A stretch of DNA of 59,423 nt from Bacillota bacterium (GTDB lineage: Bacteria; Bacillota; Sulfobacillia; JAJZYS01; JAJYTV01). The stretch covers positions 1 to 59,423 of the forward strand of contig JAJYSJ010000015.1 of assembly GCA_021793645.1 (NCBI GenBank), written 5' to 3'. The position numbers were made by a program, and so were the translations under genes. Of this stretch, positions 1 to 59,423 are shown one piece after another; within the stretch, counting starts at the first letter, position 1; every line of letters begins with the position of its first letter. A model generated the notes under the pieces. It made no database searches. It saw only the letters and a list, made by a program, of their open reading frames with translations, and was not told the DNA's origin.

Positions 1-127
1 CCCCGCCAAAGTTGCCGCTGGGATAACCGGGACCAGTCAGGAGAACTACTCCCAGGGTCTTTGCACCCGTGACACATTCCCCGGGCTTCCCTTCGGAATC
101 TCCGCCATTCAGGGCGGGGAGGTTCAA
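1..127 (+). mobile_element. Right end of an IS200/IS605-type element (cut by window edge)
   Basis: Bases 52-127 are repeated with three mismatches and no gaps at 14384-14459, next to a tnpA remnant. The segment ends in a hairpin of the kind found at IS605-family right ends: CTCCGCC, a short ATTCA loop, then GGGCGGGGAG, followed by GTTCAA. Bases 1-51 are not shared with the second copy and may be the tail of a tnpB-like gene reading rightwards, but no frame gives a recognisable TnpB C-terminus. Family call rests on the hairpin form and on tnpA at the sister copy. Confidence 0.6.
52..127 (+). repeat. 76-bp direct repeat, copy 1
   Basis: Matches 14384-14459 in the same orientation at 73 of 76 positions by eye. 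The three differences all fall in the terminal hairpin, whose stem pairs better in this copy. The two copies bracket the complete nuo operon. Confidence 0.85.
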
Positions 128-303
128 CGATATCCGCAGGATGAGGACGCAAACGTCACGGTATACCTTCATCGCGTCAAGGATCTGCCGATTGACGCAA
201 CGGCGATCTGCTGAAGCCTCGACCATCTGGCGAGGTCGAACGCCCTTAGGCGTCGTAAAGACGTCTCGCGAGAGCCGCTGCCTCACTTCCGTTGGGAATA
301 TCC
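128..303. other. Non-coding stretch between IS end and nuo terminator
   Basis: No convincing gene, RNA or promoter is seen. Short frames here have no ribosome binding site and no family resemblance. Confidence 0.5.
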
Positions 304-340
304 AAAGGGCCGCCCCCGCGCAGTTGCGCTGGGGCGGCCC
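304..340 (-). terminator. Terminator of the nuo operon
   Basis: Inverted repeat GGGCCGCCCC / GGGGCGGCCC at 307-340, only 12 bp after the nuoN stop. On the minus strand the stem is followed by TTT (304-306). Position at the end of a 13-kb operon supports the call although the T-run is short. Confidence 0.75.
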
Positions 341-351
341 CATCCGTCTCT

Positions 352-1794
352 CTACAGTCCGTAGATCGCGTGCACCGCGTGCTGCAAGGGCCCGGTCAAC
401 AGGCCCGGCAGGATGCCCAGCACCAGCGTGCCCACCAGCATCGCGCCGACCGCAACGTGTGCCGTCCAGTGCGCCTTCTCGGGAAACAGGGACGCCTCTT
501 CGCTGTGCGTGAACATCAGCAGCACAGGCCGCAGGTAGTAGTACAGGCTGATCATCGTGCCCACTACGATCGCGACCGCCAGCAGGATTCCTCCGCTCGA
601 CACGGCCGCACGCAGGATGTAGAACTTCCCGGGGAAGCCGACCAGCGGCGGGATGGAAGCGAGGGATAGCAAAAACAGCGTCATGGCGACCGCGAGCCAT
701 GGCCGGCGGTAGACGAGACCGCGGTAGGAGGCAATTTCCGCCCCTTCCTCGTTCTTGCCTGAGAGCGCCGCGATGACCGCGAAGGCGCCAAGATTCATGA
801 AGGCGTAGGCGACGAGGTAGAACATCCCAGCGCCAATGCCCATCTGGCTGTTCGCGGCGATGGCCACGACAAGGTAGCCGGCCTGTGCAATGCCGGAGTA
901 GGCGAGCATGCGCTTCATGTTCGTCTGGCGCAGCGCTGCGAGGTTGCCAAAGAGCAGCGTCAGAACCGCGATGAAGGCGATCAGCGGCTGCCAGTGCACG
1001 AGTCCCGCGGGCAGAGCGACCGTCAGGATGCGCACAAGCGCACCGAATGCCGCGGCCTTCGTGCCAACCGACATGAATGCCGTCACCGGGGTCGGTGACC
1101 CTTCGTACACGTCCGGCACCCACTGGTGGAACGGCACCAGGGCCAGTTTGAACGCCAGGCCGACGATCACGAATGCAGCCCCGAGTTCAAGGAAGAGGGG
1201 GTGCGACGTGAAGTTCTGCAAGATAGCGGTCTGGATTCCGCTCAGCGAGACCTGGCCTGTCGCACCGTAGAGGAATGCTAGGCCGTAGAGGAAGATACCC
1301 GAGGAGAACGCCCCCACAAGGAGGTACTTCATCGCCGCTTCCTTTGACGTCGAACGGTCGCGGCGGAAGCCAGCGAGGATGTAGAGCGGCAGCGACAGCA
1401 CCTCGAGTCCGAGGAAGATCGAGAGCAGTTCGACCGCCGAGGTAAGCACCATCATGCCGATTGCGGCCCAGAGGACGAGCGCGACGTAGTCCGGTCCCGG
1501 CTCGACCTCACGCATCCCGAGCAGGAACGCGACCAGCGCCGAGATCAGGATGGTGGCGTTCATCGCGATGGCGAAGTGGTCTGCGACGATCGCGCCGCCG
1601 AACCCGACCTCGACCTTGCCCCAGAGTACCGGCAGAACCGCAATCGCCGCGAGCACGCCGATCATGCCGAGGTAGTTCAGCAGATGCCCGCGCCGCTCCG
1701 GCAGAAACAGCGCCACGAAGAGCGCGAGCACGGACGTGGCGAGGAGGATGATCTCAGGAAGCACGCTCAGGGGGTTGATGACTGGGAAGTTCAC
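352..1794 (-). CDS. nuoN: NADH-quinone oxidoreductase subunit N
   Basis: Membrane-arm subunit of respiratory complex I, related to Mrp-type antiporters and one of three proton-translocating subunits. 480 aa, hydrophobic throughout with about 14 predicted membrane spans. It carries the antiporter core around residues 110-290, including the segment VGLAFKLALVPFHQWVPDVY, with the lysine and helix-breaking proline typical of NuoL/M/N. The GTG start overlaps the nuoM stop as GTGA, indicating translational coupling. Last gene of the operon and directly followed by a hairpin terminator. Confidence 0.95.
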   Translation of the reverse strand: MNFPVINPLSVLPEIILLATSVLALFVALFLPERRGHLLNYLGMIGVLAAIAVLPVLWGKVEVGFGGAIVADHFAIAMNATILISALVAFLLGMREVEPGPDYVALVLWAAIGMMVLTSAVELLSIFLGLEVLSLPLYILAGFRRDRSTSKEAAMKYLLVGAFSSGIFLYGLAFLYGATGQVSLSGIQTAILQNFTSHPLFLELGAAFVIVGLAFKLALVPFHQWVPDVYEGSPTPVTAFMSVGTKAAAFGALVRILTVALPAGLVHWQPLIAFIAVLTLLFGNLAALRQTNMKRMLAYSGIAQAGYLVVAIAANSQMGIGAGMFYLVAYAFMNLGAFAVIAALSGKNEEGAEIASYRGLVYRRPWLAVAMTLFLLSLASIPPLVGFPGKFYILRAAVSSGGILLAVAIVVGTMISLYYYLRPVLLMFTHSEEASLFPEKAHWTAHVAVGAMLVGTLVLGILPGLLTGPLQHAVHAIYGL

Positions 1795-3287
1795 TTGCCT
1801 GCCACCTCCGACGTCGCAGTGGCCCTCGTGGTTGCCGCCACCCCGACCGACTGCGTCACACTCTTCAGCGGGCGCGACACCGCGCGCGGCACCGGGTTCG
1901 GGTAGAGGCCAAGGACGAACATCAGCACGATGAGCGGTGCCACGAGCGCGATCTGCATCCCGCCGATCTCCGGCCTTCCGCCCGGCTGGTCAGTAGACGG
2001 CGCCGTTCCATGCGCGACCTTCTGGAACAGACGGATGAAGTAGGCGGCGGCCAGGATCACCGAGATCACCGCAATCCAGGCCCAGACCGGCTGGACGAGG
2101 TAGACGCCGGTGAGGATCGTAATCTCTCCGGCGAAGCCCTGCAGTCCCGGCAATCCGAGCGCCGTGAGGACGGTTATCAAGAACAGGCCCGCAAGGATCG
2201 GTCCACGCGCTTCAAGACCGCCCATGGCCTGCAGGTCGCGCGTGCCCATGCGCTCCTCGACGACGCCGAAGAGCAGGAAGAGTGCAGTGGCGTAGATGCC
2301 GTGGTTGACCATCTGCAGCACGGCACCCTCGAGTCCCGTGTAGCTCAGTGCCGCGATGCCGAGCAGGACGAGCCCAAGGTGCGACAGCGACGAGTATCCG
2401 ATGACGAGCTTGCCGTCGCGCTGCGTAAGGGCGACGAGCGCGCCATAGAGGATGCTCGCGAGGGCGATCACCCCAAGTGCGGGGGCGAAGCGGTGCGCCG
2501 CGACCGGCATCAGCGGGAGCGCGATGCGCAGGAATCCGTAGAGCGCCGTCTTCGACAGCACGGCGGACAGCATCGCGGTGACCGGCGCCGGCGATTCGGC
2601 GTAGGCTTCCGGCATCCAGCTGTGGAACGGGAACGCAGGGATCTTTACGAGGAAGGCGATGGCGAACCCGGCGAACACCCACATCTGCACGCTCGTGGGC
2701 AGCACGAGGTGTTGCAGCACCGGCAGCGAGAAGCTCCAGCTGCCGAACTGCAAGAACGCTTCGTAGCCCAGCGTGACAATCGCGACCAGCATCAGAAGGC
2801 TCGGCGCCAAGGAGTAGATGAGGAACTTGATCGCTGCCTTTGCGCGGCGCGGACCGCCGAAGCCGGCGATCAAGAGGTACGCGGGGATGATCATCGCTTC
2901 CCAGAATACGTAGAAGACGAAGAGGTCGGCCGCCAGGAACGTGCCTAGACTGAACGCCTCGAGCAGGAGAAAGAGCACATAGTAGGTTCGAGGCCTAGCC
3001 GGCGTCCAGGCGATCGCGACCGCCGTGACAAGCGCCGTCAGGATCGTGAGAACCAGCGACAGCCCGTCGAGTCCGAGTGCCCAGTGGACGCCCCAGGCCT
3101 CCACCCAGGTGACGCTCGAGAGCATTCCGTAGGCGCCGGAGTGGCCGAACGCCGATGGGATCAGCACCAGCGAAACCGCCAGCGTCAGCAGCGCCGCAAT
3201 GAACGCCCCACCCCGCGCAGCCCGTTCGGGCAGGAGGAGGAGCAGGAGCGCGCCGATGATCGGCAGGAAGAACAGCAGCTCTAGCAT
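1791..3287 (-). CDS. nuoM: NADH-quinone oxidoreductase subunit M
   Basis: Antiporter-like membrane subunit of complex I, about 498 aa, normal for the family. Motifs seen include the conserved KIPAFPFHSWMPEAYAESP segment in mid protein and the glutamate-containing FYVFWEAMIIP helix near residue 130. The start chosen (ATG at 3287, MLELLFFLP) has GGGAGGTG at proper distance. An upstream in-frame ATG at 3302 overlaps the nuoL stop as TAATG but has poorer spacing, so the protein could be five residues longer. Lies between nuoL and nuoN and is coupled to nuoN by a 4-bp overlap. Confidence 0.95.
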   Translation of the reverse strand: MLELLFFLPIIGALLLLLLPERAARGGAFIAALLTLAVSLVLIPSAFGHSGAYGMLSSVTWVEAWGVHWALGLDGLSLVLTILTALVTAVAIAWTPARPRTYYVLFLLLEAFSLGTFLAADLFVFYVFWEAMIIPAYLLIAGFGGPRRAKAAIKFLIYSLAPSLLMLVAIVTLGYEAFLQFGSWSFSLPVLQHLVLPTSVQMWVFAGFAIAFLVKIPAFPFHSWMPEAYAESPAPVTAMLSAVLSKTALYGFLRIALPLMPVAAHRFAPALGVIALASILYGALVALTQRDGKLVIGYSSLSHLGLVLLGIAALSYTGLEGAVLQMVNHGIYATALFLLFGVVEERMGTRDLQAMGGLEARGPILAGLFLITVLTALGLPGLQGFAGEITILTGVYLVQPVWAWIAVISVILAAAYFIRLFQKVAHGTAPSTDQPGGRPEIGGMQIALVAPLIVLMFVLGLYPNPVPRAVSRPLKSVTQSVGVAATTRATATSEVAGK

Positions 3288-3301
3288 CCCAACACCTCCC
3301 A

Positions 3302-5173
3302 TTACACCAGGGTGAGGTAGGCGACCACGAACACGCCGCCGATCAGCACGGCGAGGCCATAGCGCCTCAGGTAGCCGCTCTGGAAGGGAGCGAGCGCTTC
3401 GCCCCAGCCCTTCACGAGCGCTGCGATGCCCATCACGATGCCGTCGACCACGACGCGGTCAAAGAGGTCCGCCAGCACCGCAAGGCGGTCGACGGTCCAG
3501 ACGAACACCGCGTGGCCGATCTCATCGATGTAGTACTTGTTGTAGAGCACCTTGTGGATTGGCCGGAGGCCTTCGGGCAGCTCCTCGCGCACCTGACGGC
3601 CGAAGAGGTTCCAGGCGACCCAGACCGCCGCGAGCACCAGGACGCTCGTCAGTGCAATGGCGCCCCAGTTCGGCGCGGTGGCCGCTGCCGGCAGGAGTCC
3701 TCCGGGATAACGCGAGTAGACTGGTGCGAGCCACTGGTCGAAGAGGTTCCAAGCGCCCGGCACCGCAAGGTAGCCGCCCAGCAGCGCGCCGATCGCCAGC
3801 ACGACGAGCGGCACCGTCATGACGGGCGGAGACTCGTGCGGGTGCCCGTCGCCGCGATACGTCCCGTGGAAGACCAGGAAGAACAGGCGGAAGATGTAGA
3901 GTGCCGAGAAGAACGCGGCAACGACACCCACCAGCCAGAGCCAGAAGTGGCCTGTAGCCAGCGCCTCGCCGAGGATCGCGTCTTTCGAGAAGAAGCCGGA
4001 GAAGAACGGCACTCCGGCGTTCGCCGCCGTACCGATCAGGAACGTCCAGTAGGTGATCGGCAGGAACTTCTTCAGGCCGCCCATCTTGCGCATGTCCTGC
4101 TCGCCGGAGAGGGCGTGGATCACGGAACCCGCGCCGAGGAACAGCAGCGCCTTGAAGAAGGCGTGCATCGTCAGGTGGAAGATGCCTGCCGCGTAAGCCG
4201 AAATGCCCACCGCGAGGAACATGTAGCCGAGCTGGGAGACCGTGGAGTACGCGATGACGCGCTTGATGTCGTTCTGCACGAGCGCGATCGTCGCCGCGAA
4301 GAGCGCCGTGAAGGCGCCGATCCCTGCGACCCACTCCGCCGCCACCGGTGCTGCGTGGAAGATCGGGTAGGCGCGCGCTATGAGGTAGACGCCCGCCGTA
4401 ACCATCGTGGCCGCGTGGATCAGGGCGGACACTGGAGTCGGGCCCTCCATGGCGTCCGGCAGCCAGACGTGCAGCGGGAATTGCGCCGACTTGGCGGCGG
4501 CGCCGAGATACAGGAGGAAGGCGATCAGCTCGACCTGCAGGCTCGTCAGCGACGAAATGTGCGAGAACACCCCGGAGTAGCTGACCCGTCCGAGCGTCAT
4601 CACGAGGATGAAGATCGCCAGCATGATGCCGACGTCGCCCGCCACGTTCAACACGAGGGCCTTGCGCGCCGCGGACACCGCAGACGGCCGCGTGTGCCAG
4701 AAGCCGATCAGGAGGTACGATGCGAGGCCCACGGCTCCCCACCCGACCAGCAGGAAGAGGAAATTGTCCGCCGTGACGAGCACCAGCATCGCGAACGCGA
4801 ACAGGTTCAGATAGGAGAAGAAGCGCTGGAAGTTCGCGTCGTCGTGCATGTACCCGATCGAGTACAGGTGGATCAGGAACCCGATGCCCGTGACGATCAA
4901 AAGGAAGATCGCGGACAGCGGATCGATCAACAGGCCGAAGTGCAGGCTGAGGGACCCTGCCTTGATCCACTGCCAGTACACGGGATCGAAGCTGCGCTGA
5001 GCTGGCGGCAGCGAGAGCATCCTTAGGAAGACCGAGACTGCCCAGACGAACGCGAGGGCCATCGCCCCAACCGTGACGTAGGACGTGGCCTTGCGGCCCA
5101 GGCTGCGCCCGAAGACGGCAGCGATCAGGCTGCCAAGCGCTGGTAGGAGAAGGATCCCGATTGCGTCTTGCAT
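3302..5173 (-). CDS. nuoL: NADH-quinone oxidoreductase subunit L
   Basis: Largest antiporter-like membrane subunit of complex I, 623 aa. It holds the proton-channel core with AAKSAQFPLHVWLPDAMEGP near residue 230 and the HAATMVTAGVYL helix. The C-terminal part has the long amphipathic-helix region typical of NuoL. ATG at 5173 preceded by GGGGTAGG. Follows nuoK after a 3-bp gap. Confidence 0.96.
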   Translation of the reverse strand: MQDAIGILLLPALGSLIAAVFGRSLGRKATSYVTVGAMALAFVWAVSVFLRMLSLPPAQRSFDPVYWQWIKAGSLSLHFGLLIDPLSAIFLLIVTGIGFLIHLYSIGYMHDDANFQRFFSYLNLFAFAMLVLVTADNFLFLLVGWGAVGLASYLLIGFWHTRPSAVSAARKALVLNVAGDVGIMLAIFILVMTLGRVSYSGVFSHISSLTSLQVELIAFLLYLGAAAKSAQFPLHVWLPDAMEGPTPVSALIHAATMVTAGVYLIARAYPIFHAAPVAAEWVAGIGAFTALFAATIALVQNDIKRVIAYSTVSQLGYMFLAVGISAYAAGIFHLTMHAFFKALLFLGAGSVIHALSGEQDMRKMGGLKKFLPITYWTFLIGTAANAGVPFFSGFFSKDAILGEALATGHFWLWLVGVVAAFFSALYIFRLFFLVFHGTYRGDGHPHESPPVMTVPLVVLAIGALLGGYLAVPGAWNLFDQWLAPVYSRYPGGLLPAAATAPNWGAIALTSVLVLAAVWVAWNLFGRQVREELPEGLRPIHKVLYNKYYIDEIGHAVFVWTVDRLAVLADLFDRVVVDGIVMGIAALVKGWGEALAPFQSGYLRRYGLAVLIGGVFVVAYLTLV

Positions 5174-5176
5174 ATC

Positions 5177-5479
5177 CTACCCCTTCATCACGTTGAGTTC
5201 GTCGACGTCGGCATGCTCTCGGTTTCGGAACACGAGAACGATGATAGCCAGACCGATTGCCACTTCGGCCGCCGCGACCGTGATCACGAGGAAGACGAAC
5301 ACGTGGCCAGCCATGTTCAGGTACTGACGGGCGAATGCGACGAAGCTGAGATTCACCGCGTTCCACATCAGTTCGACCGACATGAACATCTGCAAGGGGT
5401 TGCGGCGGATAAGCACGCCGACCGTGCCGATCGAGAAGAGCAGGGCGGAGAGGATCAGATAGTACGAAATCGGCACCAT
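5177..5479 (-). CDS. nuoK: NADH-quinone oxidoreductase subunit K
   Basis: Small complex I membrane subunit of 100 aa, the exact family length, with three membrane spans. Two conserved membrane glutamates of NuoK are visible, in the SVELMWNAVNL and AAAEVAIGL helices. The start at 5479 (MVPISYYLILSA) has GGAGGGAGG upstream and is preferred over a longer frame beginning at 5509. Sits between nuoJ and nuoL. Confidence 0.95.
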   Translation of the reverse strand: MVPISYYLILSALLFSIGTVGVLIRRNPLQMFMSVELMWNAVNLSFVAFARQYLNMAGHVFVFLVITVAAAEVAIGLAIIVLVFRNREHADVDELNVMKG

Positions 5480-5495
5480 GCTGTGTCCTCCCTCC

Positions 5496-6017
5496 TTATC
5501 GGTTCGCACCGTGCTCTCGGCCGAGCACGATGACGCCGATGACTGCGACGAGCAGCACGACTGCCGTCAGTTCGAACGGCAGGAGGTACTGCGTGAAGAG
5601 TGCTGTGCCGAAGGCCGCGATGCTGCCGAAGCTGCCGACATTCGGTCCAGCGAGGCTGCTGATCCAGTCGGCGCCGAGCATCACATGCGCGACCAGCACG
5701 AGCAGGATGAACCCGAAAAGGCCCGCGAGCAGGAACTGGTAGGCAAGGCGGAAGCGGTGCTCTTCCTTCGGCGTCTTCGTACCGGCCATGAGCAGCGTGA
5801 CGACGAAGAGGAAGAGGACCATGACCGCGCCGGCGTAGACGAGGATCTCGACGACGGCCAGGAACTCTGCGTGCAGCAGCAGGAACAGAACGCCCAGCGC
5901 CGCGAGGTTCACGACGAGCGACAGCGCCGAGTGCACCGGGTTCCTCGCCAGCAGCACGCCGCCGGCCCCCACGATCGCTACCGCGGCCGCGAGCCAGAAG
6001 ACGACCGAACTCAGCAT
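5496..6017 (-). CDS. nuoJ: NADH-quinone oxidoreductase subunit J
   Basis: Membrane subunit of complex I, 173 aa with five membrane spans. Recognised by its N-terminal helices, ARNPVHSALSLVVN and the YAGAVMVLFLFVV motif that in complex I contains the pi-bulge helix TM3. The start at ATG 6017 is preceded by AAAGGGGG. It follows nuoH directly after a hairpin, in the position normally preceded by nuoI. Confidence 0.94.
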   Translation of the reverse strand: MLSSVVFWLAAAVAIVGAGGVLLARNPVHSALSLVVNLAALGVLFLLLHAEFLAVVEILVYAGAVMVLFLFVVTLLMAGTKTPKEEHRFRLAYQFLLAGLFGFILLVLVAHVMLGADWISSLAGPNVGSFGSIAAFGTALFTQYLLPFELTAVVLLVAVIGVIVLGREHGANR

Positions 6018-6036
6018 CCGAAGACCCCCTTTAGAG

Positions 6037-6061
6037 GGGCCGGGGAACATTTCCCCGGCCC
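6037..6061. other. Perfect 11-bp hairpin between nuoH and nuoJ
   Basis: GGGCCGGGGAA, loop CAT, TTCCCCGGCCC: eleven uninterrupted base pairs with a three-base loop, beginning 2 bp after the nuoH stop. No T-run follows on either strand, so it looks like an mRNA-stability, processing or attenuation element rather than a complete intrinsic terminator. It occupies the slot where nuoI normally lies. Confidence 0.8.
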
Positions 6062-6063
6062 GG

Positions 6064-7044
6064 TTATCGTGCGATGGCTACCCAGACGGCGGTCGCGAGT
6101 GTGTTCAGGAGCGCCACCGGGAGCAGGACCTTCCAGCCGAACGCCATCAGCCGGTCGTAGCGCAGACGGGGCAGCGTGGCGCGCAGCCAGATGAAGAAGA
6201 ACATGAACAGCGCGATCTTGATCACGAACCAGATCTCCGGCGGCAGCCACGGACCGTGCCATCCGCCGAGGAACAGGGTCGTGGCCAAGCTGGATACCGT
6301 TATCATGTTGATGTACTCGGCCATCATGAACATCGCCCACTTCATGCCCGAGTACTCCGTGTGGTAGCCGGCGACAAGCTCGTTCTCTGCCTCCGGCAGG
6401 TCGAACGGCGCTCGGTTCGTCTCTGCGACCATGCAGATGACGTAGATCACGAAGCCGACGATCTGGGGACCGACGAACCAGAGGTTCCGCTGCGCCGAAA
6501 CGATGTTGTTGAGGTCGGCAGAGCCCGCAGCGATCAGGACTCCCGTCACCGAGAGGCCCATCGCCAGCTCGTAGGAGATGATCTGCGCAGTGGAGCGCAG
6601 ACCGCCCAGGAGGCTGTACTTGTTGTGCGAAGACCAGCCGGCGAGGATCAGTCCATAGACGCCCAGCGAGGTGATCGCGAAGAGGAAGAGGATGCCGACG
6701 TTCGGCCCGCCGATCTCCATGGGCACCGTCTGTCCGAAGATGTGCAGCGGCGGTCCCCACGGAATGACGGCGAACGCGAAGAGTGCAGCCACGAGGGAAA
6801 TCAGCGGAGCGATCAGGTAGACGAAGCGGTCCGCGCCGGTCGGGATGATCTCTTCTTTAAGAAGAAGCTTCAGTCCGTCGGCGACGAACTGGAGGGACCC
6901 TCCAGGTCCGACGCGGTTCGGGCCCGGGCGGAATTGGAACCGCCCGAGCACCTTGCGCTCGGTGAGGGTCATGATCCCGAAGACTGAAAGCAGCAGGATC
7001 GCCAGGACCAAGCCCTTGACCAGGATGATGATCACGGTCGCCAT
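6064..7044 (-). CDS. nuoH: NADH-quinone oxidoreductase subunit H
   Basis: Membrane subunit that links the hydrophilic and membrane arms of complex I and forms part of the quinone chamber. 326 aa, eight or so membrane spans. Visible motifs: LTERKVLGRFQFRPGPNRVG near residue 30, the acidic loop VAETNRAPFDLPEAENELVA and GYHTEYSGMKWAMF. ATG at 7044 (MATVIIILV) lies one base after the nuoG stop, with its GGGAGG inside the end of nuoG. An upstream frame extension reads through nuoG and is not used. Confidence 0.96.
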   Translation of the reverse strand: MATVIIILVKGLVLAILLLSVFGIMTLTERKVLGRFQFRPGPNRVGPGGSLQFVADGLKLLLKEEIIPTGADRFVYLIAPLISLVAALFAFAVIPWGPPLHIFGQTVPMEIGGPNVGILFLFAITSLGVYGLILAGWSSHNKYSLLGGLRSTAQIISYELAMGLSVTGVLIAAGSADLNNIVSAQRNLWFVGPQIVGFVIYVICMVAETNRAPFDLPEAENELVAGYHTEYSGMKWAMFMMAEYINMITVSSLATTLFLGGWHGPWLPPEIWFVIKIALFMFFFIWLRATLPRLRYDRLMAFGWKVLLPVALLNTLATAVWVAIAR

Positions 7045-7045
7045 C

Positions 7046-9232
7046 CTACTCCGACCTCCCCGCGAGTGCGCGAACTGCGGCTGCGCGTCCCAGCGCCCGG
7101 TTTGCGCCATCCTGTCCTGCGCGGACAAGCACGGCGCCCGGCGGCAGGCCTGGATCCTCGTGCAGTTCGGCGCGATAGCCGCCTACCTCGACCTCTTCCC
7201 CCTCCGCGACGCCCGCCTGGGCAGCCACATCGGCTGCGACCGCAACGCGCGCGCCGGGGATCAGGGAGTTGAGGAACGGGTCGGGGGTGACGCCCTTGTA
7301 GTAGATGCTCGCCGCGGCGATCGCCGCGCCCTCCGCGGGGCGGTAGCCGCCGGTAGGCGCCTGCGCTCCCTGGCGGCGCTCCTTGCCGAACAAGGGGGCG
7401 AGTGCCGCCTGCACCTCGGCGAGAATCCGGTCGTAATCCGCTTCGATGCCAAGCAGGCGGGCCATCAGCTCCCAGTCGTCTACGACGTTGACACCGCGGT
7501 CGGAGCCGGCGTAGTAGCGCTGGGCGCGCCCTTCCATGTTGACGAAGTGACCGTCCGACTCGGCCCAGGCTGCAACCGGCAGCACGAGGTCGGCACGCTC
7601 GGTCGTCTCGCTCGGCACGGTGCCGGCGACTGCGAGGAACGGAACCTTCTCGATCGCCTGTGCGGCAAGTTCCGCGTCAGGGAATTCCGAGAGGATGTCG
7701 TGGCCGAAGACAAGCAGCGTGTCGAACTGTCCCGCAGCGGCCGCTTCCAGCATGCCGCGCGCGTCGAGCCCGCCGTCCTGCGGCAAGAGCCCGGCCGCCT
7801 GCGCTCCGAAGGAGTTCGCAAGCGAACCCACGACGAGGGTCGCCGTCTCGCCGCTGCGCGCCTTGACGGCGGCGTCGAGAGCCGAGAAGACCGATTCGGA
7901 CTGCCCGTTCCAGATGAACAGCACCTTCTGCGCCGAGAGGAATGCCTGGCCGAGGTCGCCCTCTCCCTGCGCGATGGCGCGCAGCGTAGCGGCGATATCG
8001 GGCGTCTGCGCCTCCTGGTGGGGCATGTCGAGCAGGCCCTCGCGCGGCGAGACGCTCACGATGCGCAGTCCGCGCTTGCGCTCGAACTGGCGCAGGCGCA
8101 GGGCCAGCACTGGTGCCTCCTCGAGCAGTTCCGCGTCGAGCGAAATCACGAGATCGGCGTCGTTGACGTCATCGATGCGCCCTACGGGCCCCGGCGCGAT
8201 CGCCGTGTAGAGCGGCAGAACGCGGTGGTCGACGTTCTTGATGCCGGCATCTTGCACGAAGCGCCGCAGGAGGTATGCCGCCTCCAGCGAGTGACGGCCG
8301 CCGCCGAGGGCACCGCTCTTCCCACCCTGCATGCGCTCCTTGAGCACCGCGATCGCCTCGTCCCAGGAAACCGGTACGAGACGGCCTTCCTTGCGCAGCA
8401 TCGGCTGCTCAAGCCGGGTGCCATGGCTGAGGAAGCCGTAGCCGAAGCGGCCGCGGTCGCACAGCCAGCCCCAGTCGATCTCCTCGTTGTCGCGCGAGAG
8501 GATCCGCTTTACTTCGCCGTGGCGCACCGACAGCCGGATGTTGCAGCCGACCGGGCAGTGCGGGCAGACGGAGTCCACTTCGTCGAGGTCCCACGGGCGG
8601 GCCTTGAAGCGGAACGGACGCGATGTGAGCGCGCCGACCGGGCAGATCTCGATGGTGTTGCCGGAGAAGACGGAGTCGAACGTGCGCCCTTCGGCCGTGT
8701 CGATCACGGCGTGGCCGCCGCGGTCGTGGATCGTCAGCACGGGGTCACCCGCGACTTCGTCCATAAAGCGCACGCAGCGCGTGCACTGGATGCAGCGCTC
8801 CTGGTCGAGTTCGACGATCGGGCCGAGCGGGCGCGCCTTGTCGAGGTGGCGCTTGGGGTCCGCAAAGCGGGTCGCCTGCGGGCCGTAGCGGATCGAGTTG
8901 TTCTGCAGATCGCACTCGCCGCCCTTGTCGCAGATCGGGCAGTCGAGCGGATGGTTCGCCAGCAGGAATTCCAGCACGCCGGCGTGGGCCGTCTGCACCT
9001 CATCGGTGTCGGTGGAGACGACCATGCCCTCCGAGACGGGCGTGGCGCAGGCGGGCTGCAGCTTCGGCATCTTCTCGACGCGTACAAGGCACATGCGGCA
9101 GGCCGCCGCGGGATCCATGCGCGGATGGTAGCAGAAGATGGGGATCTCGATCCCCACCTGTTTGGCGGCGTCGAGGATCAGGGTCCCAGGCGGAACCTGC
9201 GCCTCGCGGCCGTCGATAGTAAGGGTGATCAA
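7046..9232 (-). CDS. nuoG: NADH-quinone oxidoreductase subunit G
   Basis: Iron-sulfur subunit of the complex I peripheral arm, 728 aa. The N-terminal ferredoxin-like part binds [2Fe-2S] N1b through C34, C45, C48 and C62. HPLDCPICDKGGECDLQN supplies N5 and part of N4 ligands, followed by RCIQCTRCVRF. CPHCPVGC plus a later Cys (GWLCDRGRFGYG) forms the extra N7-type cluster site, present only in some bacteria. The rest is the molybdopterin-oxidoreductase-like fold. The start is TTG at 9232 (preceded by GGGAGGT), overlapping the nuoF stop as TTGA; no ATG fits. Confidence 0.94.
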   Translation of the reverse strand: MITLTIDGREAQVPPGTLILDAAKQVGIEIPIFCYHPRMDPAAACRMCLVRVEKMPKLQPACATPVSEGMVVSTDTDEVQTAHAGVLEFLLANHPLDCPICDKGGECDLQNNSIRYGPQATRFADPKRHLDKARPLGPIVELDQERCIQCTRCVRFMDEVAGDPVLTIHDRGGHAVIDTAEGRTFDSVFSGNTIEICPVGALTSRPFRFKARPWDLDEVDSVCPHCPVGCNIRLSVRHGEVKRILSRDNEEIDWGWLCDRGRFGYGFLSHGTRLEQPMLRKEGRLVPVSWDEAIAVLKERMQGGKSGALGGGRHSLEAAYLLRRFVQDAGIKNVDHRVLPLYTAIAPGPVGRIDDVNDADLVISLDAELLEEAPVLALRLRQFERKRGLRIVSVSPREGLLDMPHQEAQTPDIAATLRAIAQGEGDLGQAFLSAQKVLFIWNGQSESVFSALDAAVKARSGETATLVVGSLANSFGAQAAGLLPQDGGLDARGMLEAAAAGQFDTLLVFGHDILSEFPDAELAAQAIEKVPFLAVAGTVPSETTERADLVLPVAAWAESDGHFVNMEGRAQRYYAGSDRGVNVVDDWELMARLLGIEADYDRILAEVQAALAPLFGKERRQGAQAPTGGYRPAEGAAIAAASIYYKGVTPDPFLNSLIPGARVAVAADVAAQAGVAEGEEVEVGGYRAELHEDPGLPPGAVLVRAGQDGANRALGRAAAVRALAGRSE

Positions 9233-10509
9233 CGCACTACCTCCCCTAGCGGGCAGCAGCCCTGGTCGATGTGCGCCTGGTACTCGTCGTGATAGAGCTG
9301 GAGTCCCGACTTCAGGACGCCGATCGCGGCGTCGCCCAGCGGGCAGAAGGTCCGCCCCTCGATGTTGACGCAAAGGTCCGCGAGCAGGTCCAGGTCGCCG
9401 GGGCGGCCGACCCCGGACTCGATGCGCTCGAGCACCTGACCCAGCCACACCGTGCCTTCACGACACGGCGTACACTTTCCGCATGACTCGTGACGGTAGA
9501 ACTCCATCAGGCGCAGGGTGGACTTGACGACGCAGGAGCGGTCATCTAGAACGATCACGCCGCCGGATCCGAGCATGGTGCCCGCAGCCTGAAGCGCCTC
9601 GTAGTCGAGCAGCGTGTCGAACTTGTCTGGCGTCAGGATCGGCACGGATGATCCGCCCGGGATGATGCCCTTGATCTCGCGTCCTTCGAGCGGACCGCCC
9701 GCGAGGTCGAACACGAGTTCGCGCAGCGTCACCTTGCCGAGTTCCAGCTCGAAGTTGCCGGGGCGGCGCACGGTGCCGGAGACGGAGAACAGCTTCGTGC
9801 CCGCGCTCTTCTCGGTGCCGAGCTTGGCGTATTCGGCGCCGCCCATCGCAATGATCGGCACGACGGCGGAGAGCGTCTCGACGTTGTTTACGACGGTCGG
9901 CATGCCGTAGAGGCCTGCCGTGGCGGGAAATGGCGGCTTGAGGCGCGGGTTGCCGCGCTTGCCCTCGAGGCTTTCCAGGAGCGCCGTCTCCTCGCCGCAG
10001 ATGTAGGCACCGGCGCCGAGGTAGAGCGTGATGTCGATGCGGCGCCCGGAGCCAAGCACGTTGTCTCCGAGATAACCCTTCTCGTGGGCTTCGGCGATCG
10101 CCCGCTCGAGGATCTGGTAGCCGACCTTGAATTCTCCGCGCAGGTAGATGTACGCGTCCTCCGCACCGATCGCGTACGCGCTCGTCGCGACGCCTTCGAT
10201 CAGGAGGTGCGGGTCCTTGTAGATGATCTCCTGGTCCTTGCAGGTGCCCGGCTCCGACTCGTCTGCGTTGCAGACGAGGTAGCGGGTACGCCCGTCCTTC
10301 GGCAGGAAACTCCACTTGCGGCCGGTCGGGAATCCTGCGCCGCCGCGGCCGCGCAGGTTGGAGGCCATGACCTCCGACACGACCGCTTCCGGCGTCATGT
10401 CGAGTACGGCCTTGCGCAGCGTCTGGTAGCCGCCGTGCTGTTCGTACACGTCGATGCGGTCGATGCCCGGAACGTCGATGTTCTTGAAGAGCAGCCTGGT
10501 TTCAGGCAC
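9229..10509 (-). CDS. nuoF: NADH-quinone oxidoreductase subunit F
   Basis: NADH- and FMN-binding subunit, 426 aa. It carries the glycine-rich NADH motif LRGRGGAGFPTGRKW (about residue 52), the FMN region GAGAYICGEETALLESLEG and the N3 [4Fe-4S] ligands ESCGKCTPCREG with the later TFCPLGDAA. GTG start at 10509 overlaps nuoE by 8 bp. Its presence shows that this complex I oxidises NADH, unlike the 11-subunit complexes of many Bacillota that lack NuoEFG. Confidence 0.96.
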   Translation of the reverse strand: MPETRLLFKNIDVPGIDRIDVYEQHGGYQTLRKAVLDMTPEAVVSEVMASNLRGRGGAGFPTGRKWSFLPKDGRTRYLVCNADESEPGTCKDQEIIYKDPHLLIEGVATSAYAIGAEDAYIYLRGEFKVGYQILERAIAEAHEKGYLGDNVLGSGRRIDITLYLGAGAYICGEETALLESLEGKRGNPRLKPPFPATAGLYGMPTVVNNVETLSAVVPIIAMGGAEYAKLGTEKSAGTKLFSVSGTVRRPGNFELELGKVTLRELVFDLAGGPLEGREIKGIIPGGSSVPILTPDKFDTLLDYEALQAAGTMLGSGGVIVLDDRSCVVKSTLRLMEFYRHESCGKCTPCREGTVWLGQVLERIESGVGRPGDLDLLADLCVNIEGRTFCPLGDAAIGVLKSGLQLYHDEYQAHIDQGCCPLGEVVR

Positions 10510-10984
10510 CGCTCCGCACCTCCTCCCGTGCCTTGTCGAGGAAGCCCTGCAGCTTTTCTTTGGTCATGTTGGGGTAGAACTCGAGGTTGATCTGCACAGC
10601 GGGGGCGTTCTTGCACAGCGCGACGCACTCGACGGCCTCGACGGTAAACATGCCGTCCTCCGTCGTGCCGTTGCGCTCGACGCCGAGGTCCTCGTAGAGG
10701 AACTTCGACAGTTCATCCGCGCCCATCAGCTGGCAGGAGAGTCCGCGGCAGACCTGGATGAGGTACTTGCCGGTCGGCTGACGGTGGAAGAGCGTGTAGA
10801 ACGAGAGCACCGACTCCACGTAGGCGGAGGTGACGCCCATCACATCGGCGACGACGCCGACCTCCTCCTGCGGAATGTAGCCGAACTCTTCTTCCACGAG
10901 GTGAAGGATGGGGATGAGCGCCGAGGACTTCTGCGGGAAGCGCTGGATCAGTTCCTGCGCCTTCGCGAGATTTTCCGCGTTCAT
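10502..10984 (-). CDS. nuoE: NADH-quinone oxidoreductase subunit E
   Basis: Thioredoxin-like [2Fe-2S] (N1a) subunit, 160 aa. The ligand pairs are CRGLSC and CVALC, matching the C-x4-C ... C-x3-C spacing of the family. ATG at 10984 overlaps the nuoD stop (ATGA). Forms the NADH-dehydrogenase module with nuoF and nuoG. Confidence 0.95.
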   Translation of the reverse strand: MNAENLAKAQELIQRFPQKSSALIPILHLVEEEFGYIPQEEVGVVADVMGVTSAYVESVLSFYTLFHRQPTGKYLIQVCRGLSCQLMGADELSKFLYEDLGVERNGTTEDGMFTVEAVECVALCKNAPAVQINLEFYPNMTKEKLQGFLDKAREEVRSGA

Positions 10985-12186
10985 CGGTCCACCTCCCCCA
11001 AGACGATGTCGATCGATCCGATCGCGGCCACGACGTCCGCGAGCATGCGGTCCTGCACCAGAACGGGCAGGGCCTGCAGGTTGTAGAACGAAGGTCCGCG
11101 CACCCGCACGCGGTAGGGCTTGCCTGAGCCATCCGATACGATGTAGAAGCCGATCTCGCCCTTCGGGCCCTCGACCGCCGCATACGTCTCGCCGGCCGGC
11201 ACGCGGATGCCCTCGGTAAACAGCTTGAAGTGGTAGATCAGCGCCTCCATGTTGCGGCCGATGTCGGCCTTGTTCGGCGGGTAGATCTTCCAGTTGTCGA
11301 CGTGCCAGTTGCCCTCCGGCAGGTTATCCATCGCCTGCCGGATGATCTTGAGGCTCTCCTCCATCTCGCGCATGCGCATGGTGTACCGCGCGTAGACATC
11401 GCCCTCTTTTGCGGTCGGCACGTCGAACTCGAATTCCTCGTACGAGGAGTACGGGTTCCACTTGCGCAGGTCGCGGTCGATGCCGGAGGCGCGCAGCGCC
11501 GGCCCAGTCCAGCCGTAGTCGAGCGCCTGCTCGAGCGTGATCACCCCGGTGCCCTTGAGGCGCTCGAGCCAGATCGGGTTCTGGGCCAAGAGGCGGTCGT
11601 ACTCCTTGATCCAGGCCGGGAATCCGTCGAGGAACTTCTTCAAGCGCTCGACGAAGTTCGGCGGCAAATCGTTCAGCAGTCCGCCGACGCGGAAGTAGCT
11701 CGGGTTCATGCGCGTGCCGGCTGCAGACTCGATGAGGTCGAGGATCAGTTCGCGCTGCTGCAGGCAGTAGAAGAAGGGCGACATCGCGCCCATGTCCATC
11801 GCCGACGTGCCAAGCCACACGAGGTGGCTCGCGATGCGCGACAGCTCCGCGAACAAGACGCGGATGTACTGGCAGCGCTTCGGCACTTCGACGCCGAGCA
11901 GGTTCTCCACCGCAAGTACGTATCCGAAGTTGTTCGTGATCGGGGAAAGGTAGTCCATGCGGTCCGTCAGCGTGATCGCCTGATTGAAGGTGAGGTCCTC
12001 GCAGTTCTTCTCGATGCCGGTGTGCAGGTAGCCGATCACCGGCTCGCAACCGCGGATCTGCTCGCCGTCGAGCGCGAGGCGAACGCGCAGCACGCCGTGC
12101 GTACTGGGGTGCTGCGGTCCCAGGTTAATGACCATGGGCTTTAGGCCGGTTTCAGGATCGACCTTGCCCAGCTCGGTTTCAGCCAC
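10981..12186 (-). CDS. nuoD: NADH-quinone oxidoreductase subunit D
   Basis: Quinone-site subunit of the connecting arm, 401 aa, evolutionarily related to the large subunit of [NiFe] hydrogenases. The N-terminal motif LGPQHPSTHGVLR contains the conserved quinone-site histidine. HTGIEKNCEDLTFNQA and the terminal segment ending DIVLGEVDR are also typical. Separate from nuoC here (no nuoCD fusion). ATG at 12186. Confidence 0.96.
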   Translation of the reverse strand: MAETELGKVDPETGLKPMVINLGPQHPSTHGVLRVRLALDGEQIRGCEPVIGYLHTGIEKNCEDLTFNQAITLTDRMDYLSPITNNFGYVLAVENLLGVEVPKRCQYIRVLFAELSRIASHLVWLGTSAMDMGAMSPFFYCLQQRELILDLIESAAGTRMNPSYFRVGGLLNDLPPNFVERLKKFLDGFPAWIKEYDRLLAQNPIWLERLKGTGVITLEQALDYGWTGPALRASGIDRDLRKWNPYSSYEEFEFDVPTAKEGDVYARYTMRMREMEESLKIIRQAMDNLPEGNWHVDNWKIYPPNKADIGRNMEALIYHFKLFTEGIRVPAGETYAAVEGPKGEIGFYIVSDGSGKPYRVRVRGPSFYNLQALPVLVQDRMLADVVAAIGSIDIVLGEVDR

Positions 12187-12199
12187 TGCGAAAGCCCCC

Positions 12200-12663
12200 T
12201 TACTCTCGCACCAGCGGCGGCAGGGGATCGGTACCCGTCAGCGGGTAGTCCTTGCGCAGCGGGTGGCCCTGCCAGTCGTCGGGCATGAGGATGCGCTTGA
12301 GGTCGGGGTGGCCGCGGAAGCGGATGCCGAACATGTCGTAGCACTCGCGCTCGGCCCAGTTGGCCGAAGCGAAGACGTGCGCGATGCTCGGCACCTGCGG
12401 TTCCTCGCCGCCGACTTGAACGAGCAGCCGAAGCCACTGGCGCTGCTCGAGGTGGTACAGGATGTAGACGACGTCGAAGCGCGGTTCGCGCTGCAAGTAG
12501 TCCACAGCGGACAGGTCGATGAGCATGCGCAAGCCCTGGGACTTCAAGAATGTGACAACGCTCACGATCTCGGCCGCAGCAACGTGGACAACGGTCTGAT
12601 CGATCGACTGCGAGACGTTGACGCGATCGCCGAACGTCTCCTGCAGCTTCTCGAGGATCTCGT

Positions 12664-12667
<4 letters not shown>
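12200..12667 (-). CDS. nuoC: NADH-quinone oxidoreductase subunit C
   Basis: 30-kDa-type subunit of the complex I connecting arm, 155 aa. The family signature lies near the C-terminus: [20 protein letters not shown] followed by [19 protein letters not shown]. The ATG at 12667 overlaps the nuoB stop (ATGA). It is at the short end of the family length, with a reduced N-terminus. Confidence 0.95.
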
Positions 12668-13157
<490 letters not shown>

Positions 13158-13170
<13 letters not shown>

Positions 13171-13517
13171 TGGAATCCCCCCCTCTTCCACACGTACGCG
13201 TACCCGATGCCCAGGACCAGGATGAACAGCGCCATCTCCATCAGGCCAAAGAGGCGCAGCCGGTGCATCAGCACCGCCCATGGGTAGAACGACACAGCTT
13301 CGACGTCGAAAATCATGAAGAGCATCGCGACAAGGTAAAACTTGACCGAAAACCGCGGGCCGACCTCCGTCTCCGGAGTGACACCGCACTCGTACGTAGC
13401 CATCTTCTGCGGATTCGGCTTGCGCGGACCCATCACCCTGGACGCGCCCAGCAGACCGGCGCCGATCACGACGGCGACGATGAAGTAGAGCGCGATCGGA
13501 AAGTATTGTGAGAGCAA
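13158..13517 (-). CDS. nuoA: NADH-quinone oxidoreductase subunit A
   Basis: First gene of the operon, 119 aa, three membrane spans. Family motifs: [10 protein letters not shown], with the conserved loop cysteine near the quinone site, and the acidic [16 protein letters not shown] helix. The start is TTG at 13517 ([12 protein letters not shown]), 3 bp after GGGGGTGGG; no ATG or GTG suits better. Confidence 0.93.
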
Positions 13518-13984
13518 GCGCCCACCCCCAGCGTTACGGAATCCACCCGACAGTGTATCACAAGGGCCCATGGGTGGGAACGCTAAGCGATTGGCTGTAT
13601 ATTCGAACGATTGGTCCGCGCCTACGTAATTGGCAAAGGCTAATCTGCTGATTGCGTAAGCGCATTCTAAATGCATGAATCATTGTCGTTCGATTCCCTA
13701 CTAGTTGCGTCAAGTATCCTTATTTATTTTGAACCCTTTCTGTCGGTTTTTCAATAATGGACATACTGGCGTAATTGCTGTACAGCTTCCGTGAATCCGG
13801 CCTCCTCAAACAGCACCACCAGCTTGCGTGCACGGGGCAAACGACCCCGGTTGAAAACGTTTCACGTGTTGAACTGCGGCGTGCTTTGCCAAAGCGCCGC
13901 AATGTCGAGTAGGCAGACTTTGTCGACAGGTGCAGGTCCCATGTTTTTACGCACGGCACCGGCATTATCAGCGGCGCCGTAAAA
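13518..13984. other. A+T-richer intergenic region with decayed coding remnants
   Basis: About 470 bp upstream of nuoA, visibly richer in A+T than the genes around it (notably 13660-13760). The nuo promoter must be in the part next to nuoA, but no pair of -35/-10 boxes is convincing. On the minus strand between about 13970 and 13750 one frame reads LLDIAALWQSTPQFNT, a stop, then NVFNRGRLPRARKLVVLFEEAG before stopping, which looks like a degraded gene end. I do not recognise its family. Confidence 0.4.
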
Positions 13985-14028
13985 CCTCGTTGTTGAGGGC
14001 GAGGATATAAGGCGCGGGCGGGAAGCGT

Positions 14029-14384
14029 TCAATGCGGGGTCTGCTGGTGTTCGATGTACTGCCGGATGATAGAAAGCGGTGCGCCCCCGGCCGATGCAGC
14101 GAAGTAGCTCTTGGGCCACAGGCTGCCTCCCCACAGTGCCTTCTGGATGGATGGGTAGTTCTTCTTGCGGATCAGCCGGGCAAAAACACCTTTGAGGCTG
14201 TTGACCAAGCGGGAAACTGCCACCTTCGGAGGGTAGTGGACCAGCCGGTGCACGTGATCTTTCCCTCCGTCAAACGCGTCGAGGGTCGCCTCAAAATCTT
14301 CGCAGACCGCAGTGAAGATCTCTCGCAGGTCCTCCAAGATCTCCTTGGTCGAGGCGCCGGTATTTCGCGACGAAGACCAAATGC
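14029..14384 (-). pseudogene. tnpA: Frameshifted, 5'-truncated IS200-type transposase TnpA
   Basis: Single-strand HUH/Y1 transposase remnant. The frame ending at 14029 contains the HUH motif (DHVHRLVHYPPKVAVSRLVN), LWGGSLWPKSYFAASAGG and the catalytic-tyrosine helix SIIRQYIEHQ. The N-terminal strand HLVFVAKYRRL is present at 14350-14384 but in another frame, so bases were lost before STKEILEDLREIF. Coding similarity stops at 14384, where the 76-bp end repeat begins, so the real start is gone. Confidence 0.85.
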
Positions 14385-14459
14385 CAGGGTCTTTGCACCC
14401 GTGACACATTCCCCGGGCTTCCCTTCGGAATCTCCGCTATTCACGGCGAGGAGGTTCAA
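14384..14459 (+). repeat. 76-bp direct repeat, copy 2
   Basis: Same sequence as 52-127 with three substitutions in the terminal hairpin. Its left edge coincides exactly with the break in tnpA. Confidence 0.85.
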
Positions 14460-14535
14460 GAGGGCAAGTGCTTTGTTGAGAGCGATCAGTAGGGTTCGGG
14501 TCCACGGAGTCTAATGCGCGCCATGCCTTTTCGAC

Positions 14536-15117
14536 CTACTCCTCCCAGAGCAGATAGAGCACCTCACCCGGGCCGTGCACGCCGATCGACAGGTCGTTTT
14601 CGATGTCGGCGGAGCGGCTGGGTCCGCTGACGACATGGACGGTGCCGTGTGCTGGCGCCTCTTGCAGGTAGTCCCCGAGTTCCCAGACAAGCGTCTTCGC
14701 CCGCACGACGATCGCCGCGCGCGGCGGCACCAGGGATGCCAGTAGAGACCGGCCCTTTTCGCGCCGAATGCAGGCACTGCCGGTATGCGCGAGTCCAGCC
14801 TCCGCGAGCGAGAGGCCCCAATCGGCGGTGAACGGGTCGGTATGTGGCGGCAACAGGGGCACTCCGTCGAGCAGCGTAGCGAGTTCCTCAGCTTCCTGGG
14901 CAAGTACCGCTTCCCCGCGACTGAACTCCCGCAGCGCGCGACCGATCGCTGCCTTGTCCCCGCGCAGGGTCCGACTGCCGGTAGCGCGAGCCGCCTCGCA
15001 GAACGCTACGCACAGGTCCTCGGGCAGCGTCGGGCGCGGCGGCGCCTCGCCTTCCTCAGGGAGATGCGCTCCTGCAGGCCGCGCGCGCAGGCGCGCGAGG
15101 AAGTCCTCTCGGTTCAC
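14536..15117 (-). CDS. lutC: LutC/YkgG-family lactate utilization protein
   Basis: 193 aa, LUD-domain protein, third member of the iron-sulfur L-lactate oxidation system LutABC (LldEFG). Family features: TADWGLSLAEAGLAHTGSAC, AKTLVWELGDYLQEAP and the C-terminal GPSRSADIENDLSIGVHGP motif that binds an unknown ligand. GTG start at 15117 overlaps the lutA stop as GTGA. Last gene of a long minus-strand run; no clear terminator seen before the IS remnant. Confidence 0.9.
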   Translation of the reverse strand: MNREDFLARLRARPAGAHLPEEGEAPPRPTLPEDLCVAFCEAARATGSRTLRGDKAAIGRALREFSRGEAVLAQEAEELATLLDGVPLLPPHTDPFTADWGLSLAEAGLAHTGSACIRREKGRSLLASLVPPRAAIVVRAKTLVWELGDYLQEAPAHGTVHVVSGPSRSADIENDLSIGVHGPGEVLYLLWEE

Positions 15118-15830
15118 TCGCCCACCCCCGCCCGATCGAGCAGGACCGCTACGTGCATCGGCTCTATCTTCCGCCCCAGGGCCTCTAGACGCCCGCCCAG
15201 CTGCATGAGGCACCCCTGGTCGCTCGCAACCAAGAGATCCGGTGCCTGCGATGGCAGCTGCGCGACCTTCTCGTCCGCCATGGCTAGCGAGAGCTCCTCG
15301 AAATGCACGGCGAAGGTGCCGCCGAAGCCGCAGCAGAGCTGCGGGTCCGGGAAGTGCAGGAGTTCCAGACCCGCGATCCCCGAAAAGAGGCGTTCCGCGC
15401 GCCCCGCTTGGTGCAGCCAGTGCGCGAGGTGGCAAGACTCATGGTAGATGGCGCGACCCGCATAGCGTCCTTGCGGTCGGTCGAGTCCCTCGACGTCCGT
15501 GAGGAACTGCGTCAGTTCGTACGTCCGCTCCGCGAGCGCCAGGGCCTCCGGATCCTCCGGGAAGAACTGTCGAAGCCCGTGGCGCAGCATGGCAACGCAG
15601 GATCCGGACGGTGCGACGACCGCCTGGGCACCCAGGAAATCGCGAAGGTACGCGGCGATGAAGGGCTTGGCCTCGCCCGGAAAACCGCTGTTCATCGCGG
15701 GTTGCCCGCAGCAGGTCTGCGGCGGTAGGTGCAAGCGGTGGCCTAGACGGCGCAGCACCCTCGCCGTGGAGACGACCGCCTCCTGGGCGAATAGATCACC
15801 GAGGCAGGTTGTGAAGAGCGCGATCTCCAT
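15114..15830 (-). CDS. lutA: LutA-like (Fe-S)-binding protein, L-lactate oxidation
   Basis: 238 aa with two cysteine-rich CCG domains, as in heterodisulfide reductase subunit B and GlpC. First domain: CLGD near the start and TCCGQPAMNSG. Second: HESCHLAHW and LCCGFGGTFAVHF. Both modules look intact. It partners with LutB and LutC to oxidise L-lactate to pyruvate. The ATG overlaps the lutB stop (TGATG). Confidence 0.92.
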   Translation of the reverse strand: MEIALFTTCLGDLFAQEAVVSTARVLRRLGHRLHLPPQTCCGQPAMNSGFPGEAKPFIAAYLRDFLGAQAVVAPSGSCVAMLRHGLRQFFPEDPEALALAERTYELTQFLTDVEGLDRPQGRYAGRAIYHESCHLAHWLHQAGRAERLFSGIAGLELLHFPDPQLCCGFGGTFAVHFEELSLAMADEKVAQLPSQAPDLLVASDQGCLMQLGGRLEALGRKIEPMHVAVLLDRAGVGE

Positions 15831-17215
15831 CAGTCGTCCTCCTCGATCAGCCCCTCATCTCGCAGGCGTTTCGCGACGGGTGCCTTTGCGACAGGCGGCA
15901 GCGTCCGGCCGCGCAGCCATAGGCGCAGGGGGCCGCCTGCCCGCGCGAGCCTTAGCGCGCCAGGCATCAGGCTGCGGAGGCGAAGATAGCGCGACGGCAC
16001 GGCCCATGCCCGGCGGTAGCCGCGGAAGGCAGCGCCCTCCCCAGTGAATGCGGTTCCGCCAGCCACCGCGCGCGCCCGCAGCGCGACAAGATGCTCGTGC
16101 AGGTGGATGCCGACGGGGCAGACGTCGCTGCATGCCCCGCATAGGGATGAGAGGAACGGAAGCGCCTTCGCTTCCGCATCGTCGCGCAGGAGCGGCGTCA
16201 GGACCGCGCCGATCGGGCCGGAATAGACAGACTGGTAGGCATGCCCGCCGGTCTGCCGGTAGACGGGGCAGATATCGAGGCAGGCGCCGCAGCGGATGCA
16301 CAGCAGCGCTTCCTCGTATGGTCCGCCGAGGATCTGGCTGCGTCCAGCATCCATCAGCACAACGTGCACCTCTTCGGGACCATCCTCGCCGGGCGCAGCC
16401 GGCCCGCGCACGACGGAAACATAGCTCGTGATGCGCTGCCCCGTTGAACTGACCGGAAGGAGGCGCAGCGCGTCCTGCATCGCTTCGTAGTTGCGGATCA
16501 ACTTCTCCACTCCGACGACGGCGACGTGCACGCGCGGCAGGGTCGTCGAGAAGCGCGCGTTCCCCTCGTTCGAAATGATTACGAGTGAGCCGTCTTCCGC
16601 AACGAGGAAGTTCGCGCCGCTGATCCCGAGATCCGCGCGGCGGAACTCCTCGCGCAACCGGCCGCGGGCGAAGGCTGAGAGCGAAGGTGTATCCTCCGGA
16701 ATCTCGCGGCCCGCCTCGCGCGAGAAGAGCTCAGCGATCTCTTTGCGGGACTTGTGCAGGCACGGCGCGATGATGTGGGAGGGGCGCTCTCCCGCGAGTT
16801 GTACGATGTACTCGCCGAGGTCCGTCTCGAGCACCGTGACGCCTGCCTGCGCCAACTGCTCGTTCAGCGCGATCTCCTCGGTGGCCATCGACTTCGACTT
16901 TACCGCACGCGTCGCGCCGCACTCCCGTGCGATCTGCGCAACGATCCGGGCGGCTTCGGAGCCGTCCTGGGCGGTATGTATCCGTATGCCGCGCTGTTCA
17001 GCGGTGGAGATGAACTGCGCGCACAGCGCAGGCAGGGACCGCACTGCGTCGAGGCGAGCCGCGCGGGCACGGGCGCGAAACAGGCCGCGCTGCTCGGGGG
17101 CCAGTGCGGCTGCCGCCGGCAGACTGTGCCGGTCGACGGACTTGGCGACAGCATCATGCAGACTGCGGTTCAGCACCGCGCTTTGGACACCATGAAGCAG
17201 TTTTTCCGAAATCAT
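15830..17215 (-). CDS. lutB: LutB-like iron-sulfur protein, L-lactate oxidation
   Basis: 461 aa. N-terminal LUD domain (about residues 60-290, with TRAVKSKSMATEEIALNEQL and GAHF-like GISGANFLVAEDGS), then two [4Fe-4S] motifs, CIRCGACLDICPVYRQTGG and CGACSDVCPVGI, and a C-terminal extension. Catalytic or electron-transfer core of the Lut complex, expected at the membrane face delivering electrons to quinone. Gene order here is lutB-lutA-lutC rather than the usual ABC. ATG at 17215. Confidence 0.92.
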   Translation of the reverse strand: MISEKLLHGVQSAVLNRSLHDAVAKSVDRHSLPAAAALAPEQRGLFRARARAARLDAVRSLPALCAQFISTAEQRGIRIHTAQDGSEAARIVAQIARECGATRAVKSKSMATEEIALNEQLAQAGVTVLETDLGEYIVQLAGERPSHIIAPCLHKSRKEIAELFSREAGREIPEDTPSLSAFARGRLREEFRRADLGISGANFLVAEDGSLVIISNEGNARFSTTLPRVHVAVVGVEKLIRNYEAMQDALRLLPVSSTGQRITSYVSVVRGPAAPGEDGPEEVHVVLMDAGRSQILGGPYEEALLCIRCGACLDICPVYRQTGGHAYQSVYSGPIGAVLTPLLRDDAEAKALPFLSSLCGACSDVCPVGIHLHEHLVALRARAVAGGTAFTGEGAAFRGYRRAWAVPSRYLRLRSLMPGALRLARAGGPLRLWLRGRTLPPVAKAPVAKRLRDEGLIEEDD

Positions 17216-17230
17216 GCGGCATGCGCCTCC

Positions 17231-17692
17231 CTACCTCCGAAGGGTTGCCCGCAGCCGGTCCGGATGCAGCAGCAGGGAAAGTGCTGCCTGGGGAGACGGC
17301 GCGACGACGTCCGCCGCCATCACCGCCTCCCGCGCAGCTCCCTCGGGCCCGACCACGCAAATGCCCAACCGCGCTAGGGCCAGCATCGCGGCATCGTTGC
17401 GCCCGTTGCCGATTGCGACGACGCCCTGGGGGCCAAGCGAGGCCACAAAGGCCTCCTTCTCCTCGCCCCCGTGAATCGAAGTGGCCTGCACCCCGAGCGC
17501 CCGCTCCACCTCCGGTACGCCTCCATGCGTTCCGGCGGTGAGGAGGTGAATCTCGAGGTGGTCGCGGATGGCTGCAAGCCGCTCCGCGGCGCCCTCGACG
17601 AGCCGTCCATCGAGGGCGATTGTTCCGTTCAGATCGAGACAGAGATGCTGCAGGTGGTATTCGTCGCCGTCGGGCAGCGTGAAGGAAAGCAT
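17231..17692 (-). CDS. HAD-superfamily phosphatase (soluble P-type-ATPase-like)
   Basis: 153 aa. Motif I is DLNGT at residues 20-24, with the nucleophile Asp20 but Asn in place of the usual acid/base Asp22. Motif III/IV is AIGNGRNDAAML near residue 95. This pattern matches the small stand-alone family related to the P-domain of P-type ATPases (COG4087 type). Substrate unknown. It overlaps the hydroxylase stop (TGATG) and precedes lutB by 15 bp, so it is part of the same transcript. Confidence 0.75.
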   Translation of the reverse strand: MLSFTLPDGDEYHLQHLCLDLNGTIALDGRLVEGAAERLAAIRDHLEIHLLTAGTHGGVPEVERALGVQATSIHGGEEKEAFVASLGPQGVVAIGNGRNDAAMLALARLGICVVGPEGAAREAVMAADVVAPSPQAALSLLLHPDRLRATLRR

Positions 17693-19926
17693 CAGGCGTG
17701 CCTCAGCGCCCGCAGCACCGCCTCTGGCCGCAGGGGCAGTTCGGTGACCCGCGCGCCAACGGCATCCTCCACCGCGTTCGCAATCGTCGCCGCACCCGGG
17801 ATGGCCGGTGGTTCGCCGACGCCCTTCGCCCCAAAGGGGCCATGCTCTGAAGGTATCTCCACGAGCGCGACCGCGATGTCCGGTACGTCTGCCGCGCGCG
17901 GCAAGGCGTAATCGAGGAAACTGGCGGACGCCAGTTGCCCCTGCTCGTCGTGGCGCATCTCCTCAAAGAGGGCGCGTCCGATCCCCTGCACGACGCCGCC
18001 GCGGATCTGGCCCTCCACCATCGCCGGGTTGAGCGCACGGCCGACGTCCTGTACTGCGAGGTAACCGAGCGGACGGATCCGGCCGGTGGACCGATCCACG
18101 TGCACCCTGGCGGCGTGTACCGCAAAGCCCGGCGAGGCTCGGCGGATCGCGGTGCGCCCGCGTCCGTAGATCGGGGCGACCCGCCCTCCGAAGGCGGCCG
18201 TCTGCGCTGCGATCTCCGCGATCGGCAAGGCGCGCGTCGGGGCACCACGGACAAAAACGCGTCCATCTGCGACGTCGAGGTCCTCCGGGGACGCCTCCAA
18301 CGCACCCGCCGCCACCTCCAGGAGTTGGGCGCGGGCATCTTGCGCAGCCTGCTGTACTGCTGCTCCTACGGTGTAGGTGATCTTGCTGCCGCCCGATGCA
18401 CCCGCGTAGGGAGCAGCGTCGGTATCAGACGCCACCACGCGGACCTCGTTCGGCCTGAGGCCGAAGACCTCCGCCGCGATCGCCGCGAAGGTGGTGTTGG
18501 TGCCGGTGATGTCGATCGATCCCACCTGCAGGGTCAAGGAACCGTCCCCATTGATGCGGCATGCTGCGGCCGCGGGCTCGGTGCCGCCGAGCCAGCCGCC
18601 AACCGCGACGCCGTACCCCTCGTCCGTACCCTTGCGGCGCTCCTGCCAGAAAGGATGGCTGCGCGTCGCTTCAAGCGTTTCCTCAAGGCCGATCGTCGGC
18701 CAGGGACCGCCTGCCACCCTGGGATCGCCCGCGCGCACCGCAGAGCGCAGGCGCAGTTCGATCGGATCCATGGAAAGCTTTCTTGCCAGGCTGTCCATCG
18801 CCGACTCCAGTGCGAAGTAGGCCTGGGGTGCTCCCGGTGCACGGTAGGCGCCAGTTGGCGTCGTATTGGTCAGCACCTCGTAGCCGCGCACATCAAGGTT
18901 GGGGACGCGGTAGGTGCTGCCGAGCATCAGACCCGCAATGCCGACGGTCTCGTCAGACTGCGCGCCGGCGTTGAGCAGCAGGTGCGCCTGCAGCGCGGTG
19001 AGCGTCCCATCGCTGCGCGCCCCGATCTTCACCTCGATCTCTGCCATCTGCCCGGGGCGGCTCAAGAGAAAGTCCTGCCCACGATCCAGGACGATGCGTA
19101 CCGGCCGCTCCAGGAGCAAGGCCAGGCGCGCAGCCAGTGGCTCGAGCTTGACGAACTTGGCACCGAAGCCGCCCCCGACCTGCATCCCGACGACTTTCAC
19201 CATCTGCTCGGGCAGCCCGACCGCGACCGCGACCTCCTCGCGCACGGAGAACTGGCCCTGCGTTGTCGTGTAGACCGTCACACCGCCGCCTTCAGCCGGG
19301 ACGGCCACTGAGCCGTGCGGCTCCAAGTAGCCCTGGTAGGCTGCTGCGATGCGGTAGCTCCCCTCGACGACGATGTCGGCGAGCCTGAAGCCCTCATCGA
19401 GGTTCCCTCGCGAAAAGGCGACCTGGCCGCAGACGTTCGGGGCGCGCTTCTCGTCGCCCCCGCCGACCGCTGCACCGTGCGCCCCCGCATCCGCTCGCTC
19501 CGCGAGTGAGTCAAGCGGACGTGCGAGCGGAGCATCCGGCGCCATCGCAGCGCGCGGGTCCAATAGCGCTGGCAGGCGCTCATAGCGAACCGTGACGCGG
19601 GAAGCGGCATCCTCAGCCGTGCGCGCGTCCTCGGCGACCACGACCGCTACTGCTTCTCCCGCATAGAACACTTCCTTGTCGGCCAGCAGGCCGAGGGAAC
19701 CAAGCTCCTGCGCCGTATAGACGCCAAGCACACCCGGCAACCGCAGCGCCGCATCCGACTCGACGCGCAGGATGCGCGCCCGCGGGTACGGACTCGTCAC
19801 GATGCGGGCGCTCAGTGCGCCGGCCAGTTGGACATCGGCGACGTAGTTCATGCGTCCGAGGACCTTCTCGCCGCCTTCGATGCGACGCTGTGGCGTTCCG
19901 ATCGCGTACTCCGGCAAGCTGCGCAC
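17692..19926 (-). CDS. Molybdenum hydroxylase large (molybdopterin) subunit, xanthine/aldehyde dehydrogenase family
   Basis: 744 aa, standard CoxL/XdhA-type length with both molybdopterin-binding domains. Seen: TTTQGQFSVREEVA, GGGFGAKFVKLEPLAA, the GAYRAPGAPQ loop and the catalytic glutamate in FGAKGVGEPPAIPGA. It should hydroxylate an aldehyde or N-heterocycle, but the substrate cannot be inferred. No FAD-binding (CoxM) or [2Fe-2S] (CoxS) subunit is encoded in the window, which is unusual. GTG start at 19926, after GGAAGGAA. A CoxG-like gene lies just upstream. Confidence 0.88.
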   Translation of the reverse strand: MRSLPEYAIGTPQRRIEGGEKVLGRMNYVADVQLAGALSARIVTSPYPRARILRVESDAALRLPGVLGVYTAQELGSLGLLADKEVFYAGEAVAVVVAEDARTAEDAASRVTVRYERLPALLDPRAAMAPDAPLARPLDSLAERADAGAHGAAVGGGDEKRAPNVCGQVAFSRGNLDEGFRLADIVVEGSYRIAAAYQGYLEPHGSVAVPAEGGGVTVYTTTQGQFSVREEVAVAVGLPEQMVKVVGMQVGGGFGAKFVKLEPLAARLALLLERPVRIVLDRGQDFLLSRPGQMAEIEVKIGARSDGTLTALQAHLLLNAGAQSDETVGIAGLMLGSTYRVPNLDVRGYEVLTNTTPTGAYRAPGAPQAYFALESAMDSLARKLSMDPIELRLRSAVRAGDPRVAGGPWPTIGLEETLEATRSHPFWQERRKGTDEGYGVAVGGWLGGTEPAAAACRINGDGSLTLQVGSIDITGTNTTFAAIAAEVFGLRPNEVRVVASDTDAAPYAGASGGSKITYTVGAAVQQAAQDARAQLLEVAAGALEASPEDLDVADGRVFVRGAPTRALPIAEIAAQTAAFGGRVAPIYGRGRTAIRRASPGFAVHAARVHVDRSTGRIRPLGYLAVQDVGRALNPAMVEGQIRGGVVQGIGRALFEEMRHDEQGQLASASFLDYALPRAADVPDIAVALVEIPSEHGPFGAKGVGEPPAIPGAATIANAVEDAVGARVTELPLRPEAVLRALRHA

Positions 19927-19943
19927 TTCCTTCCTGTCGGGCC

Positions 19944-20381
19944 TTAGCGTCCCTTCGCCTCGCGGTCCAACGCCTCGCAGAACTGGCGCACCAGCATCGT
20001 CGCCACCCCGCCTGCCACGCGTTGTCCCATGCTCGCCAGCATGCCGCCCATCTCAGCCTCTGCGGCGTAATGCATGTTGGTTCCGTCGCCCTGCGGCATA
20101 AGCACTGTCTCCACCTGCGCTTCGAGGAAGCCGCTCTGCCCCTCCATCGCCAGGGCGAAGTCATAGTGCGACGGCGCTTCCGAGCGCCGCACGTGGATGC
20201 TGCCCTCATACTCGCCGCGAACGGCCGCGACGCCGACCACGAAACGGGCGTAGAAGCCATCTTCCTCAGCCCGCAGTTCTTTGCAGCCCGGTAGGCTACG
20301 CTGAAGTGCCTGCGGGTCCTCGAGCGCCGCGAACACAGCCTCCCGCGGCGAGGAAAGCGCGGCATTCCCTTCAATGTGCAT
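19944..20381 (-). CDS. coxG: CoxG-like SRPBCC protein
   Basis: 145 aa, CO-dehydrogenase subunit G family (START/SRPBCC fold). Typical features: REAVFAALEDPQALQRSLPGC at the N-terminus and a C-terminal helix GQRVAGGVATMLVRQFCEAL. Known relatives sit in operons of molybdenum hydroxylases and anchor or assemble the enzyme at the membrane. It directly precedes the hydroxylase subunit gene here, which supports that role. Confidence 0.85.
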   Translation of the reverse strand: MHIEGNAALSSPREAVFAALEDPQALQRSLPGCKELRAEEDGFYARFVVGVAAVRGEYEGSIHVRRSEAPSHYDFALAMEGQSGFLEAQVETVLMPQGDGTNMHYAAEAEMGGMLASMGQRVAGGVATMLVRQFCEALDREAKGR

Positions 20382-20414
20382 AGCCGCGATGATCCGCCTC
20401 CCGGCAAAAGAGTA

Positions 20415-20432
20415 ACCGGCCTTGCGGCCGGT
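20415..20432 (-). other. Intergenic hairpin between thioesterase and coxG genes
   Basis: ACCGGCC, loop of four, GGCCGGT: perfect 7-bp stem. On the minus strand it is followed by TACTCTTTTG, so it could act as a partial terminator separating the paa part from the coxG-hydroxylase-lut part of the run. Confidence 0.5.
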
Positions 20433-20434
20433 AC

Positions 20435-20845
20435 CTATTCTTCTCCATTCGAAGCGGGCGACCCTGCCGTACGGGTCTCACGCAGGCGTCCTCTGTCCAA
20501 AATCGCCTGGAAGACCCGACCCGTCGCGACGCAAGCGCCCCGACACTCGGCTCGGACATCACAGATCAGCAGGCCTTCGCGCTGCTCGACGGCAGTCGCC
20601 TGGACCTGGACTTGCTCGCCGACCGGCGCAGGCCCCAGGTGCCGAATGTCCACGCCCACCCCGACCCCTTCCTCGCCGGGGCCGAGCGCAGGTTCGAGGA
20701 CGAGGCGGGAGGCCCATTCGAGATGGTGCACCAGCCACGCGGTCGAAAGGACGGGATGAATCAGGCGTCCGTCGAACGCCGCCTGCATCGACTCCGCCAC
20801 GCGAAAGGAGACCGAAGCGCTCTCGCCTGCGGCAATATCCTTCAC
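20435..20845 (-). CDS. Hotdog-fold thioesterase
   Basis: 136 aa, acyl-CoA thioesterase of the fluoroacetyl-CoA thioesterase-like/PaaI-type hotdog superfamily: HPVLSTAWLVHHLEWASR, VDIRHLGPAPVGEQVQV and CRGACVATGRVFQ. In phenylacetate clusters such enzymes release CoA from dead-end intermediates, and this context suggests the same. GTG start at 20845 shares one base with the paaD stop (TAGTG). Confidence 0.75.
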   Translation of the reverse strand: MKDIAAGESASVSFRVAESMQAAFDGRLIHPVLSTAWLVHHLEWASRLVLEPALGPGEEGVGVGVDIRHLGPAPVGEQVQVQATAVEQREGLLICDVRAECRGACVATGRVFQAILDRGRLRETRTAGSPASNGEE

Positions 20846-21294
20846 TAGATTGCCTTCATGCGCTCGAACGGGTTATTGCAGGCATCGCAGTAATACGCCG
20901 AGCGGCAGCGCGTTGGGCCGAAGCTCGCTTCGATCTTCGTACTGTGAGAACCGCAGTACGGACAGGTCGGCGCCACGCCCGGCGGTGCGATCCCGAAGCT
21001 CTGGAGCGCGAGGCGGCCCGACGGGCTGATCCGCTCCGTCGACCAGGCGGGATCGAAACGGAAGGCGACCTTGGCCTCCTCCACCCCCGGGATGTGCAGC
21101 AGGCGCTGCTCGGCAGCCTGTTGGATGAAGCCGAGCGCCGGACATCCCGTGAAGGTCGGAAGGAGATCTACCTCGACACGGCTTCCCGCGATGCGCACCT
21201 CCTCGATCAGCCCGAGATCGACGATGCTCAGCACCGGGATCTCCGGGTCCGACACGCTGCGCAGCGCATCGCGCACGCCCTCTTCCGTCAGCAT
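20845..21294 (-). CDS. paaD: Phenylacetyl-CoA epoxidase assembly protein PaaD
   Basis: 149 aa, MIP18/SufT-like domain (DPEIPVLSIVDLGLIEEV and TFTGCPALGFIQ) followed by a zinc-ribbon-like C-terminus with CPYCG and CDAC. Needed for maturation of the diiron epoxidase rather than for catalysis. The start at ATG 21294 (MLTEEGVRDAL) has AAAGGGGGTG upstream and is preferred over a longer frame from 21342. Confidence 0.92.
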   Translation of the reverse strand: MLTEEGVRDALRSVSDPEIPVLSIVDLGLIEEVRIAGSRVEVDLLPTFTGCPALGFIQQAAEQRLLHIPGVEEAKVAFRFDPAWSTERISPSGRLALQSFGIAPPGVAPTCPYCGSHSTKIEASFGPTRCRSAYYCDACNNPFERMKAI

Positions 21295-21311
21295 CTGCCG
21301 CACCCCCTTTC

Positions 21312-22103
21312 TTACCAGTTGGCAACAGGATCGGTCCGCCACACCTCGCCCATCGTCTCAAGGAGCCGTCCGAGTTCCGGACCGTGGTGGCCGACGCGCC
21401 CGCACGGCCCCGCTGCTACCGCAGCCATCTGGGGCATCTGCAAACCGTTCTCCAAAAGTACCGCGCCCGCGCGCGACAAAAATGTGGGAAGGAGGCGCGA
21501 GGGCCGGTCTGGCAGTAGGCCCTCCTTCACGAGAACCTGCTCCCATGCGAGCGGGTGAAAGATGCCTCTGCACCCCAGCAGGACGCGGTCTACTGCGTGT
21601 TGGGTGCGCCGGCGTGCCTCGGCCCCACCATGCGCCAGCCGGTGCAGCCACATCGCGCCGTGTTCAAGGTGGTAGCGCTCTTCCCGGCGGATGCGCTCGG
21701 CGATGGACCGCAGGAGCGGCTCGCCGGAATGCAGCAGCTGCTCCGTGCGCAAGTCGTCGGCAAGGTCATAAAGATAGTGGCGGACAACCGTAAACGCCCA
21801 GTCGCTGTTTTCCTGCTCGACGAGTGTCACATTGCGCATCTCGGTATCCGGCCGGCCAAACGCCAGTTGGTCACGGCTGAGGCCGCGCAGTGATTCAATC
21901 AGTTCGTAGAAGAGAGCGGCATGGGAGATTTCGTCCTGCGCGATCGAAGCGAACGCGACGTCCTCTTCGATCAGCGGTGCGAAGGCGCACCACTCGGAGT
22001 CCCTGTGGCCGAGGACCAGTTCGTCGTCTGCCATCAGCAGCAGGTACTCGCCGAAGGCCGCGCGACCCTCGCCGGTCAGCTCATGTCCGATCGGCACGGT
22101 CAT
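21312..22103 (-). CDS. paaC: Phenylacetyl-CoA epoxidase structural subunit PaaC
   Basis: About 263 aa, ferritin-like partner of PaaA. Recognised by GEYLLLMADDELVLGHRDSE, DEISHAALFYELI and HYLYDLADDLRTEQLL. It stabilises the catalytic subunit. The ATG at 22103 lies only two bases from GGAGG, so the GTG at 22097 may be the true start. Overlaps the end of paaB by about 20 bp. Confidence 0.93.
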   Translation of the reverse strand: MTVPIGHELTGEGRAAFGEYLLLMADDELVLGHRDSEWCAFAPLIEEDVAFASIAQDEISHAALFYELIESLRGLSRDQLAFGRPDTEMRNVTLVEQENSDWAFTVVRHYLYDLADDLRTEQLLHSGEPLLRSIAERIRREERYHLEHGAMWLHRLAHGGAEARRRTQHAVDRVLLGCRGIFHPLAWEQVLVKEGLLPDRPSRLLPTFLSRAGAVLLENGLQMPQMAAVAAGPCGRVGHHGPELGRLLETMGEVWRTDPVANW

Positions 22104-22389
22104 CGCCTCCGAAGCGCTTCCACTTCTCCACTGTCTGACGGTAGCCCTCGCCGCCGCGGTAGGTACGGCGTGGTTCCGGGCCCAGCGTCGCACCATCGCT
22201 CGGCGCCTGGCGCACCGCGTCGCGCGGCACGACCCAGATCTGCACATACTCCTTGCGCCGACAGAAGAGCTCTTGGGCCAAGAGCAAGGCCATGTCCGAA
22301 TCCGCTGCGAGGAGGCTCCCCACGTGCCTGTGCGGGTCGCCCTTGCGCTCCTGTCCGAACACCTCGTAGACAGCCATCTCGGCAGCCAT
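22081..22389 (-). CDS. paaB: Phenylacetyl-CoA epoxidase bridging subunit PaaB
   Basis: 102 aa. Family signatures: YEVFGQERKGDPHRHVGSLL, QELFCRRKEYVQIWVVPR. It bridges PaaAC heterodimers. Start at ATG 22389 has GGAG eight bases upstream; a second in-frame ATG lies at 22377. Between paaA and paaC as usual. Confidence 0.93.
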   Translation of the reverse strand: MAAEMAVYEVFGQERKGDPHRHVGSLLAADSDMALLLAQELFCRRKEYVQIWVVPRDAVRQAPSDGATLGPEPRRTYRGGEGYRQTVEKWKRFGGDDRADRT

Positions 22390-22400
22390 GACGTCCACTC

Positions 22401-23330
22401 CTACGCTGCGCTCGTCGGCCCGGCGATCGCCTCGCGCACCCAGCTCTGCTCGTCTCGGGTCATGCGCCGCAGCCGGAGCCGATCCTCGGTCTTGGCACCG
22501 CCGCCCTTCACGATGCGCCAGAACTCGTTCCAGTCGGGGTCGCCGTACAGCCAGTCGCCGGTCGCGGGATCCTGGCGCAGTTCGGGGTCCGGGATCAAAA
22601 GGCCGAGCGCCTTCACCTTCGGCACGTATTTGCGCAGGAAAGCCTGACGGAGCTGTTCGTTCGTCATCAGCCGGATGCGCCAGCGGAACGTCCGCTCCGA
22701 GTTCGGCGACTGCTCGTCGGGCGGACCGAAGAAGTGCAGGAGCGGCTGCCACCAGCGCGTCAGCGCCCCCTGCAGCATGTCGCGCTGCGCTCTCGTGCCA
22801 GCGGCCAGCGTCAGGACGATGTCCTCTCCATGCTTGAGGTGGATCGCCTCCTCGGCGCAGATGCGGCGGAGGATGCGCGCATACGGCGCGTAGCTTGTCT
22901 TGAGGAGCGCCCCCTGCGTCTCAAGCGCCGCACCGTCGACCAGCCAAGCGATGACGCCGACGTCAGCCCAGGTCGGCGCAGGGTAGCTGAACACGTTGTG
23001 AAACTTCGCCTTGCCGGCGATCAGTTCGTCGAGCATCAGTTCGCGGGTCACGCCCATCGGGCGTCCCAGGTCCTCCGCGACACGATAGATCATCTGGGCG
23101 TGGCCGATCTCATCCTGCACCTTCGAGAGCACCGACAGCTTGCGCTGCAGGCCCGGTGCGCGGGGGATCCATTCACGTTCGGGCAATGCGCCCATCAGTT
23201 CAGAGTTGGCGTGGGTCACGATGAGGCGCAGGCACTGGCGACGGTACTCGTCCGGCATCCAGTCGCCGGCTTCGATCAGTTCACCGCCAGCAATCCTCGC
23301 TTCGAAGGCGTGCAGACGCTCCTCGCTCAT
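22401..23330 (-). CDS. paaA: Phenylacetyl-CoA epoxidase catalytic subunit PaaA
   Basis: 309 aa, diiron monooxygenase subunit that converts phenylacetyl-CoA to the ring-1,2-epoxide. Diiron ligands are seen in QDEIGHAQMIYR and EEAIHLKHGED. SYPAPTWADVGVIAWLVDGAA is also typical. First gene of the paa run, ATG at 23330 with GGAGGGG upstream. No PaaE reductase, PaaG/Z/J/H or PaaK is in the window, so electrons and later steps must come from genes elsewhere. Confidence 0.95.
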   Translation of the reverse strand: MSEERLHAFEARIAGGELIEAGDWMPDEYRRQCLRLIVTHANSELMGALPEREWIPRAPGLQRKLSVLSKVQDEIGHAQMIYRVAEDLGRPMGVTRELMLDELIAGKAKFHNVFSYPAPTWADVGVIAWLVDGAALETQGALLKTSYAPYARILRRICAEEAIHLKHGEDIVLTLAAGTRAQRDMLQGALTRWWQPLLHFFGPPDEQSPNSERTFRWRIRLMTNEQLRQAFLRKYVPKVKALGLLIPDPELRQDPATGDWLYGDPDWNEFWRIVKGGGAKTEDRLRLRRMTRDEQSWVREAIAGPTSAA

Positions 23331-23401
23331 CCGCCATCCCCTCCGTACTCGCTCCTTACGGCGCCGAACCGGTGGGCCACGCGCCGCGTTGTGCTCCGGA
23401 T

Positions 23402-23429
23402 GGACCATCATATGTAGTCCCATTGGTCC
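23402..23429. promoter_or_regulatory. Candidate operator/-10 region for the paa run
   Basis: Imperfect inverted repeat GGACCAT...ATTGGTCC with a 13-bp spacer, about 75 bp upstream of paaA in the divergent region. A TATGAT -10-like box on the minus strand (23407-23412) overlaps the left arm, but there is no good -35. A regulator-dependent promoter is plausible; no regulator gene is nearby. Confidence 0.3.
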
Positions 23430-23556
23430 TTTGCTTCCATCCTAGCGGCCCCGGCCTTATTTCGTCAACGATGGGCGCTTTCCGCCGAAGGAATCGCCTG
23501 ACGATGGAATAGAATGCGCCGCAGGACTGGCACACTTCTGGGTTAGGAGGAGCAGT

Positions 23557-24636
23557 ATGGACTTCGCCTTCTACGGCGCGCCGGCAGACAGTTGCATTGG
23601 GGATTTCGCCGATCGCCTGGGGCAGGCACTCTCCGCGCGCGGCCATCAGCAGACTTCTGCGCAGCCGGGAACCAAACTCGTCTTCTCGCACGTCGACCGC
23701 GAAAAACCCCGCCCCTTCCGACGCCATGCACAGGCGACGTACATCATCGCCCTGCTGCGCATGCCGGAGGAGCCTTCGGATTTCCTTCTCGCCGCGTATC
23801 CCTACCTCGTGCGTTCGCTGGCGAACCTGCTGCTCGCCGTTGTCGGCGATCCGCAGCACCCGAGGACATACTTCCTCACGTTGGAGCGCGGCTGGTATCC
23901 GATCCGCGCGGCGTTCTTTGCGCCTGAGCACGCCGAGGAAATCGCGGACCGCCTCACACCGCTCGCGACGTCGCAGCTGATCGTCGACAACATCTTCGAT
24001 GCGGACCTCGAGGAGGTTCTATGGGGCGGCGACGCGGCGACCGTGCAGCTGCGCCGGGCCGGTGAGACGCTGGACGCCTGGAATCTCTTGCCGGCGCCCT
24101 TCCCGATCCAGGAGATGCTGCCGCCGGAGGACTTCCGTCACCTGCAGCACCTCTACCAGCTCGGAGGCCTCTCGTATGGCAACCTGAGCCAACGCCGCGA
24201 CCAAAAGCGCTTTTGGATGTCGGGTAGCGGCGTGAACAAAGCGCGATTGGAGGAGGTCGGACGCGACATCCTCATGGTGAAGGACTACGACGATGGCCAG
24301 CGGGCGATGCGCCTCTCCGTGCCACCGCAGGTTCGGCCGCGGCGCGTCTCCGTGGACGCGATCGAACACCACATGATCTACCGCGAACACCCGCAGGTGG
24401 GGGCGATCATCCATGTGCACGCCTGGATGGACGGCATCGCTTCCACGGAGGTCAACTATCCCTGCGGCACCTTGCAGCTCGCGACTTCGGTCGCCGCGCT
24501 GGTCAGCGAGGCCGAGAACCCTGCGCAGGCAGTGATCGGTCTCAAAAACCACGGCATGACGATCACCGGGCATGACCTCGACGACATCATGGAGCGCGTC
24601 GACGGCAAGATCATCCCTCAGGTTCCCATGTCCTGA
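23557..24636 (+). CDS. Class II aldolase/adducin-family protein
   Basis: 359 aa. Residues 1-190 are an N-terminal domain I do not recognise; about 190-350 form a class II aldolase/adducin fold with LSYGNLSQRRDQKRFWMSGS, EHHMIYREHPQVGAIIHVHA (metal-binding HVH) and GLKNHGMTITGHDLDD. It could act on a sugar phosphate or hydroxy-acid; substrate unknown. AGGAGGAGCAGT precedes the ATG. Diverges from paaA and overlaps the next gene (TGATGA). Confidence 0.8.
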   Translation: MDFAFYGAPADSCIGDFADRLGQALSARGHQQTSAQPGTKLVFSHVDREKPRPFRRHAQATYIIALLRMPEEPSDFLLAAYPYLVRSLANLLLAVVGDPQHPRTYFLTLERGWYPIRAAFFAPEHAEEIADRLTPLATSQLIVDNIFDADLEEVLWGGDAATVQLRRAGETLDAWNLLPAPFPIQEMLPPEDFRHLQHLYQLGGLSYGNLSQRRDQKRFWMSGSGVNKARLEEVGRDILMVKDYDDGQRAMRLSVPPQVRPRRVSVDAIEHHMIYREHPQVGAIIHVHAWMDGIASTEVNYPCGTLQLATSVAALVSEAENPAQAVIGLKNHGMTITGHDLDDIMERVDGKIIPQVPMS

Positions 24637-25853
24637 TGACAAGGGGCAAGGCGGTCGTCTACCGCGTCTCGATCCCCCGCTACCTGCTCGGTCAGGCGCT
24701 CGGAAGCCGGCTGCCGTGGGTGTTCTGGGGAGCGCCGGGGCCTCTCAGCCTGCGCGACCTGCCCGAGCCCCAGGCGCCTGGGCCTGGCTTCGCCACGCTC
24801 AGGCCGCGCCTATCCGGCATTTGCGGGTCAGACGTGGCGATTGTGCGCGGCAAGACGAGTCCTGCCCAGTCCCCCTTCCACTCCTTCCCTGCCGTACTGG
24901 GCCACGAAGTGCTCGCGGACGTCGTAGACCCCGCGGATCATCCCCTGCGGGGGCGACGAGTCGTCGTCGACCCGGTCGTATCGTGCTTTGTGCGCGGCGA
25001 AGAGCCATGCTCCGCCTGCGCCGCCGGCCAGACGCAGCGCTGCGAGCGCCGCTCCAGCAAAAGCGGCATCGGACCCGGGACGCTGATCGGCTACCATGCG
25101 CGTCTGCCGGGCGGCTTCTCCCGGCGCATGCTCGCCCATGAAACCCAGCTCTACCCCGTGCCCGACGCGGTGTCCGATGAGCTCGCGGTGCTCACGGAGC
25201 CTTACTCGATCGCGTTGCACGCCGTATTGCGCAGGCCGCCGAAGCCTGGCGAAAAGGTGCTGGTGCTGGGCTCCGGAGCGATCGGACTCCTTACCCTGCT
25301 CGCACTGCGCCTGCACGGAGAGGGCGCCGAAGTGCACGCCGTCGCGCGCCACCCGCACCAGCGGCGGTTCGCGCTGACCCTCGGCGCGAGCCGCGCCTAC
25401 GGACACCAGGGGGCGACCGTGGCCGTGCAGGCCGCGGTCGGGGCCGAGCTCTTGCGCCCGCTGCTGGGCCAGCCGGTCTTCAGCGTAGGGTTCGACCTCG
25501 TCTACGACTGCGTTGGCAGTGCGCAGAGCCTCGCAGACGCCTTGCGCGTCACGCGTCCTGGCGGAACCCTGGTCCTCGTCGGAACGGCGGGCTCGCTGAC
25601 GGTCGACTGGTCGTTTGTCTGGGCGAGCGAACTGCAGCTGCTGGGGACGTTCGGCTACGGCCGCGAGGCTGGCGGCGAGCACACCTTCGCGCTCGCACTC
25701 CGCGATCTCGCGACGCCGGAGGCCGCCCCGGCCGCTGGCCTGATCACGCACCGCTACCGTTTGGAGGAATACCGCCAAGCGATGCGGGCGCACCTTAGCG
25801 CCGGTGCGGAGCGGCCCCTGAAGGCCGTCTTCGATCTGCGCGAGCTGGACTAG
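24636..25853 (+). CDS. Zinc-binding alcohol dehydrogenase (MDR family)
   Basis: 405 aa. The catalytic-zinc region is SGICGSDVAIVRG and GHEVLADVVD; a structural-zinc-like CSACAAGQTQRC lies near residue 125; the NAD(P) Rossmann motif is LGSGAIGLLTLLAL. The long N-terminus before the GroES-like domain is odd. Translationally coupled to the aldolase gene, which suggests a shared pathway. Its stop overlaps the stop of convergent pepF by 3 bp (CTAG). Confidence 0.85.
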   Translation: MTRGKAVVYRVSIPRYLLGQALGSRLPWVFWGAPGPLSLRDLPEPQAPGPGFATLRPRLSGICGSDVAIVRGKTSPAQSPFHSFPAVLGHEVLADVVDPADHPLRGRRVVVDPVVSCFVRGEEPCSACAAGQTQRCERRSSKSGIGPGTLIGYHARLPGGFSRRMLAHETQLYPVPDAVSDELAVLTEPYSIALHAVLRRPPKPGEKVLVLGSGAIGLLTLLALRLHGEGAEVHAVARHPHQRRFALTLGASRAYGHQGATVAVQAAVGAELLRPLLGQPVFSVGFDLVYDCVGSAQSLADALRVTRPGGTLVLVGTAGSLTVDWSFVWASELQLLGTFGYGREAGGEHTFALALRDLATPEAAPAAGLITHRYRLEEYRQAMRAHLSAGAERPLKAVFDLRELD

Positions 25854-27643
25854 CGCTGTTCCAGTTCGCTCACGGTGCGGGCAAAGGTCTGCAGGCCTTC
25901 GTGCAGTGCGTCGCGCTGCGAAAGATCGACTCCCGCTCGCGCGAGGATGGGCAGGGGATCGTCTGAACCTCCCGCCGCAAGGAACGCGAGGTAGCGGCTC
26001 GCGGCCTCCTCGCCCTTCTCCAGAATCTCGCGCGAGAGTGCGGCCGCAGCGATGAAGCCAGTGGCGTACTGGAAGACGTAATAGCCCATGTAGAAGTGGG
26101 GAATGCGGGCCCACTCGTAGGTCCCGACCTCGTCGATCTCGAGCGCCGGACCGTAGTAGCGCCGCAAGAGACCATGGTACGTCTCCTGGAGGTACTCGGC
26201 CGTCAGAGCCCCTCCCTGTTCGACGCGCTCATGCATCGCGCGTTCGAATTCGGCGAAGAGGGTCTGGCGGAACACGGTCGAGACGAACTTCTGCGCCAGA
26301 TCGTCGCGCAGGTCCAGGAGGAGCTTCGGGTCCTGCGCCTGATGGATCAGGTGATGCAGCAAGAGGTGCTCGTTGCATGTCGACGCAATCTCCGCCAGGA
26401 AGATGGGATACTGCGCACCGCGGTAGCCCTGCGCCTCGGATGCGAGGATCGAGTGCATCGCGTGGCCAGCCTCGTGCGCAAGCGTGAACATGCTGTCGCG
26501 GGTTCCCGTGTAGGTCATCAGGATGTACGGGTGCACGTCGTAGATGCCCATGGAATAGGCACCAGACCGCTTGCCGCGGTTCTCCAGGACATCGACGTAG
26601 CGCTGCGTCAGGATCCGCTGCAGCCGCTCGCGATACTGCTCCCCGAGCGGCCCGAGCGCTCGGGTGACCTCAGCGCTCGCCTCATCCCAGGTGCGCTCTT
26701 CGTCAGCTAGCGCCGCGATCGGCGGATAGATGTCATAAAAGTGGAATTCGTGCAGCCCTAACTGCTGTTTGCGCCACGCGATGTAGCGCTGCAGGTCTGG
26801 CAGGGCCGCATGCACCTCCTCGAGGAGGTTGTCGTAGACGGTTGTCGGCAGTGCTCGCGAGTCCAACTCCGCTTCCAGCGCGGACGGGTAGCGGCGCACC
26901 CGCGCTTCCGTGACGGCGGTGCGCATCTGCTGGTCGAGCGTCGCAGCGAAGGTGTGCCGGTGCGCGGCGTACGGCGCGTGAATGCCGAGGTAGGCTTCCT
27001 GGCGCACCTTTCGGTCGGTGGACATCACGTACTGCCCGTAGCGCCCGTGCGAGAGCGGCAGCCGATTGCCCTTTGAGTCCTCGATCTCGCCGAAGTCGAG
27101 GTCCGCATTCGACAGCTGCCCCGCGACCGTGTCGGCGCCCTGCAGTACAGGCGAAAACGCCGCAAGCAGGGCCTCTTCCGCGGGCTCGAGGACATGCTGG
27201 CGCATGCGCTCGATGCGTTGGAAGGTATGCGCGTACTCTTCCAGTCCTCGCTCGGCAGCCACCAGTTCGGCGATGCGCCCCTCGGGGAGCGCCACGAGTT
27301 CCGGTACGACGAAGGCGGTCGCCTCGCCGAGCTGAGCCGCGATCGACTGGGCCTTCGCCACCATCTCGGTTCCCTCAGGGTCCTGCGTGTCCTGGTCGTG
27401 GCAGAACATCGCGTAGGCATAGAAACGCTCCAAACGGCTGCCGATGCTGTCCTCTTCCCTAAGCGCGTCGAGGAGCGTCCTGCCGTCCTTGCCCAGGTGG
27501 CCGCGCAGGCGCCCGAACGACTGCGCCGCCTGTACGAGTTCGGTGAGCGCCTCCTGCCAGGCGGCGCGGGCCGGGTAGAGATCTTCGAGGTTCCATTGCA
27601 GCGAAGCGTCCTGTTCGCTGCGGCTGCGGATTGTATCACTCAT
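25850..27643 (-). CDS. pepF: Oligoendopeptidase F (peptidase family M3)
   Basis: 597 aa, cytoplasmic zinc metallopeptidase that cleaves oligopeptides of roughly 7-17 residues. The active site is LAHEAGHAMHSILASEAQ near residue 390, with the third ligand Glu about 28 residues later (EIASTCNEHLL). The N-terminal oligopeptidase F domain and the C-terminal GYYVFQYATGFIAAAALS are present. ATG at 27643. Monocistronic by context. Confidence 0.95.
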   Translation of the reverse strand: MSDTIRSRSEQDASLQWNLEDLYPARAAWQEALTELVQAAQSFGRLRGHLGKDGRTLLDALREEDSIGSRLERFYAYAMFCHDQDTQDPEGTEMVAKAQSIAAQLGEATAFVVPELVALPEGRIAELVAAERGLEEYAHTFQRIERMRQHVLEPAEEALLAAFSPVLQGADTVAGQLSNADLDFGEIEDSKGNRLPLSHGRYGQYVMSTDRKVRQEAYLGIHAPYAAHRHTFAATLDQQMRTAVTEARVRRYPSALEAELDSRALPTTVYDNLLEEVHAALPDLQRYIAWRKQQLGLHEFHFYDIYPPIAALADEERTWDEASAEVTRALGPLGEQYRERLQRILTQRYVDVLENRGKRSGAYSMGIYDVHPYILMTYTGTRDSMFTLAHEAGHAMHSILASEAQGYRGAQYPIFLAEIASTCNEHLLLHHLIHQAQDPKLLLDLRDDLAQKFVSTVFRQTLFAEFERAMHERVEQGGALTAEYLQETYHGLLRRYYGPALEIDEVGTYEWARIPHFYMGYYVFQYATGFIAAAALSREILEKGEEAASRYLAFLAAGGSDDPLPILARAGVDLSQRDALHEGLQTFARTVSELEQR

Positions 27644-27693
27644 GCAGCGTGCCTCCTTCGACCGGTGTTCTAGCTTCTGTCAACGCCCACCAA

Positions 27694-27719
27694 CTCCTGC
27701 CGTATTGTGGCGGCAGGAG
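27694..27719. promoter_or_regulatory. Perfect 9-bp hairpin in the divergent pepF/dehydratase leader
   Basis: CTCCTGCCG, eight-base loop, CGGCAGGAG. It lies 51 bp before the pepF start and 53 bp before the dehydratase start, so it could be an operator serving both genes or a 5'-leader structure. No T-box or riboswitch signature was found around it. Confidence 0.4.
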
Positions 27720-27771
27720 CGCCTGTGCGCGGATCGAACTCTTCTCTACCCTGAGAGGAGGCCGCGGCGCA

Positions 27772-28731
27772 ATGCCGACCGCTGATCTGCAGTTTCCCAG
27801 CCTCGCTGACCTGGAAGCCGCGCATCGCCGCATCCTGCCGATGCTCTTGCCGACGCCTCTGCTTGCGGCGCGCTCAGTGGAGGCCGCCCTTTGGCTGAAG
27901 CCCGAGAACCTGCAGCGCACAGGATCGTTCAAGTTCCGCGGCGCGTACCACAAGCTTACCCGTCTCACGCCAAAGGCGCGCGCCCGCGGCGTCGTCGCCT
28001 ACTCCTCCGGAAACCACGGGCAGGCGGTCGCCTGCGCGGCGCAGCTCTACGGCTGCCCTGCGACAATCGTCATGCCGCAAGACGCAGTACGGGAGAAGGT
28101 CGAAGGCGTCCTGCGCTACGGTGCCCGCATCATCGCCTGCGAAGGCGGCTCGGATGAACGCCGGCGCATCGCCGAGGAACTCGCGGCGACTGACGGCCTC
28201 GAAATCGTTCCGCCCTACGACGACCTGGAGATCGTCATGGGCCAAGCCAGCGTCGGTCTAGAAATCGCACGCGAGCGCCGGGAAGTCCGCCAGATCCTCG
28301 TGCCGGTCGGCGGCGGCGGGCTGCTCTCGGGCGTGGGGCTGGCAGCGCGTGCACTCCTGCCGGGAGTGCGCATCATCGGCGTCGAGCCAGCAGGGGCAGA
28401 CGACCTCTACCGCAGCATCCAGAGCGGCGAGCACGTGCGACTCGCACGGGTCGACACGCTCGCAGACGGTCTGCGCACCCAGTCCGTGGGCGACCTCAAC
28501 TATGCGATCCTCCGGGAGGTCGTGGATGAGGTCGTGACGGTCTCGGAGGAGGAGATCCTGGAGGCGGTGCGCACCCTGCTGCTCGCAGAGAAGCTCCTCG
28601 TCGAGCCGTCGGGCGCTGTCGCGTTCGCCGCCTTCCAGGCTGGCAAGGTGCCCCGCGACGTCGAGACGGCCGCCGTGCTGTCGGGCGGAAACATCTCGCA
28701 GGACGTGCTGCACTCGATCATCAAGCGGTGA
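27772..28731 (+). CDS. Threonine/serine dehydratase (PLP-dependent)
   Basis: 319 aa, fold-type II PLP enzyme. The PLP lysine is in RTGSFKFRGAYHK, the substrate loop is SSGNHGQAVA, and the phosphate loop is VPVGGGGLLSGV. There is no C-terminal regulatory domain, so it resembles catabolic threonine dehydratase (TdcB) or serine racemase more than biosynthetic IlvA. Deaminates threonine to 2-oxobutanoate or serine to pyruvate. ATG at 27772 follows GAGAGGAGG. First of three tightly overlapping genes. Confidence 0.88.
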   Translation: MPTADLQFPSLADLEAAHRRILPMLLPTPLLAARSVEAALWLKPENLQRTGSFKFRGAYHKLTRLTPKARARGVVAYSSGNHGQAVACAAQLYGCPATIVMPQDAVREKVEGVLRYGARIIACEGGSDERRRIAEELAATDGLEIVPPYDDLEIVMGQASVGLEIARERREVRQILVPVGGGGLLSGVGLAARALLPGVRIIGVEPAGADDLYRSIQSGEHVRLARVDTLADGLRTQSVGDLNYAILREVVDEVVTVSEEEILEAVRTLLLAEKLLVEPSGAVAFAAFQAGKVPRDVETAAVLSGGNISQDVLHSIIKR

Positions 28732-29663
28732 GCCGCCGGGCAGTCGGCGTCCTCATCGTCCTGCTGTCCGCCGCTCTCTGGGGGCTCTCGGGCACTGCGG
28801 CCCAGGTGCTCTTCCAAGATCGCGGCGTCTCCCCGATCTACCTCGTGACCGTGCGGCTCTGGGGCGCCGCGGCCTTGCTCCTGCTCGCCGTCTTCCTGCG
28901 CAGGCCGCAAAGCCTGCGTGTAGACCGCGGCAGCCTCGGGCAGCTTGCAATCTTCGGCCTCTTCGGCTTCTTCCTGGTGCAATACTCCTACTTCGCCGCG
29001 ATCGCCGCCGTCGGGGTGGCCACCGCGACCTTCCTGCAATACCTCGGCCCTGCCTTGATCGTGCTCTACACGGCAGCCGTGCGCCGCCGAATGCCGACGG
29101 CCGCCGAGTCGATCGCACTCCTTCTCGCCGTGGGCGGAACCGGCCTCCTCGTGCTGGGCGGCGGGCCCCTGCGCATCACGACGCTGGGAATCGGCTTCGG
29201 CCTGCTCTCCGCCGTCAGCCTCGCCTTCTACACGATCTATCCGACAAGCCTCGTGCAGCGTCTCGGCCCCTGGACGACCAGCGGCTACGGCTTTCTCTTC
29301 GGCGCGATCTCCGCGACGCTCCTCCTGCCGCTGGGCATGCACAGCATGGGGCGGCCCGGGCCGCAGGGTCTCCTGCTGATCGCGTTCGTGATCGTGCTTG
29401 GAACGCTCGTCCCCTTTGCGCTGTATGTCGCGGCGCTGCGGCATCTCAGCCCCTCCGAGGTGGGCATTGCCGCGACCGCCGAACCGCTGTCGGCCGCAGC
29501 GAGTTCCTACTTCCTCCTGGGGCAGGCTTTGCTTGGGTGGCAGTACGTCGGAGGAGCGCTGATCATCGGCGCTGTCTTGGTGCTCGCAGCCTTTGGCGGG
29601 AGGAGCACGGCGCTGCGCGTGGAACGTACGGGAGTAATCGCTGGCGGGAGGCCCGATCCCTAA
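28728..29663 (+). CDS. EamA/DMT-family transporter
   Basis: 311 aa, ten predicted membrane spans in two EamA repeats (about residues 8-140 and 155-295), as in RhaT/YdcZ-type drug/metabolite exporters. GTG start overlaps the dehydratase stop (GTGA). In this operon it may export an amino acid or keto acid; that is inference from neighbours only. Confidence 0.88.
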   Translation: MSRRAVGVLIVLLSAALWGLSGTAAQVLFQDRGVSPIYLVTVRLWGAAALLLLAVFLRRPQSLRVDRGSLGQLAIFGLFGFFLVQYSYFAAIAAVGVATATFLQYLGPALIVLYTAAVRRRMPTAAESIALLLAVGGTGLLVLGGGPLRITTLGIGFGLLSAVSLAFYTIYPTSLVQRLGPWTTSGYGFLFGAISATLLLPLGMHSMGRPGPQGLLLIAFVIVLGTLVPFALYVAALRHLSPSEVGIAATAEPLSAAASSYFLLGQALLGWQYVGGALIIGAVLVLAAFGGRSTALRVERTGVIAGGRPDP

Positions 29664-30268
29664 TGCAAGTCGGATCGCTGATGCTGCCGCTCGAACGTTC
29701 GCTGATCTCACCGCTCGCTACGCTTGAGGAAGCGTACACAATGCTGCTGGACGCCCATCTAACCTGCCTCGTGCTGGACGAACATCCGCGCGGACGCATC
29801 GTGCGCATGCGCAGTATCCTCGATCATCTGGCCGGCTCTGTCCTGCATGGCCTGCGCGCGGATCCGACCCGGCCTGTCGCGACCCTCGCGGAGCATGTGG
29901 AGACCGTGACCCGGTCTCAGCCCGTCGAAGTGGCTGCGAAGGCGCTATGGCGCCGGCCCAGCCGCGCCGTCCTGGTGAGCGACGCGCAAGGCACGGTCAT
30001 CGGCTTGATCGGCTGGCCGCAGCTGAACCAGTTCTTTGACGAAATCCTCGACATCGACGGAGCGGCCCGCATCCAGTTCTATCTTGGGGACACCCCGGGC
30101 CAGATGGCACGCGCCTTTCAGGCTGTAGCCGATGCAGGCGTGAACGTCCGTGCGACCTATCTCTCGCACCCCCGCGATGGCCAGCGCAGCGGAACGATCT
30201 ACGTTCCAGACGCCAGTGCGGACGCGGCGCGAAAGGCGCTCCTTGCGCAAGGCTTCGAATTGGTCTGA
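29663..30268 (+). CDS. CBS-CBS-ACT domain protein (AcuB-like regulator)
   Basis: 201 aa. Two CBS repeats (about residues 3-55 and 68-130, the second with SRAVLVSDAQGTVIGLIGWP) precede an ACT-like domain (about 134-200, IQFYLGDTPGQMARAFQAVADAG). The CBS pair probably binds an adenosyl ligand and the ACT domain an amino acid. It shares TAATG with the transporter gene, so it may be a separate allosteric subunit for the domain-less dehydratase two genes upstream; this is inference. Confidence 0.78.
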   Translation: MQVGSLMLPLERSLISPLATLEEAYTMLLDAHLTCLVLDEHPRGRIVRMRSILDHLAGSVLHGLRADPTRPVATLAEHVETVTRSQPVEVAAKALWRRPSRAVLVSDAQGTVIGLIGWPQLNQFFDEILDIDGAARIQFYLGDTPGQMARAFQAVADAGVNVRATYLSHPRDGQRSGTIYVPDASADAARKALLAQGFELV

Positions 30269-30275
30269 GATGCCG

Positions 30276-30311
30276 AAAGGGAGCCCGGGGCAGCCGCCCC
30301 GGGCTCCCTTT
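30276..30311. terminator. Bidirectional terminator
   Basis: Perfect 16-bp stem, AAAGGGAGCCCGGGGC / GCCCCGGGCTCCCTTT, loop of four, between the convergent CBS-ACT and carboxypeptidase genes. A/T ends on both sides serve both directions. Confidence 0.9.
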
Positions 30312-30319
30312 CTGTCCAT

Positions 30320-31822
30320 CTAGAGACCGTAGATCGCGCGGTACTTGCGCTGCACGTAGTCGATGTAGGGCGCGGCGTCCAGAGGGCCGCCCGTGGCGCG
30401 GCGCAGCATCTGATCCGTCGAGTAGGTCCGGCCCAGCTGGTGCAGGTTGGTGCGCAGCCACCCGAGCAGCGGTGCGAATTCGCCCCTGCGGATCATGTCC
30501 GGGAGGTCTCCGAGGTCGCGGGACGCGGCCTGCCACAGCTGCCCCGATACGATGTTGCCGATGCTGTAGCCGATGAAGCTGCCGAACCCTCCGGTCCAGT
30601 GGATGTCCTGCAGCGCGCCCACCAGGTCGTCATGCGGCCGGATGCCGAGGTAGGTCTGCATCTTCTGCGCCCAGGCATCGGGTACGTCCTGCGGAGTCAG
30701 GTTCCCCTGCATGAGCGCACGCTCGATCTCGAACCGCACGGCGATGTGCAGGTTGTAGGTCACCTCGTCCGCGTCGACGCGGACGAGCGAGGGCTCGGAG
30801 TAGTTGACCGCGCGGTACATCGTCTCGACATCCGCGTGGCCGAGCTGAGTCGGGAAGTAGCGCTTCGCCGTCGGCAGGAAGTACTCCCAGAACTCGTGGG
30901 AGCGTCCGACGACGTTCTCCCACAGGCGCGACTGGGACTCGTGCACCCCTCCAGAGATCGCCTGGCCGAGCGGCGTGCGTGCCCACTCGGCGGGCAGTCC
31001 CTGCTCGTACATGCCGTGGCCTGCCTCGTGCAGCGTGCTGTAGAAGCCGGACGGGAAGAAGCCTGGGTTGATGTGCGTCGTGATGCGCACGTCGTCGACG
31101 CCGAAGGACGTGGTAAACGGGTGGATGGAGACGTCCTGGCGGCCGCGCGCGAAGTCGAAGCCGAAGGCGGTGGCCGCGTCGATGCCGGCCTGCCACTGCG
31201 CCTCGTGCGGGTACTCGCCGATCAGCATGCTGCGGTCGACTCGTTCCCGGTGTTCCGCAATCTGCTGCACAAGCGGCAAGAGTGCCTGCTTCAGGGCATC
31301 GAGCAGCTGTTGCGCACGGCTCGCCGTGAGGCCCGGCTCGGCGTCATCGATCAAGGCATCGTACGGTTCCTCTGCGTAGCCGAACGCCTCGGCAGCATCG
31401 CGGTTCAACTGCAGGATGCGGCCGAAGGCGGGGGCAAACAGAGAAAAGCGCTTCTCTGCCCGCGCCGCGACCCACGCCTTGTAGGCCTCAGCCGATGCCC
31501 GCTGCATCTCTGCGACCAGGGACTCGGGAAGCTTCGTCTTCTTCTCGTACTGGCGGCGGGTCACGTGCAAAAGAGCCCGCTTCGGGTCGTCTGCGGGGCG
31601 GTCCTTGTACTCCGTCTCCAAGGCATCCAGCAGTTCGCCGATCGCGGGCGAGGTGAACTCGCGGTGCCACAGCGTGGCAAGCGTCGCCAGTTGGTCGCCG
31701 CGCCCGGCGTTGCCCTCCGGTGGCATATAGGTCATCTGGTCCCAGCCGAGCACCGCTGCTGCACGGTCCAGGTCGTCCGCCGTGTGGAGTCTCGCGAGGA
31801 GGTCATTCAATCGATCGCCCAA
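30320..31822 (-). CDS. Carboxypeptidase Taq (peptidase family M32)
   Basis: 500 aa, metal-dependent carboxypeptidase of the Thermus/Bacillus M32 family. The active site is YSTLHEAGHGMYEQGLP near residue 265, followed by GGVHESQSRLWENVVGRS, which supplies the third ligand. Also DQMTYMPPEGNAGRGDQ near the N-terminus and HIAVRFEIERALM. The start is TTG at 31822 with GGAGACC upstream; no in-frame ATG fits. Confidence 0.94.
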   Translation of the reverse strand: MGDRLNDLLARLHTADDLDRAAAVLGWDQMTYMPPEGNAGRGDQLATLATLWHREFTSPAIGELLDALETEYKDRPADDPKRALLHVTRRQYEKKTKLPESLVAEMQRASAEAYKAWVAARAEKRFSLFAPAFGRILQLNRDAAEAFGYAEEPYDALIDDAEPGLTASRAQQLLDALKQALLPLVQQIAEHRERVDRSMLIGEYPHEAQWQAGIDAATAFGFDFARGRQDVSIHPFTTSFGVDDVRITTHINPGFFPSGFYSTLHEAGHGMYEQGLPAEWARTPLGQAISGGVHESQSRLWENVVGRSHEFWEYFLPTAKRYFPTQLGHADVETMYRAVNYSEPSLVRVDADEVTYNLHIAVRFEIERALMQGNLTPQDVPDAWAQKMQTYLGIRPHDDLVGALQDIHWTGGFGSFIGYSIGNIVSGQLWQAASRDLGDLPDMIRRGEFAPLLGWLRTNLHQLGRTYSTDQMLRRATGGPLDAAPYIDYVQRKYRAIYGL

Positions 31823-31911
31823 TCTCAGGTCTCCTTCCTACATTCCCGCGTCGCAGGTCTTGCGCAGCCGATGCGCGGGCGTTACCTTCGTGCTGCCGGG
31901 AGGGCACGCAC

Positions 31912-32094
31912 GTGAGGGATCCACTGGATGACGCGAAGGGTGCGCAGCCGAAGGCACGCGAGATCCAGCGACCGACTCCGCCGAAGGCGGGTGACATCTG
32001 TCCCAACTGCGGCTTCGCGCTTCTGCGCGAGGAGTCGCGTGGTCATGTGCGCTGTCCGATCTGCGGCTTTTCAACCGCTCCGCCCTGCACCTGA
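31912..32094 (+). CDS. Small zinc-ribbon protein
   Basis: 60 aa. GTG start at 31912 preceded by GGGAGGG. The N-terminal half is charged and proline-rich; the C-terminal half is a two-knuckle zinc ribbon, ICPNCGFALLREE and RCPICGFSTAPPC, ending with a fifth cysteine. Similar small ribbons occur in many Bacillota; no function assigned. It is divergent from the M32 gene with about 90 bp between starts. Confidence 0.6.
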   Translation: MRDPLDDAKGAQPKAREIQRPTPPKAGDICPNCGFALLREESRGHVRCPICGFSTAPPCT

Positions 32095-32149
32095 TAGCAT
32101 GCAAAGAGCGGCCGTGCGCCGCAGATGGCATCCGACCCCGCCACTACCT

Positions 32150-32175
32150 CCGCCCCTGCCGACCGGCTGGGGCGG
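32150..32175. terminator. Weak hairpin between convergent zinc-ribbon and addA genes
   Basis: CCGCCCC and GGGGCGG separated by 12 bases in the 139-bp gap. There is no T-run on either side, so a terminator role is uncertain. Nothing else is seen in this gap. Confidence 0.3.
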
Positions 32176-32233
32176 GCGCATTCATCCATGCTTCATCGAG
32201 ACCTTCGCGTCAATGCCGCTCATCCCTGCCGCA

Positions 32234-35200
32234 TCAAACCGGGACGAGGACGCCCGGCTGCAAGAAGACAAGGATCGCGGAAACCTCGCTTGCGCCGGCA
32301 ATTGCACGGACAGCTGCACGGTACACCGCAACCTGTCCTTCGTACGCCTGCGCAGCCTGCATCGTCTCCTGCGGCGCAATGTGGTCTGTCTTGAAGTCCA
32401 GCACGAGCCAGCCCGCCGCATCCCGCAGCAGGAGGTCGATCTTGCCCTGGAGCAGGATGTCCCCATGCGGGGCGGGCCTGCCTGCGGCGTCAACCAGAAG
32501 GCTGAAGGAGACCTCCCGTTCCAGTCGCGGCGCACTGCGCAGGCGCTGCGCGAGAGCTGTTTGCAGGAACCGTTCGACGGCCGCAACGTCCACCGTGGAC
32601 CGCGCCTGCGCGGGCAAGAGGCCGCGTTCGATCAGAGCGGCCAGCTGCTCGGGGAGCGCTGCGGCGGACTGTCCGTAATCGAGATGCTGCAAGAAGAGGT
32701 GGGTCAGCGTCCCCTTCGTGCGCCCCCCGTCCGCATCGAGCTCCGGCTGCATCGCTCCACCGCTGCGGCGCCTGCGCAAAGCCGCCGCGAAGGAGCCCTC
32801 CGCTGCGCCCGCGAGATCCGTAGCGCTGATCCTCGCAGGCAGCAGGGGCGGCAGGCCGTCCGCCCCAATGGGCAGCTGCCCGAGGTAGTCGAGTGCGGTG
32901 GCATCTGGCAGCACGTCTGCGAAGTCTCCCACGAGCCTTGCTCGCGGCGCCCCGAGGGGCGAAGGCGCGCGCAGGATCGAGACCGGCAGTCCACCTGCGT
33001 TCAGAAGGCACGGCCAGATCCAGTCCAATTGGCTGCGCGCTGCGAGAAAGCGGTCCTCGTCCATGCCAGGCACCGGATCCTCCTTGCGGCTGACCGCGGT
33101 CAGATAGAGCCGGTCGCGTGCGCGCGTGAGCGCGACGTAGAGGAGCCGCACCTCCTCTCGCCGCCCCTCGACCTGCGCCTCCGCGCGGATCGCACGCATC
33201 GCCGCCGTCTCGCGCCGCACTCCGCGCGCAATCTCCACCCAGGCAGGACCGATCTTGTGCCTGAGATGCCAGCGCAGGGTCGGCGAACCGTCGGCGCCCT
33301 TCATGCTTCTGTGCAGCCCTGCCACGAACACGACGGGCCATTCAAGACCCTTGCTGCGGTGGATGGTCAGTACGCTCACGGCGTCTTCGACACCCGTCGG
33401 CGGCGGGGCCTCGTCGATCTGCCTGCGCCCAAGCTCCTCGAACTCTCGCAAGAAGAGGCCAAGCCCGCCGCGAAACCGCAGCGCCCTTGCCTCGAAGTCG
33501 TCAAGGTCGCGCAAGCGGCGAGCGCTGCGCGGGAGCCCTGCAACAAAGGCGCGGTAGCGGGTCTCCTCGAGCAGCCATGGCACAAACTCCGCGAGCGGCT
33601 TCGCGAGCGCGGCGTGGCGCCAGGAGAGCAGCCGTAGGCGCACAGCCTGCAGTGCGGGGTCTCCCAAGGCGACCGCCTCGAGACCCGAGAAGAGGCTCCC
33701 CTCCGCCGCCGCATCGCGCATCTCGCGCAGCCGCCGAGCGCTGACGCCGAAGAAAGGCGCCCTCAGCGTGATCGCGAGGTCGCGGTCACGCTGCGGCAGT
33801 TCGATGGCGCGTAGCAGGCCCAGCATCGTCTGCACCTCGAGTGAGCCCATGTAGCCCGTGCTGCGCTGTACCTCTGCCGGCACGCCCGCCGCCTCGAACG
33901 CGTTCGCGTAGTCCGCGGCGACGCTGGAGAGCCCGCGCAACAGTACAGCGCAGTCTCGGTAGGCAATCGGCCGGATCCTCTCCTCCTCGCGGTCGTAGAC
34001 GGGGTGCCCCGATGCCACGAGGCGCGCAATCTCCCGGGCGATCCAGGTTGCCTCCTGCGCAGCGGAGCCTTCGACCTCCGCTGCGGCCGCCTGCGGCTCG
34101 TCATCCTCCCCGGCCTGGGCGTCCTCTGGTCCCAGGACATCTTCCTCGCCATCACCTGCGCCGATCAGGACGAGCCGCACCTGCTCTTTGTGGGCCGACA
34201 GGGTATCGCTCCCCCTCCCTGCAACCAGCATCGCCGCATCGTCATAGCGCGGGGAGTCCTCGTCGTGCATCAACTGCCGAAACAAATGATTCACCACGGC
34301 GACGATCTCGGGCCGGCAGCGAAAATTCTCCCTAAGCGGGAAGGAAGTGCCCAGGGCGGTGCAGGCCGTCTGCCTGCCAAGGAAGATCCAGGGGGCCGCA
34401 TGGCGGAAGGCATAGATGCTCTGCTTCGGATCCCCAACGGTGAAGAGGTCGCTCCGCTCCGCCTCTCCCGCGACTGCGGCGACGATCGCGTCCTGCAGGG
34501 GGCTGACGTCCTGGAACTCGTCGACGAGCACTTCGCGGTAGCGCCGTCGCAAGCGCTCCGCCACCGCGCCGTCGGGCTGTAGCAGAAGCCGGTGAGCTTC
34601 CTGCTCGAGGTCGCTGAAGTCCAGGGCGCGCAGGCGCAGCTTCTCTTGTCGGTAGGTCTCCCGGAACTCTTCGAGGACAGCAAAGAACAGCGCAAGGCGA
34701 GGCAGCGTCTCCACCTGACGCTGCCACAGCACGTCCTCGGATGCGGCAAGCAGCCAGGCGGCGAGTGTCTTGACCCTGCGCTTCGCTCCTTCACGCAGCT
34801 GTGATGCTCTTATGCACTTCGTGATCCCCTTGACAGTCGGGAACACTTCCTCGGCCCCAATGCGCAGGCGATGGTCATCCCAGTCCTCGGTGCGCGGCAG
34901 GGCCGCCTCCAGCAGGCGCTGCACATCCCCAAGGAGCCCTTGGGCGAGGTCCTCGTCTCCCGTTGTGCGCGCAACATGGGCCGCCTGACGCATCAGGCTT
35001 GCCGCCTGGCGCAGCGTGCGGCGGCTGTCCTCTTGCAGCAGCGAGAGCATCTGCCCGAAGTGTTCTCTGCTCGAGGCCGCGTCCAGCATGCTCCGCAGCG
35101 CGGCGGTGCTGTCTGGCAGCGCGTCAAGAAACGATGATGCCTCTAACAGCGCCTCGCGCAGCGCATCATCCTCTCCCATTCCGCCGAAGTGCGCCACGAG

Positions 35201-35659
35201 TTCAGCCATGCCCTGCGTTGCTGCGTACGACCGATCGAGGGCTATGTCGAGCGCACGCAGCCGCACGAGCGTCGCGGCGCGCTCATCGAGCAGTTCCAGT
35301 TCCGGGTCCCGGCCCGCCCGCTCCCACTCCTCGCGCAAGAGCGCATAGCCGAACGCATGGATTGTCGAGATCTGGGCATCCGGGAGCCGCCGCAGTTGGG
35401 CGATCGCCCTCTCATCACCCGCGTCGGCTCGGTCGCGCAAGCGGTTGCCAATCCGCTGGCGCATTTCGAGCGCCGCCTTCTCGGTGAAGGTGACAACCAG
35501 CAGGCGGTCGATGTCGACTGGATCCGGGCCGTCAAGGCAAAGGGCTGCGACGCGCTCGGTGAGGACGGTCGTCTTGCCGGACCCGGCGGCTGCAGAGACC
35601 AGCACGGCTTTGCCCCGCGCCGCCGCCGCGACGGCCTGCTCGTCAGTCAGCTTCGACAT
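32234..35659 (-). CDS. addA: ATP-dependent helicase/nuclease subunit A
   Basis: 1141 aa UvrD-family helicase with a C-terminal RecB-type nuclease; with AddB it resects double-strand breaks and is regulated by Chi. Walker A is SAAAGSGKTTVLTERV near residue 25, Walker B is EVLVDEFQDVSPLQDAI, motif III is GDPKQSIYAFRHA, motif V/VI includes SVLTIHRSKGLEWPVVF and LLYVALTRARDRLYL. The nuclease motif GKIDLLLRDAAGWLVLDFKT is near the end. ATG at 35659 lies inside the last 17 bp of addB. Confidence 0.94.
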   Translation of the reverse strand: MSKLTDEQAVAAAARGKAVLVSAAAGSGKTTVLTERVAALCLDGPDPVDIDRLLVVTFTEKAALEMRQRIGNRLRDRADAGDERAIAQLRRLPDAQISTIHAFGYALLREEWERAGRDPELELLDERAATLVRLRALDIALDRSYAATQGMAELVAHFGGMGEDDALREALLEASSFLDALPDSTAALRSMLDAASSREHFGQMLSLLQEDSRRTLRQAASLMRQAAHVARTTGDEDLAQGLLGDVQRLLEAALPRTEDWDDHRLRIGAEEVFPTVKGITKCIRASQLREGAKRRVKTLAAWLLAASEDVLWQRQVETLPRLALFFAVLEEFRETYRQEKLRLRALDFSDLEQEAHRLLLQPDGAVAERLRRRYREVLVDEFQDVSPLQDAIVAAVAGEAERSDLFTVGDPKQSIYAFRHAAPWIFLGRQTACTALGTSFPLRENFRCRPEIVAVVNHLFRQLMHDEDSPRYDDAAMLVAGRGSDTLSAHKEQVRLVLIGAGDGEEDVLGPEDAQAGEDDEPQAAAAEVEGSAAQEATWIAREIARLVASGHPVYDREEERIRPIAYRDCAVLLRGLSSVAADYANAFEAAGVPAEVQRSTGYMGSLEVQTMLGLLRAIELPQRDRDLAITLRAPFFGVSARRLREMRDAAAEGSLFSGLEAVALGDPALQAVRLRLLSWRHAALAKPLAEFVPWLLEETRYRAFVAGLPRSARRLRDLDDFEARALRFRGGLGLFLREFEELGRRQIDEAPPPTGVEDAVSVLTIHRSKGLEWPVVFVAGLHRSMKGADGSPTLRWHLRHKIGPAWVEIARGVRRETAAMRAIRAEAQVEGRREEVRLLYVALTRARDRLYLTAVSRKEDPVPGMDEDRFLAARSQLDWIWPCLLNAGGLPVSILRAPSPLGAPRARLVGDFADVLPDATALDYLGQLPIGADGLPPLLPARISATDLAGAAEGSFAAALRRRRSGGAMQPELDADGGRTKGTLTHLFLQHLDYGQSAAALPEQLAALIERGLLPAQARSTVDVAAVERFLQTALAQRLRSAPRLEREVSFSLLVDAAGRPAPHGDILLQGKIDLLLRDAAGWLVLDFKTDHIAPQETMQAAQAYEGQVAVYRAAVRAIAGASEVSAILVFLQPGVLVPV

Positions 35660-38657
35660 TGCGCACCGCCTCCACCGCCACAGGTTCGAGTCTCCGGTAT
35701 CCTTCGATGCCTGCCTCGTAGCGGCAGACCGGCAGAAGGTCGCAGTCCGCGCAGGCCGTCTGCCGCCCGAGGGCATAGGGGTTGGGGTCCGCTTCGCCAG
35801 CCAGGACACCAGCGGCGAGACGGCCGAGGAGTGTCTCGATGTGCCGCTCGAGCGCAGGCCAGATCGCGGCTGGCACCGCGGGACTGTTCTTCGGGAAGCT
35901 TCCGTCCTGCTTCAGGGACAACGGGTGGAAGGGCGAGTGCCCGTCGGGGTGGCTACGGTCCAGCAGGCCGAGCAGTTCGGGAATCGCCAGGTAGAGACCG
36001 CGTTGGCGATAGGTCTGCCAAAGCTTCTCGTCGCTCGGCTCTGCAGCCTCAAGCGGTGTGCGCACGCCGACCCGTACCGGCCAGTACACGGCGACCGCCG
36101 CGCGCTTGCCCTGTCCCACCGCGGATCGCAGTGCCGCGAGGACATAGGCGCCGACCTGCAGGTCGATGCCGTGGAAGACGCGAGTAAATTCGAAGTACTG
36201 CTGGCCGCGCACCTTGAAGTCCGTAACTCGCAACAGGCCGTCCGCCTCCTCGAGGCGGTCGATGCGTCCGCGCAGTGCGGCCAATCCGCCGTTCGGCAGC
36301 GGCACCTCGAGGGGTCCCAGGGTCTTCCCCTGTCCGAACGCCACCTCTTTCCCGACGATGCGGAAGGCGCTCGCCCGACGCTCTGCCGCAAGCATCCGTG
36401 CAGCGCGCAGGATCTCGCCCGCGATCTCCGCACGCAGCGCCCGCCCCCGCGGACCCGCCTCATCTCGCAAAGAGTGCAGCTCATCATCAGCGGCCGCTGC
36501 ACCATCCACCGCGCACCGCACGGCGTCCTCCAGGTCCGTCTCGGCCAGGCTCTCGTACTCGATCTGCGCAAGCACCCGATGCATCAGTGTGCCGCGCCGG
36601 CGCGGATCGATCGCGTCTGCCGACTGTTCACTTCCCAGACCCAGCCGCCCGCCCAAAAAGCGGAACCGGCAGGCGGCGAACTGTTCGAGTGCCGTGACGG
36701 CGATCTCGCCAGGGAATGCACCGACTCCCTCCTCCGGCCGGCGAGGGGTGAACCCGGAGAACTCCGGCCCCTGCCCGAATACAGCCAGGTATGCCGACGC
36801 CAGCGGCAGGAGATCCGATGCGTCTATGCGGATCTCGCGGCGCCGCGCGATCGCGGATGCGATGCGGATCCCCGCCTCCTCCGGTGAAAGCGCAGCACCG
36901 ATCCCGCCGCCAGGCCGCTGCGGCGGCGCCCACGTCAAAGGCCGCGAGATCTCCGCCGCGAGAGGGGAGAAGCCCTGGGCCCGCCCCTCCACGTCGCGCG
37001 CCGCCGCGCTCAGCCAAAGGCTCTTCTCGGCGGCGCCCAGTGCTGCCAGTGCCTCCCCCTGTGCGGTGGCACGCAAGGCGTCCGGCCGGCGCCCAAGGAT
37101 CACGCCCGCACGCTCCGCCTGCAGGAGAATCTCGGGCGACAAGAGCCCCAGTGCGCCCGCGCGGTGGGGAAAGGCGCCTTCCGTCATGCCGAGGAGCAGC
37201 AGATGGGGGTAAGCGGTCCCCGCGAGCCCGTGCAAGGGAAGCACGCGAACGGCGCCGCGGCGCGGACTCTCGGCGGGCCGTGCGGCCAGCACGAGGTCCG
37301 AGATCGCCCGGAGTGCCGCCTCCCGCGGCACCGGCGCGTCTCCCGCCGCAGCTGCGGCCGCTTGGGAGAGCGTCCAAAAGGCGTTCCAAATGGCATCCTG
37401 CACAGCCGCTGACTCCTCGCCCAAGTGGGCCGTCGCCTGCGGCAATCCGAGTCGTCTCAGCCAGGCGTCCAGATGACGCAGGTGCGAGAGCAAGGAGGCT
37501 CGGCCCGGCCAGTCGGCGGCGCCTGACAGAAGCGCTGGCGGCAGCAGGTCGCGTGCCGCAGTGATGAGCTGCGCGCGCAAGAGGGCCAGAAGCTGGTCGC
37601 GCCGAGGTCCCGGCGGCGGGATGAGTCCACTCCCGACCACCCGCAGCACGGCGTCCGTCTCCTCGCCGCCCGCTGCCAGGTCAAGGAGGCCGCCAAAGCA
37701 CTCGGTGAGGGGCTGGCCGCGCGTCGGTTCGCCGCCGAGGTCCGCAGGAATGCGGGCAGCTCTTAGGAGCCTGCGCAGCAGCGGGCGCTGGGCGTCCGCA
37801 TCGGCGCAGCCGATCGCGATTTCGTCGTGCGGCGTGCCTTGGCGGATGAGGTCGCGGCAGTGCAGCACCGCAGCACGCGCCTCGTCCTCCAGGTCTCGGC
37901 AGATATAGGCTTCGAGAGCGACTCCGGGGCGAAGCGCCGTCTGCGGCGAAGCGGGCCACCTTGCCTGCCAATCGGTGAACGGCATGCCGCTCGCTGCAAG
38001 CGCATCCCGCAGCGCCTCCAGCGCCGGCGGCCCGGAGGGGACGGCCCAGTGCACCCTCCCTGGCGGCGCAGCATCGCGCAAGGCCTCCGCGGCCAGCCAG
38101 TAGAGGACGCTCTCCGGCACCTGCGCGGCGCCTGCGCTGGACAGCCCAGCTACGAGCGACGAAAGCGCCCTGAACCGATCACCCCCGAGTACTGGCCCTG
38201 CGGCCTCTGGCAGGGTCTTGGCGTGCCAGAGGATCTCTTCCACCGTCTGCGCCAGCCGCTTCTCCGCGCCTGCAGCCGTCTGTGCCGGCAGGGAGAGGGA
38301 GGAGAGCATATCCTTTGCCGCGGCGCGCACGCGGATCTGGGCACGGATCGACGCGCTGGAGAGTAGTTCCGGGGCAGGACGCCCCAGTGCCCGCAAGAGC
38401 GCCGCCGCCGCGCGAGTGGGCGAGCTGACGCGTAGGCGCATACTCCCTCCCGGCTCCAATCGGCGCAGGATCTCCCGCTCCGATCGCAGCGCCGCTCCAT
38501 CGGTTACGATAAGGTAGACGGGCGGACCGTCCCAGGGACCTTTCGCGAGTTCATCCGCGACGGCGGTCAGCGCCGCATCGTGCAGTGGCTTCAACCCCCC
38601 GGCGAAGGGGTTCGCTCTTCGCCCGCACGACCCTGCCCGCAGCAGGAGACACCGCAT
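35643..38657 (-). CDS. addB: ATP-dependent helicase/nuclease subunit B (AddB/RexB-like)
   Basis: 1004 aa, shorter than typical AddB (about 1150). The C-terminal nuclease is intact: GRIDRLEEADGLLRVTDFK. The four cysteines of the AddB [4Fe-4S] staple are present: AACRFRF near residue 660 and CADCDLLPVCRY near 970. The expected N-terminal Walker A is not recognisable; the N-terminus reads LLLRAGSCGRRANPFAGG without GKS/GKT. It may thus resemble RexB-type proteins lacking ATP binding, or the N-terminus may be altered. Overlaps addA, the usual order addB-addA. Confidence 0.88.
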   Translation of the reverse strand: MRCLLLRAGSCGRRANPFAGGLKPLHDAALTAVADELAKGPWDGPPVYLIVTDGAALRSEREILRRLEPGGSMRLRVSSPTRAAAALLRALGRPAPELLSSASIRAQIRVRAAAKDMLSSLSLPAQTAAGAEKRLAQTVEEILWHAKTLPEAAGPVLGGDRFRALSSLVAGLSSAGAAQVPESVLYWLAAEALRDAAPPGRVHWAVPSGPPALEALRDALAASGMPFTDWQARWPASPQTALRPGVALEAYICRDLEDEARAAVLHCRDLIRQGTPHDEIAIGCADADAQRPLLRRLLRAARIPADLGGEPTRGQPLTECFGGLLDLAAGGEETDAVLRVVGSGLIPPPGPRRDQLLALLRAQLITAARDLLPPALLSGAADWPGRASLLSHLRHLDAWLRRLGLPQATAHLGEESAAVQDAIWNAFWTLSQAAAAAAGDAPVPREAALRAISDLVLAARPAESPRRGAVRVLPLHGLAGTAYPHLLLLGMTEGAFPHRAGALGLLSPEILLQAERAGVILGRRPDALRATAQGEALAALGAAEKSLWLSAAARDVEGRAQGFSPLAAEISRPLTWAPPQRPGGGIGAALSPEEAGIRIASAIARRREIRIDASDLLPLASAYLAVFGQGPEFSGFTPRRPEEGVGAFPGEIAVTALEQFAACRFRFLGGRLGLGSEQSADAIDPRRRGTLMHRVLAQIEYESLAETDLEDAVRCAVDGAAAADDELHSLRDEAGPRGRALRAEIAGEILRAARMLAAERRASAFRIVGKEVAFGQGKTLGPLEVPLPNGGLAALRGRIDRLEEADGLLRVTDFKVRGQQYFEFTRVFHGIDLQVGAYVLAALRSAVGQGKRAAVAVYWPVRVGVRTPLEAAEPSDEKLWQTYRQRGLYLAIPELLGLLDRSHPDGHSPFHPLSLKQDGSFPKNSPAVPAAIWPALERHIETLLGRLAAGVLAGEADPNPYALGRQTACADCDLLPVCRYEAGIEGYRRLEPVAVEAVRNVEAD

Positions 38658-38721
38658 TTCCGTCTAACCTACTCCCTACCGCCTGCCACCGGGCAGCATG
38701 CCTCCCTTAGGAGGAATCAGT

Positions 38722-39594
38722 GTGTCCAAGCGCATCTTCCTGGATGGCAAGTTCGTGGACCACGACGACGCACGCATCTCAGTCTTTGATCACGGGTACC
38801 TCTATGGCGACGGAGTATTCGAGGGAATCCGCGCATACAGCGGCCGCATCTTCCGGCTGCAGGCGCACGTCGACCGGCTGTTCTCATCCGCGAAGACCCT
38901 GATGCTGCAGATTCCGTACACCAAGGAAAAGATGACGGAGCTGATCGTGGAGGCCTGCAGGGTCAACGGTCTGCAGGACGCGTACATCCGCGTCGTCGTC
39001 TCCCGAGGCGCCGGCGACCTCGGTCTGGATCCCACGAAGTGCCCGAAGCCCACGGTCGTCGTGATCGCCGACAGCATCGCGCTCTACCCGGAGTCTCTCT
39101 ACCGTTCGGGGCTCACAGTCTGCACCTCGTCGATCCGCCGCCAGCGTGCGGAGGCCTTGAACCCGCAGATCAAGTCGCTCAACTACCTGAACAGCATCCT
39201 CGCAAAGATCGAGGCGAACCAGCGCGGTTGCCAGGAAGTCGTGATGCTCAGCGAGGAAGGCTTCGTCGCCGAATGCAGCGCGGACAACATCTTCATCGTC
39301 CGCGGCCGCAAGTTGCTCACCCCGGCGCCGCATCTCGGCATCCTTCTGGGCATCACCCGCGACGCCGTGATGGATGTTGCCCGTGCGGCCGGCTACGACG
39401 TCGTAGAGACGACTTTTACGCGCCACGAGATGTGGAACGCCGACGAGGTGTTCCTCACCGGCACTGCGGCAGAGATCGTGTCGGTCGTCTCGATCGATGA
39501 ACGCGTCGTCGGAAACGGCAAACCGGGCCCGGTCGCGGCAGAACTGCAGGCGGCCTTCCGCGAACTGGCGAAGCGCGACGGCGCAGCCATCTGA
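38722..39594 (+). CDS. ilvE: Branched-chain-amino-acid aminotransferase
   Basis: 290 aa, class IV PLP aminotransferase that makes valine, leucine and isoleucine from their keto acids. Seen: FDHGYLYGDGVFEGIRAY, the PLP lysine in LNPQIKSLNYLNSILAKIEA, EGFVAECSADNIFIV and VFLTGTAAEIVSV. The GTG at 38722 (VSKRIFLDGK) follows AGGAGGAATCAGT and is preferred over an ATG at 38698 that would place this Shine-Dalgarno inside the gene. Confidence 0.92.
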   Translation: MSKRIFLDGKFVDHDDARISVFDHGYLYGDGVFEGIRAYSGRIFRLQAHVDRLFSSAKTLMLQIPYTKEKMTELIVEACRVNGLQDAYIRVVVSRGAGDLGLDPTKCPKPTVVVIADSIALYPESLYRSGLTVCTSSIRRQRAEALNPQIKSLNYLNSILAKIEANQRGCQEVVMLSEEGFVAECSADNIFIVRGRKLLTPAPHLGILLGITRDAVMDVARAAGYDVVETTFTRHEMWNADEVFLTGTAAEIVSVVSIDERVVGNGKPGPVAAELQAAFRELAKRDGAAI

Positions 39595-39614
39595 CCCACC
39601 GCAGCGGGATGCTG

Positions 39615-39649
39615 AAGCGGGCCGCCCCACAGAGGAGGGCGGCCCGCTT
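39615..39649. terminator. Bidirectional terminator between ilvE and upp
   Basis: Perfect 13-bp stem AAGCGGGCCGCCC / GGGCGGCCCGCTT with a nine-base loop, between convergent genes, 20 bp after the ilvE stop and 10 bp after the upp stop. Confidence 0.88.
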
Positions 39650-39658
39650 CGCTGTCCT

Positions 39659-40285
39659 CTAGAGCGTGCCGTAGAGGCGGTCGCCAGCGTCTCCAAGGCC
39701 CGGGACGATATAGGCGTGGTCATTCAGCCCCTCGTCCAGGGCCGCGCCGAAGATCGGCACGTCAGGGTGCTGCTCGTCCACCACGCGGACGCCCTCGGGC
39801 GCTGCGACGAGACAGAGCAGCGTCACGCCGCAGGCTCCCGCACCCTTGACGATCGAGATGGCCGCGGCTGCCGAGCCGCCGGTCGCCAGCATCGGATCGA
39901 CGACGATTGCGTGGCGCTCCCGGATATCCGCGGGCAGCTTGCGGTAGTACTCGACCGGCTGATGGGTCTGTGGGTCACGAGCGAGGCCGATGTGTCCGAC
40001 TGCCGCTGCGGGCAAGATCCGCAACAGGCCCTCTGCCATGCCGAGCCCCGCGCGCAGCACGGGAACGATCACGGGCTGGCGCCCAGCGAGCAACTGACCT
40101 TCTGCGGGCCCGACGGGGGTCTGCACCGAAGTGGAGCGCAGCGGCAGGCCCTGCGTCGCCGCGTAGCCGAGAAGCATCGAGATCTCCAGGAGGAGGTCCC
40201 TGAAATCCTTCGGCTGCGTGCCTTCATCGCGCAGCAGCGTCAGCTTGTGCCGTACAAGGGGATGGTCGATCGCCTGGAACTGCAA
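39659..40285 (-). CDS. upp: Uracil phosphoribosyltransferase
   Basis: 208 aa, pyrimidine salvage enzyme making UMP from uracil and PRPP. Motifs: VPVLRAGLGMAEGLL, the PRPP loop VVDPMLATGGSAAAAI and the uracil-binding region with YIVPGLGDAGDRLYGT at the C-terminus. TTG start at 40285 preceded by AGGAGGACT; no ATG alternative. The following permease gene upstream on the same strand is 12 bp away, so they are probably co-transcribed. Confidence 0.95.
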   Translation of the reverse strand: MQFQAIDHPLVRHKLTLLRDEGTQPKDFRDLLLEISMLLGYAATQGLPLRSTSVQTPVGPAEGQLLAGRQPVIVPVLRAGLGMAEGLLRILPAAAVGHIGLARDPQTHQPVEYYRKLPADIRERHAIVVDPMLATGGSAAAAISIVKGAGACGVTLLCLVAAPEGVRVVDEQHPDVPIFGAALDEGLNDHAYIVPGLGDAGDRLYGTL

Positions 40286-40297
40286 GCGGGAGTCCTC

Positions 40298-41596
40298 CTA
40301 AGCACGTCGATTGGTCGGTTCTCGCCTGTTTCCCAGATTTCGGCGCGATTCCTGCCGCCAGCGCACAAGGAGGCCGACTCCAACCAGCCCAAAGGGATAG
40401 AGCGCCTCCCAGGAGAGAAATGGCCAGGATGCCAAGCAGAGCAGCAGCGCTGCCCCTGCCATGATCCGGCTCCGCTTTTGCGGGAGAAGTCGCAGTGCAG
40501 CTAGCATCGCGAGGACGTAGAGCGCGATGAAGATTCCCGAGGTCCACCCGAGCAGTCCCTCCAGTTGGAACGGATGCAGCGCGTCCCAGCCGAACACGAG
40601 CGCGAAGACGACCGCGAGCGTGACGAGGACCCGCACAGGTGTGCGTCTCCCCGGATGCAGCACGCCGAAGAACTCCGGGAAGTCGCCCGCGCGCGCCTGG
40701 GCGTAGACAAGCCGCGCGAACCCACCGACGTAGGCGTGCACCGTGCCATACGTGACCAGAAGAGCCAGGAGGGCGGTCGCAATCGTTGCCCACGATCCGA
40801 TGCCGCGCCCGAGCATCACCGCGAGGGCCGCCACTCCGCCGCCAACCTCGTAGCTGCGGGTGCCGACAGTAACGACGGCGAGAAGGAGGTAGAGGATGTC
40901 GATCACCACGATGCTGATCACGATGCTGCGCATGAGGTCGCGCCGCGGATCCTCGAACTCCTCGGCGTAATGCGCGAGGGCCTCCCAGCCGACGAACGCC
41001 CAAAACAGGAGCGCCGTCGAGAGTCCGATGGGAGCCAGTCCGTGCGGCAGGAACGGGTGGAAGGCGGCTGCCTGCACCCGGCTCGCCCCGACGGCGATCG
41101 CCAGCAGCAGGAGAGCGGCGATCATGACGACGATCGCCGTCGCCGTTCGCCCAGAGATCTCGACCCCGAGGGCGTTCAGCAATACAGCGACAGCAAGCAG
41201 CAGCGCCGCGGCCGGCAGCACGAACCAGTGACCCAGGCCGAGCGCTGCCTGCACATATCCGGCGCCGATCAGGGCGGCGATGGGTGCGGCCACCGGGACA
41301 GTTCCAAGGAAGAGCCAACCTGCCGCCGTGCCCCCGATGTCACCGAAGGCTGCGCGGGCGAACGCCGCCACTCCCCCCGCGTCCGGCACCTCGACAGCGA
41401 GTTGGCCCAGTGTCAGCGCGAGCGGAATGATCATGATGCCCATGCCGATCCAAGCCAGGAGGCCTCCGGGACCTGCAAGGCGCGCAGTGAGCGCCGGCAG
41501 GTACAAGACCCCGGAACCGAGCACCGACGCGATCGTCAAGGCGGCCCCCTCGCGCCACCCGAGCGCTTTGCGCAGGCTCGTCGTCCCCGCGTTCAT
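40298..41596 (-). CDS. APC-family amino-acid permease
   Basis: 432 aa with about 12 membrane spans. Family signs: TIASVLGSGVLYLPALTA in the first helix (the APC substrate-binding break), LLFWAFVGWEALAHYAEEFEDPRRD in helix 6-7. Closest in layout to small permeases of the YjeH/amino-acid efflux kind, but substrate is unknown. The ATG at 41596 has GGGAGG upstream. Confidence 0.85.
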   Translation of the reverse strand: MNAGTTSLRKALGWREGAALTIASVLGSGVLYLPALTARLAGPGGLLAWIGMGIMIIPLALTLGQLAVEVPDAGGVAAFARAAFGDIGGTAAGWLFLGTVPVAAPIAALIGAGYVQAALGLGHWFVLPAAALLLAVAVLLNALGVEISGRTATAIVVMIAALLLLAIAVGASRVQAAAFHPFLPHGLAPIGLSTALLFWAFVGWEALAHYAEEFEDPRRDLMRSIVISIVVIDILYLLLAVVTVGTRSYEVGGGVAALAVMLGRGIGSWATIATALLALLVTYGTVHAYVGGFARLVYAQARAGDFPEFFGVLHPGRRTPVRVLVTLAVVFALVFGWDALHPFQLEGLLGWTSGIFIALYVLAMLAALRLLPQKRSRIMAGAALLLCLASWPFLSWEALYPFGLVGVGLLVRWRQESRRNLGNRREPTNRRA

Positions 41597-41641
41597 GCAG
41601 GCCACCTCCCCTGCATCAAGGTACAACGCCGCCTGCGGGTG

Positions 41642-42520
41642 TCAACCGGTCGCCGTGCCGTAGCGCACAAGGCGCGGACTTGGGCGGTAGTTGTCGATGC
41701 CGAGATCGATCGTTTCCGTGCGACCGTCCGGCCACGTGCGATCAAGCCAGGTATGCACGCTGACGCCCCCCTGTCCGGCCGCATCGACGACCTCCTTGCC
41801 CTGCGGAAGCTGCGGGTCCGCCCTGCGAATCGTCTGGAACGGCGTCTCAAAGAGCGTCTGGTGGCGATACCGCACATCGGGCGGCTGCCGGCTGCCGAAG
41901 AACTCGGCCGTCAGGCGCGCGCCGTCCGCACGCATGAGCAGTCTGATCGGTTCGCCTGTATCATTGCGGATCTTGAGGTCCAGGTAGCCGTAGGCGATCG
42001 TGGAGTCCTCGCCCGGCAAGAGGTATGGAACTGTGAGCCCGTGCTGGTGGCGTTCGAGGATCGGCAAGCCCGCACGTCGTGCGGCGTTGTAGATCGTCGA
42101 TGCTACCTGGCAGACGCCGCCGCCGTAGCCTGGCACGATGCGGTCGCCGATGAAGACGTGCCCTTGATGGTAGCCGTTTTCTCGACTGGCCTGGCCAAGC
42201 GCTTGGTTGAACGAGAAGGCCCCGCCGGCTGGTACCACTTGACCGCAAAGCTTCTTTGCCGCAAGCGCCAAGTTGAAGTTGCGATCGGCGGACGAACCAG
42301 GGTAGTACGTCGTGAAGTGTCCGATCAGCATCCATGGCGCCCCTGGGTCTCCCGCGGGCTCTGGCGGACAGGTCGGTGCGCCGGAGCCCGCGGCCGCCGC
42401 CGCGACATGCGCGCCCGCAGCCTGCCTGCCATGCGCGGGAACTCCGCGCGGCGAGCGCACTACGGAGGGCATGAGCAGCAGCAGGAACGCGAGCAGTACG
42501 AGCAGCGGCAATCGCCGCAT
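41642..42520 (-). CDS. Exported VanW-family protein
   Basis: 292 aa. Signal peptide or N-terminal anchor (MRRLPLLVLLAFLLLLMPSV) then a low-complexity Ala/Pro linker to residue 60. The VanW domain (about 70-250) has FSFNQALGQASRENGYHQGH and GGGVCQVASTIYNAARRAG, the most conserved block. Vancomycin-resistance VanW and spore-former relatives have unknown biochemical roles, probably at the cell wall. No other van genes are present, so resistance should not be inferred. ATG at 42520 preceded by GGGGGTGA. Confidence 0.88.
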   Translation of the reverse strand: MRRLPLLVLLAFLLLLMPSVVRSPRGVPAHGRQAAGAHVAAAAAGSGAPTCPPEPAGDPGAPWMLIGHFTTYYPGSSADRNFNLALAAKKLCGQVVPAGGAFSFNQALGQASRENGYHQGHVFIGDRIVPGYGGGVCQVASTIYNAARRAGLPILERHQHGLTVPYLLPGEDSTIAYGYLDLKIRNDTGEPIRLLMRADGARLTAEFFGSRQPPDVRYRHQTLFETPFQTIRRADPQLPQGKEVVDAAGQGGVSVHTWLDRTWPDGRTETIDLGIDNYRPSPRLVRYGTATG

Positions 42521-42577
42521 CGCGTCACCCCCTGCCTGTAGCATGGCCGAGAGTGCACGGCGGGCGGCGGCGCAATT

Positions 42578-43162
42578 CTAGGAAACGCTCTCCGGCTGGG
42601 CCAGCGTGTGCCCGGTGCGGTCAACGATCACTTCGCAAGTCACGCGGCGGATCACCTGCGCAACGTTGCGTGAGATCTCCTCCCCTGGCATGCGATGCTT
42701 CGGATCGAGACCGAGCACGATCAGGTCCGCGCTGCGCTCGCGCGCGACGCGCACGATGCCCTCCCAGGCGCTTCGGGCAGGGATCAGGACGCGTTCGAAC
42801 GGCAGCTCATGCTGATCGCAGATGGCCACGCCAACGTCGATCGCCTCTTCCGCCCGAAGGCGCTGTGCGGGCATGCCCGCGTCGAGCGGCAGGGAAAGCG
42901 GCACCTCCACGATGCCCACGAGCAGCAGCTGCGCCTGCTGAGGCTCCGCGAGCCGGCATGCGAGCTCGACCGCGCGTTCCGAAGAGAGCGAATTGATCAC
43001 CGGCACGACGACCGTGCGCAGTTCATTGACCGTACGACGGATGTGCGCTACTTCGTATGGAACGAGCGGCGGGATGCGGAACATCCAGCTGAAGACGATA
43101 GTGAGCAGCACGACGAAGAGGATCGCAATCAGCGTCCCCAGCATTCCGACCTGCAGATGCAT
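42578..43162 (-). CDS. Membrane-anchored universal stress protein-like
   Basis: 194 aa. One N-terminal membrane span (residues 7-28), a short charged linker, then a UspA-like alpha/beta domain (about 48-185) with VVVPVINSLSSERAVELAC at its start and ADLIVLGLDPKHRMPGEEI near its end. The usual ATP-binding glycine motif is weak. ATG overlaps the stop of the small membrane gene upstream (ATGA). Forms a three-gene unit with an APC permease; Usp domains often regulate such transporters, which is an inference here. Confidence 0.75.
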   Translation of the reverse strand: MHLQVGMLGTLIAILFVVLLTIVFSWMFRIPPLVPYEVAHIRRTVNELRTVVVPVINSLSSERAVELACRLAEPQQAQLLLVGIVEVPLSLPLDAGMPAQRLRAEEAIDVGVAICDQHELPFERVLIPARSAWEGIVRVARERSADLIVLGLDPKHRMPGEEISRNVAQVIRRVTCEVIVDRTGHTLAQPESVS

Positions 43163-43332
43163 CAGCGCCCCCCCCTGCGCAGCTCGTAGATGCGCGCAGC
43201 GCCAAGGCCGAGGAACAGCACGCCAAACACGTCATACAGCAGGGAGGCATGTTCGGTGATCCCCCGGACGAGGATCACGATCCCGAGCAGCAGCGCGACG
43301 ATCCCGAGCGTCGCAACGAATGCGCGTCTCAT
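43162..43332 (-). CDS. Small two-span membrane protein
   Basis: 56 aa, MRRAFVATLGIVALLLGIVI onwards, with two hydrophobic helices (about 6-25 and 32-47) and an arginine-rich tail. Start and stop both overlap neighbours by ATGA, which strongly supports real, coupled translation. No family recognised; may be an accessory subunit of the preceding permease. Confidence 0.65.
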   Translation of the reverse strand: MRRAFVATLGIVALLLGIVILVRGITEHASLLYDVFGVLFLGLGAARIYELRRGGR

Positions 43333-44885
43333 ACGTGCTGGCTCCCGTACTTCGCCGCGAGCGCAGCCTCGTATTCGCTCAGCAGTTCGTACTCCTCTGC
43401 CTCGCGCAACACCTTGCGCTGCGCATCCTCCCAGTTCCGCGGCATGCTGCCGAAGCGCGGGAGCTTCGCCCTGCTTCGGTAGATGAAATAGATCACGAGC
43501 ATGATGATGATCCACGCAGGTCCGGCGATGCGTCCGATCGCATGGGTCAGGATGACTTCGAACAGAATCGTTCCTACCCCGATGAAGCCCACGACCGCGA
43601 GCAGCGGAAACTGGATGGGCGGCTGCCCTTCCTTGGCCCGCAGCTTGAAGTTGAACGGCATGCGGTAGGGCCGCGGCGTATAGGGATCCTTGAAGCGGAG
43701 TGCGATCAGTGCGATGAACACCAGCATATAGCCCGCTGTCGCTCCAAAGGCGTACATATTGCCGAGCGTGTTCATCGCTTGGCTGGTCATGAAGGCGAAG
43801 ATGGCCTCCACGACAGCTACCCCCGAGAAGACGAGGATCGTGCGGTGCGGTGTGTGGAAGCGCGGGTGGACGGCGTTGAACCATTGCGGCAGGAGGCCGA
43901 ACGTGCTCATCGAGTAGGTGAGGCGCGAGGCCGACATGACGCCGGAGTTCGAGGAGATGAGGACGATCAGGCCACCGATCAGCGCCGTCATCGGCGCGGC
44001 CACGGCACCGATGATCGGGATCTTCTGCGCAACGATCGCGATCGGGTCCCCAGCGTGCTGGGCCAGCACCTGCCAGGGCAGGAGGCCCATGCCGAGGACG
44101 GAGAACGCCAGCGCAAAGATCAGCACGTTGAAGACGAGCGAGATCGAAGTGCGCGGCACGATGGTCGCTGGTCGCCTCGTCTCCTGTGAAACCTGAGAGA
44201 TCGACTCAAGGCCCACAAACGAGATGATTGCGAGCGAAGACCCGTACATGAAGTTGTGCATGCTCGGGAAGTGGAACTCGATCTGCGAGAGCATCATGTG
44301 CGGATTCCAGGCGAAGACAAAGCCGAAGATCACGATCACGACCTGGCCGATGATCGCGAGGACGCCCAGCACCTCATTGAGTCGAGAGGAGATCTTGATC
44401 CCCGCAACGTTGATCACGACGAGGAAGGCGATGATCGCCAGCGTCTCGCCGAGCCAAAGGAGGTTCACACCTTGAAACGGGCCGATCGCTACTGCAAAGC
44501 TGGCGATATGCACCCCGAGCGCCGGCAGGAAGAAGTTGAAGTATCCGGATGATGATACCGCAAAGAGCGAGATGTCGATCGTGTAGTCTAGTAGGAGTGC
44601 TGCGCCGCAGACGAACCCCCAGAAGTCTCCGATGCCGCGCAAGGTGAAATACTGCCCGCCGCCCGCCACGGGATAGCTCGACGCAAGTTCCGTGTACGCA
44701 AGTCCGACCAGAAGGTAGACGATGCCGGCGACCGCGAACGCGATCGGCGTCGCTCCCATGGCTGCGCCGGCGACGAGGCCGAGCGCCGTGTAGATATCAG
44801 CGCCGACATCGGCGTAACCCCACATGAACGATCCCCAGACGGTGACGTCGCGTCGGAGCGCCCCGCCGCTAGCTGGTTCCGCCAC
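43329..44885 (-). CDS. APC-family amino-acid permease with cytoplasmic C-terminal tail
   Basis: 518 aa, 12-13 membrane spans, with an APC-type first helix (WGYADVGADIYTALGLVAG), SYPVAGGGQYFTLRGIGDFW and FVGLESISQVSQETRRP. A charged tail of about 45 residues follows the last span. GTG start at 44885 with GGGAGG six bases upstream; the frame is open further upstream but without a start that fits. First gene of the permease-small protein-Usp unit. Confidence 0.87.
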   Translation of the reverse strand: MAEPASGGALRRDVTVWGSFMWGYADVGADIYTALGLVAGAAMGATPIAFAVAGIVYLLVGLAYTELASSYPVAGGGQYFTLRGIGDFWGFVCGAALLLDYTIDISLFAVSSSGYFNFFLPALGVHIASFAVAIGPFQGVNLLWLGETLAIIAFLVVINVAGIKISSRLNEVLGVLAIIGQVVIVIFGFVFAWNPHMMLSQIEFHFPSMHNFMYGSSLAIISFVGLESISQVSQETRRPATIVPRTSISLVFNVLIFALAFSVLGMGLLPWQVLAQHAGDPIAIVAQKIPIIGAVAAPMTALIGGLIVLISSNSGVMSASRLTYSMSTFGLLPQWFNAVHPRFHTPHRTILVFSGVAVVEAIFAFMTSQAMNTLGNMYAFGATAGYMLVFIALIALRFKDPYTPRPYRMPFNFKLRAKEGQPPIQFPLLAVVGFIGVGTILFEVILTHAIGRIAGPAWIIIMLVIYFIYRSRAKLPRFGSMPRNWEDAQRKVLREAEEYELLSEYEAALAAKYGSQHV

Positions 44886-45099
44886 CAGATCCCTCCCCTG
44901 GGGAAATCGCTCATACGTTACACCGCCATTCCAGTTGCCGCAAGGGGCTGAAGGATTCTGCTGTTGGACCCCTTGCGATGTGGCGAGAATGGCTGCGTGG
45001 CAATAGCGGGGGAGATGCAGCCCCCATGGCGAATCGGTTATTCTTTGTAGGATTGCGAAAAGGGCTCTGCGGAACGCCGCTTGGGAGGTATTTTTCGGG
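44886..45099. other. Divergent intergenic region, permease versus asnB-like gene
   Basis: 214 bp. It holds a short GGGGG/CCCCC hairpin at 45008-45025 and the Shine-Dalgarno GGGAGG for the gene at 45100. No promoter with acceptable -35 and -10 boxes was identified on either strand. Confidence 0.4.
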
Positions 45100-47709
45100 T
45101 TGTGCGGGATCGCCGGCTTCTTCGGAGCTCCGGATAGCGACCTTCTGGCGCGCATGACCAGTGCCATCTACCATCGGGGCCCGGACGATCACGGCTACTT
45201 CGAGTGTTCGGAGATGAGCATCGGCATGCGCCGGCTCAGCATCATCGACATCGCCGGCGGACACCAGCCGATGTCGAACGAGGACGCAACCGTACAGGTC
45301 GTGTATAACGGCGAAGTGTACAACTACCGGGAAGTGCGTCAGGAGCTGCAGGCACTGGGGCACGTGTTCCGTACGGAATCCGATACCGAAGTGATCGTCC
45401 ACGGCTACGAGGAGTGGGGGCCGCAATGCTTTTCGCGCCTCAACGGCATGTGGGCGGTCGCGATCGCCGATCTGCCGCGCAAGCGCCTCGTCTTGGCGCG
45501 CGACCACTTCGGGATTAAGCCTCTGTACTATGCCCGCAGCGGCGAGCGAATCCTCTTCGGATCGGAGATCAAGGCCCTGTGGCAGGACGCGGCGCTCAAG
45601 CGCGGCGTCGACGAGCAGTCCGTCTACGAGTATCTGGTGCGCGGGCTGCACGATCACCGCCGCGAGACCTTCTTCGAGGGCATCCTGCACGTTCCCTCGG
45701 CGACGTACGTCGTGGTCGAAGGCGGAGAAGTGATTGCGCAGGAGCGCTACTGGCAGCCGGAGCTGGGGCGCGACGGTCCGCTCTCTCCAGAGGCCTTCCA
45801 GGACCTCTTCAGGAAGTCCGTCGCGCGGCGCCTGATCTCCGACGTGCCGGTCGGCGCGGCACTTTCGGGAGGCCTCGACTCCTCGACGATCGTCTCCCTG
45901 ATGACCGACCTGCTGCGTAGCCAGCTGCCGGATGCACAGTCCCTGCGCGGGCGCGTCAAGACGTTCTCCGCCGTCTTCGACAACGATCCGATCGACGAAC
46001 GGGAATACATCGAGACCGAGGTGGCGGCCACCGGCGCCGACACCCTCTACACACGGCCGCTCTCCCAAGAATTCATCAAGGAGATGGGCGAACTCGTCTG
46101 GTATTTGGACGAGCCTGTCGTCAGTACCGGCCCCTACGCGCAATGGTGCGTCATGCGCACTGCGCGCACGCAGGTCAAAGTAGTCCTCGATGGACAGGGC
46201 GGAGACGAGCTGCTCGCGGGCTACGTCCCCTACCAGATGGTCTATCTGCGCCAGCTCTGGCGCGAGCGCCGCCTGGGCCTCCTGCTGCGTGAGGGCTTCG
46301 CCGCCCGCGACGTGCTGTGGCCGCTCGTGCGCCGCAACCTTGGCCGGCGCCGCCGCGGTCTCCCGCTCGGCAGCATCCTGCGCAAGGAATTCACCAGCAA
46401 GCGCCAAAGCCCACTCGACACGCGGCCCGCCGACAACCTGAAAGAGCGCCTGCTGCAGGATGTCACCGTCTACAGCCTGCCTGCCCTCCTGCGCTACGAG
46501 GACCGCAACTCAATGGCCCACTCGATCGAGTCCCGCGTCCCCTACCTCGACCAAGAACTCGTCTCGGCGATCCTCCGCCTGCCGGAATCGCAGATCATCA
46601 GGGACGGCTGGAGCCGCATCCTGCTGCGCGAAAGCATGCGCGGCCTACTGCCCGACAAAATCCGCCTGCGCCGCTGGAAGGTTGGCTTCACGACACCCGA
46701 GTCACGCTGGCTCTTTGCCAGGCGCGCCGTGTTCGAGGGCCTCTTCCGCTCCCCGATGTTCCACTTGCGTCCCTACTGGAACGGCGCTGCCGTCGCCACC
46801 GCCTTCCGCCAGGCGGCGCAGGGGAAGCTGGAGTCCAGTCTTTTCTTCTGGCGAGTAATCAACCTTGAACTCTGGCTGCGCGTCTACTTCGAAGGCGGCG
46901 CGCCGATTGGTGAGGAGCGCCGCGACTTCACCCGCGTAGGCGACGAGCAGTTCGCGAGGCGGGCCGGTCCGACGGCACAGGAACTGTGCGGCCGCTACCG
47001 GCCCAACGCAGGACGCCACCTGTTCGCGGTCGCGGACGGCGGCCGCGCCTACCTGCGGGCCCCTGTGCGCACGCCGCTCGTACAGCCGCGCGACGACCTG
47101 CAGCGCATCCTCGAAGAGTCCCTGCGCGGCCAGCTGCAGCCGGGCGACGTCATTGCGATCAGCGAGAAGATCGTCGCGATCAGCCAGGGGCGTTCCTTCC
47201 CTGTGTCGGAGATCCAGCCGCGTCCGCTCGCACGCTTCCTGACCCGCTACGTGCACAAGACTGCCCACGGCATCGGCCTCGGCATTCCGGAGACGATGGA
47301 ACTCGCGATCCGAGAAGTGGGCGCGGCGCGCATCCTCTTTGCCGCCGCCGCTGCCGCCATCGCGCGGCCCTTCGGCCGCAAAGGCGTCTTCTACGAAGTC
47401 CTCGGAACGCGGGCATCCGCGATCGACGGGCCGACGAGCGGCACCATCCCTCCATACAACGGCCACGCAAAACTAGCGCCGGAGAACCCCCATGGCGTCG
47501 CGAAAGATCTCGCGGCCGCGCTCGGCGACGGCATCGGCGTCGCCATCGTAGATGCGAACGACATCTCGGTCAACGTGCTCGGGCAGAGCCCGGGCGTCGA
47601 TTCGGAACTCGTGCGCCAGCTGCTATTGGACAACCCGCTCGGTCAGGGACATGAGCAGACGCCGATCGCGATCCTCCGCGAGGTGGCAAACGTCGCCGAG
47701 ATCGCCTGA
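45100..47709 (+). CDS. asnB: Asparagine synthetase (glutamine-hydrolysing) fused to F420-0:glutamate ligase-like domain
   Basis: 869 aa. Residues 1-610 are a complete AsnB: Cys2 nucleophile (MCGIAGFFG), glutaminase motifs RRLSIIDIAGGHQPMSNE and YNGEVYNYRE, then the synthetase PP-loop SGGLDSS at 256-262 and LDGQGGDELLAGY. About 625-869 match CofE-type F420-0:gamma-glutamyl ligase (DDLQRILEESL, AISEKIVAISQGRSFP, GIPETMELAIREVGAARILF, GTIPPYNGHAKLAPENPHG). The fusion suggests amidation coupled to formation of a glutamyl-type amide bond; the product is unknown. TTG start at 45100 after GGGAGG. No other F420 genes nearby. Confidence 0.85.
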   Translation: MCGIAGFFGAPDSDLLARMTSAIYHRGPDDHGYFECSEMSIGMRRLSIIDIAGGHQPMSNEDATVQVVYNGEVYNYREVRQELQALGHVFRTESDTEVIVHGYEEWGPQCFSRLNGMWAVAIADLPRKRLVLARDHFGIKPLYYARSGERILFGSEIKALWQDAALKRGVDEQSVYEYLVRGLHDHRRETFFEGILHVPSATYVVVEGGEVIAQERYWQPELGRDGPLSPEAFQDLFRKSVARRLISDVPVGAALSGGLDSSTIVSLMTDLLRSQLPDAQSLRGRVKTFSAVFDNDPIDEREYIETEVAATGADTLYTRPLSQEFIKEMGELVWYLDEPVVSTGPYAQWCVMRTARTQVKVVLDGQGGDELLAGYVPYQMVYLRQLWRERRLGLLLREGFAARDVLWPLVRRNLGRRRRGLPLGSILRKEFTSKRQSPLDTRPADNLKERLLQDVTVYSLPALLRYEDRNSMAHSIESRVPYLDQELVSAILRLPESQIIRDGWSRILLRESMRGLLPDKIRLRRWKVGFTTPESRWLFARRAVFEGLFRSPMFHLRPYWNGAAVATAFRQAAQGKLESSLFFWRVINLELWLRVYFEGGAPIGEERRDFTRVGDEQFARRAGPTAQELCGRYRPNAGRHLFAVADGGRAYLRAPVRTPLVQPRDDLQRILEESLRGQLQPGDVIAISEKIVAISQGRSFPVSEIQPRPLARFLTRYVHKTAHGIGLGIPETMELAIREVGAARILFAAAAAAIARPFGRKGVFYEVLGTRASAIDGPTSGTIPPYNGHAKLAPENPHGVAKDLAAALGDGIGVAIVDANDISVNVLGQSPGVDSELVRQLLLDNPLGQGHEQTPIAILREVANVAEIA

Positions 47710-47722
47710 GACCCATTGGACG

Positions 47723-47759
47723 AAGTGCAGAGGGAGGCCACAGCCCCCTCTGCACTTTT
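47723..47759 (+). terminator. Terminator after the asnB-like gene
   Basis: Perfect 12-bp stem AAGTGCAGAGGG / CCCTCTGCACTT followed by TT, 14 bp after the stop codon. The gap to 47902 beyond it holds nothing recognisable. Confidence 0.88.
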
Positions 47760-47902
47760 CGCATCGATCGGTCGTCTGATTCTTGCCTCTTCCAGACCAT
47801 CCAGTGAAGACCCATTTTGTCCGACGGGGCGTCCTTCCTCACAGGCGCCAGCATTGCGGTCGACGGAGACAGGATGGCAGCGGGCGCCCAGTCCATCGGG
47901 CG

Positions 47903-48808
47903 CTACGAACCTTCCCGCAGGCCCTCCAGATAGCGCAGGTTTTGACGCCACACATCACTTGCGGCCCAACGGCGGAAGGGCTCTACCAGAAGCTCCTCCG
48001 TCGACATAGCCGGCAGCTGTGCGAGGTAGCGCCTGGTGAGATCGATCGCCTCCGCGCCGCCAATCGGACCGTGGCCGGAAACGACCACGCGCGGTCTCAG
48101 CGCCGCGATGGGTTGTAGGACGCTGTCCCACTCGTCCGGACCCCCGCAGCGGACTGCAGGGTGGTTGCCCACCTGCACGATGTCGCCAGAGAAGAGGATG
48201 CCCTGGTCAGGCAGGTACGCGACCGCATCGCTTTCGGTGTGCACCGCTCCGAACGTATGCAGATCGACGCGGCGCCGCGAACCGGCGACCGTGATGCTGC
48301 GATCGAATAGGAGATCGGCGTAGTGCGGCGCGAGCGCATCGTGCACCGCCATCAGCGCCCGCAGGTCGTCAAGAAATCCTTGCCGCTCGCGCCGCAGGCC
48401 CGCGGGCCGCGCCTCTTCCACTTGGCGGGCGCTTCCCTCGATCAGATTCGCACGTTCCTGCTCGCTGCTCGCCAAGATGCTACCGACACGCCTGCGCATC
48501 ACCGAATCCGTAAGGCGGGTCGCGATCACCACCGCCTGTGGAAACGCCTGGGCACCCATCACATGGTCGTAATCGCGATGGCTGAGGGCCAGGTAGCGCA
48601 CCTTCTGACCTGTAAGGTGCTGCGCCGCCGCAAGTAGTGCAGCTCCGGCGGCGGGCGTCATGAGGGAATCGAAAACAAGCGCGCTGCCGCCAAGATCGAC
48701 GATGCCCGCATTCGAGCCGGCGCCGCTGCCCGGCTTCGCGATTGCCGCGTAGACGCCGTCCCCCACCTCTTGTACCGTGAACCAGTCCGTCTTGTACACT
48801 GGCTGCAA
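47903..48808 (-). CDS. MBL-fold metallo-hydrolase with altered metal motif
   Basis: 301 aa, metallo-beta-lactamase superfamily. The metal motif reads SHRDYDHVMGA near residue 77: H-x-D-x-D-H instead of the canonical H-x-H-x-D-H. Later ligands look normal: FGAVHTESDAVAYLP, LFSGDIVQ and VSGHGPI. An insertion rich in Arg/Glu (about 105-150) interrupts the fold. Enzymatic role unknown. TTG start at 48808 with GGGGGAAGGG upstream. 58 bp downstream of the S9 peptidase on the same strand. Confidence 0.82.
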   Translation of the reverse strand: MQPVYKTDWFTVQEVGDGVYAAIAKPGSGAGSNAGIVDLGGSALVFDSLMTPAAGAALLAAAQHLTGQKVRYLALSHRDYDHVMGAQAFPQAVVIATRLTDSVMRRRVGSILASSEQERANLIEGSARQVEEARPAGLRRERQGFLDDLRALMAVHDALAPHYADLLFDRSITVAGSRRRVDLHTFGAVHTESDAVAYLPDQGILFSGDIVQVGNHPAVRCGGPDEWDSVLQPIAALRPRVVVSGHGPIGGAEAIDLTRRYLAQLPAMSTEELLVEPFRRWAASDVWRQNLRYLEGLREGS

Positions 48809-48866
48809 GGCCCTTCCCCCTTGCCCGAAGGAATACCGTTACTAGGCATCCCTTCGCCTTGCTTCC

Positions 48867-50855
48867 CTAGTCTTTAGGCTGCAGGTACTGGATGTACCAG
48901 TCGCGCATCTCCCGCAGTCGATGCACCCGGTTCCAGGGCTTGCCCGTCCGGTTCATGCCGTGGAACTCGTCGGGATAGCGCACGAACCGCACTGGCGCCT
49001 TATTGAGCCACTTCACGGCGGTGTAGAGCATCATGCCCTGCTCGAGCGGGCAGCGCAGGTCTCCCTCCTGGTTCTCGATCAGGAGGGGTGTCTTGATGTT
49101 CTCGACGTAGGTGATCGGGCTCTGCTGGCGGTACCACGCGTCGTCGACCCACGGCGGAACGCCACCTGCGCGACGCGTCCAGTCCCATCCGCCGTCGCCG
49201 GTGCCCACCATCGCGCGCCAGTCGACGACGGAGCGGCCACTTACGGCTGCCTGGAACCGATCCGTGTGCCCGAGGATCCAGTTCGTCATGTAGCCGCCGT
49301 AGGAGCCGCCACCGACGCCGAGGCGCTCGGAATCGATCCAAGGGTGGCGCGTAAGGGCGGCATCGAGGCCGGTGTAGATGTCCTTGAGGTCGAGATTCCC
49401 CCATTCGTAGCGGATCGCCTCGCAGAACGCCCGCCCGTAGCCTTGCGAGCCGCGCGGATTCGTATAGACGACGCCCATGCCGTTGGCGGCCATCAGCTGG
49501 AACTCGAAGAAGTAGGTGTGCGAGTACATGCTCATCGGGCCGCCGTGGATCATCAACACAGCGGGGAGCTTCTCGCCTTCCGGCGCATGCAAAGGACGGA
49601 TCACCCAGGTGTCGACGGTGTGCCCCTCGTCCGCTGAAGCTTCGAAGAACACGGGTTCGGAGGTCTCAACCTGTGCGAAGAACTCGCGGTTCACGTCGGT
49701 CATACGACGCAGGCGGCCATCCTCCAGAACGTAGATGTTCCCGGGGTCCATCGGGGTCGAGACCGCAAGGGCAGTCCGACCTCCGCCGACGGCGTAGGCG
49801 TAGACGACGTGCCGGCCTTCGGTGAGCTGCTCTACCGCGCCGCTGGCGACGTCGAAGCGGCAAAGTTGCGCGGTGCCGCGAATGGAGGCGATTGCAAGCA
49901 GCGATCCACCGTCTTCGCTCCAGGTGAAACCACCGGACCGCGGCGCCGGAAGGTCGCAGACGGTCGCGTTGCCGAGCGTGTGGTCAAAGTCTGGCGCAAC
50001 CTCGCGGGGCTCGCCGCCAAGTGGCGGCAGGACGCACAACCGCGAGTTGTCATACCCGTCTGCCTGCGGATCGTAGCAGCCGTAGGCGATGCCGTGGGTC
50101 GACGGCGTCGGTTCGAACGCGCCCGGCCCGGTCAGTGCAACCGCATCGCCGCCAGTACTGGGGATGCGGTAAAGGAGGTTCTCATCCAGGTAGCGGTCGT
50201 AGTCCTCCGTGCGGCGCGAGGCGAAGACGATCTCCCTGCCGTCAGGCGTGAAGCGCGGCTCGAATGCGCGGTGGGGCGGTGTCGTCAGCTGCTGCGGCAC
50301 CGCCTGGGAGATCGCCTCGATGATGCACAGGCAGGGCCTGCGCTGACGGAAGTAGCCCTCTCCGTCCAACTTGTGCGCAAGTTCAGTGATCACCTTGACC
50401 TCGACGGTATGGCGAAGGAAGAGATCCTTTTCCTTCTCGGCGTCTTCGGCGACGATGCCGTGGGCGTCGAGATTGGCCGTGAATGCGAGCGCATGCCCGT
50501 CCGGCGACCACGCCATCTCCTCCACCCCGCCCCGGACGCGCGTCAGCTGCCAGGCCTCGCCGCCTTGCAGCGGCAGGATCCAGATCTGCGGGTCTTCCGT
50601 ACCCTTGCGCAGGAAGGCGAGACGGGATCCGTCGGGCGATATGCGTGGGCTCGCGTCGTTCTCCCCCGCAGTGAGGTCGAACGTGTCTCCACCCTCTGGG
50701 CGGACTGCGCGGATCCGGCTGCGATTCTTGTTCTCCTCGGCGTCGATCCATTTCTCTACGAACACAATCAGCCGTCCATCCGGGGTGATGTGTACATCAC
50801 CCGGTAGGCGGATGCGCAAAAGGTCCTCCGCGACGACTGGACGCGTTTTCGACAA
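48867..50855 (-). CDS. S9-family prolyl oligopeptidase-like serine peptidase
   Basis: 662 aa. Residues 1-400 form a TolB/WD40-like beta-propeller (repeated SPDG, TPDG and WSEDG motifs); about 410-655 an alpha/beta-hydrolase. Nucleophile in GGGSYGGYM, acid near QEGDLRCPLEQ, His in YPDEFHGMNR; GGP oxyanion motif MIHGGPMSMYSHTY. Matches acylaminoacyl-peptidase/dipeptidyl-peptidase relatives that act in the cytoplasm. TTG start at 50855 with GGAGGG upstream. Confidence 0.93.
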   Translation of the reverse strand: MSKTRPVVAEDLLRIRLPGDVHITPDGRLIVFVEKWIDAEENKNRSRIRAVRPEGGDTFDLTAGENDASPRISPDGSRLAFLRKGTEDPQIWILPLQGGEAWQLTRVRGGVEEMAWSPDGHALAFTANLDAHGIVAEDAEKEKDLFLRHTVEVKVITELAHKLDGEGYFRQRRPCLCIIEAISQAVPQQLTTPPHRAFEPRFTPDGREIVFASRRTEDYDRYLDENLLYRIPSTGGDAVALTGPGAFEPTPSTHGIAYGCYDPQADGYDNSRLCVLPPLGGEPREVAPDFDHTLGNATVCDLPAPRSGGFTWSEDGGSLLAIASIRGTAQLCRFDVASGAVEQLTEGRHVVYAYAVGGGRTALAVSTPMDPGNIYVLEDGRLRRMTDVNREFFAQVETSEPVFFEASADEGHTVDTWVIRPLHAPEGEKLPAVLMIHGGPMSMYSHTYFFEFQLMAANGMGVVYTNPRGSQGYGRAFCEAIRYEWGNLDLKDIYTGLDAALTRHPWIDSERLGVGGGSYGGYMTNWILGHTDRFQAAVSGRSVVDWRAMVGTGDGGWDWTRRAGGVPPWVDDAWYRQQSPITYVENIKTPLLIENQEGDLRCPLEQGMMLYTAVKWLNKAPVRFVRYPDEFHGMNRTGKPWNRVHRLREMRDWYIQYLQPKD

Positions 50856-50966
50856 GCCGGTCCCTCCAGGCAGTTCCTACTTCCATGGCTGTTCGCATGT
50901 GGCAACGCAGGCTCCTGCCGCAAGCCAGATGTGGACCATCGCCGCCAGGACCCGGATGCCGCGCAA

Positions 50967-51000
50967 GGGGCGTCGACCTGCCTCGGCAGGCCGACGCCCC
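50967..51000 (-). terminator. Hairpin terminator of the dap-rnj-tepA-ylzJ operon
   Basis: GGGGCGTCG-A-CCTGCC, loop TC, GGCAGG-C-CGACGCCCC: about 15 pairs with a single A/C mismatch, 74 bp after the ylzJ stop. The T-run is poor (TTG). The remainder of 50856-51073 holds nothing clear. Confidence 0.6.
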
Positions 51001-51073
51001 ACAGAACTCTCCGAACAGCGACTCTGGCGTCGACGATGGGATCGCCCCGCTTGCCCTGCAACCAAGCAGGTGG

Positions 51074-51277
51074 CTAGTGCGGCCAGTCTGTCCCAGGCTG
51101 CAGATCGGCACGCAGGTAGAGCATCGGGTCGGTCGCGATCAGGCGTTCAACCGTCGAGCGCCCGTCTACGCCGCGCCTGACGGCGACGAGGCCGCCCGGT
51201 ATAGACTGCATCGCTGGCGGCGACTGCGTCTCCTCCGTCCGCCAGATCACTTCCAAGGGCATGATCGTGTATAGCAC
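51074..51277 (-). CDS. ylzJ: YlzJ-like protein
   Basis: 67 aa. Begins with the family signature [11 protein letters not shown] and ends with a [13 protein letters not shown] block; small YlzJ-like proteins are found almost only in spore-forming Bacilli, just after tepA and before spoIIIE. Function unknown. GTG start at 51277 with GAGG upstream. It overlaps the annotated end of tepA by 131 bp in another frame, far more than usual. The expected spoIIIE is not downstream; an S9 peptidase gene is. Confidence 0.8.
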
Positions 51278-51962
51278 CGGACCTCACTCCCTTGCGCTGC
51301 TCGATTCTCCGCGTCACTGCGGCCATGGCGTCCTGCAAGGTGCCGACCTGGTCGATGAGGCCTTCTCGGACGGCCTCCTCGCCAACAAGCACAGTGCCGA
51401 CGTCGCGGGCCAGTTCTCCCGTCCGCAGCATCAGTTCCTTCAGCCGAGGCTCGGCTATTCGGGAGTGGCCCGCGATGAACCGGATGACACGGTCCTGCAT
51501 GCGGTCGATGTACTCGTAGGTCTGGGGTACGCCGACGACGAGCCCGTTCATGCGCAGAGGGTGAATGGTCATCGTCGCCGTCGGTGCAATGAACGACTGC
51601 TCGGCGGCCACCGCGATCGGCACGCCGATCGAGTGTCCACCGCCGAGCACAAGGCTGACCGTCGGCTTCGAAAGTCCTGCGATCAGTTCGGCGAGTGCGA
51701 GTCCTGCCTCCACGTCGCCCCCGACGGTGTTCAGCATGACGAGCAAGCCTTCGATCTCCGGGTTCTCCTCAACCGCTACCAATTGCGGGATGACGTGCTC
51801 GTACTTCGTCGTCTTGTTCTGGTTTGGCAGAAGGATATGCCCCTCGACTTGCCCGATAATCGTCAGGCAGTGCACCGGACTCTTCGCGCGCGGAATCTCG
51901 GTCGTGCCAAGGCTCTCGATCGCGCCCTCCCGATCCTTGTGCTGCTCCTTTTCCTCGGCCAA
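51147..51962 (-). CDS. tepA: Translocation-enhancing protein TepA (ClpP-like)
   Basis: 271 aa as read. ClpP/crotonase-fold serine-protease-like protein: [20 protein letters not shown], the serine region [15 protein letters not shown] and [12 protein letters not shown]. In Bacillus subtilis TepA is about 245 aa and affects protein export. Here homology ends near residue 228 (RRIEQRKG); the last 43 or so residues, rich in Arg and Ala, are read out of frame over ylzJ. Removing one G in AAGGGAGTGAGG would give a stop at the normal position. TTG start at 51962. Confidence 0.85.
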
Positions 51963-51996
51963 CGCGCGGTCCCCCCCGCGCTAGCATGCCCGTAGC

Positions 51997-52872
51997 CTAT
52001 GCCGTCAGCCCGCTGGCAGGCTGGTTGCCGCGCACTCCGAGGAAGACGCCGAGCAAGATCAGTGCGCCGCCGCCAATCTGCAACATTGAAAGCCCCTGAC
52101 CCAGCCAGAGCCAGCCCATCGCCGCTCCAGCGACCGGCTGCACATAGAGAAACAAGCTCGCGTAGGAGACCTGCGCGCGCCGTACCGCAAAGAACCAAAG
52201 CGAGTAGGAGAGCAAAGTCGGTCCGATGCCGAGATAAGCGATCTCCAGCCAGTCGGCCGGCTGCACATGCGGTACGGTGCCACCGAAGACCAGCCAGGGC
52301 ATCAGCGTGATCGCAGCCGCAATGGTGCCGACGCCCGTCAGCCGGAACTCGCCGATCGCATGCGCGAGCGGCTTCCCGAGCACATTGCTGAAGCCGTAGG
52401 CAACGATTGCCAGCAACAGGAAGAGAATGCCCAGCAGGTGCGCATCGTGTCCCGGAAGCGGTGCTCCGGCGAGCAGCCACGTACCTACAGCCGCAACTGG
52501 AAATGCGATTGGCATCAAGCGGCTCAACTGCTCTTTGAGCAGGAGACGAGCGACGAGCGCAGTCGCAATCGGCTCAAGTGCAATCGAGAGTGCTGCGAGG
52601 GTGGCGCCAGCGAAGCTGATTCCGAGCAATTGGAGGCCGAACGCAACGCTGAAGTTCAGTACCCCGAGCCCGGCAGCCTGCCAGAGCAGCCGCCCTCGCG
52701 GCAGTCCGGCCCGCACGATGAACGGGAGCACCACAATACCGGCGATTGCGAAGCGCAGGGCGGCTAACCGCCCTGCGCCGATCGATAGTGCCAACTGCGA
52801 TACAGGATAGGTCGTGGCCCACACAAGGTTGGCCAGCGCGAGGGCGATGCCGGCCTGGGTTCGCGGAGGCAT
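51997..52872 (-). CDS. EamA/DMT-family transporter
   Basis: 291 aa, ten membrane spans in two EamA repeats (second begins near residue 150). Distinct from the transporter at 28728. ATG shares a base with the rnj stop (TGATG), so it is co-translated with rnj. It is a guest in an otherwise conserved gene block (rnj-tepA are normally adjacent). Substrate unknown; export of a lysine- or diaminopimelate-pathway product is possible by context only. Confidence 0.88.
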   Translation of the reverse strand: MPPRTQAGIALALANLVWATTYPVSQLALSIGAGRLAALRFAIAGIVVLPFIVRAGLPRGRLLWQAAGLGVLNFSVAFGLQLLGISFAGATLAALSIALEPIATALVARLLLKEQLSRLMPIAFPVAAVGTWLLAGAPLPGHDAHLLGILFLLLAIVAYGFSNVLGKPLAHAIGEFRLTGVGTIAAAITLMPWLVFGGTVPHVQPADWLEIAYLGIGPTLLSYSLWFFAVRRAQVSYASLFLYVQPVAGAAMGWLWLGQGLSMLQIGGGALILLGVFLGVRGNQPASGLTA

Positions 52873-54575
52873 CAGATCTCCATTACGATCGGCAGAACCA
52901 TGGGACGACGACGGGTGCGCTCGAAGACGAATCGGCCGACCGTATCCCGTACGAGCGACTTGATCGCCGACCAGTCGCCGAGGCGGCGACTGTCCGCGTT
53001 CGCCAGCGCATCACGGATCTTCTGCTTGGCGTCCTCGATCAACTGGTCAGACTCTCGCACGTACACAAAGCCGCGCGATACGATGTCGGGGCCTGAGATC
53101 AGGAGCTGCGAGTCGCGGTCGATCGCCACGACGACGACGATTACGCCGTCCTCGGCCAAGAGCTTGCGATCCCGAAGGACGATGTTCCCGACGTCGCCGA
53201 CGCCGAGGCCGTCCACCAGCACCATGCCCGAATTTACCTTGCCGACCAGCGCCGCAGTACCTTCGGTGAACTCAAACACGGTGCCGTTCTCGCCGATCAG
53301 GATGTTCGACTTCGGCACGCCAAGGCTCTCGGCAAGCCGAGAGTTGTGCATGAGGTGACGGTACTCCCCGTGCACTGGCACGAAAAAGCGCGGCTGGGTC
53401 AGGTTGATCATCAGCTTGATCTCTTCCTGGCTGGCGTGGCCGGAGACGTGGACGCCCATGTTGGTCGAGTAGACGACCTCGGCGCCGCGCCGGTAGAGGT
53501 TGTTGATCGTGCGGGAGACGGACTTCTCGTTGCCCGGAACCGGCGTCGCAGCGATGATCACCGTATCGCCTGGCAGAATCTCGACCTTCTTGTGCTCCGA
53601 TGCAGCCATGCGCGAAAGCGCAGCCATCGGCTCGCCCTGGGAGCCCGTCGTCATAATGACGATCTGGTTCGCAGGAAAGCGGTTGAGATCGTCGATTTCG
53701 ATGAGGGTGCCCTCGTCCACCTTGAGGTAGCCGAGTTCCAGGGAGATGCGGACGACGTTCTCCATGCTTCGCCCGACGACTGCTACCTTGCGGCCGAGCT
53801 TGTGCGCAGCGTTCATGACCTGCTGGATGCGGTGCACGTTGCTCGCGAACGAAGCGACCAGCACGCGCTGCTTCGCGCCGCCGATCACTTCCTCGAGCAC
53901 CCGGCCGACCTGCCGCTCCGATCCGGTATATCCGGGGCGCTCCGCGTTCGTGGAGTCTGAGAAGAGCGCCAAGACACCCTTTTGGCCAAGTTCGGCGAGG
54001 CGGTGGAAGTCCGCAACCTCGCCGTCGACCGGCGTCTGATCGAACTTGAAGTCGCCGGTGTGGACGATCGTGCCCACCGGTGTGTGGATAGCGAAGCCCA
54101 CGGCGTCCGGGATCGAGTGGTTCACCCGGAAAGGTTCGACGTAGAACGGCCCCTGGCGGATCGTGTCCCCGGGGCGAATCTCGCGCGAGTTCTCGTGGGC
54201 GACCAGTCCGTGCTCTTCCAGCTTGCCGCGGATCAGCCCGAAGGTCAGCTTGGTGGCGAAGATTGGCACCTGCAGCTGGCGCAGGATGTATGGCAGACCA
54301 CCGATGTGGTCTTCGTGTCCGTGCGTCAGGAAGATACCGCGTACCTGTTCGCGGTGCTCCAGGAGATAGGAGATATCGGGAATCACGAGGTCGACGCCGA
54401 ACATCTCGTCCTCGGGGAACGCGAGGCCGCTGTCGATGACGATGATTTCTCCATCGTACTCGTAGGCTGTCATGTTCTTGCCGATTTCACCAAGTCCACC
54501 CAGCGGAATGACGTGCAACTTACCTTTTTCGGCGACGTGCGCCTGCTTCGGGGCACGTCTAGCCGGCCCTGTCAA
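52872..54575 (-). CDS. rnjB: Ribonuclease J
   Basis: 567 aa, beta-CASP metallo-beta-lactamase endo-/5'-exoribonuclease of RNA processing and decay. Zinc motif THGHEDHIGGLPY; VHTGDFKFDQTP; beta-CASP region with SDSTNAERPGYTGSE and GSQGEPMAAL; C-terminal domain ending in RPMVLPIVMEI. TTG start at 54575 chosen because GGAGGGACC precedes it; the open frame continues upstream without a family match. Named after the copy in this locus of B. subtilis (rnjB); RNase J1 versus J2 type cannot be fixed here. Confidence 0.93.
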   Translation of the reverse strand: MTGPARRAPKQAHVAEKGKLHVIPLGGLGEIGKNMTAYEYDGEIIVIDSGLAFPEDEMFGVDLVIPDISYLLEHREQVRGIFLTHGHEDHIGGLPYILRQLQVPIFATKLTFGLIRGKLEEHGLVAHENSREIRPGDTIRQGPFYVEPFRVNHSIPDAVGFAIHTPVGTIVHTGDFKFDQTPVDGEVADFHRLAELGQKGVLALFSDSTNAERPGYTGSERQVGRVLEEVIGGAKQRVLVASFASNVHRIQQVMNAAHKLGRKVAVVGRSMENVVRISLELGYLKVDEGTLIEIDDLNRFPANQIVIMTTGSQGEPMAALSRMAASEHKKVEILPGDTVIIAATPVPGNEKSVSRTINNLYRRGAEVVYSTNMGVHVSGHASQEEIKLMINLTQPRFFVPVHGEYRHLMHNSRLAESLGVPKSNILIGENGTVFEFTEGTAALVGKVNSGMVLVDGLGVGDVGNIVLRDRKLLAEDGVIVVVVAIDRDSQLLISGPDIVSRGFVYVRESDQLIEDAKQKIRDALANADSRRLGDWSAIKSLVRDTVGRFVFERTRRRPMVLPIVMEI

Positions 54576-54762
54576 ACGATTGGTCCCTCCTCTGTGCGCA
54601 GGCCCCGTTGGCACGCACACGACAACGCGGGCGAGCGCGCCGAAGGCAAACAAGGGCGGGCATAGCCGCCCCGTCCCCTGTAGCAGTTGCCCGCCGTCCC
54701 GGCAGCCGCCGCGGGGACCCATTTGCCTTTCGGCGCAGGTCCGTACACTAGATCTGACTTTG

Positions 54763-54791
54763 AGTATACGCAAGCCGTAGCGCAAAGGCAA
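54763..54791 (-). promoter_or_regulatory. Sigma-A-type promoter for rnj
   Basis: On the minus strand: -35 TTGCCT (54786-54791), 17-bp spacer, -10 TATACT (54763-54768). About 190 bp upstream of the rnj start and directly next to the hairpin after dapA, so rnj likely has its own constitutive promoter within the block. Confidence 0.55.
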
Positions 54792-54817
54792 GCGCGGCCG
54801 GGTTGCCCCGGCCGCGC
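54792..54817 (-). terminator. Hairpin after dapA
   Basis: Perfect 11-bp stem GCGCGGCCGGG / CCCGGCCGCGC with a TTGC loop, 4 bp beyond the dapA stop. On the minus strand it is followed by TTGCCTTT, a weak T-tract that doubles as the -35 of the next promoter. Confidence 0.7.
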
Positions 54818-54821
54818 CCTG

Positions 54822-55703
54822 CTACATGAGACCCTGCGCCCGCAAAAGGTGCTGCAAGAACTCCTCTTCCGCTGCGCTTGGCGGCGCGAGCGGCCCTCGT
54901 ACTCCGCCGATGTCCCGCCCGCACAAGCGCATCGCCCACTTCAGCGGGACCGGATTCGACGTGACGAAAAGACCGGTGAACAGTGGGAGAAGCCGCAGGT
55001 GGATCTCTTGCGCCAGGTGCACATGGCCCGTGACGAAGGCTTCAATCATGCGGCGGATCTCAGGGCCAACGAGGTGCGATGCGACGGAGACAACACCGTC
55101 CGCTCCGACCGAGAGCAGCGGCAGCGTCAGCTTGTCGTCCCCCGACAGCACCGAAAGGTCGCCTTCGCGACCGCGCAGGATCTCGGCGGCCTGCTCGAGG
55201 TTGCCGGACGCCTCCTTGACGGCTACGACATTGGGACAGTCTCTGGCGATGCGCAGCACAGTGTCCGCGGCGAGGTTCTGGCTGGTGCGCGACGGCACGT
55301 TGTAGAGCATCACCGGCAGGCGCGTCGCCTCAGCGATCGCACGAAAGTGCCTGTAGAGTCCCTCCTGGGACGGCTTGTTGTAGTACGGAACGACGAGCAT
55401 CACGCCATGCACGCCAGTGCGCTCCGCAGCCTGGGTCAGTTGGATGGAAGCGTTCGTATCGTAGTTCCCCGTGTTCGCCCAGACGGTGGCGCGATCTCCC
55501 ACGGCATCGGCGACCGCCTCGAACAGGCTGATCTTCTCCTCCGTCCCCAGCGTTGGCGATTCACCGGTCGTACCGGCGACGACGATTCCGTCCGAACCAT
55601 CGTCCACGAGCCGCTGGGCAAGGCTGCGCGACTTCGCTAGGTCAAGTTCAAGCTCCGCGGTGAATGGCGTGGCCATGGCTGTCATCAGTCGTCCGACCGG
55701 CAT
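54822..55703 (-). CDS. dapA: 4-hydroxy-tetrahydrodipicolinate synthase
   Basis: 293 aa TIM barrel, first step of the lysine/dipicolinate branch (pyruvate plus aspartate semialdehyde). Seen: GTTGESPTLGTEEK, catalytic tyrosine in PVMLYNVPSRT and Schiff-base lysine in VVAVKEASGNLEQ. In this locus it supplies the precursor for spore dipicolinic acid. ATG at 55703 with AAAGGGGG upstream. Confidence 0.96.
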   Translation of the reverse strand: MPVGRLMTAMATPFTAELELDLAKSRSLAQRLVDDGSDGIVVAGTTGESPTLGTEEKISLFEAVADAVGDRATVWANTGNYDTNASIQLTQAAERTGVHGVMLVVPYYNKPSQEGLYRHFRAIAEATRLPVMLYNVPSRTSQNLAADTVLRIARDCPNVVAVKEASGNLEQAAEILRGREGDLSVLSGDDKLTLPLLSVGADGVVSVASHLVGPEIRRMIEAFVTGHVHLAQEIHLRLLPLFTGLFVTSNPVPLKWAMRLCGRDIGGVRGPLAPPSAAEEEFLQHLLRAQGLM

Positions 55704-55747
55704 GCGGCTACCCCCTTTGCACACAGCGCGGGTCAAGGGTCAGATGA

Positions 55748-56977
55748 TCACGATAGATGGAACTGGCGGTGCAGAGCCCGCACGGCATCCGCGCGACTGG
55801 CCTCCGGTACGAGGCAGGCGATCGAGGAGTGGGAGTCGGACGTGGAAAGGATCTCCACGCCGGCGCCTACCAGGCCTGCGGTCAAGGTCGCCATGACTCC
55901 GGGCAGGCCCGCGATCGCCGACCCGACGATCGCAACCTTGGCGACATCGTCGCGCAGCGTGTGGGAGAGTTGAAGCGCCTGCAGCGCGGCTCCCGCCGCC
56001 TGCAGTTTGGCACGGTCTACGATGAAGCCTACGCGGCCTGGCGAGACCGAGATCATGTCAGCGGAAATTCCCTGCTCCGCCAGCATTTTGAAGATGCTCG
56101 CCTCGACTGCCGCACGGTCCGCCCCCTGCGGTGTCTCCACGACCACCTCTCCGATATCCGCACGGTCCGTCACGCCGACAACCGACCGCTCCGGCCGTCT
56201 GGACTGCCACAGGTCCACGAGGCGCAGACCGCCGATCAGGGTCCCCTCATCGTCAGCAAACGTCGAGCGGACACGGAGCGGAACGCGCGCCTGGCGGGCG
56301 ATTTCCACAGCGCGCGGATGCACGACCTTCGCTCCCGCCTCCGCCAGTTGGAAGAGTTCGTCATAGTCCAGTTCGGTGATCGTTCGGGCCTCCGGCACGA
56401 CGCGGGGATCAGCCGTCTTGACGCCGTCCACGTCTGTAAAGATGTCGACGAACTGGGCACCCAGTGCGGCCCCGATGGCGGCCGCAGACGTGTCGGATCC
56501 GCCTCGGCCCAAGGTGGCGAGTTCACCATTGGGCGTGCGGCCCTGAAAGCCTGCGACGACCGGAACGAGCCCCTCGCCGATCATCGAAAGCAACGGGTCC
56601 GGGTCCACGTTGAGAATCTTCGCGTCACCGTGTGTGCCGTCCGTCTCGATGCCGGCCTGCGGTCCAGTGAGTGCCCGCGCCGCGATTCCCAGCTTGCGCA
56701 GGTGTGCCGCCATCATGACGGCTGAGATGATCTCGCCGCAGGCGATCAGCAGGTCGCTCTCACGGGCCGGCACGCTGCCGCCTTCCTCCCCGATCAGGCG
56801 CAGGAGCGTGTCCGTGGCGTAGGCGTCGCCCAGGCGTCCAGGGGCGGAAACGACCACGACCGGCCGCATGCCCTCGCTCAGACTGCGGTGCACGATCTCC
56901 GCCACACGCCCCCGACGCTCGCGATCGGCGACCGAGGTGCCTCCGAACTTCTGTACGATTACTCCTGAGCCTTCCAT
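55748..56977 (-). CDS. dapG: Aspartokinase (DapG type)
   Basis: 409 aa. Kinase domain with VQKFGGTSVAD at residue 7, GRGGSDTSAAAIGAALGA and FTDVDGVKTADPRVVP; two C-terminal ACT domains (about 265-405, the second with IVGSAIAGLPGVMATL). Length, order after asd and single-polypeptide form match DapG, the aspartokinase I of B. subtilis, which is inhibited by meso-diaminopimelate. ATG at 56977 overlaps the end of asd by 19 bp; GGAGGTCAT precedes it. Confidence 0.94.
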   Translation of the reverse strand: MEGSGVIVQKFGGTSVADRERRGRVAEIVHRSLSEGMRPVVVVSAPGRLGDAYATDTLLRLIGEEGGSVPARESDLLIACGEIISAVMMAAHLRKLGIAARALTGPQAGIETDGTHGDAKILNVDPDPLLSMIGEGLVPVVAGFQGRTPNGELATLGRGGSDTSAAAIGAALGAQFVDIFTDVDGVKTADPRVVPEARTITELDYDELFQLAEAGAKVVHPRAVEIARQARVPLRVRSTFADDEGTLIGGLRLVDLWQSRRPERSVVGVTDRADIGEVVVETPQGADRAAVEASIFKMLAEQGISADMISVSPGRVGFIVDRAKLQAAGAALQALQLSHTLRDDVAKVAIVGSAIAGLPGVMATLTAGLVGAGVEILSTSDSHSSIACLVPEASRADAVRALHRQFHLS

Positions 56978-57975
56978 ATGACCTCCGCGATCTGGACGGC
57001 GTTCGTCGCCGCCCCCTTGCGCAAGTTGTCGGCGACGACAAAAAGGTGCAGTGTGTCCGCGCGGTCCGGGTCCTGGCGCACGCGGCCGACCAGTACGTCG
57101 TCGATGCCCTCCGCCATCCGTGCGGTCGGGTAAACCTGCTGCGCCGGGTCGTCGAGCACCTTCACGCCCGGCTGCGCCGAGAGCAGGCTGCGGGCTTCTG
57201 CAGCGTCCATCGGGCGGCGCAGCTCGACCGTCACGGCTTCGGAATGTCCGATCCGCACCGGCACGCGCACCGCCGTTGCGGCGAGCGGCAAATCGGGGCG
57301 AGAGAAGATCTTGCGCGTCTCCAGGCGGAGCTTCTGCTCCTCCTTGGTGAAGCCATCCGGCATAAAGGCGTCGCACTGTGCAAGCACGTTCATGTGGATT
57401 GGCTGGGCGTAGGACTGCGGGGTGATCTCCTCGCCGATGGCGTATGCGCGAGCTTCGGCCTCCAGGCCTTCCAGCGCCTCGCGCCCGCTGCCGGATACGG
57501 ACTGGTAGGTACTGACGATGACGCGGGCGATGCCTGCTGCCCGCTCAAGCGGTGCGAGCGCCATGACGAGTTGAATGGTCGAGCAGTTGGGGCTTGCGAT
57601 GACCCGCGTTTCGGGTCCGATCGCGTGGGGGTTCACCTCAGGGACGACGAGCGGCACATCTTCTTGCATCCGGAAGTGGCTCGACTTGTCGATCGCGACA
57701 GAGCCGGCGGCCGCCGCGACCGGAGCGAATTTCGCCGACACGTCGTTGGGCGTCGCAAAGAAGGCGAAGTCCATGCCGCCGAACACATCCTCGGTAAGCG
57801 CTTCGACCGGGCGCACTGCGCCGAGCACAGTGAGCTGCTGTCCAGCCGAGCGGCCGCTGGCGACGAGACGAACCTTGCCTACGCTGAACCGGTCTCGATG
57901 GTCTTCCAATACGCGCGCGATCTGCAGGCCAACGAGGCCGGGCGCGCCGACGATCACGACATTGGCCTTCCGCAT
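56959..57975 (-). CDS. asd: Aspartate-semialdehyde dehydrogenase
   Basis: 338 aa. The N-terminal NADP fold reads VVIVGAPGLVG (usually GATGAVG), catalytic cysteine in SPNCSTIQLVMAL, substrate motif near VRVPVRIGHSEAV. Converts aspartyl phosphate to the semialdehyde used by DapA. ATG at 57975 preceded by GGAGGG; 18 bp after the stop of the dpaB fragment, so it lies in the original dpaAB-asd-dapG-dapA operon. Confidence 0.95.
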   Translation of the reverse strand: MRKANVVIVGAPGLVGLQIARVLEDHRDRFSVGKVRLVASGRSAGQQLTVLGAVRPVEALTEDVFGGMDFAFFATPNDVSAKFAPVAAAAGSVAIDKSSHFRMQEDVPLVVPEVNPHAIGPETRVIASPNCSTIQLVMALAPLERAAGIARVIVSTYQSVSGSGREALEGLEAEARAYAIGEEITPQSYAQPIHMNVLAQCDAFMPDGFTKEEQKLRLETRKIFSRPDLPLAATAVRVPVRIGHSEAVTVELRRPMDAAEARSLLSAQPGVKVLDDPAQQVYPTARMAEGIDDVLVGRVRQDPDRADTLHLFVVADNLRKGAATNAVQIAEVIWKAQE

Positions 57976-57993
57976 CGTGCACCCTCCGTATCG

Positions 57994-58110
57994 CTAACGT
58001 CCGATCAGCAATGGCTGGACCTGCCGACCCTCCAGAGATGCCACAACGGCGTCCGGTAGGCGGCTTAGATCAGCGGCGACCGAGTTCGGCTTGGTCGAGG
58101 GATTATCCTG
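57994..58110 (-). pseudogene. dpaB: 3' fragment of dipicolinate synthase subunit B (dpaB/spoVFB), separated from its 5' part
   Basis: Too short to stand out as a gene. The minus-strand frame starting at 58110 reads QDNPSTKPNSVAADLSRLP, then DAVVASLEGRQVQPLLIGR and a TAG stop at 57994-57996. This matches the C-terminus of DpaB, whose family motif is FGQDNPxxKPNSxVA and which ends with ALxGKQxQP. There is no start codon, and the frame upstream runs into the recombinase gene. Location just before asd is where dpaB ends in Bacilli. Interrupted rather than decayed: all 38 codons look intact, so it is likely restored by excision. Confidence 0.88.
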
Positions 58111-58112
58111 CT
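58103..58112. other. Predicted recombination junction (attachment site) in dpaB
   Basis: Minus-strand sequence around GAGCAGGATAATCC. The DpaB codons CAG GAT AAT begin at 58110, while the recombinase frame uses the same bases as GCA GGA TAA, its stop. Upstream of 58110 the frame encodes GLE instead of the expected PFG, so the join lies at or within a few bases of 58110. The exact crossover dinucleotide cannot be set without the other end. Confidence 0.6.
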
Positions 58113-59423
58113 CTAACCCGGTGATGCGCAAACTTCTTGGAACCCGTGTCTGGCCCGGCAACTGGAAACTTGGCCGTCACTGTCACCCGTCCGTCCGAAT
58201 CCACTTCTATCCGCTCGACAAGGCCTCTGAGCGCTGCTTGCTGCTCGGAGAACGGCATGGACTCAAACTCGGCTGCGACAGTGAACGTCTCAGCGATCAG
58301 GTCCATACTGATCGCGTCCGACTTGGTGAGCCGAAGTCTTGCCTCCACGTCCCGAATCTCCCCCTCAAGCGCAGCGATGCTCGTCTCCAGTCTCCGCTTC
58401 TCTGTGTTCAGTCGACTGCGATCCCAATCACCAGACAAGAACAGTTGCAGTAATCGCTCCTGCTTCCGCTTGAGAGACCCAAGCTGTTCAGAGAGCTCGC
58501 TGCGCTTCGTCTCGAGTTGCTTGGCGATCTTCCGGTCGCCTGCCTGCCTAATGAGTTGCCGGCGTGCCGTTGGAGACGTTGCGATCCTGACGAGTTGCTC
58601 ACGGACGTGCGCGTCAATGGTTTCCGTCCGATGCGCTGCTCGGCATTGAGATCCGTCGGGCAGCGAGGCGTTGCGGTGCCCTCGAACATGTCTGTAGTAG
58701 TGATACCGATGGATCGTAGCCGCGCCGCGTTTCACGGCGGTCGTCGGGGATAAGAGATGCCCGCAGGCGCTGCAGTAGACGATTCCCGCCGCCAGGCCGA
58801 CTGTACTCTCTAGTCTGGATTTCTTGTTCTGAGTGCTTCTGGCGTTGAGAACGCGGTTACAAGCCTCCCACAAATCCCGCCCGACGATCGGTTCGTGTGC
58901 AGCGTCAACTCTGATTTGCTCGCCGCCAACCTCCGTAACGATATCGCCTGCATACACGGGGTTCCGGAGCACGTGGACGATGAAGCCTCCGTCGACGTAC
59001 TTGTTTGGAATGCGGTCACTCGTCACCACGGCAATACGTCGGCTGCCCATTTTACCCTGAGCAAAGAGATTGAAAATCTCCCGCACTAGTGGCGCCTCCG
59101 CCGAATGGGGTTCAAGATGTTGGGTGTCTGGGTTTCGTCTGTAACCGAAAGGAAGCCGACCCAACCACTCTCCCCGTTTGGCCGCTGCAGCGCGTCCTCT
59201 GACCATCTGCCGCACGACCGTCTTTCGGCGACGCCGGTCAATGATCGCCATGATGTCGGCGGTGAACTCGTCGTCCTCGTTGCCGAAATCCACCTCGCCC
59301 GATAATGTGTATAGCTTGATTGAGTAGTCCCTGAACGTCTGCTTGAGAATCGCCCACGGAATCTCGTCCAAGCGGCTCAATCGGTCTTGCTCGGTGACAA
59401 GGACAGCTTCGGCCTCGCCGTCC
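58103..59423 (-). CDS. Large serine recombinase (5' end beyond window)
   Basis: 440 codons visible. The reading frame enters from the window edge with AVLVTEQDRLSRLD, the conserved DRLSR helix of the resolvase catalytic domain; the catalytic serine lies outside. Next come a recombinase domain (GRLPFGYRRNPD to VYAGDIVTEVGG), a zinc-ribbon with CSACGHLL and a later SQC, a coiled coil (KIAKQLETKRSELSEQLGSL and on) and a C-terminal domain. The stop TAA is made by the first codons of the dpaB fragment. Base composition is less G+C-rich than the neighbours. Probably the excisionase-type recombinase of an element inserted in dpaB. Confidence 0.92.
   Translation of the reverse strand, partial: DGEAEAVLVTEQDRLSRLDEIPWAILKQTFRDYSIKLYTLSGEVDFGNEDDEFTADIMAIIDRRRRKTVVRQMVRGRAAAAKRGEWLGRLPFGYRRNPDTQHLEPHSAEAPLVREIFNLFAQGKMGSRRIAVVTSDRIPNKYVDGGFIVHVLRNPVYAGDIVTEVGGEQIRVDAAHEPIVGRDLWEACNRVLNARSTQNKKSRLESTVGLAAGIVYCSACGHLLSPTTAVKRGAATIHRYHYYRHVRGHRNASLPDGSQCRAAHRTETIDAHVREQLVRIATSPTARRQLIRQAGDRKIAKQLETKRSELSEQLGSLKRKQERLLQLFLSGDWDRSRLNTEKRRLETSIAALEGEIRDVEARLRLTKSDAISMDLIAETFTVAAEFESMPFSEQQAALRGLVERIEVDSDGRVTVTAKFPVAGPDTGSKKFAHHRVRAG

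Follow-up and report, generated by a model that had tools for sequence, protein, structure and literature searches.

The product of dpaB (spoVFB) is required for the synthesis of dipicolinic acid (DPA), a spore chemical. The locus analyzed here raises the question of how a bacterium might use a dpaB gene of which only the last 38 codons stand in place, next to the gene of a large serine recombinase. The locus lies at the end of a 59,423-nucleotide stretch of DNA (the window), which is contig C80 of genome G000 (3.40 Mb in 94 contigs). A sequence-only reading of the window had proposed that an element interrupts dpaB and that developmentally regulated excision restores the gene. We followed up this proposal in the window's family (f1), which is uncultured and comprises G000 and nine other species, and in its class (154 species). 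All f1 genomes are metagenome-assembled, and from their isolate names we guess that they come from acid mines.

Results

A startless 3' piece of dpaB adjoins a serine recombinase gene

On the minus strand of the window, a frame of 38 codons plus stop (57994-58110; codons, 58110-57997; stop codon, 57996-57994; QDNPSTKPNSVAADLSRLPDAVVASLEGRQVQPLLIGR) lies directly upstream of asd and lacks a start codon. Its match to positions 151-187 of TIGR02852 (spore_dpaB; E value, 1.5e-9) bears out its earlier identification as the intact C-terminus of DpaB. Past this piece the gene order is asd (57975-56959, minus strand), a conserved downstream neighbour of dpaB, then lysC and then dapA (54822-55736, minus strand), also a conserved neighbour.

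On the other side of the 3' piece, and in the same orientation, is the frame for the C-terminal 439 residues of a large serine recombinase (58103-59422, minus strand). The contig stops at 59423, so that this frame is open there, about 64 N-terminal residues are missing, and most of the element lies outside the window. The recombinase is 69% identical to a full-length homologue in G001, which contains the Pfam Resolvase and Recombinase domains. The claim that it ends inside the first bases of dpaB proved accurate, as its frame runs into the 3' piece and closes with the codons GCA GGA and the stop codon TAA (58103-58111), i.e., with the attachment core followed by the first dpaB bases. The stop codon of the recombinase is supplied by host dpaB both here and at the equivalent loci of relatives (L053, L060, L061, L065, L066, L067 and L069). 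Judging from these sequences, integrated and circular elements would encode different recombinase C-termini, with the circle losing the core-encoded stop. Since the junction between the recombinase and the dpaB 3' piece recurs in contigs of other species, it did not arise by chance.

The 5' half of dpaB lies on other contigs of the same genome

Pieces representing the first 156 codons of dpaB were found on two other G000 contigs, C84 (3910-4377) and C2 (136092-136556), and both end at PFG, exactly at the junction. C2 (136.6 kb) also carries the only dpaA of G000, so that dpaA and the 5' fragment ending in PFG, both of which the sequence-only reading had predicted, are present. On C84 (11.9 kb), the 5' piece is followed by element DNA (TTCGGGCA|CTCGAAGCCG), which represents attL. 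C2 terminates in TTCGGGCAGGATAATCCC, where the 5' piece runs on without a break into the first bases of the 3' piece, and the 13-mer GCAGGATAATCCC has exactly two copies in the G000 genome, one at this end of C2 and the other in the window. Between the C84 and C2 5' pieces there are 13 replacement and 64 synonymous differences, which makes them separate copies, and either may be the one that belongs with the 3' piece in the window. The end of C2 is compatible with an excised form in the population or with an element-free copy, for which its ten bases are weak evidence.

A complete dpaB frame, which would have marked the window's piece as a dead remnant, was not assembled in the G000 genome. 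The host also carries the sporulation genes spoIVA, over its cut-off, and sigK. Genomic evidence of this kind extends to the relatives, with spoIVA over the cut-off in all f1 genomes and in G030, a member of another family, and sigK in most of them.

Attachment sites and in-frame rejoining

The attachment sites have the form TTCGGGCA|CTCCAAG (attL) and GAGCA|GGATAATCC (attR), and across the family the only core common to the two is GCA (58109-58111, minus strand, in the attR of the window). The earlier proposal that CAGGATAATCC is a core repeated at both ends of the element was therefore not upheld; CAGGATAATCC behind a 5' half is to be read as the mark of the joined form. Within GCA, which is also the centre of an inverted repeat, CA (58110-58109) is the likely crossover dinucleotide. 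Aligned in register with the attL arm of C84, the element-side arm (P arm) of attR in the window (58111-58136, minus strand) pairs at 18 of 26 positions, as against 2-8 in shifted alignments. Arms of attR and attL from different contigs of G000, G004 and G008 likewise form an inverted repeat, with 15-19 of 26 positions matching in register and CA at the centre, against 1-11 for the deduced attP arms out of register. Random arm pairs reach 17 matches with a probability of about 1e-4, and this symmetry played no part in defining the element ends. A symmetric inverted-repeat attachment site used by serine recombinases has been stated for gin (PMC5595907).

When the flanks were joined, a 194-residue DpaB resulted in every attL/attR pair. 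The C84 5' piece and the window's 3' piece, which score 224 and 37.5 bits against TIGR02852 when unjoined, together score 275.5 bits against a cut-off of 229 bits.

Additional copies of the attL arm, following DNA other than dpaB, were observed inside the elements of G007 (L063, position 1846, minus strand) and G005 (L061, position 18649, minus strand), which suggests tandem or composite elements.

Distribution of the split

A dpaB match above the family cut-off was obtained in 102 of the 154 species of the class; within the class, a split at this site was seen only in f1 and in G030. One or both sides of the split were found in seven of the nine other f1 species, and the complete arrangement of recombinase, GCA, dpaB 3' piece and asd is present on six further contigs from five of these species, as well as in G030. 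Within f1, attR was recovered from G000, G001, G004, G005, G008 and G009 (two contigs) and attL from G000 (C84), G004, G006, G007 and G008; no f1 genome has both dpaB halves on one contig, and element B of G030 is the only complete dpaB element. The congener G003 has a natural, uninterrupted dpaB of 194 codons (site, TTCGGGCAGGATAATCC), and G002 yielded dpaB only as degenerate fragments, and a recombinase that is ruined. The order dpaA-dpaB-asd, which is seen in G010 and G011 of the same order and in most class genomes inspected, is not kept in f1, where dpaA stands beside other genes.

dpaB of G030 is interrupted by two elements

In G030, dpaB is in three pieces. Contig C9 contains codons 1 to about 104-108, followed by attL of element A, and contig C78 contains, in order, recombinase A, attR-A, the middle dpaB piece, attL-B, element B, attR-B, the last piece and asd. 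Element B (5.95 kb) encodes two Fic-domain proteins, a small protein and recombinase B. A shared 14-bp core and matching arms indicate that C9 and C78 are probably connected via element A, and joining the three pieces at their cores yields a full DpaB (296.5 bits). At site A (ATNACCGACA) the inverted repeat is a different one (TTAGCGTCAAAT...ATTTGACGCTAA). G000, G002 and G003 contain dpaB 5' copies, degenerate or cut, that also end at this site, at about codon 104-108 (L014, 16416-18077; L054-L058), and several are then followed by an AbiEii-type gene. As these copies end at site A in three f1 genomes, dpaB has been hit repeatedly, and elements may arrive with a dpaB 5' end that takes the place of the resident one.

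Selection and promoter of the dpaB halves

Values of dN/dS (Nei-Gojobori) of 0.02-0.12 among 5' pieces and of 0-0.25 among 3' pieces indicate that both halves are under strong purifying selection. Upstream of the 5' pieces is a promoter-like motif, CAC[CG]-N14-18-GCATAC[CG]AT, which we take to resemble a sigma-K promoter. A scan of 2.97 million bases (both strands counted, loci overlapping) gave 26 matches, all 26 of which precede dpaA or dpaB; the motif was derived from the dpaB copies, so that matches there are expected and the independent part of this result is dpaA of six genomes. In most pairs, dS of the recombinase was lower than that of asd (0.56-0.76 against about 1.1 for G001 and genus g2), from which it follows that elements have moved between species and that part of the purifying constraint may predate insertion in some lineages.

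Element cargo and a candidate directionality factor

Behind attL of C84 are arsenic genes (ArsR, ArsA and low-molecular-weight phosphatase types) and a broken recombinase (L015, 4372-11500), which is nearly identical to a recombinase fragment on C71 of G001 (start of L124). The cargo of f1 and G030 elements comprises arsenic genes, Fic proteins and BNR-repeat proteins. No phage structural genes were found among ten element proteins scanned with PHROGs, the window's own element being incompletely assembled; the matches were to integrase, to Fic-like proteins of unknown function and, over about 60 residues of one protein, to an endolysin type. A scan of viral contigs (viral_contigs) returned one distant recombinase with 25% identity.

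In several relatives, a protein of 74-76 residues with no Pfam match is encoded directly upstream of the recombinase and is a candidate directionality factor. Its gene is disrupted in G009b and C84 and has lost part of its sequence in G004, where a second copy is present on the same contig. In the recombinase promoter region only a CATA-type -10 block is conserved, and no -35 element could be assigned.

Other sporulation genes are cut beside serine recombinases

All PF07508 recombinases of f1 were listed and their ends were inspected. In G000, yhbH is divided into 300 and 77 codons by a 14,152-bp element (C28, 63896-78048), with both halves and both attachment sites present on the one contig (L222 and L225), the recombinase adjoining the 5' piece, GA as crossover and attP arms that match at 21 of 26 positions. 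The joined YhbH covers positions 12-371 of the 371 of TIGR02877, and it is a divergent relative, since its 225 bits fall below the cut-off of 468 bits. The 5' side of yhbH with a recombinase was also found in G002 and G008.

The sigK gene is cut at about codon 68. In G001, G002 and G008 the 5' piece lies close to a recombinase; 3' pieces are present in G008 and, as two copies, on C9 of G000 (L195, L196, L194, L154, L152 and L153). Joined sigK of G008 encodes 231 residues (340 bits; cut-off, 299), and its attP arms match at 19 of 24 positions. G000 has an intact sigK on C73, so the gene was not counted as split there, and sigK on C87 of G004, which is cut by contig ends, was left out of the count.

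In G010, which belongs to another family of the same order, the frame of a recombinase on C259 extends into a 3' piece that resembles sigK from about codon 112 (L189, 4792-5142). This is apparently a further skin-like split of sigK.

In two genera (G000, start of C2, L071 1-3346; G005, C49, L186), the gene of a PMR1-type Ca-ATPase is interrupted at the catalytic DKTGTLT motif, beside a serine recombinase. It is apparently split in the same way as dpaB, with one half seen; a motif search on C49 of G005 did not find the 5' half. The genes cut thus number three in G000 (dpaB, yhbH and the Ca-ATPase) and three in G008 (dpaB, sigK and yhbH).

We first suspected that spoIIID is split as well, because the stop codon of a recombinase abuts it in most f1 genomes. 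This was rejected, as spoIIID is nearly full length and the recombinase, which is cargo-free and directly precedes it in most f1 genomes (L206, L208, L207, L205, L202, L211, L209 and L210; divergent in G011, L203), is conserved in place. No opposite arm was found within 20-40 kb or more in three genomes, and this recombinase has perhaps been domesticated.

Discussion

We consider it probable that the recombinase excises the element and restores dpaB, and that this is programmed in the mother cell during sporulation. A non-phage integrative element would have been inserted by the large serine recombinase at CA in dpaB, after codon 156, where attB would read ...CCCTTCGGGCAGGATAATCC...; the same recombinase, probably with a directionality factor, would excise the element and so reconstitute a dpaB of 194 codons. 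Excision would take place at the mother-cell stage, as the analogous elements skin, SPbeta, vfbin and gin suggest (PMC5025042, PMC4191935, PMC5595907). Since DPA synthase belongs to the mother cell, which does not survive, excision there would cost the lineage nothing, which makes programmed excision in sporulation the most likely use. In-frame reconstitution, the geometry of the attachment sites and purifying selection are consistent with excision; we infer excision itself, its sporulation timing and the protein that directs it.

The element might instead be an ordinary integrative one that leaves dpaB sporadically, for transfer and free of developmental control, with DPA made only in element-free cells. 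The recombinases are indeed closer between genera than are host genes (G001 and g2), C2 ends in the joined form, G003 is uninterrupted and the arsenic-gene cargo looks adaptive. However, the split is kept in nearly all f1 species with both halves under purifying selection, and several mother-cell genes are hit rather than random ones, and we regard sporadic excision as unlikely. It is distinctly less probable that dpaB is simply broken, with its halves decaying and DPA lost or made otherwise. The degenerate 5' copies cut at the other site in G000, G002 and G003, and the condition of dpaB and the recombinase in G002, are what such decay would produce, but the frames of both halves are unbroken and their dN/dS is far below 1, G001, G004, G005 and G009 have intact recombinases, dpaA is retained in each of the ten genomes searched, and the dpaB 5' pieces still have the motif that they share with dpaA.

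Conservation of both halves would also fit a split protein whose parts are translated separately and then assemble. Separate translation of the 3' piece was rejected on the absence of a conserved start codon, and the bases before it, which encode the recombinase in a different frame, are not constant between species, which leaves this explanation with very little probability. An artefact of assembly or binning might be suspected from the metagenomic origin of all the genomes and from contig breaks near the sites. The junction, however, is located inside contigs of several independent assemblies (DX1, SKS1, HSP1, LSA3 and TPA clean5020), and its sequences are related but non-identical between them, so that an artefact is just as improbable as a split protein.

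Programmed excision in the mother cell has close parallels. Interruption of spoVFB by a recombinase element is already known from vfbin of Bacillus weihenstephanensis KBAB4 (Abe et al. 2013, via PMC4191935 and PMC10747680), which those accounts report to be excised in sporulation. As vfbin is described there, its host gene is the same as that of the f1 elements and it too carries a recombinase; vfbin contains phage-related genes (PMC4191935), whereas none were seen among the f1 and G030 cargo proteins tested, and the f1 host belongs to a different class and has a high G+C content. The gerE-intervening element gin of Bacillus cereus ATCC10987 (PMC5595907) resembles the f1 elements in being non-phage, in interrupting a mother-cell gene, in its serine recombinase with a small directionality factor (for which f1 has a candidate) and in its inverted-repeat site. 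It differs in the gene that is interrupted, in that the f1 cargo consists of arsenic genes, Fic and BNR-repeat proteins, and in that the f1 split runs through the family, several genes being cut per genome. The skin elements interrupt sigK in Bacillus subtilis and Clostridioides difficile (PMC5025042), as serine-recombinase elements do in G001, G002, G008 and apparently G010, with the f1 insertion differing in its position at about codon 68.

The f1 recombinases at the sigK, yhbH and spoIIID loci have weak NCBIfam matches to XisF, far below the cut-off. In Anabaena, nifD, fdxN and hupL are rejoined by excision of heterocyst elements in a terminally differentiated cell. The likeness is that several genes are rejoined by excision in one genome, as proposed here for f1, although the organisms and genes are unrelated.

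Excisions known to repair a sporulation gene concern single genes, mostly of Bacillus and Clostridioides. What sets the present case apart is a family-wide, non-phage set in a distant class, with several mother-cell genes cut in one genome and a gene that is in three pieces; no prior report of such a family-wide, multi-gene set was found in the literature searched, mostly outside subscription journals. The analysis supplies new recombinases with deduced attB/attP pairs, and comparison can now address why mother-cell genes are preferred as targets and how elements can endure in genes on which the host depends. Altogether, f1 bacteria probably rebuild several genes by excision during spore formation. 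We see about an even chance that the mother cell runs several independent programmed excisions per sporulation, each with its own serine recombinase (dpaB, yhbH and the Ca-ATPase in G000; dpaB, sigK and yhbH in G008), together with a dpaB joined by two excisions in a second family and a stand-alone recombinase fixed beside spoIIID.
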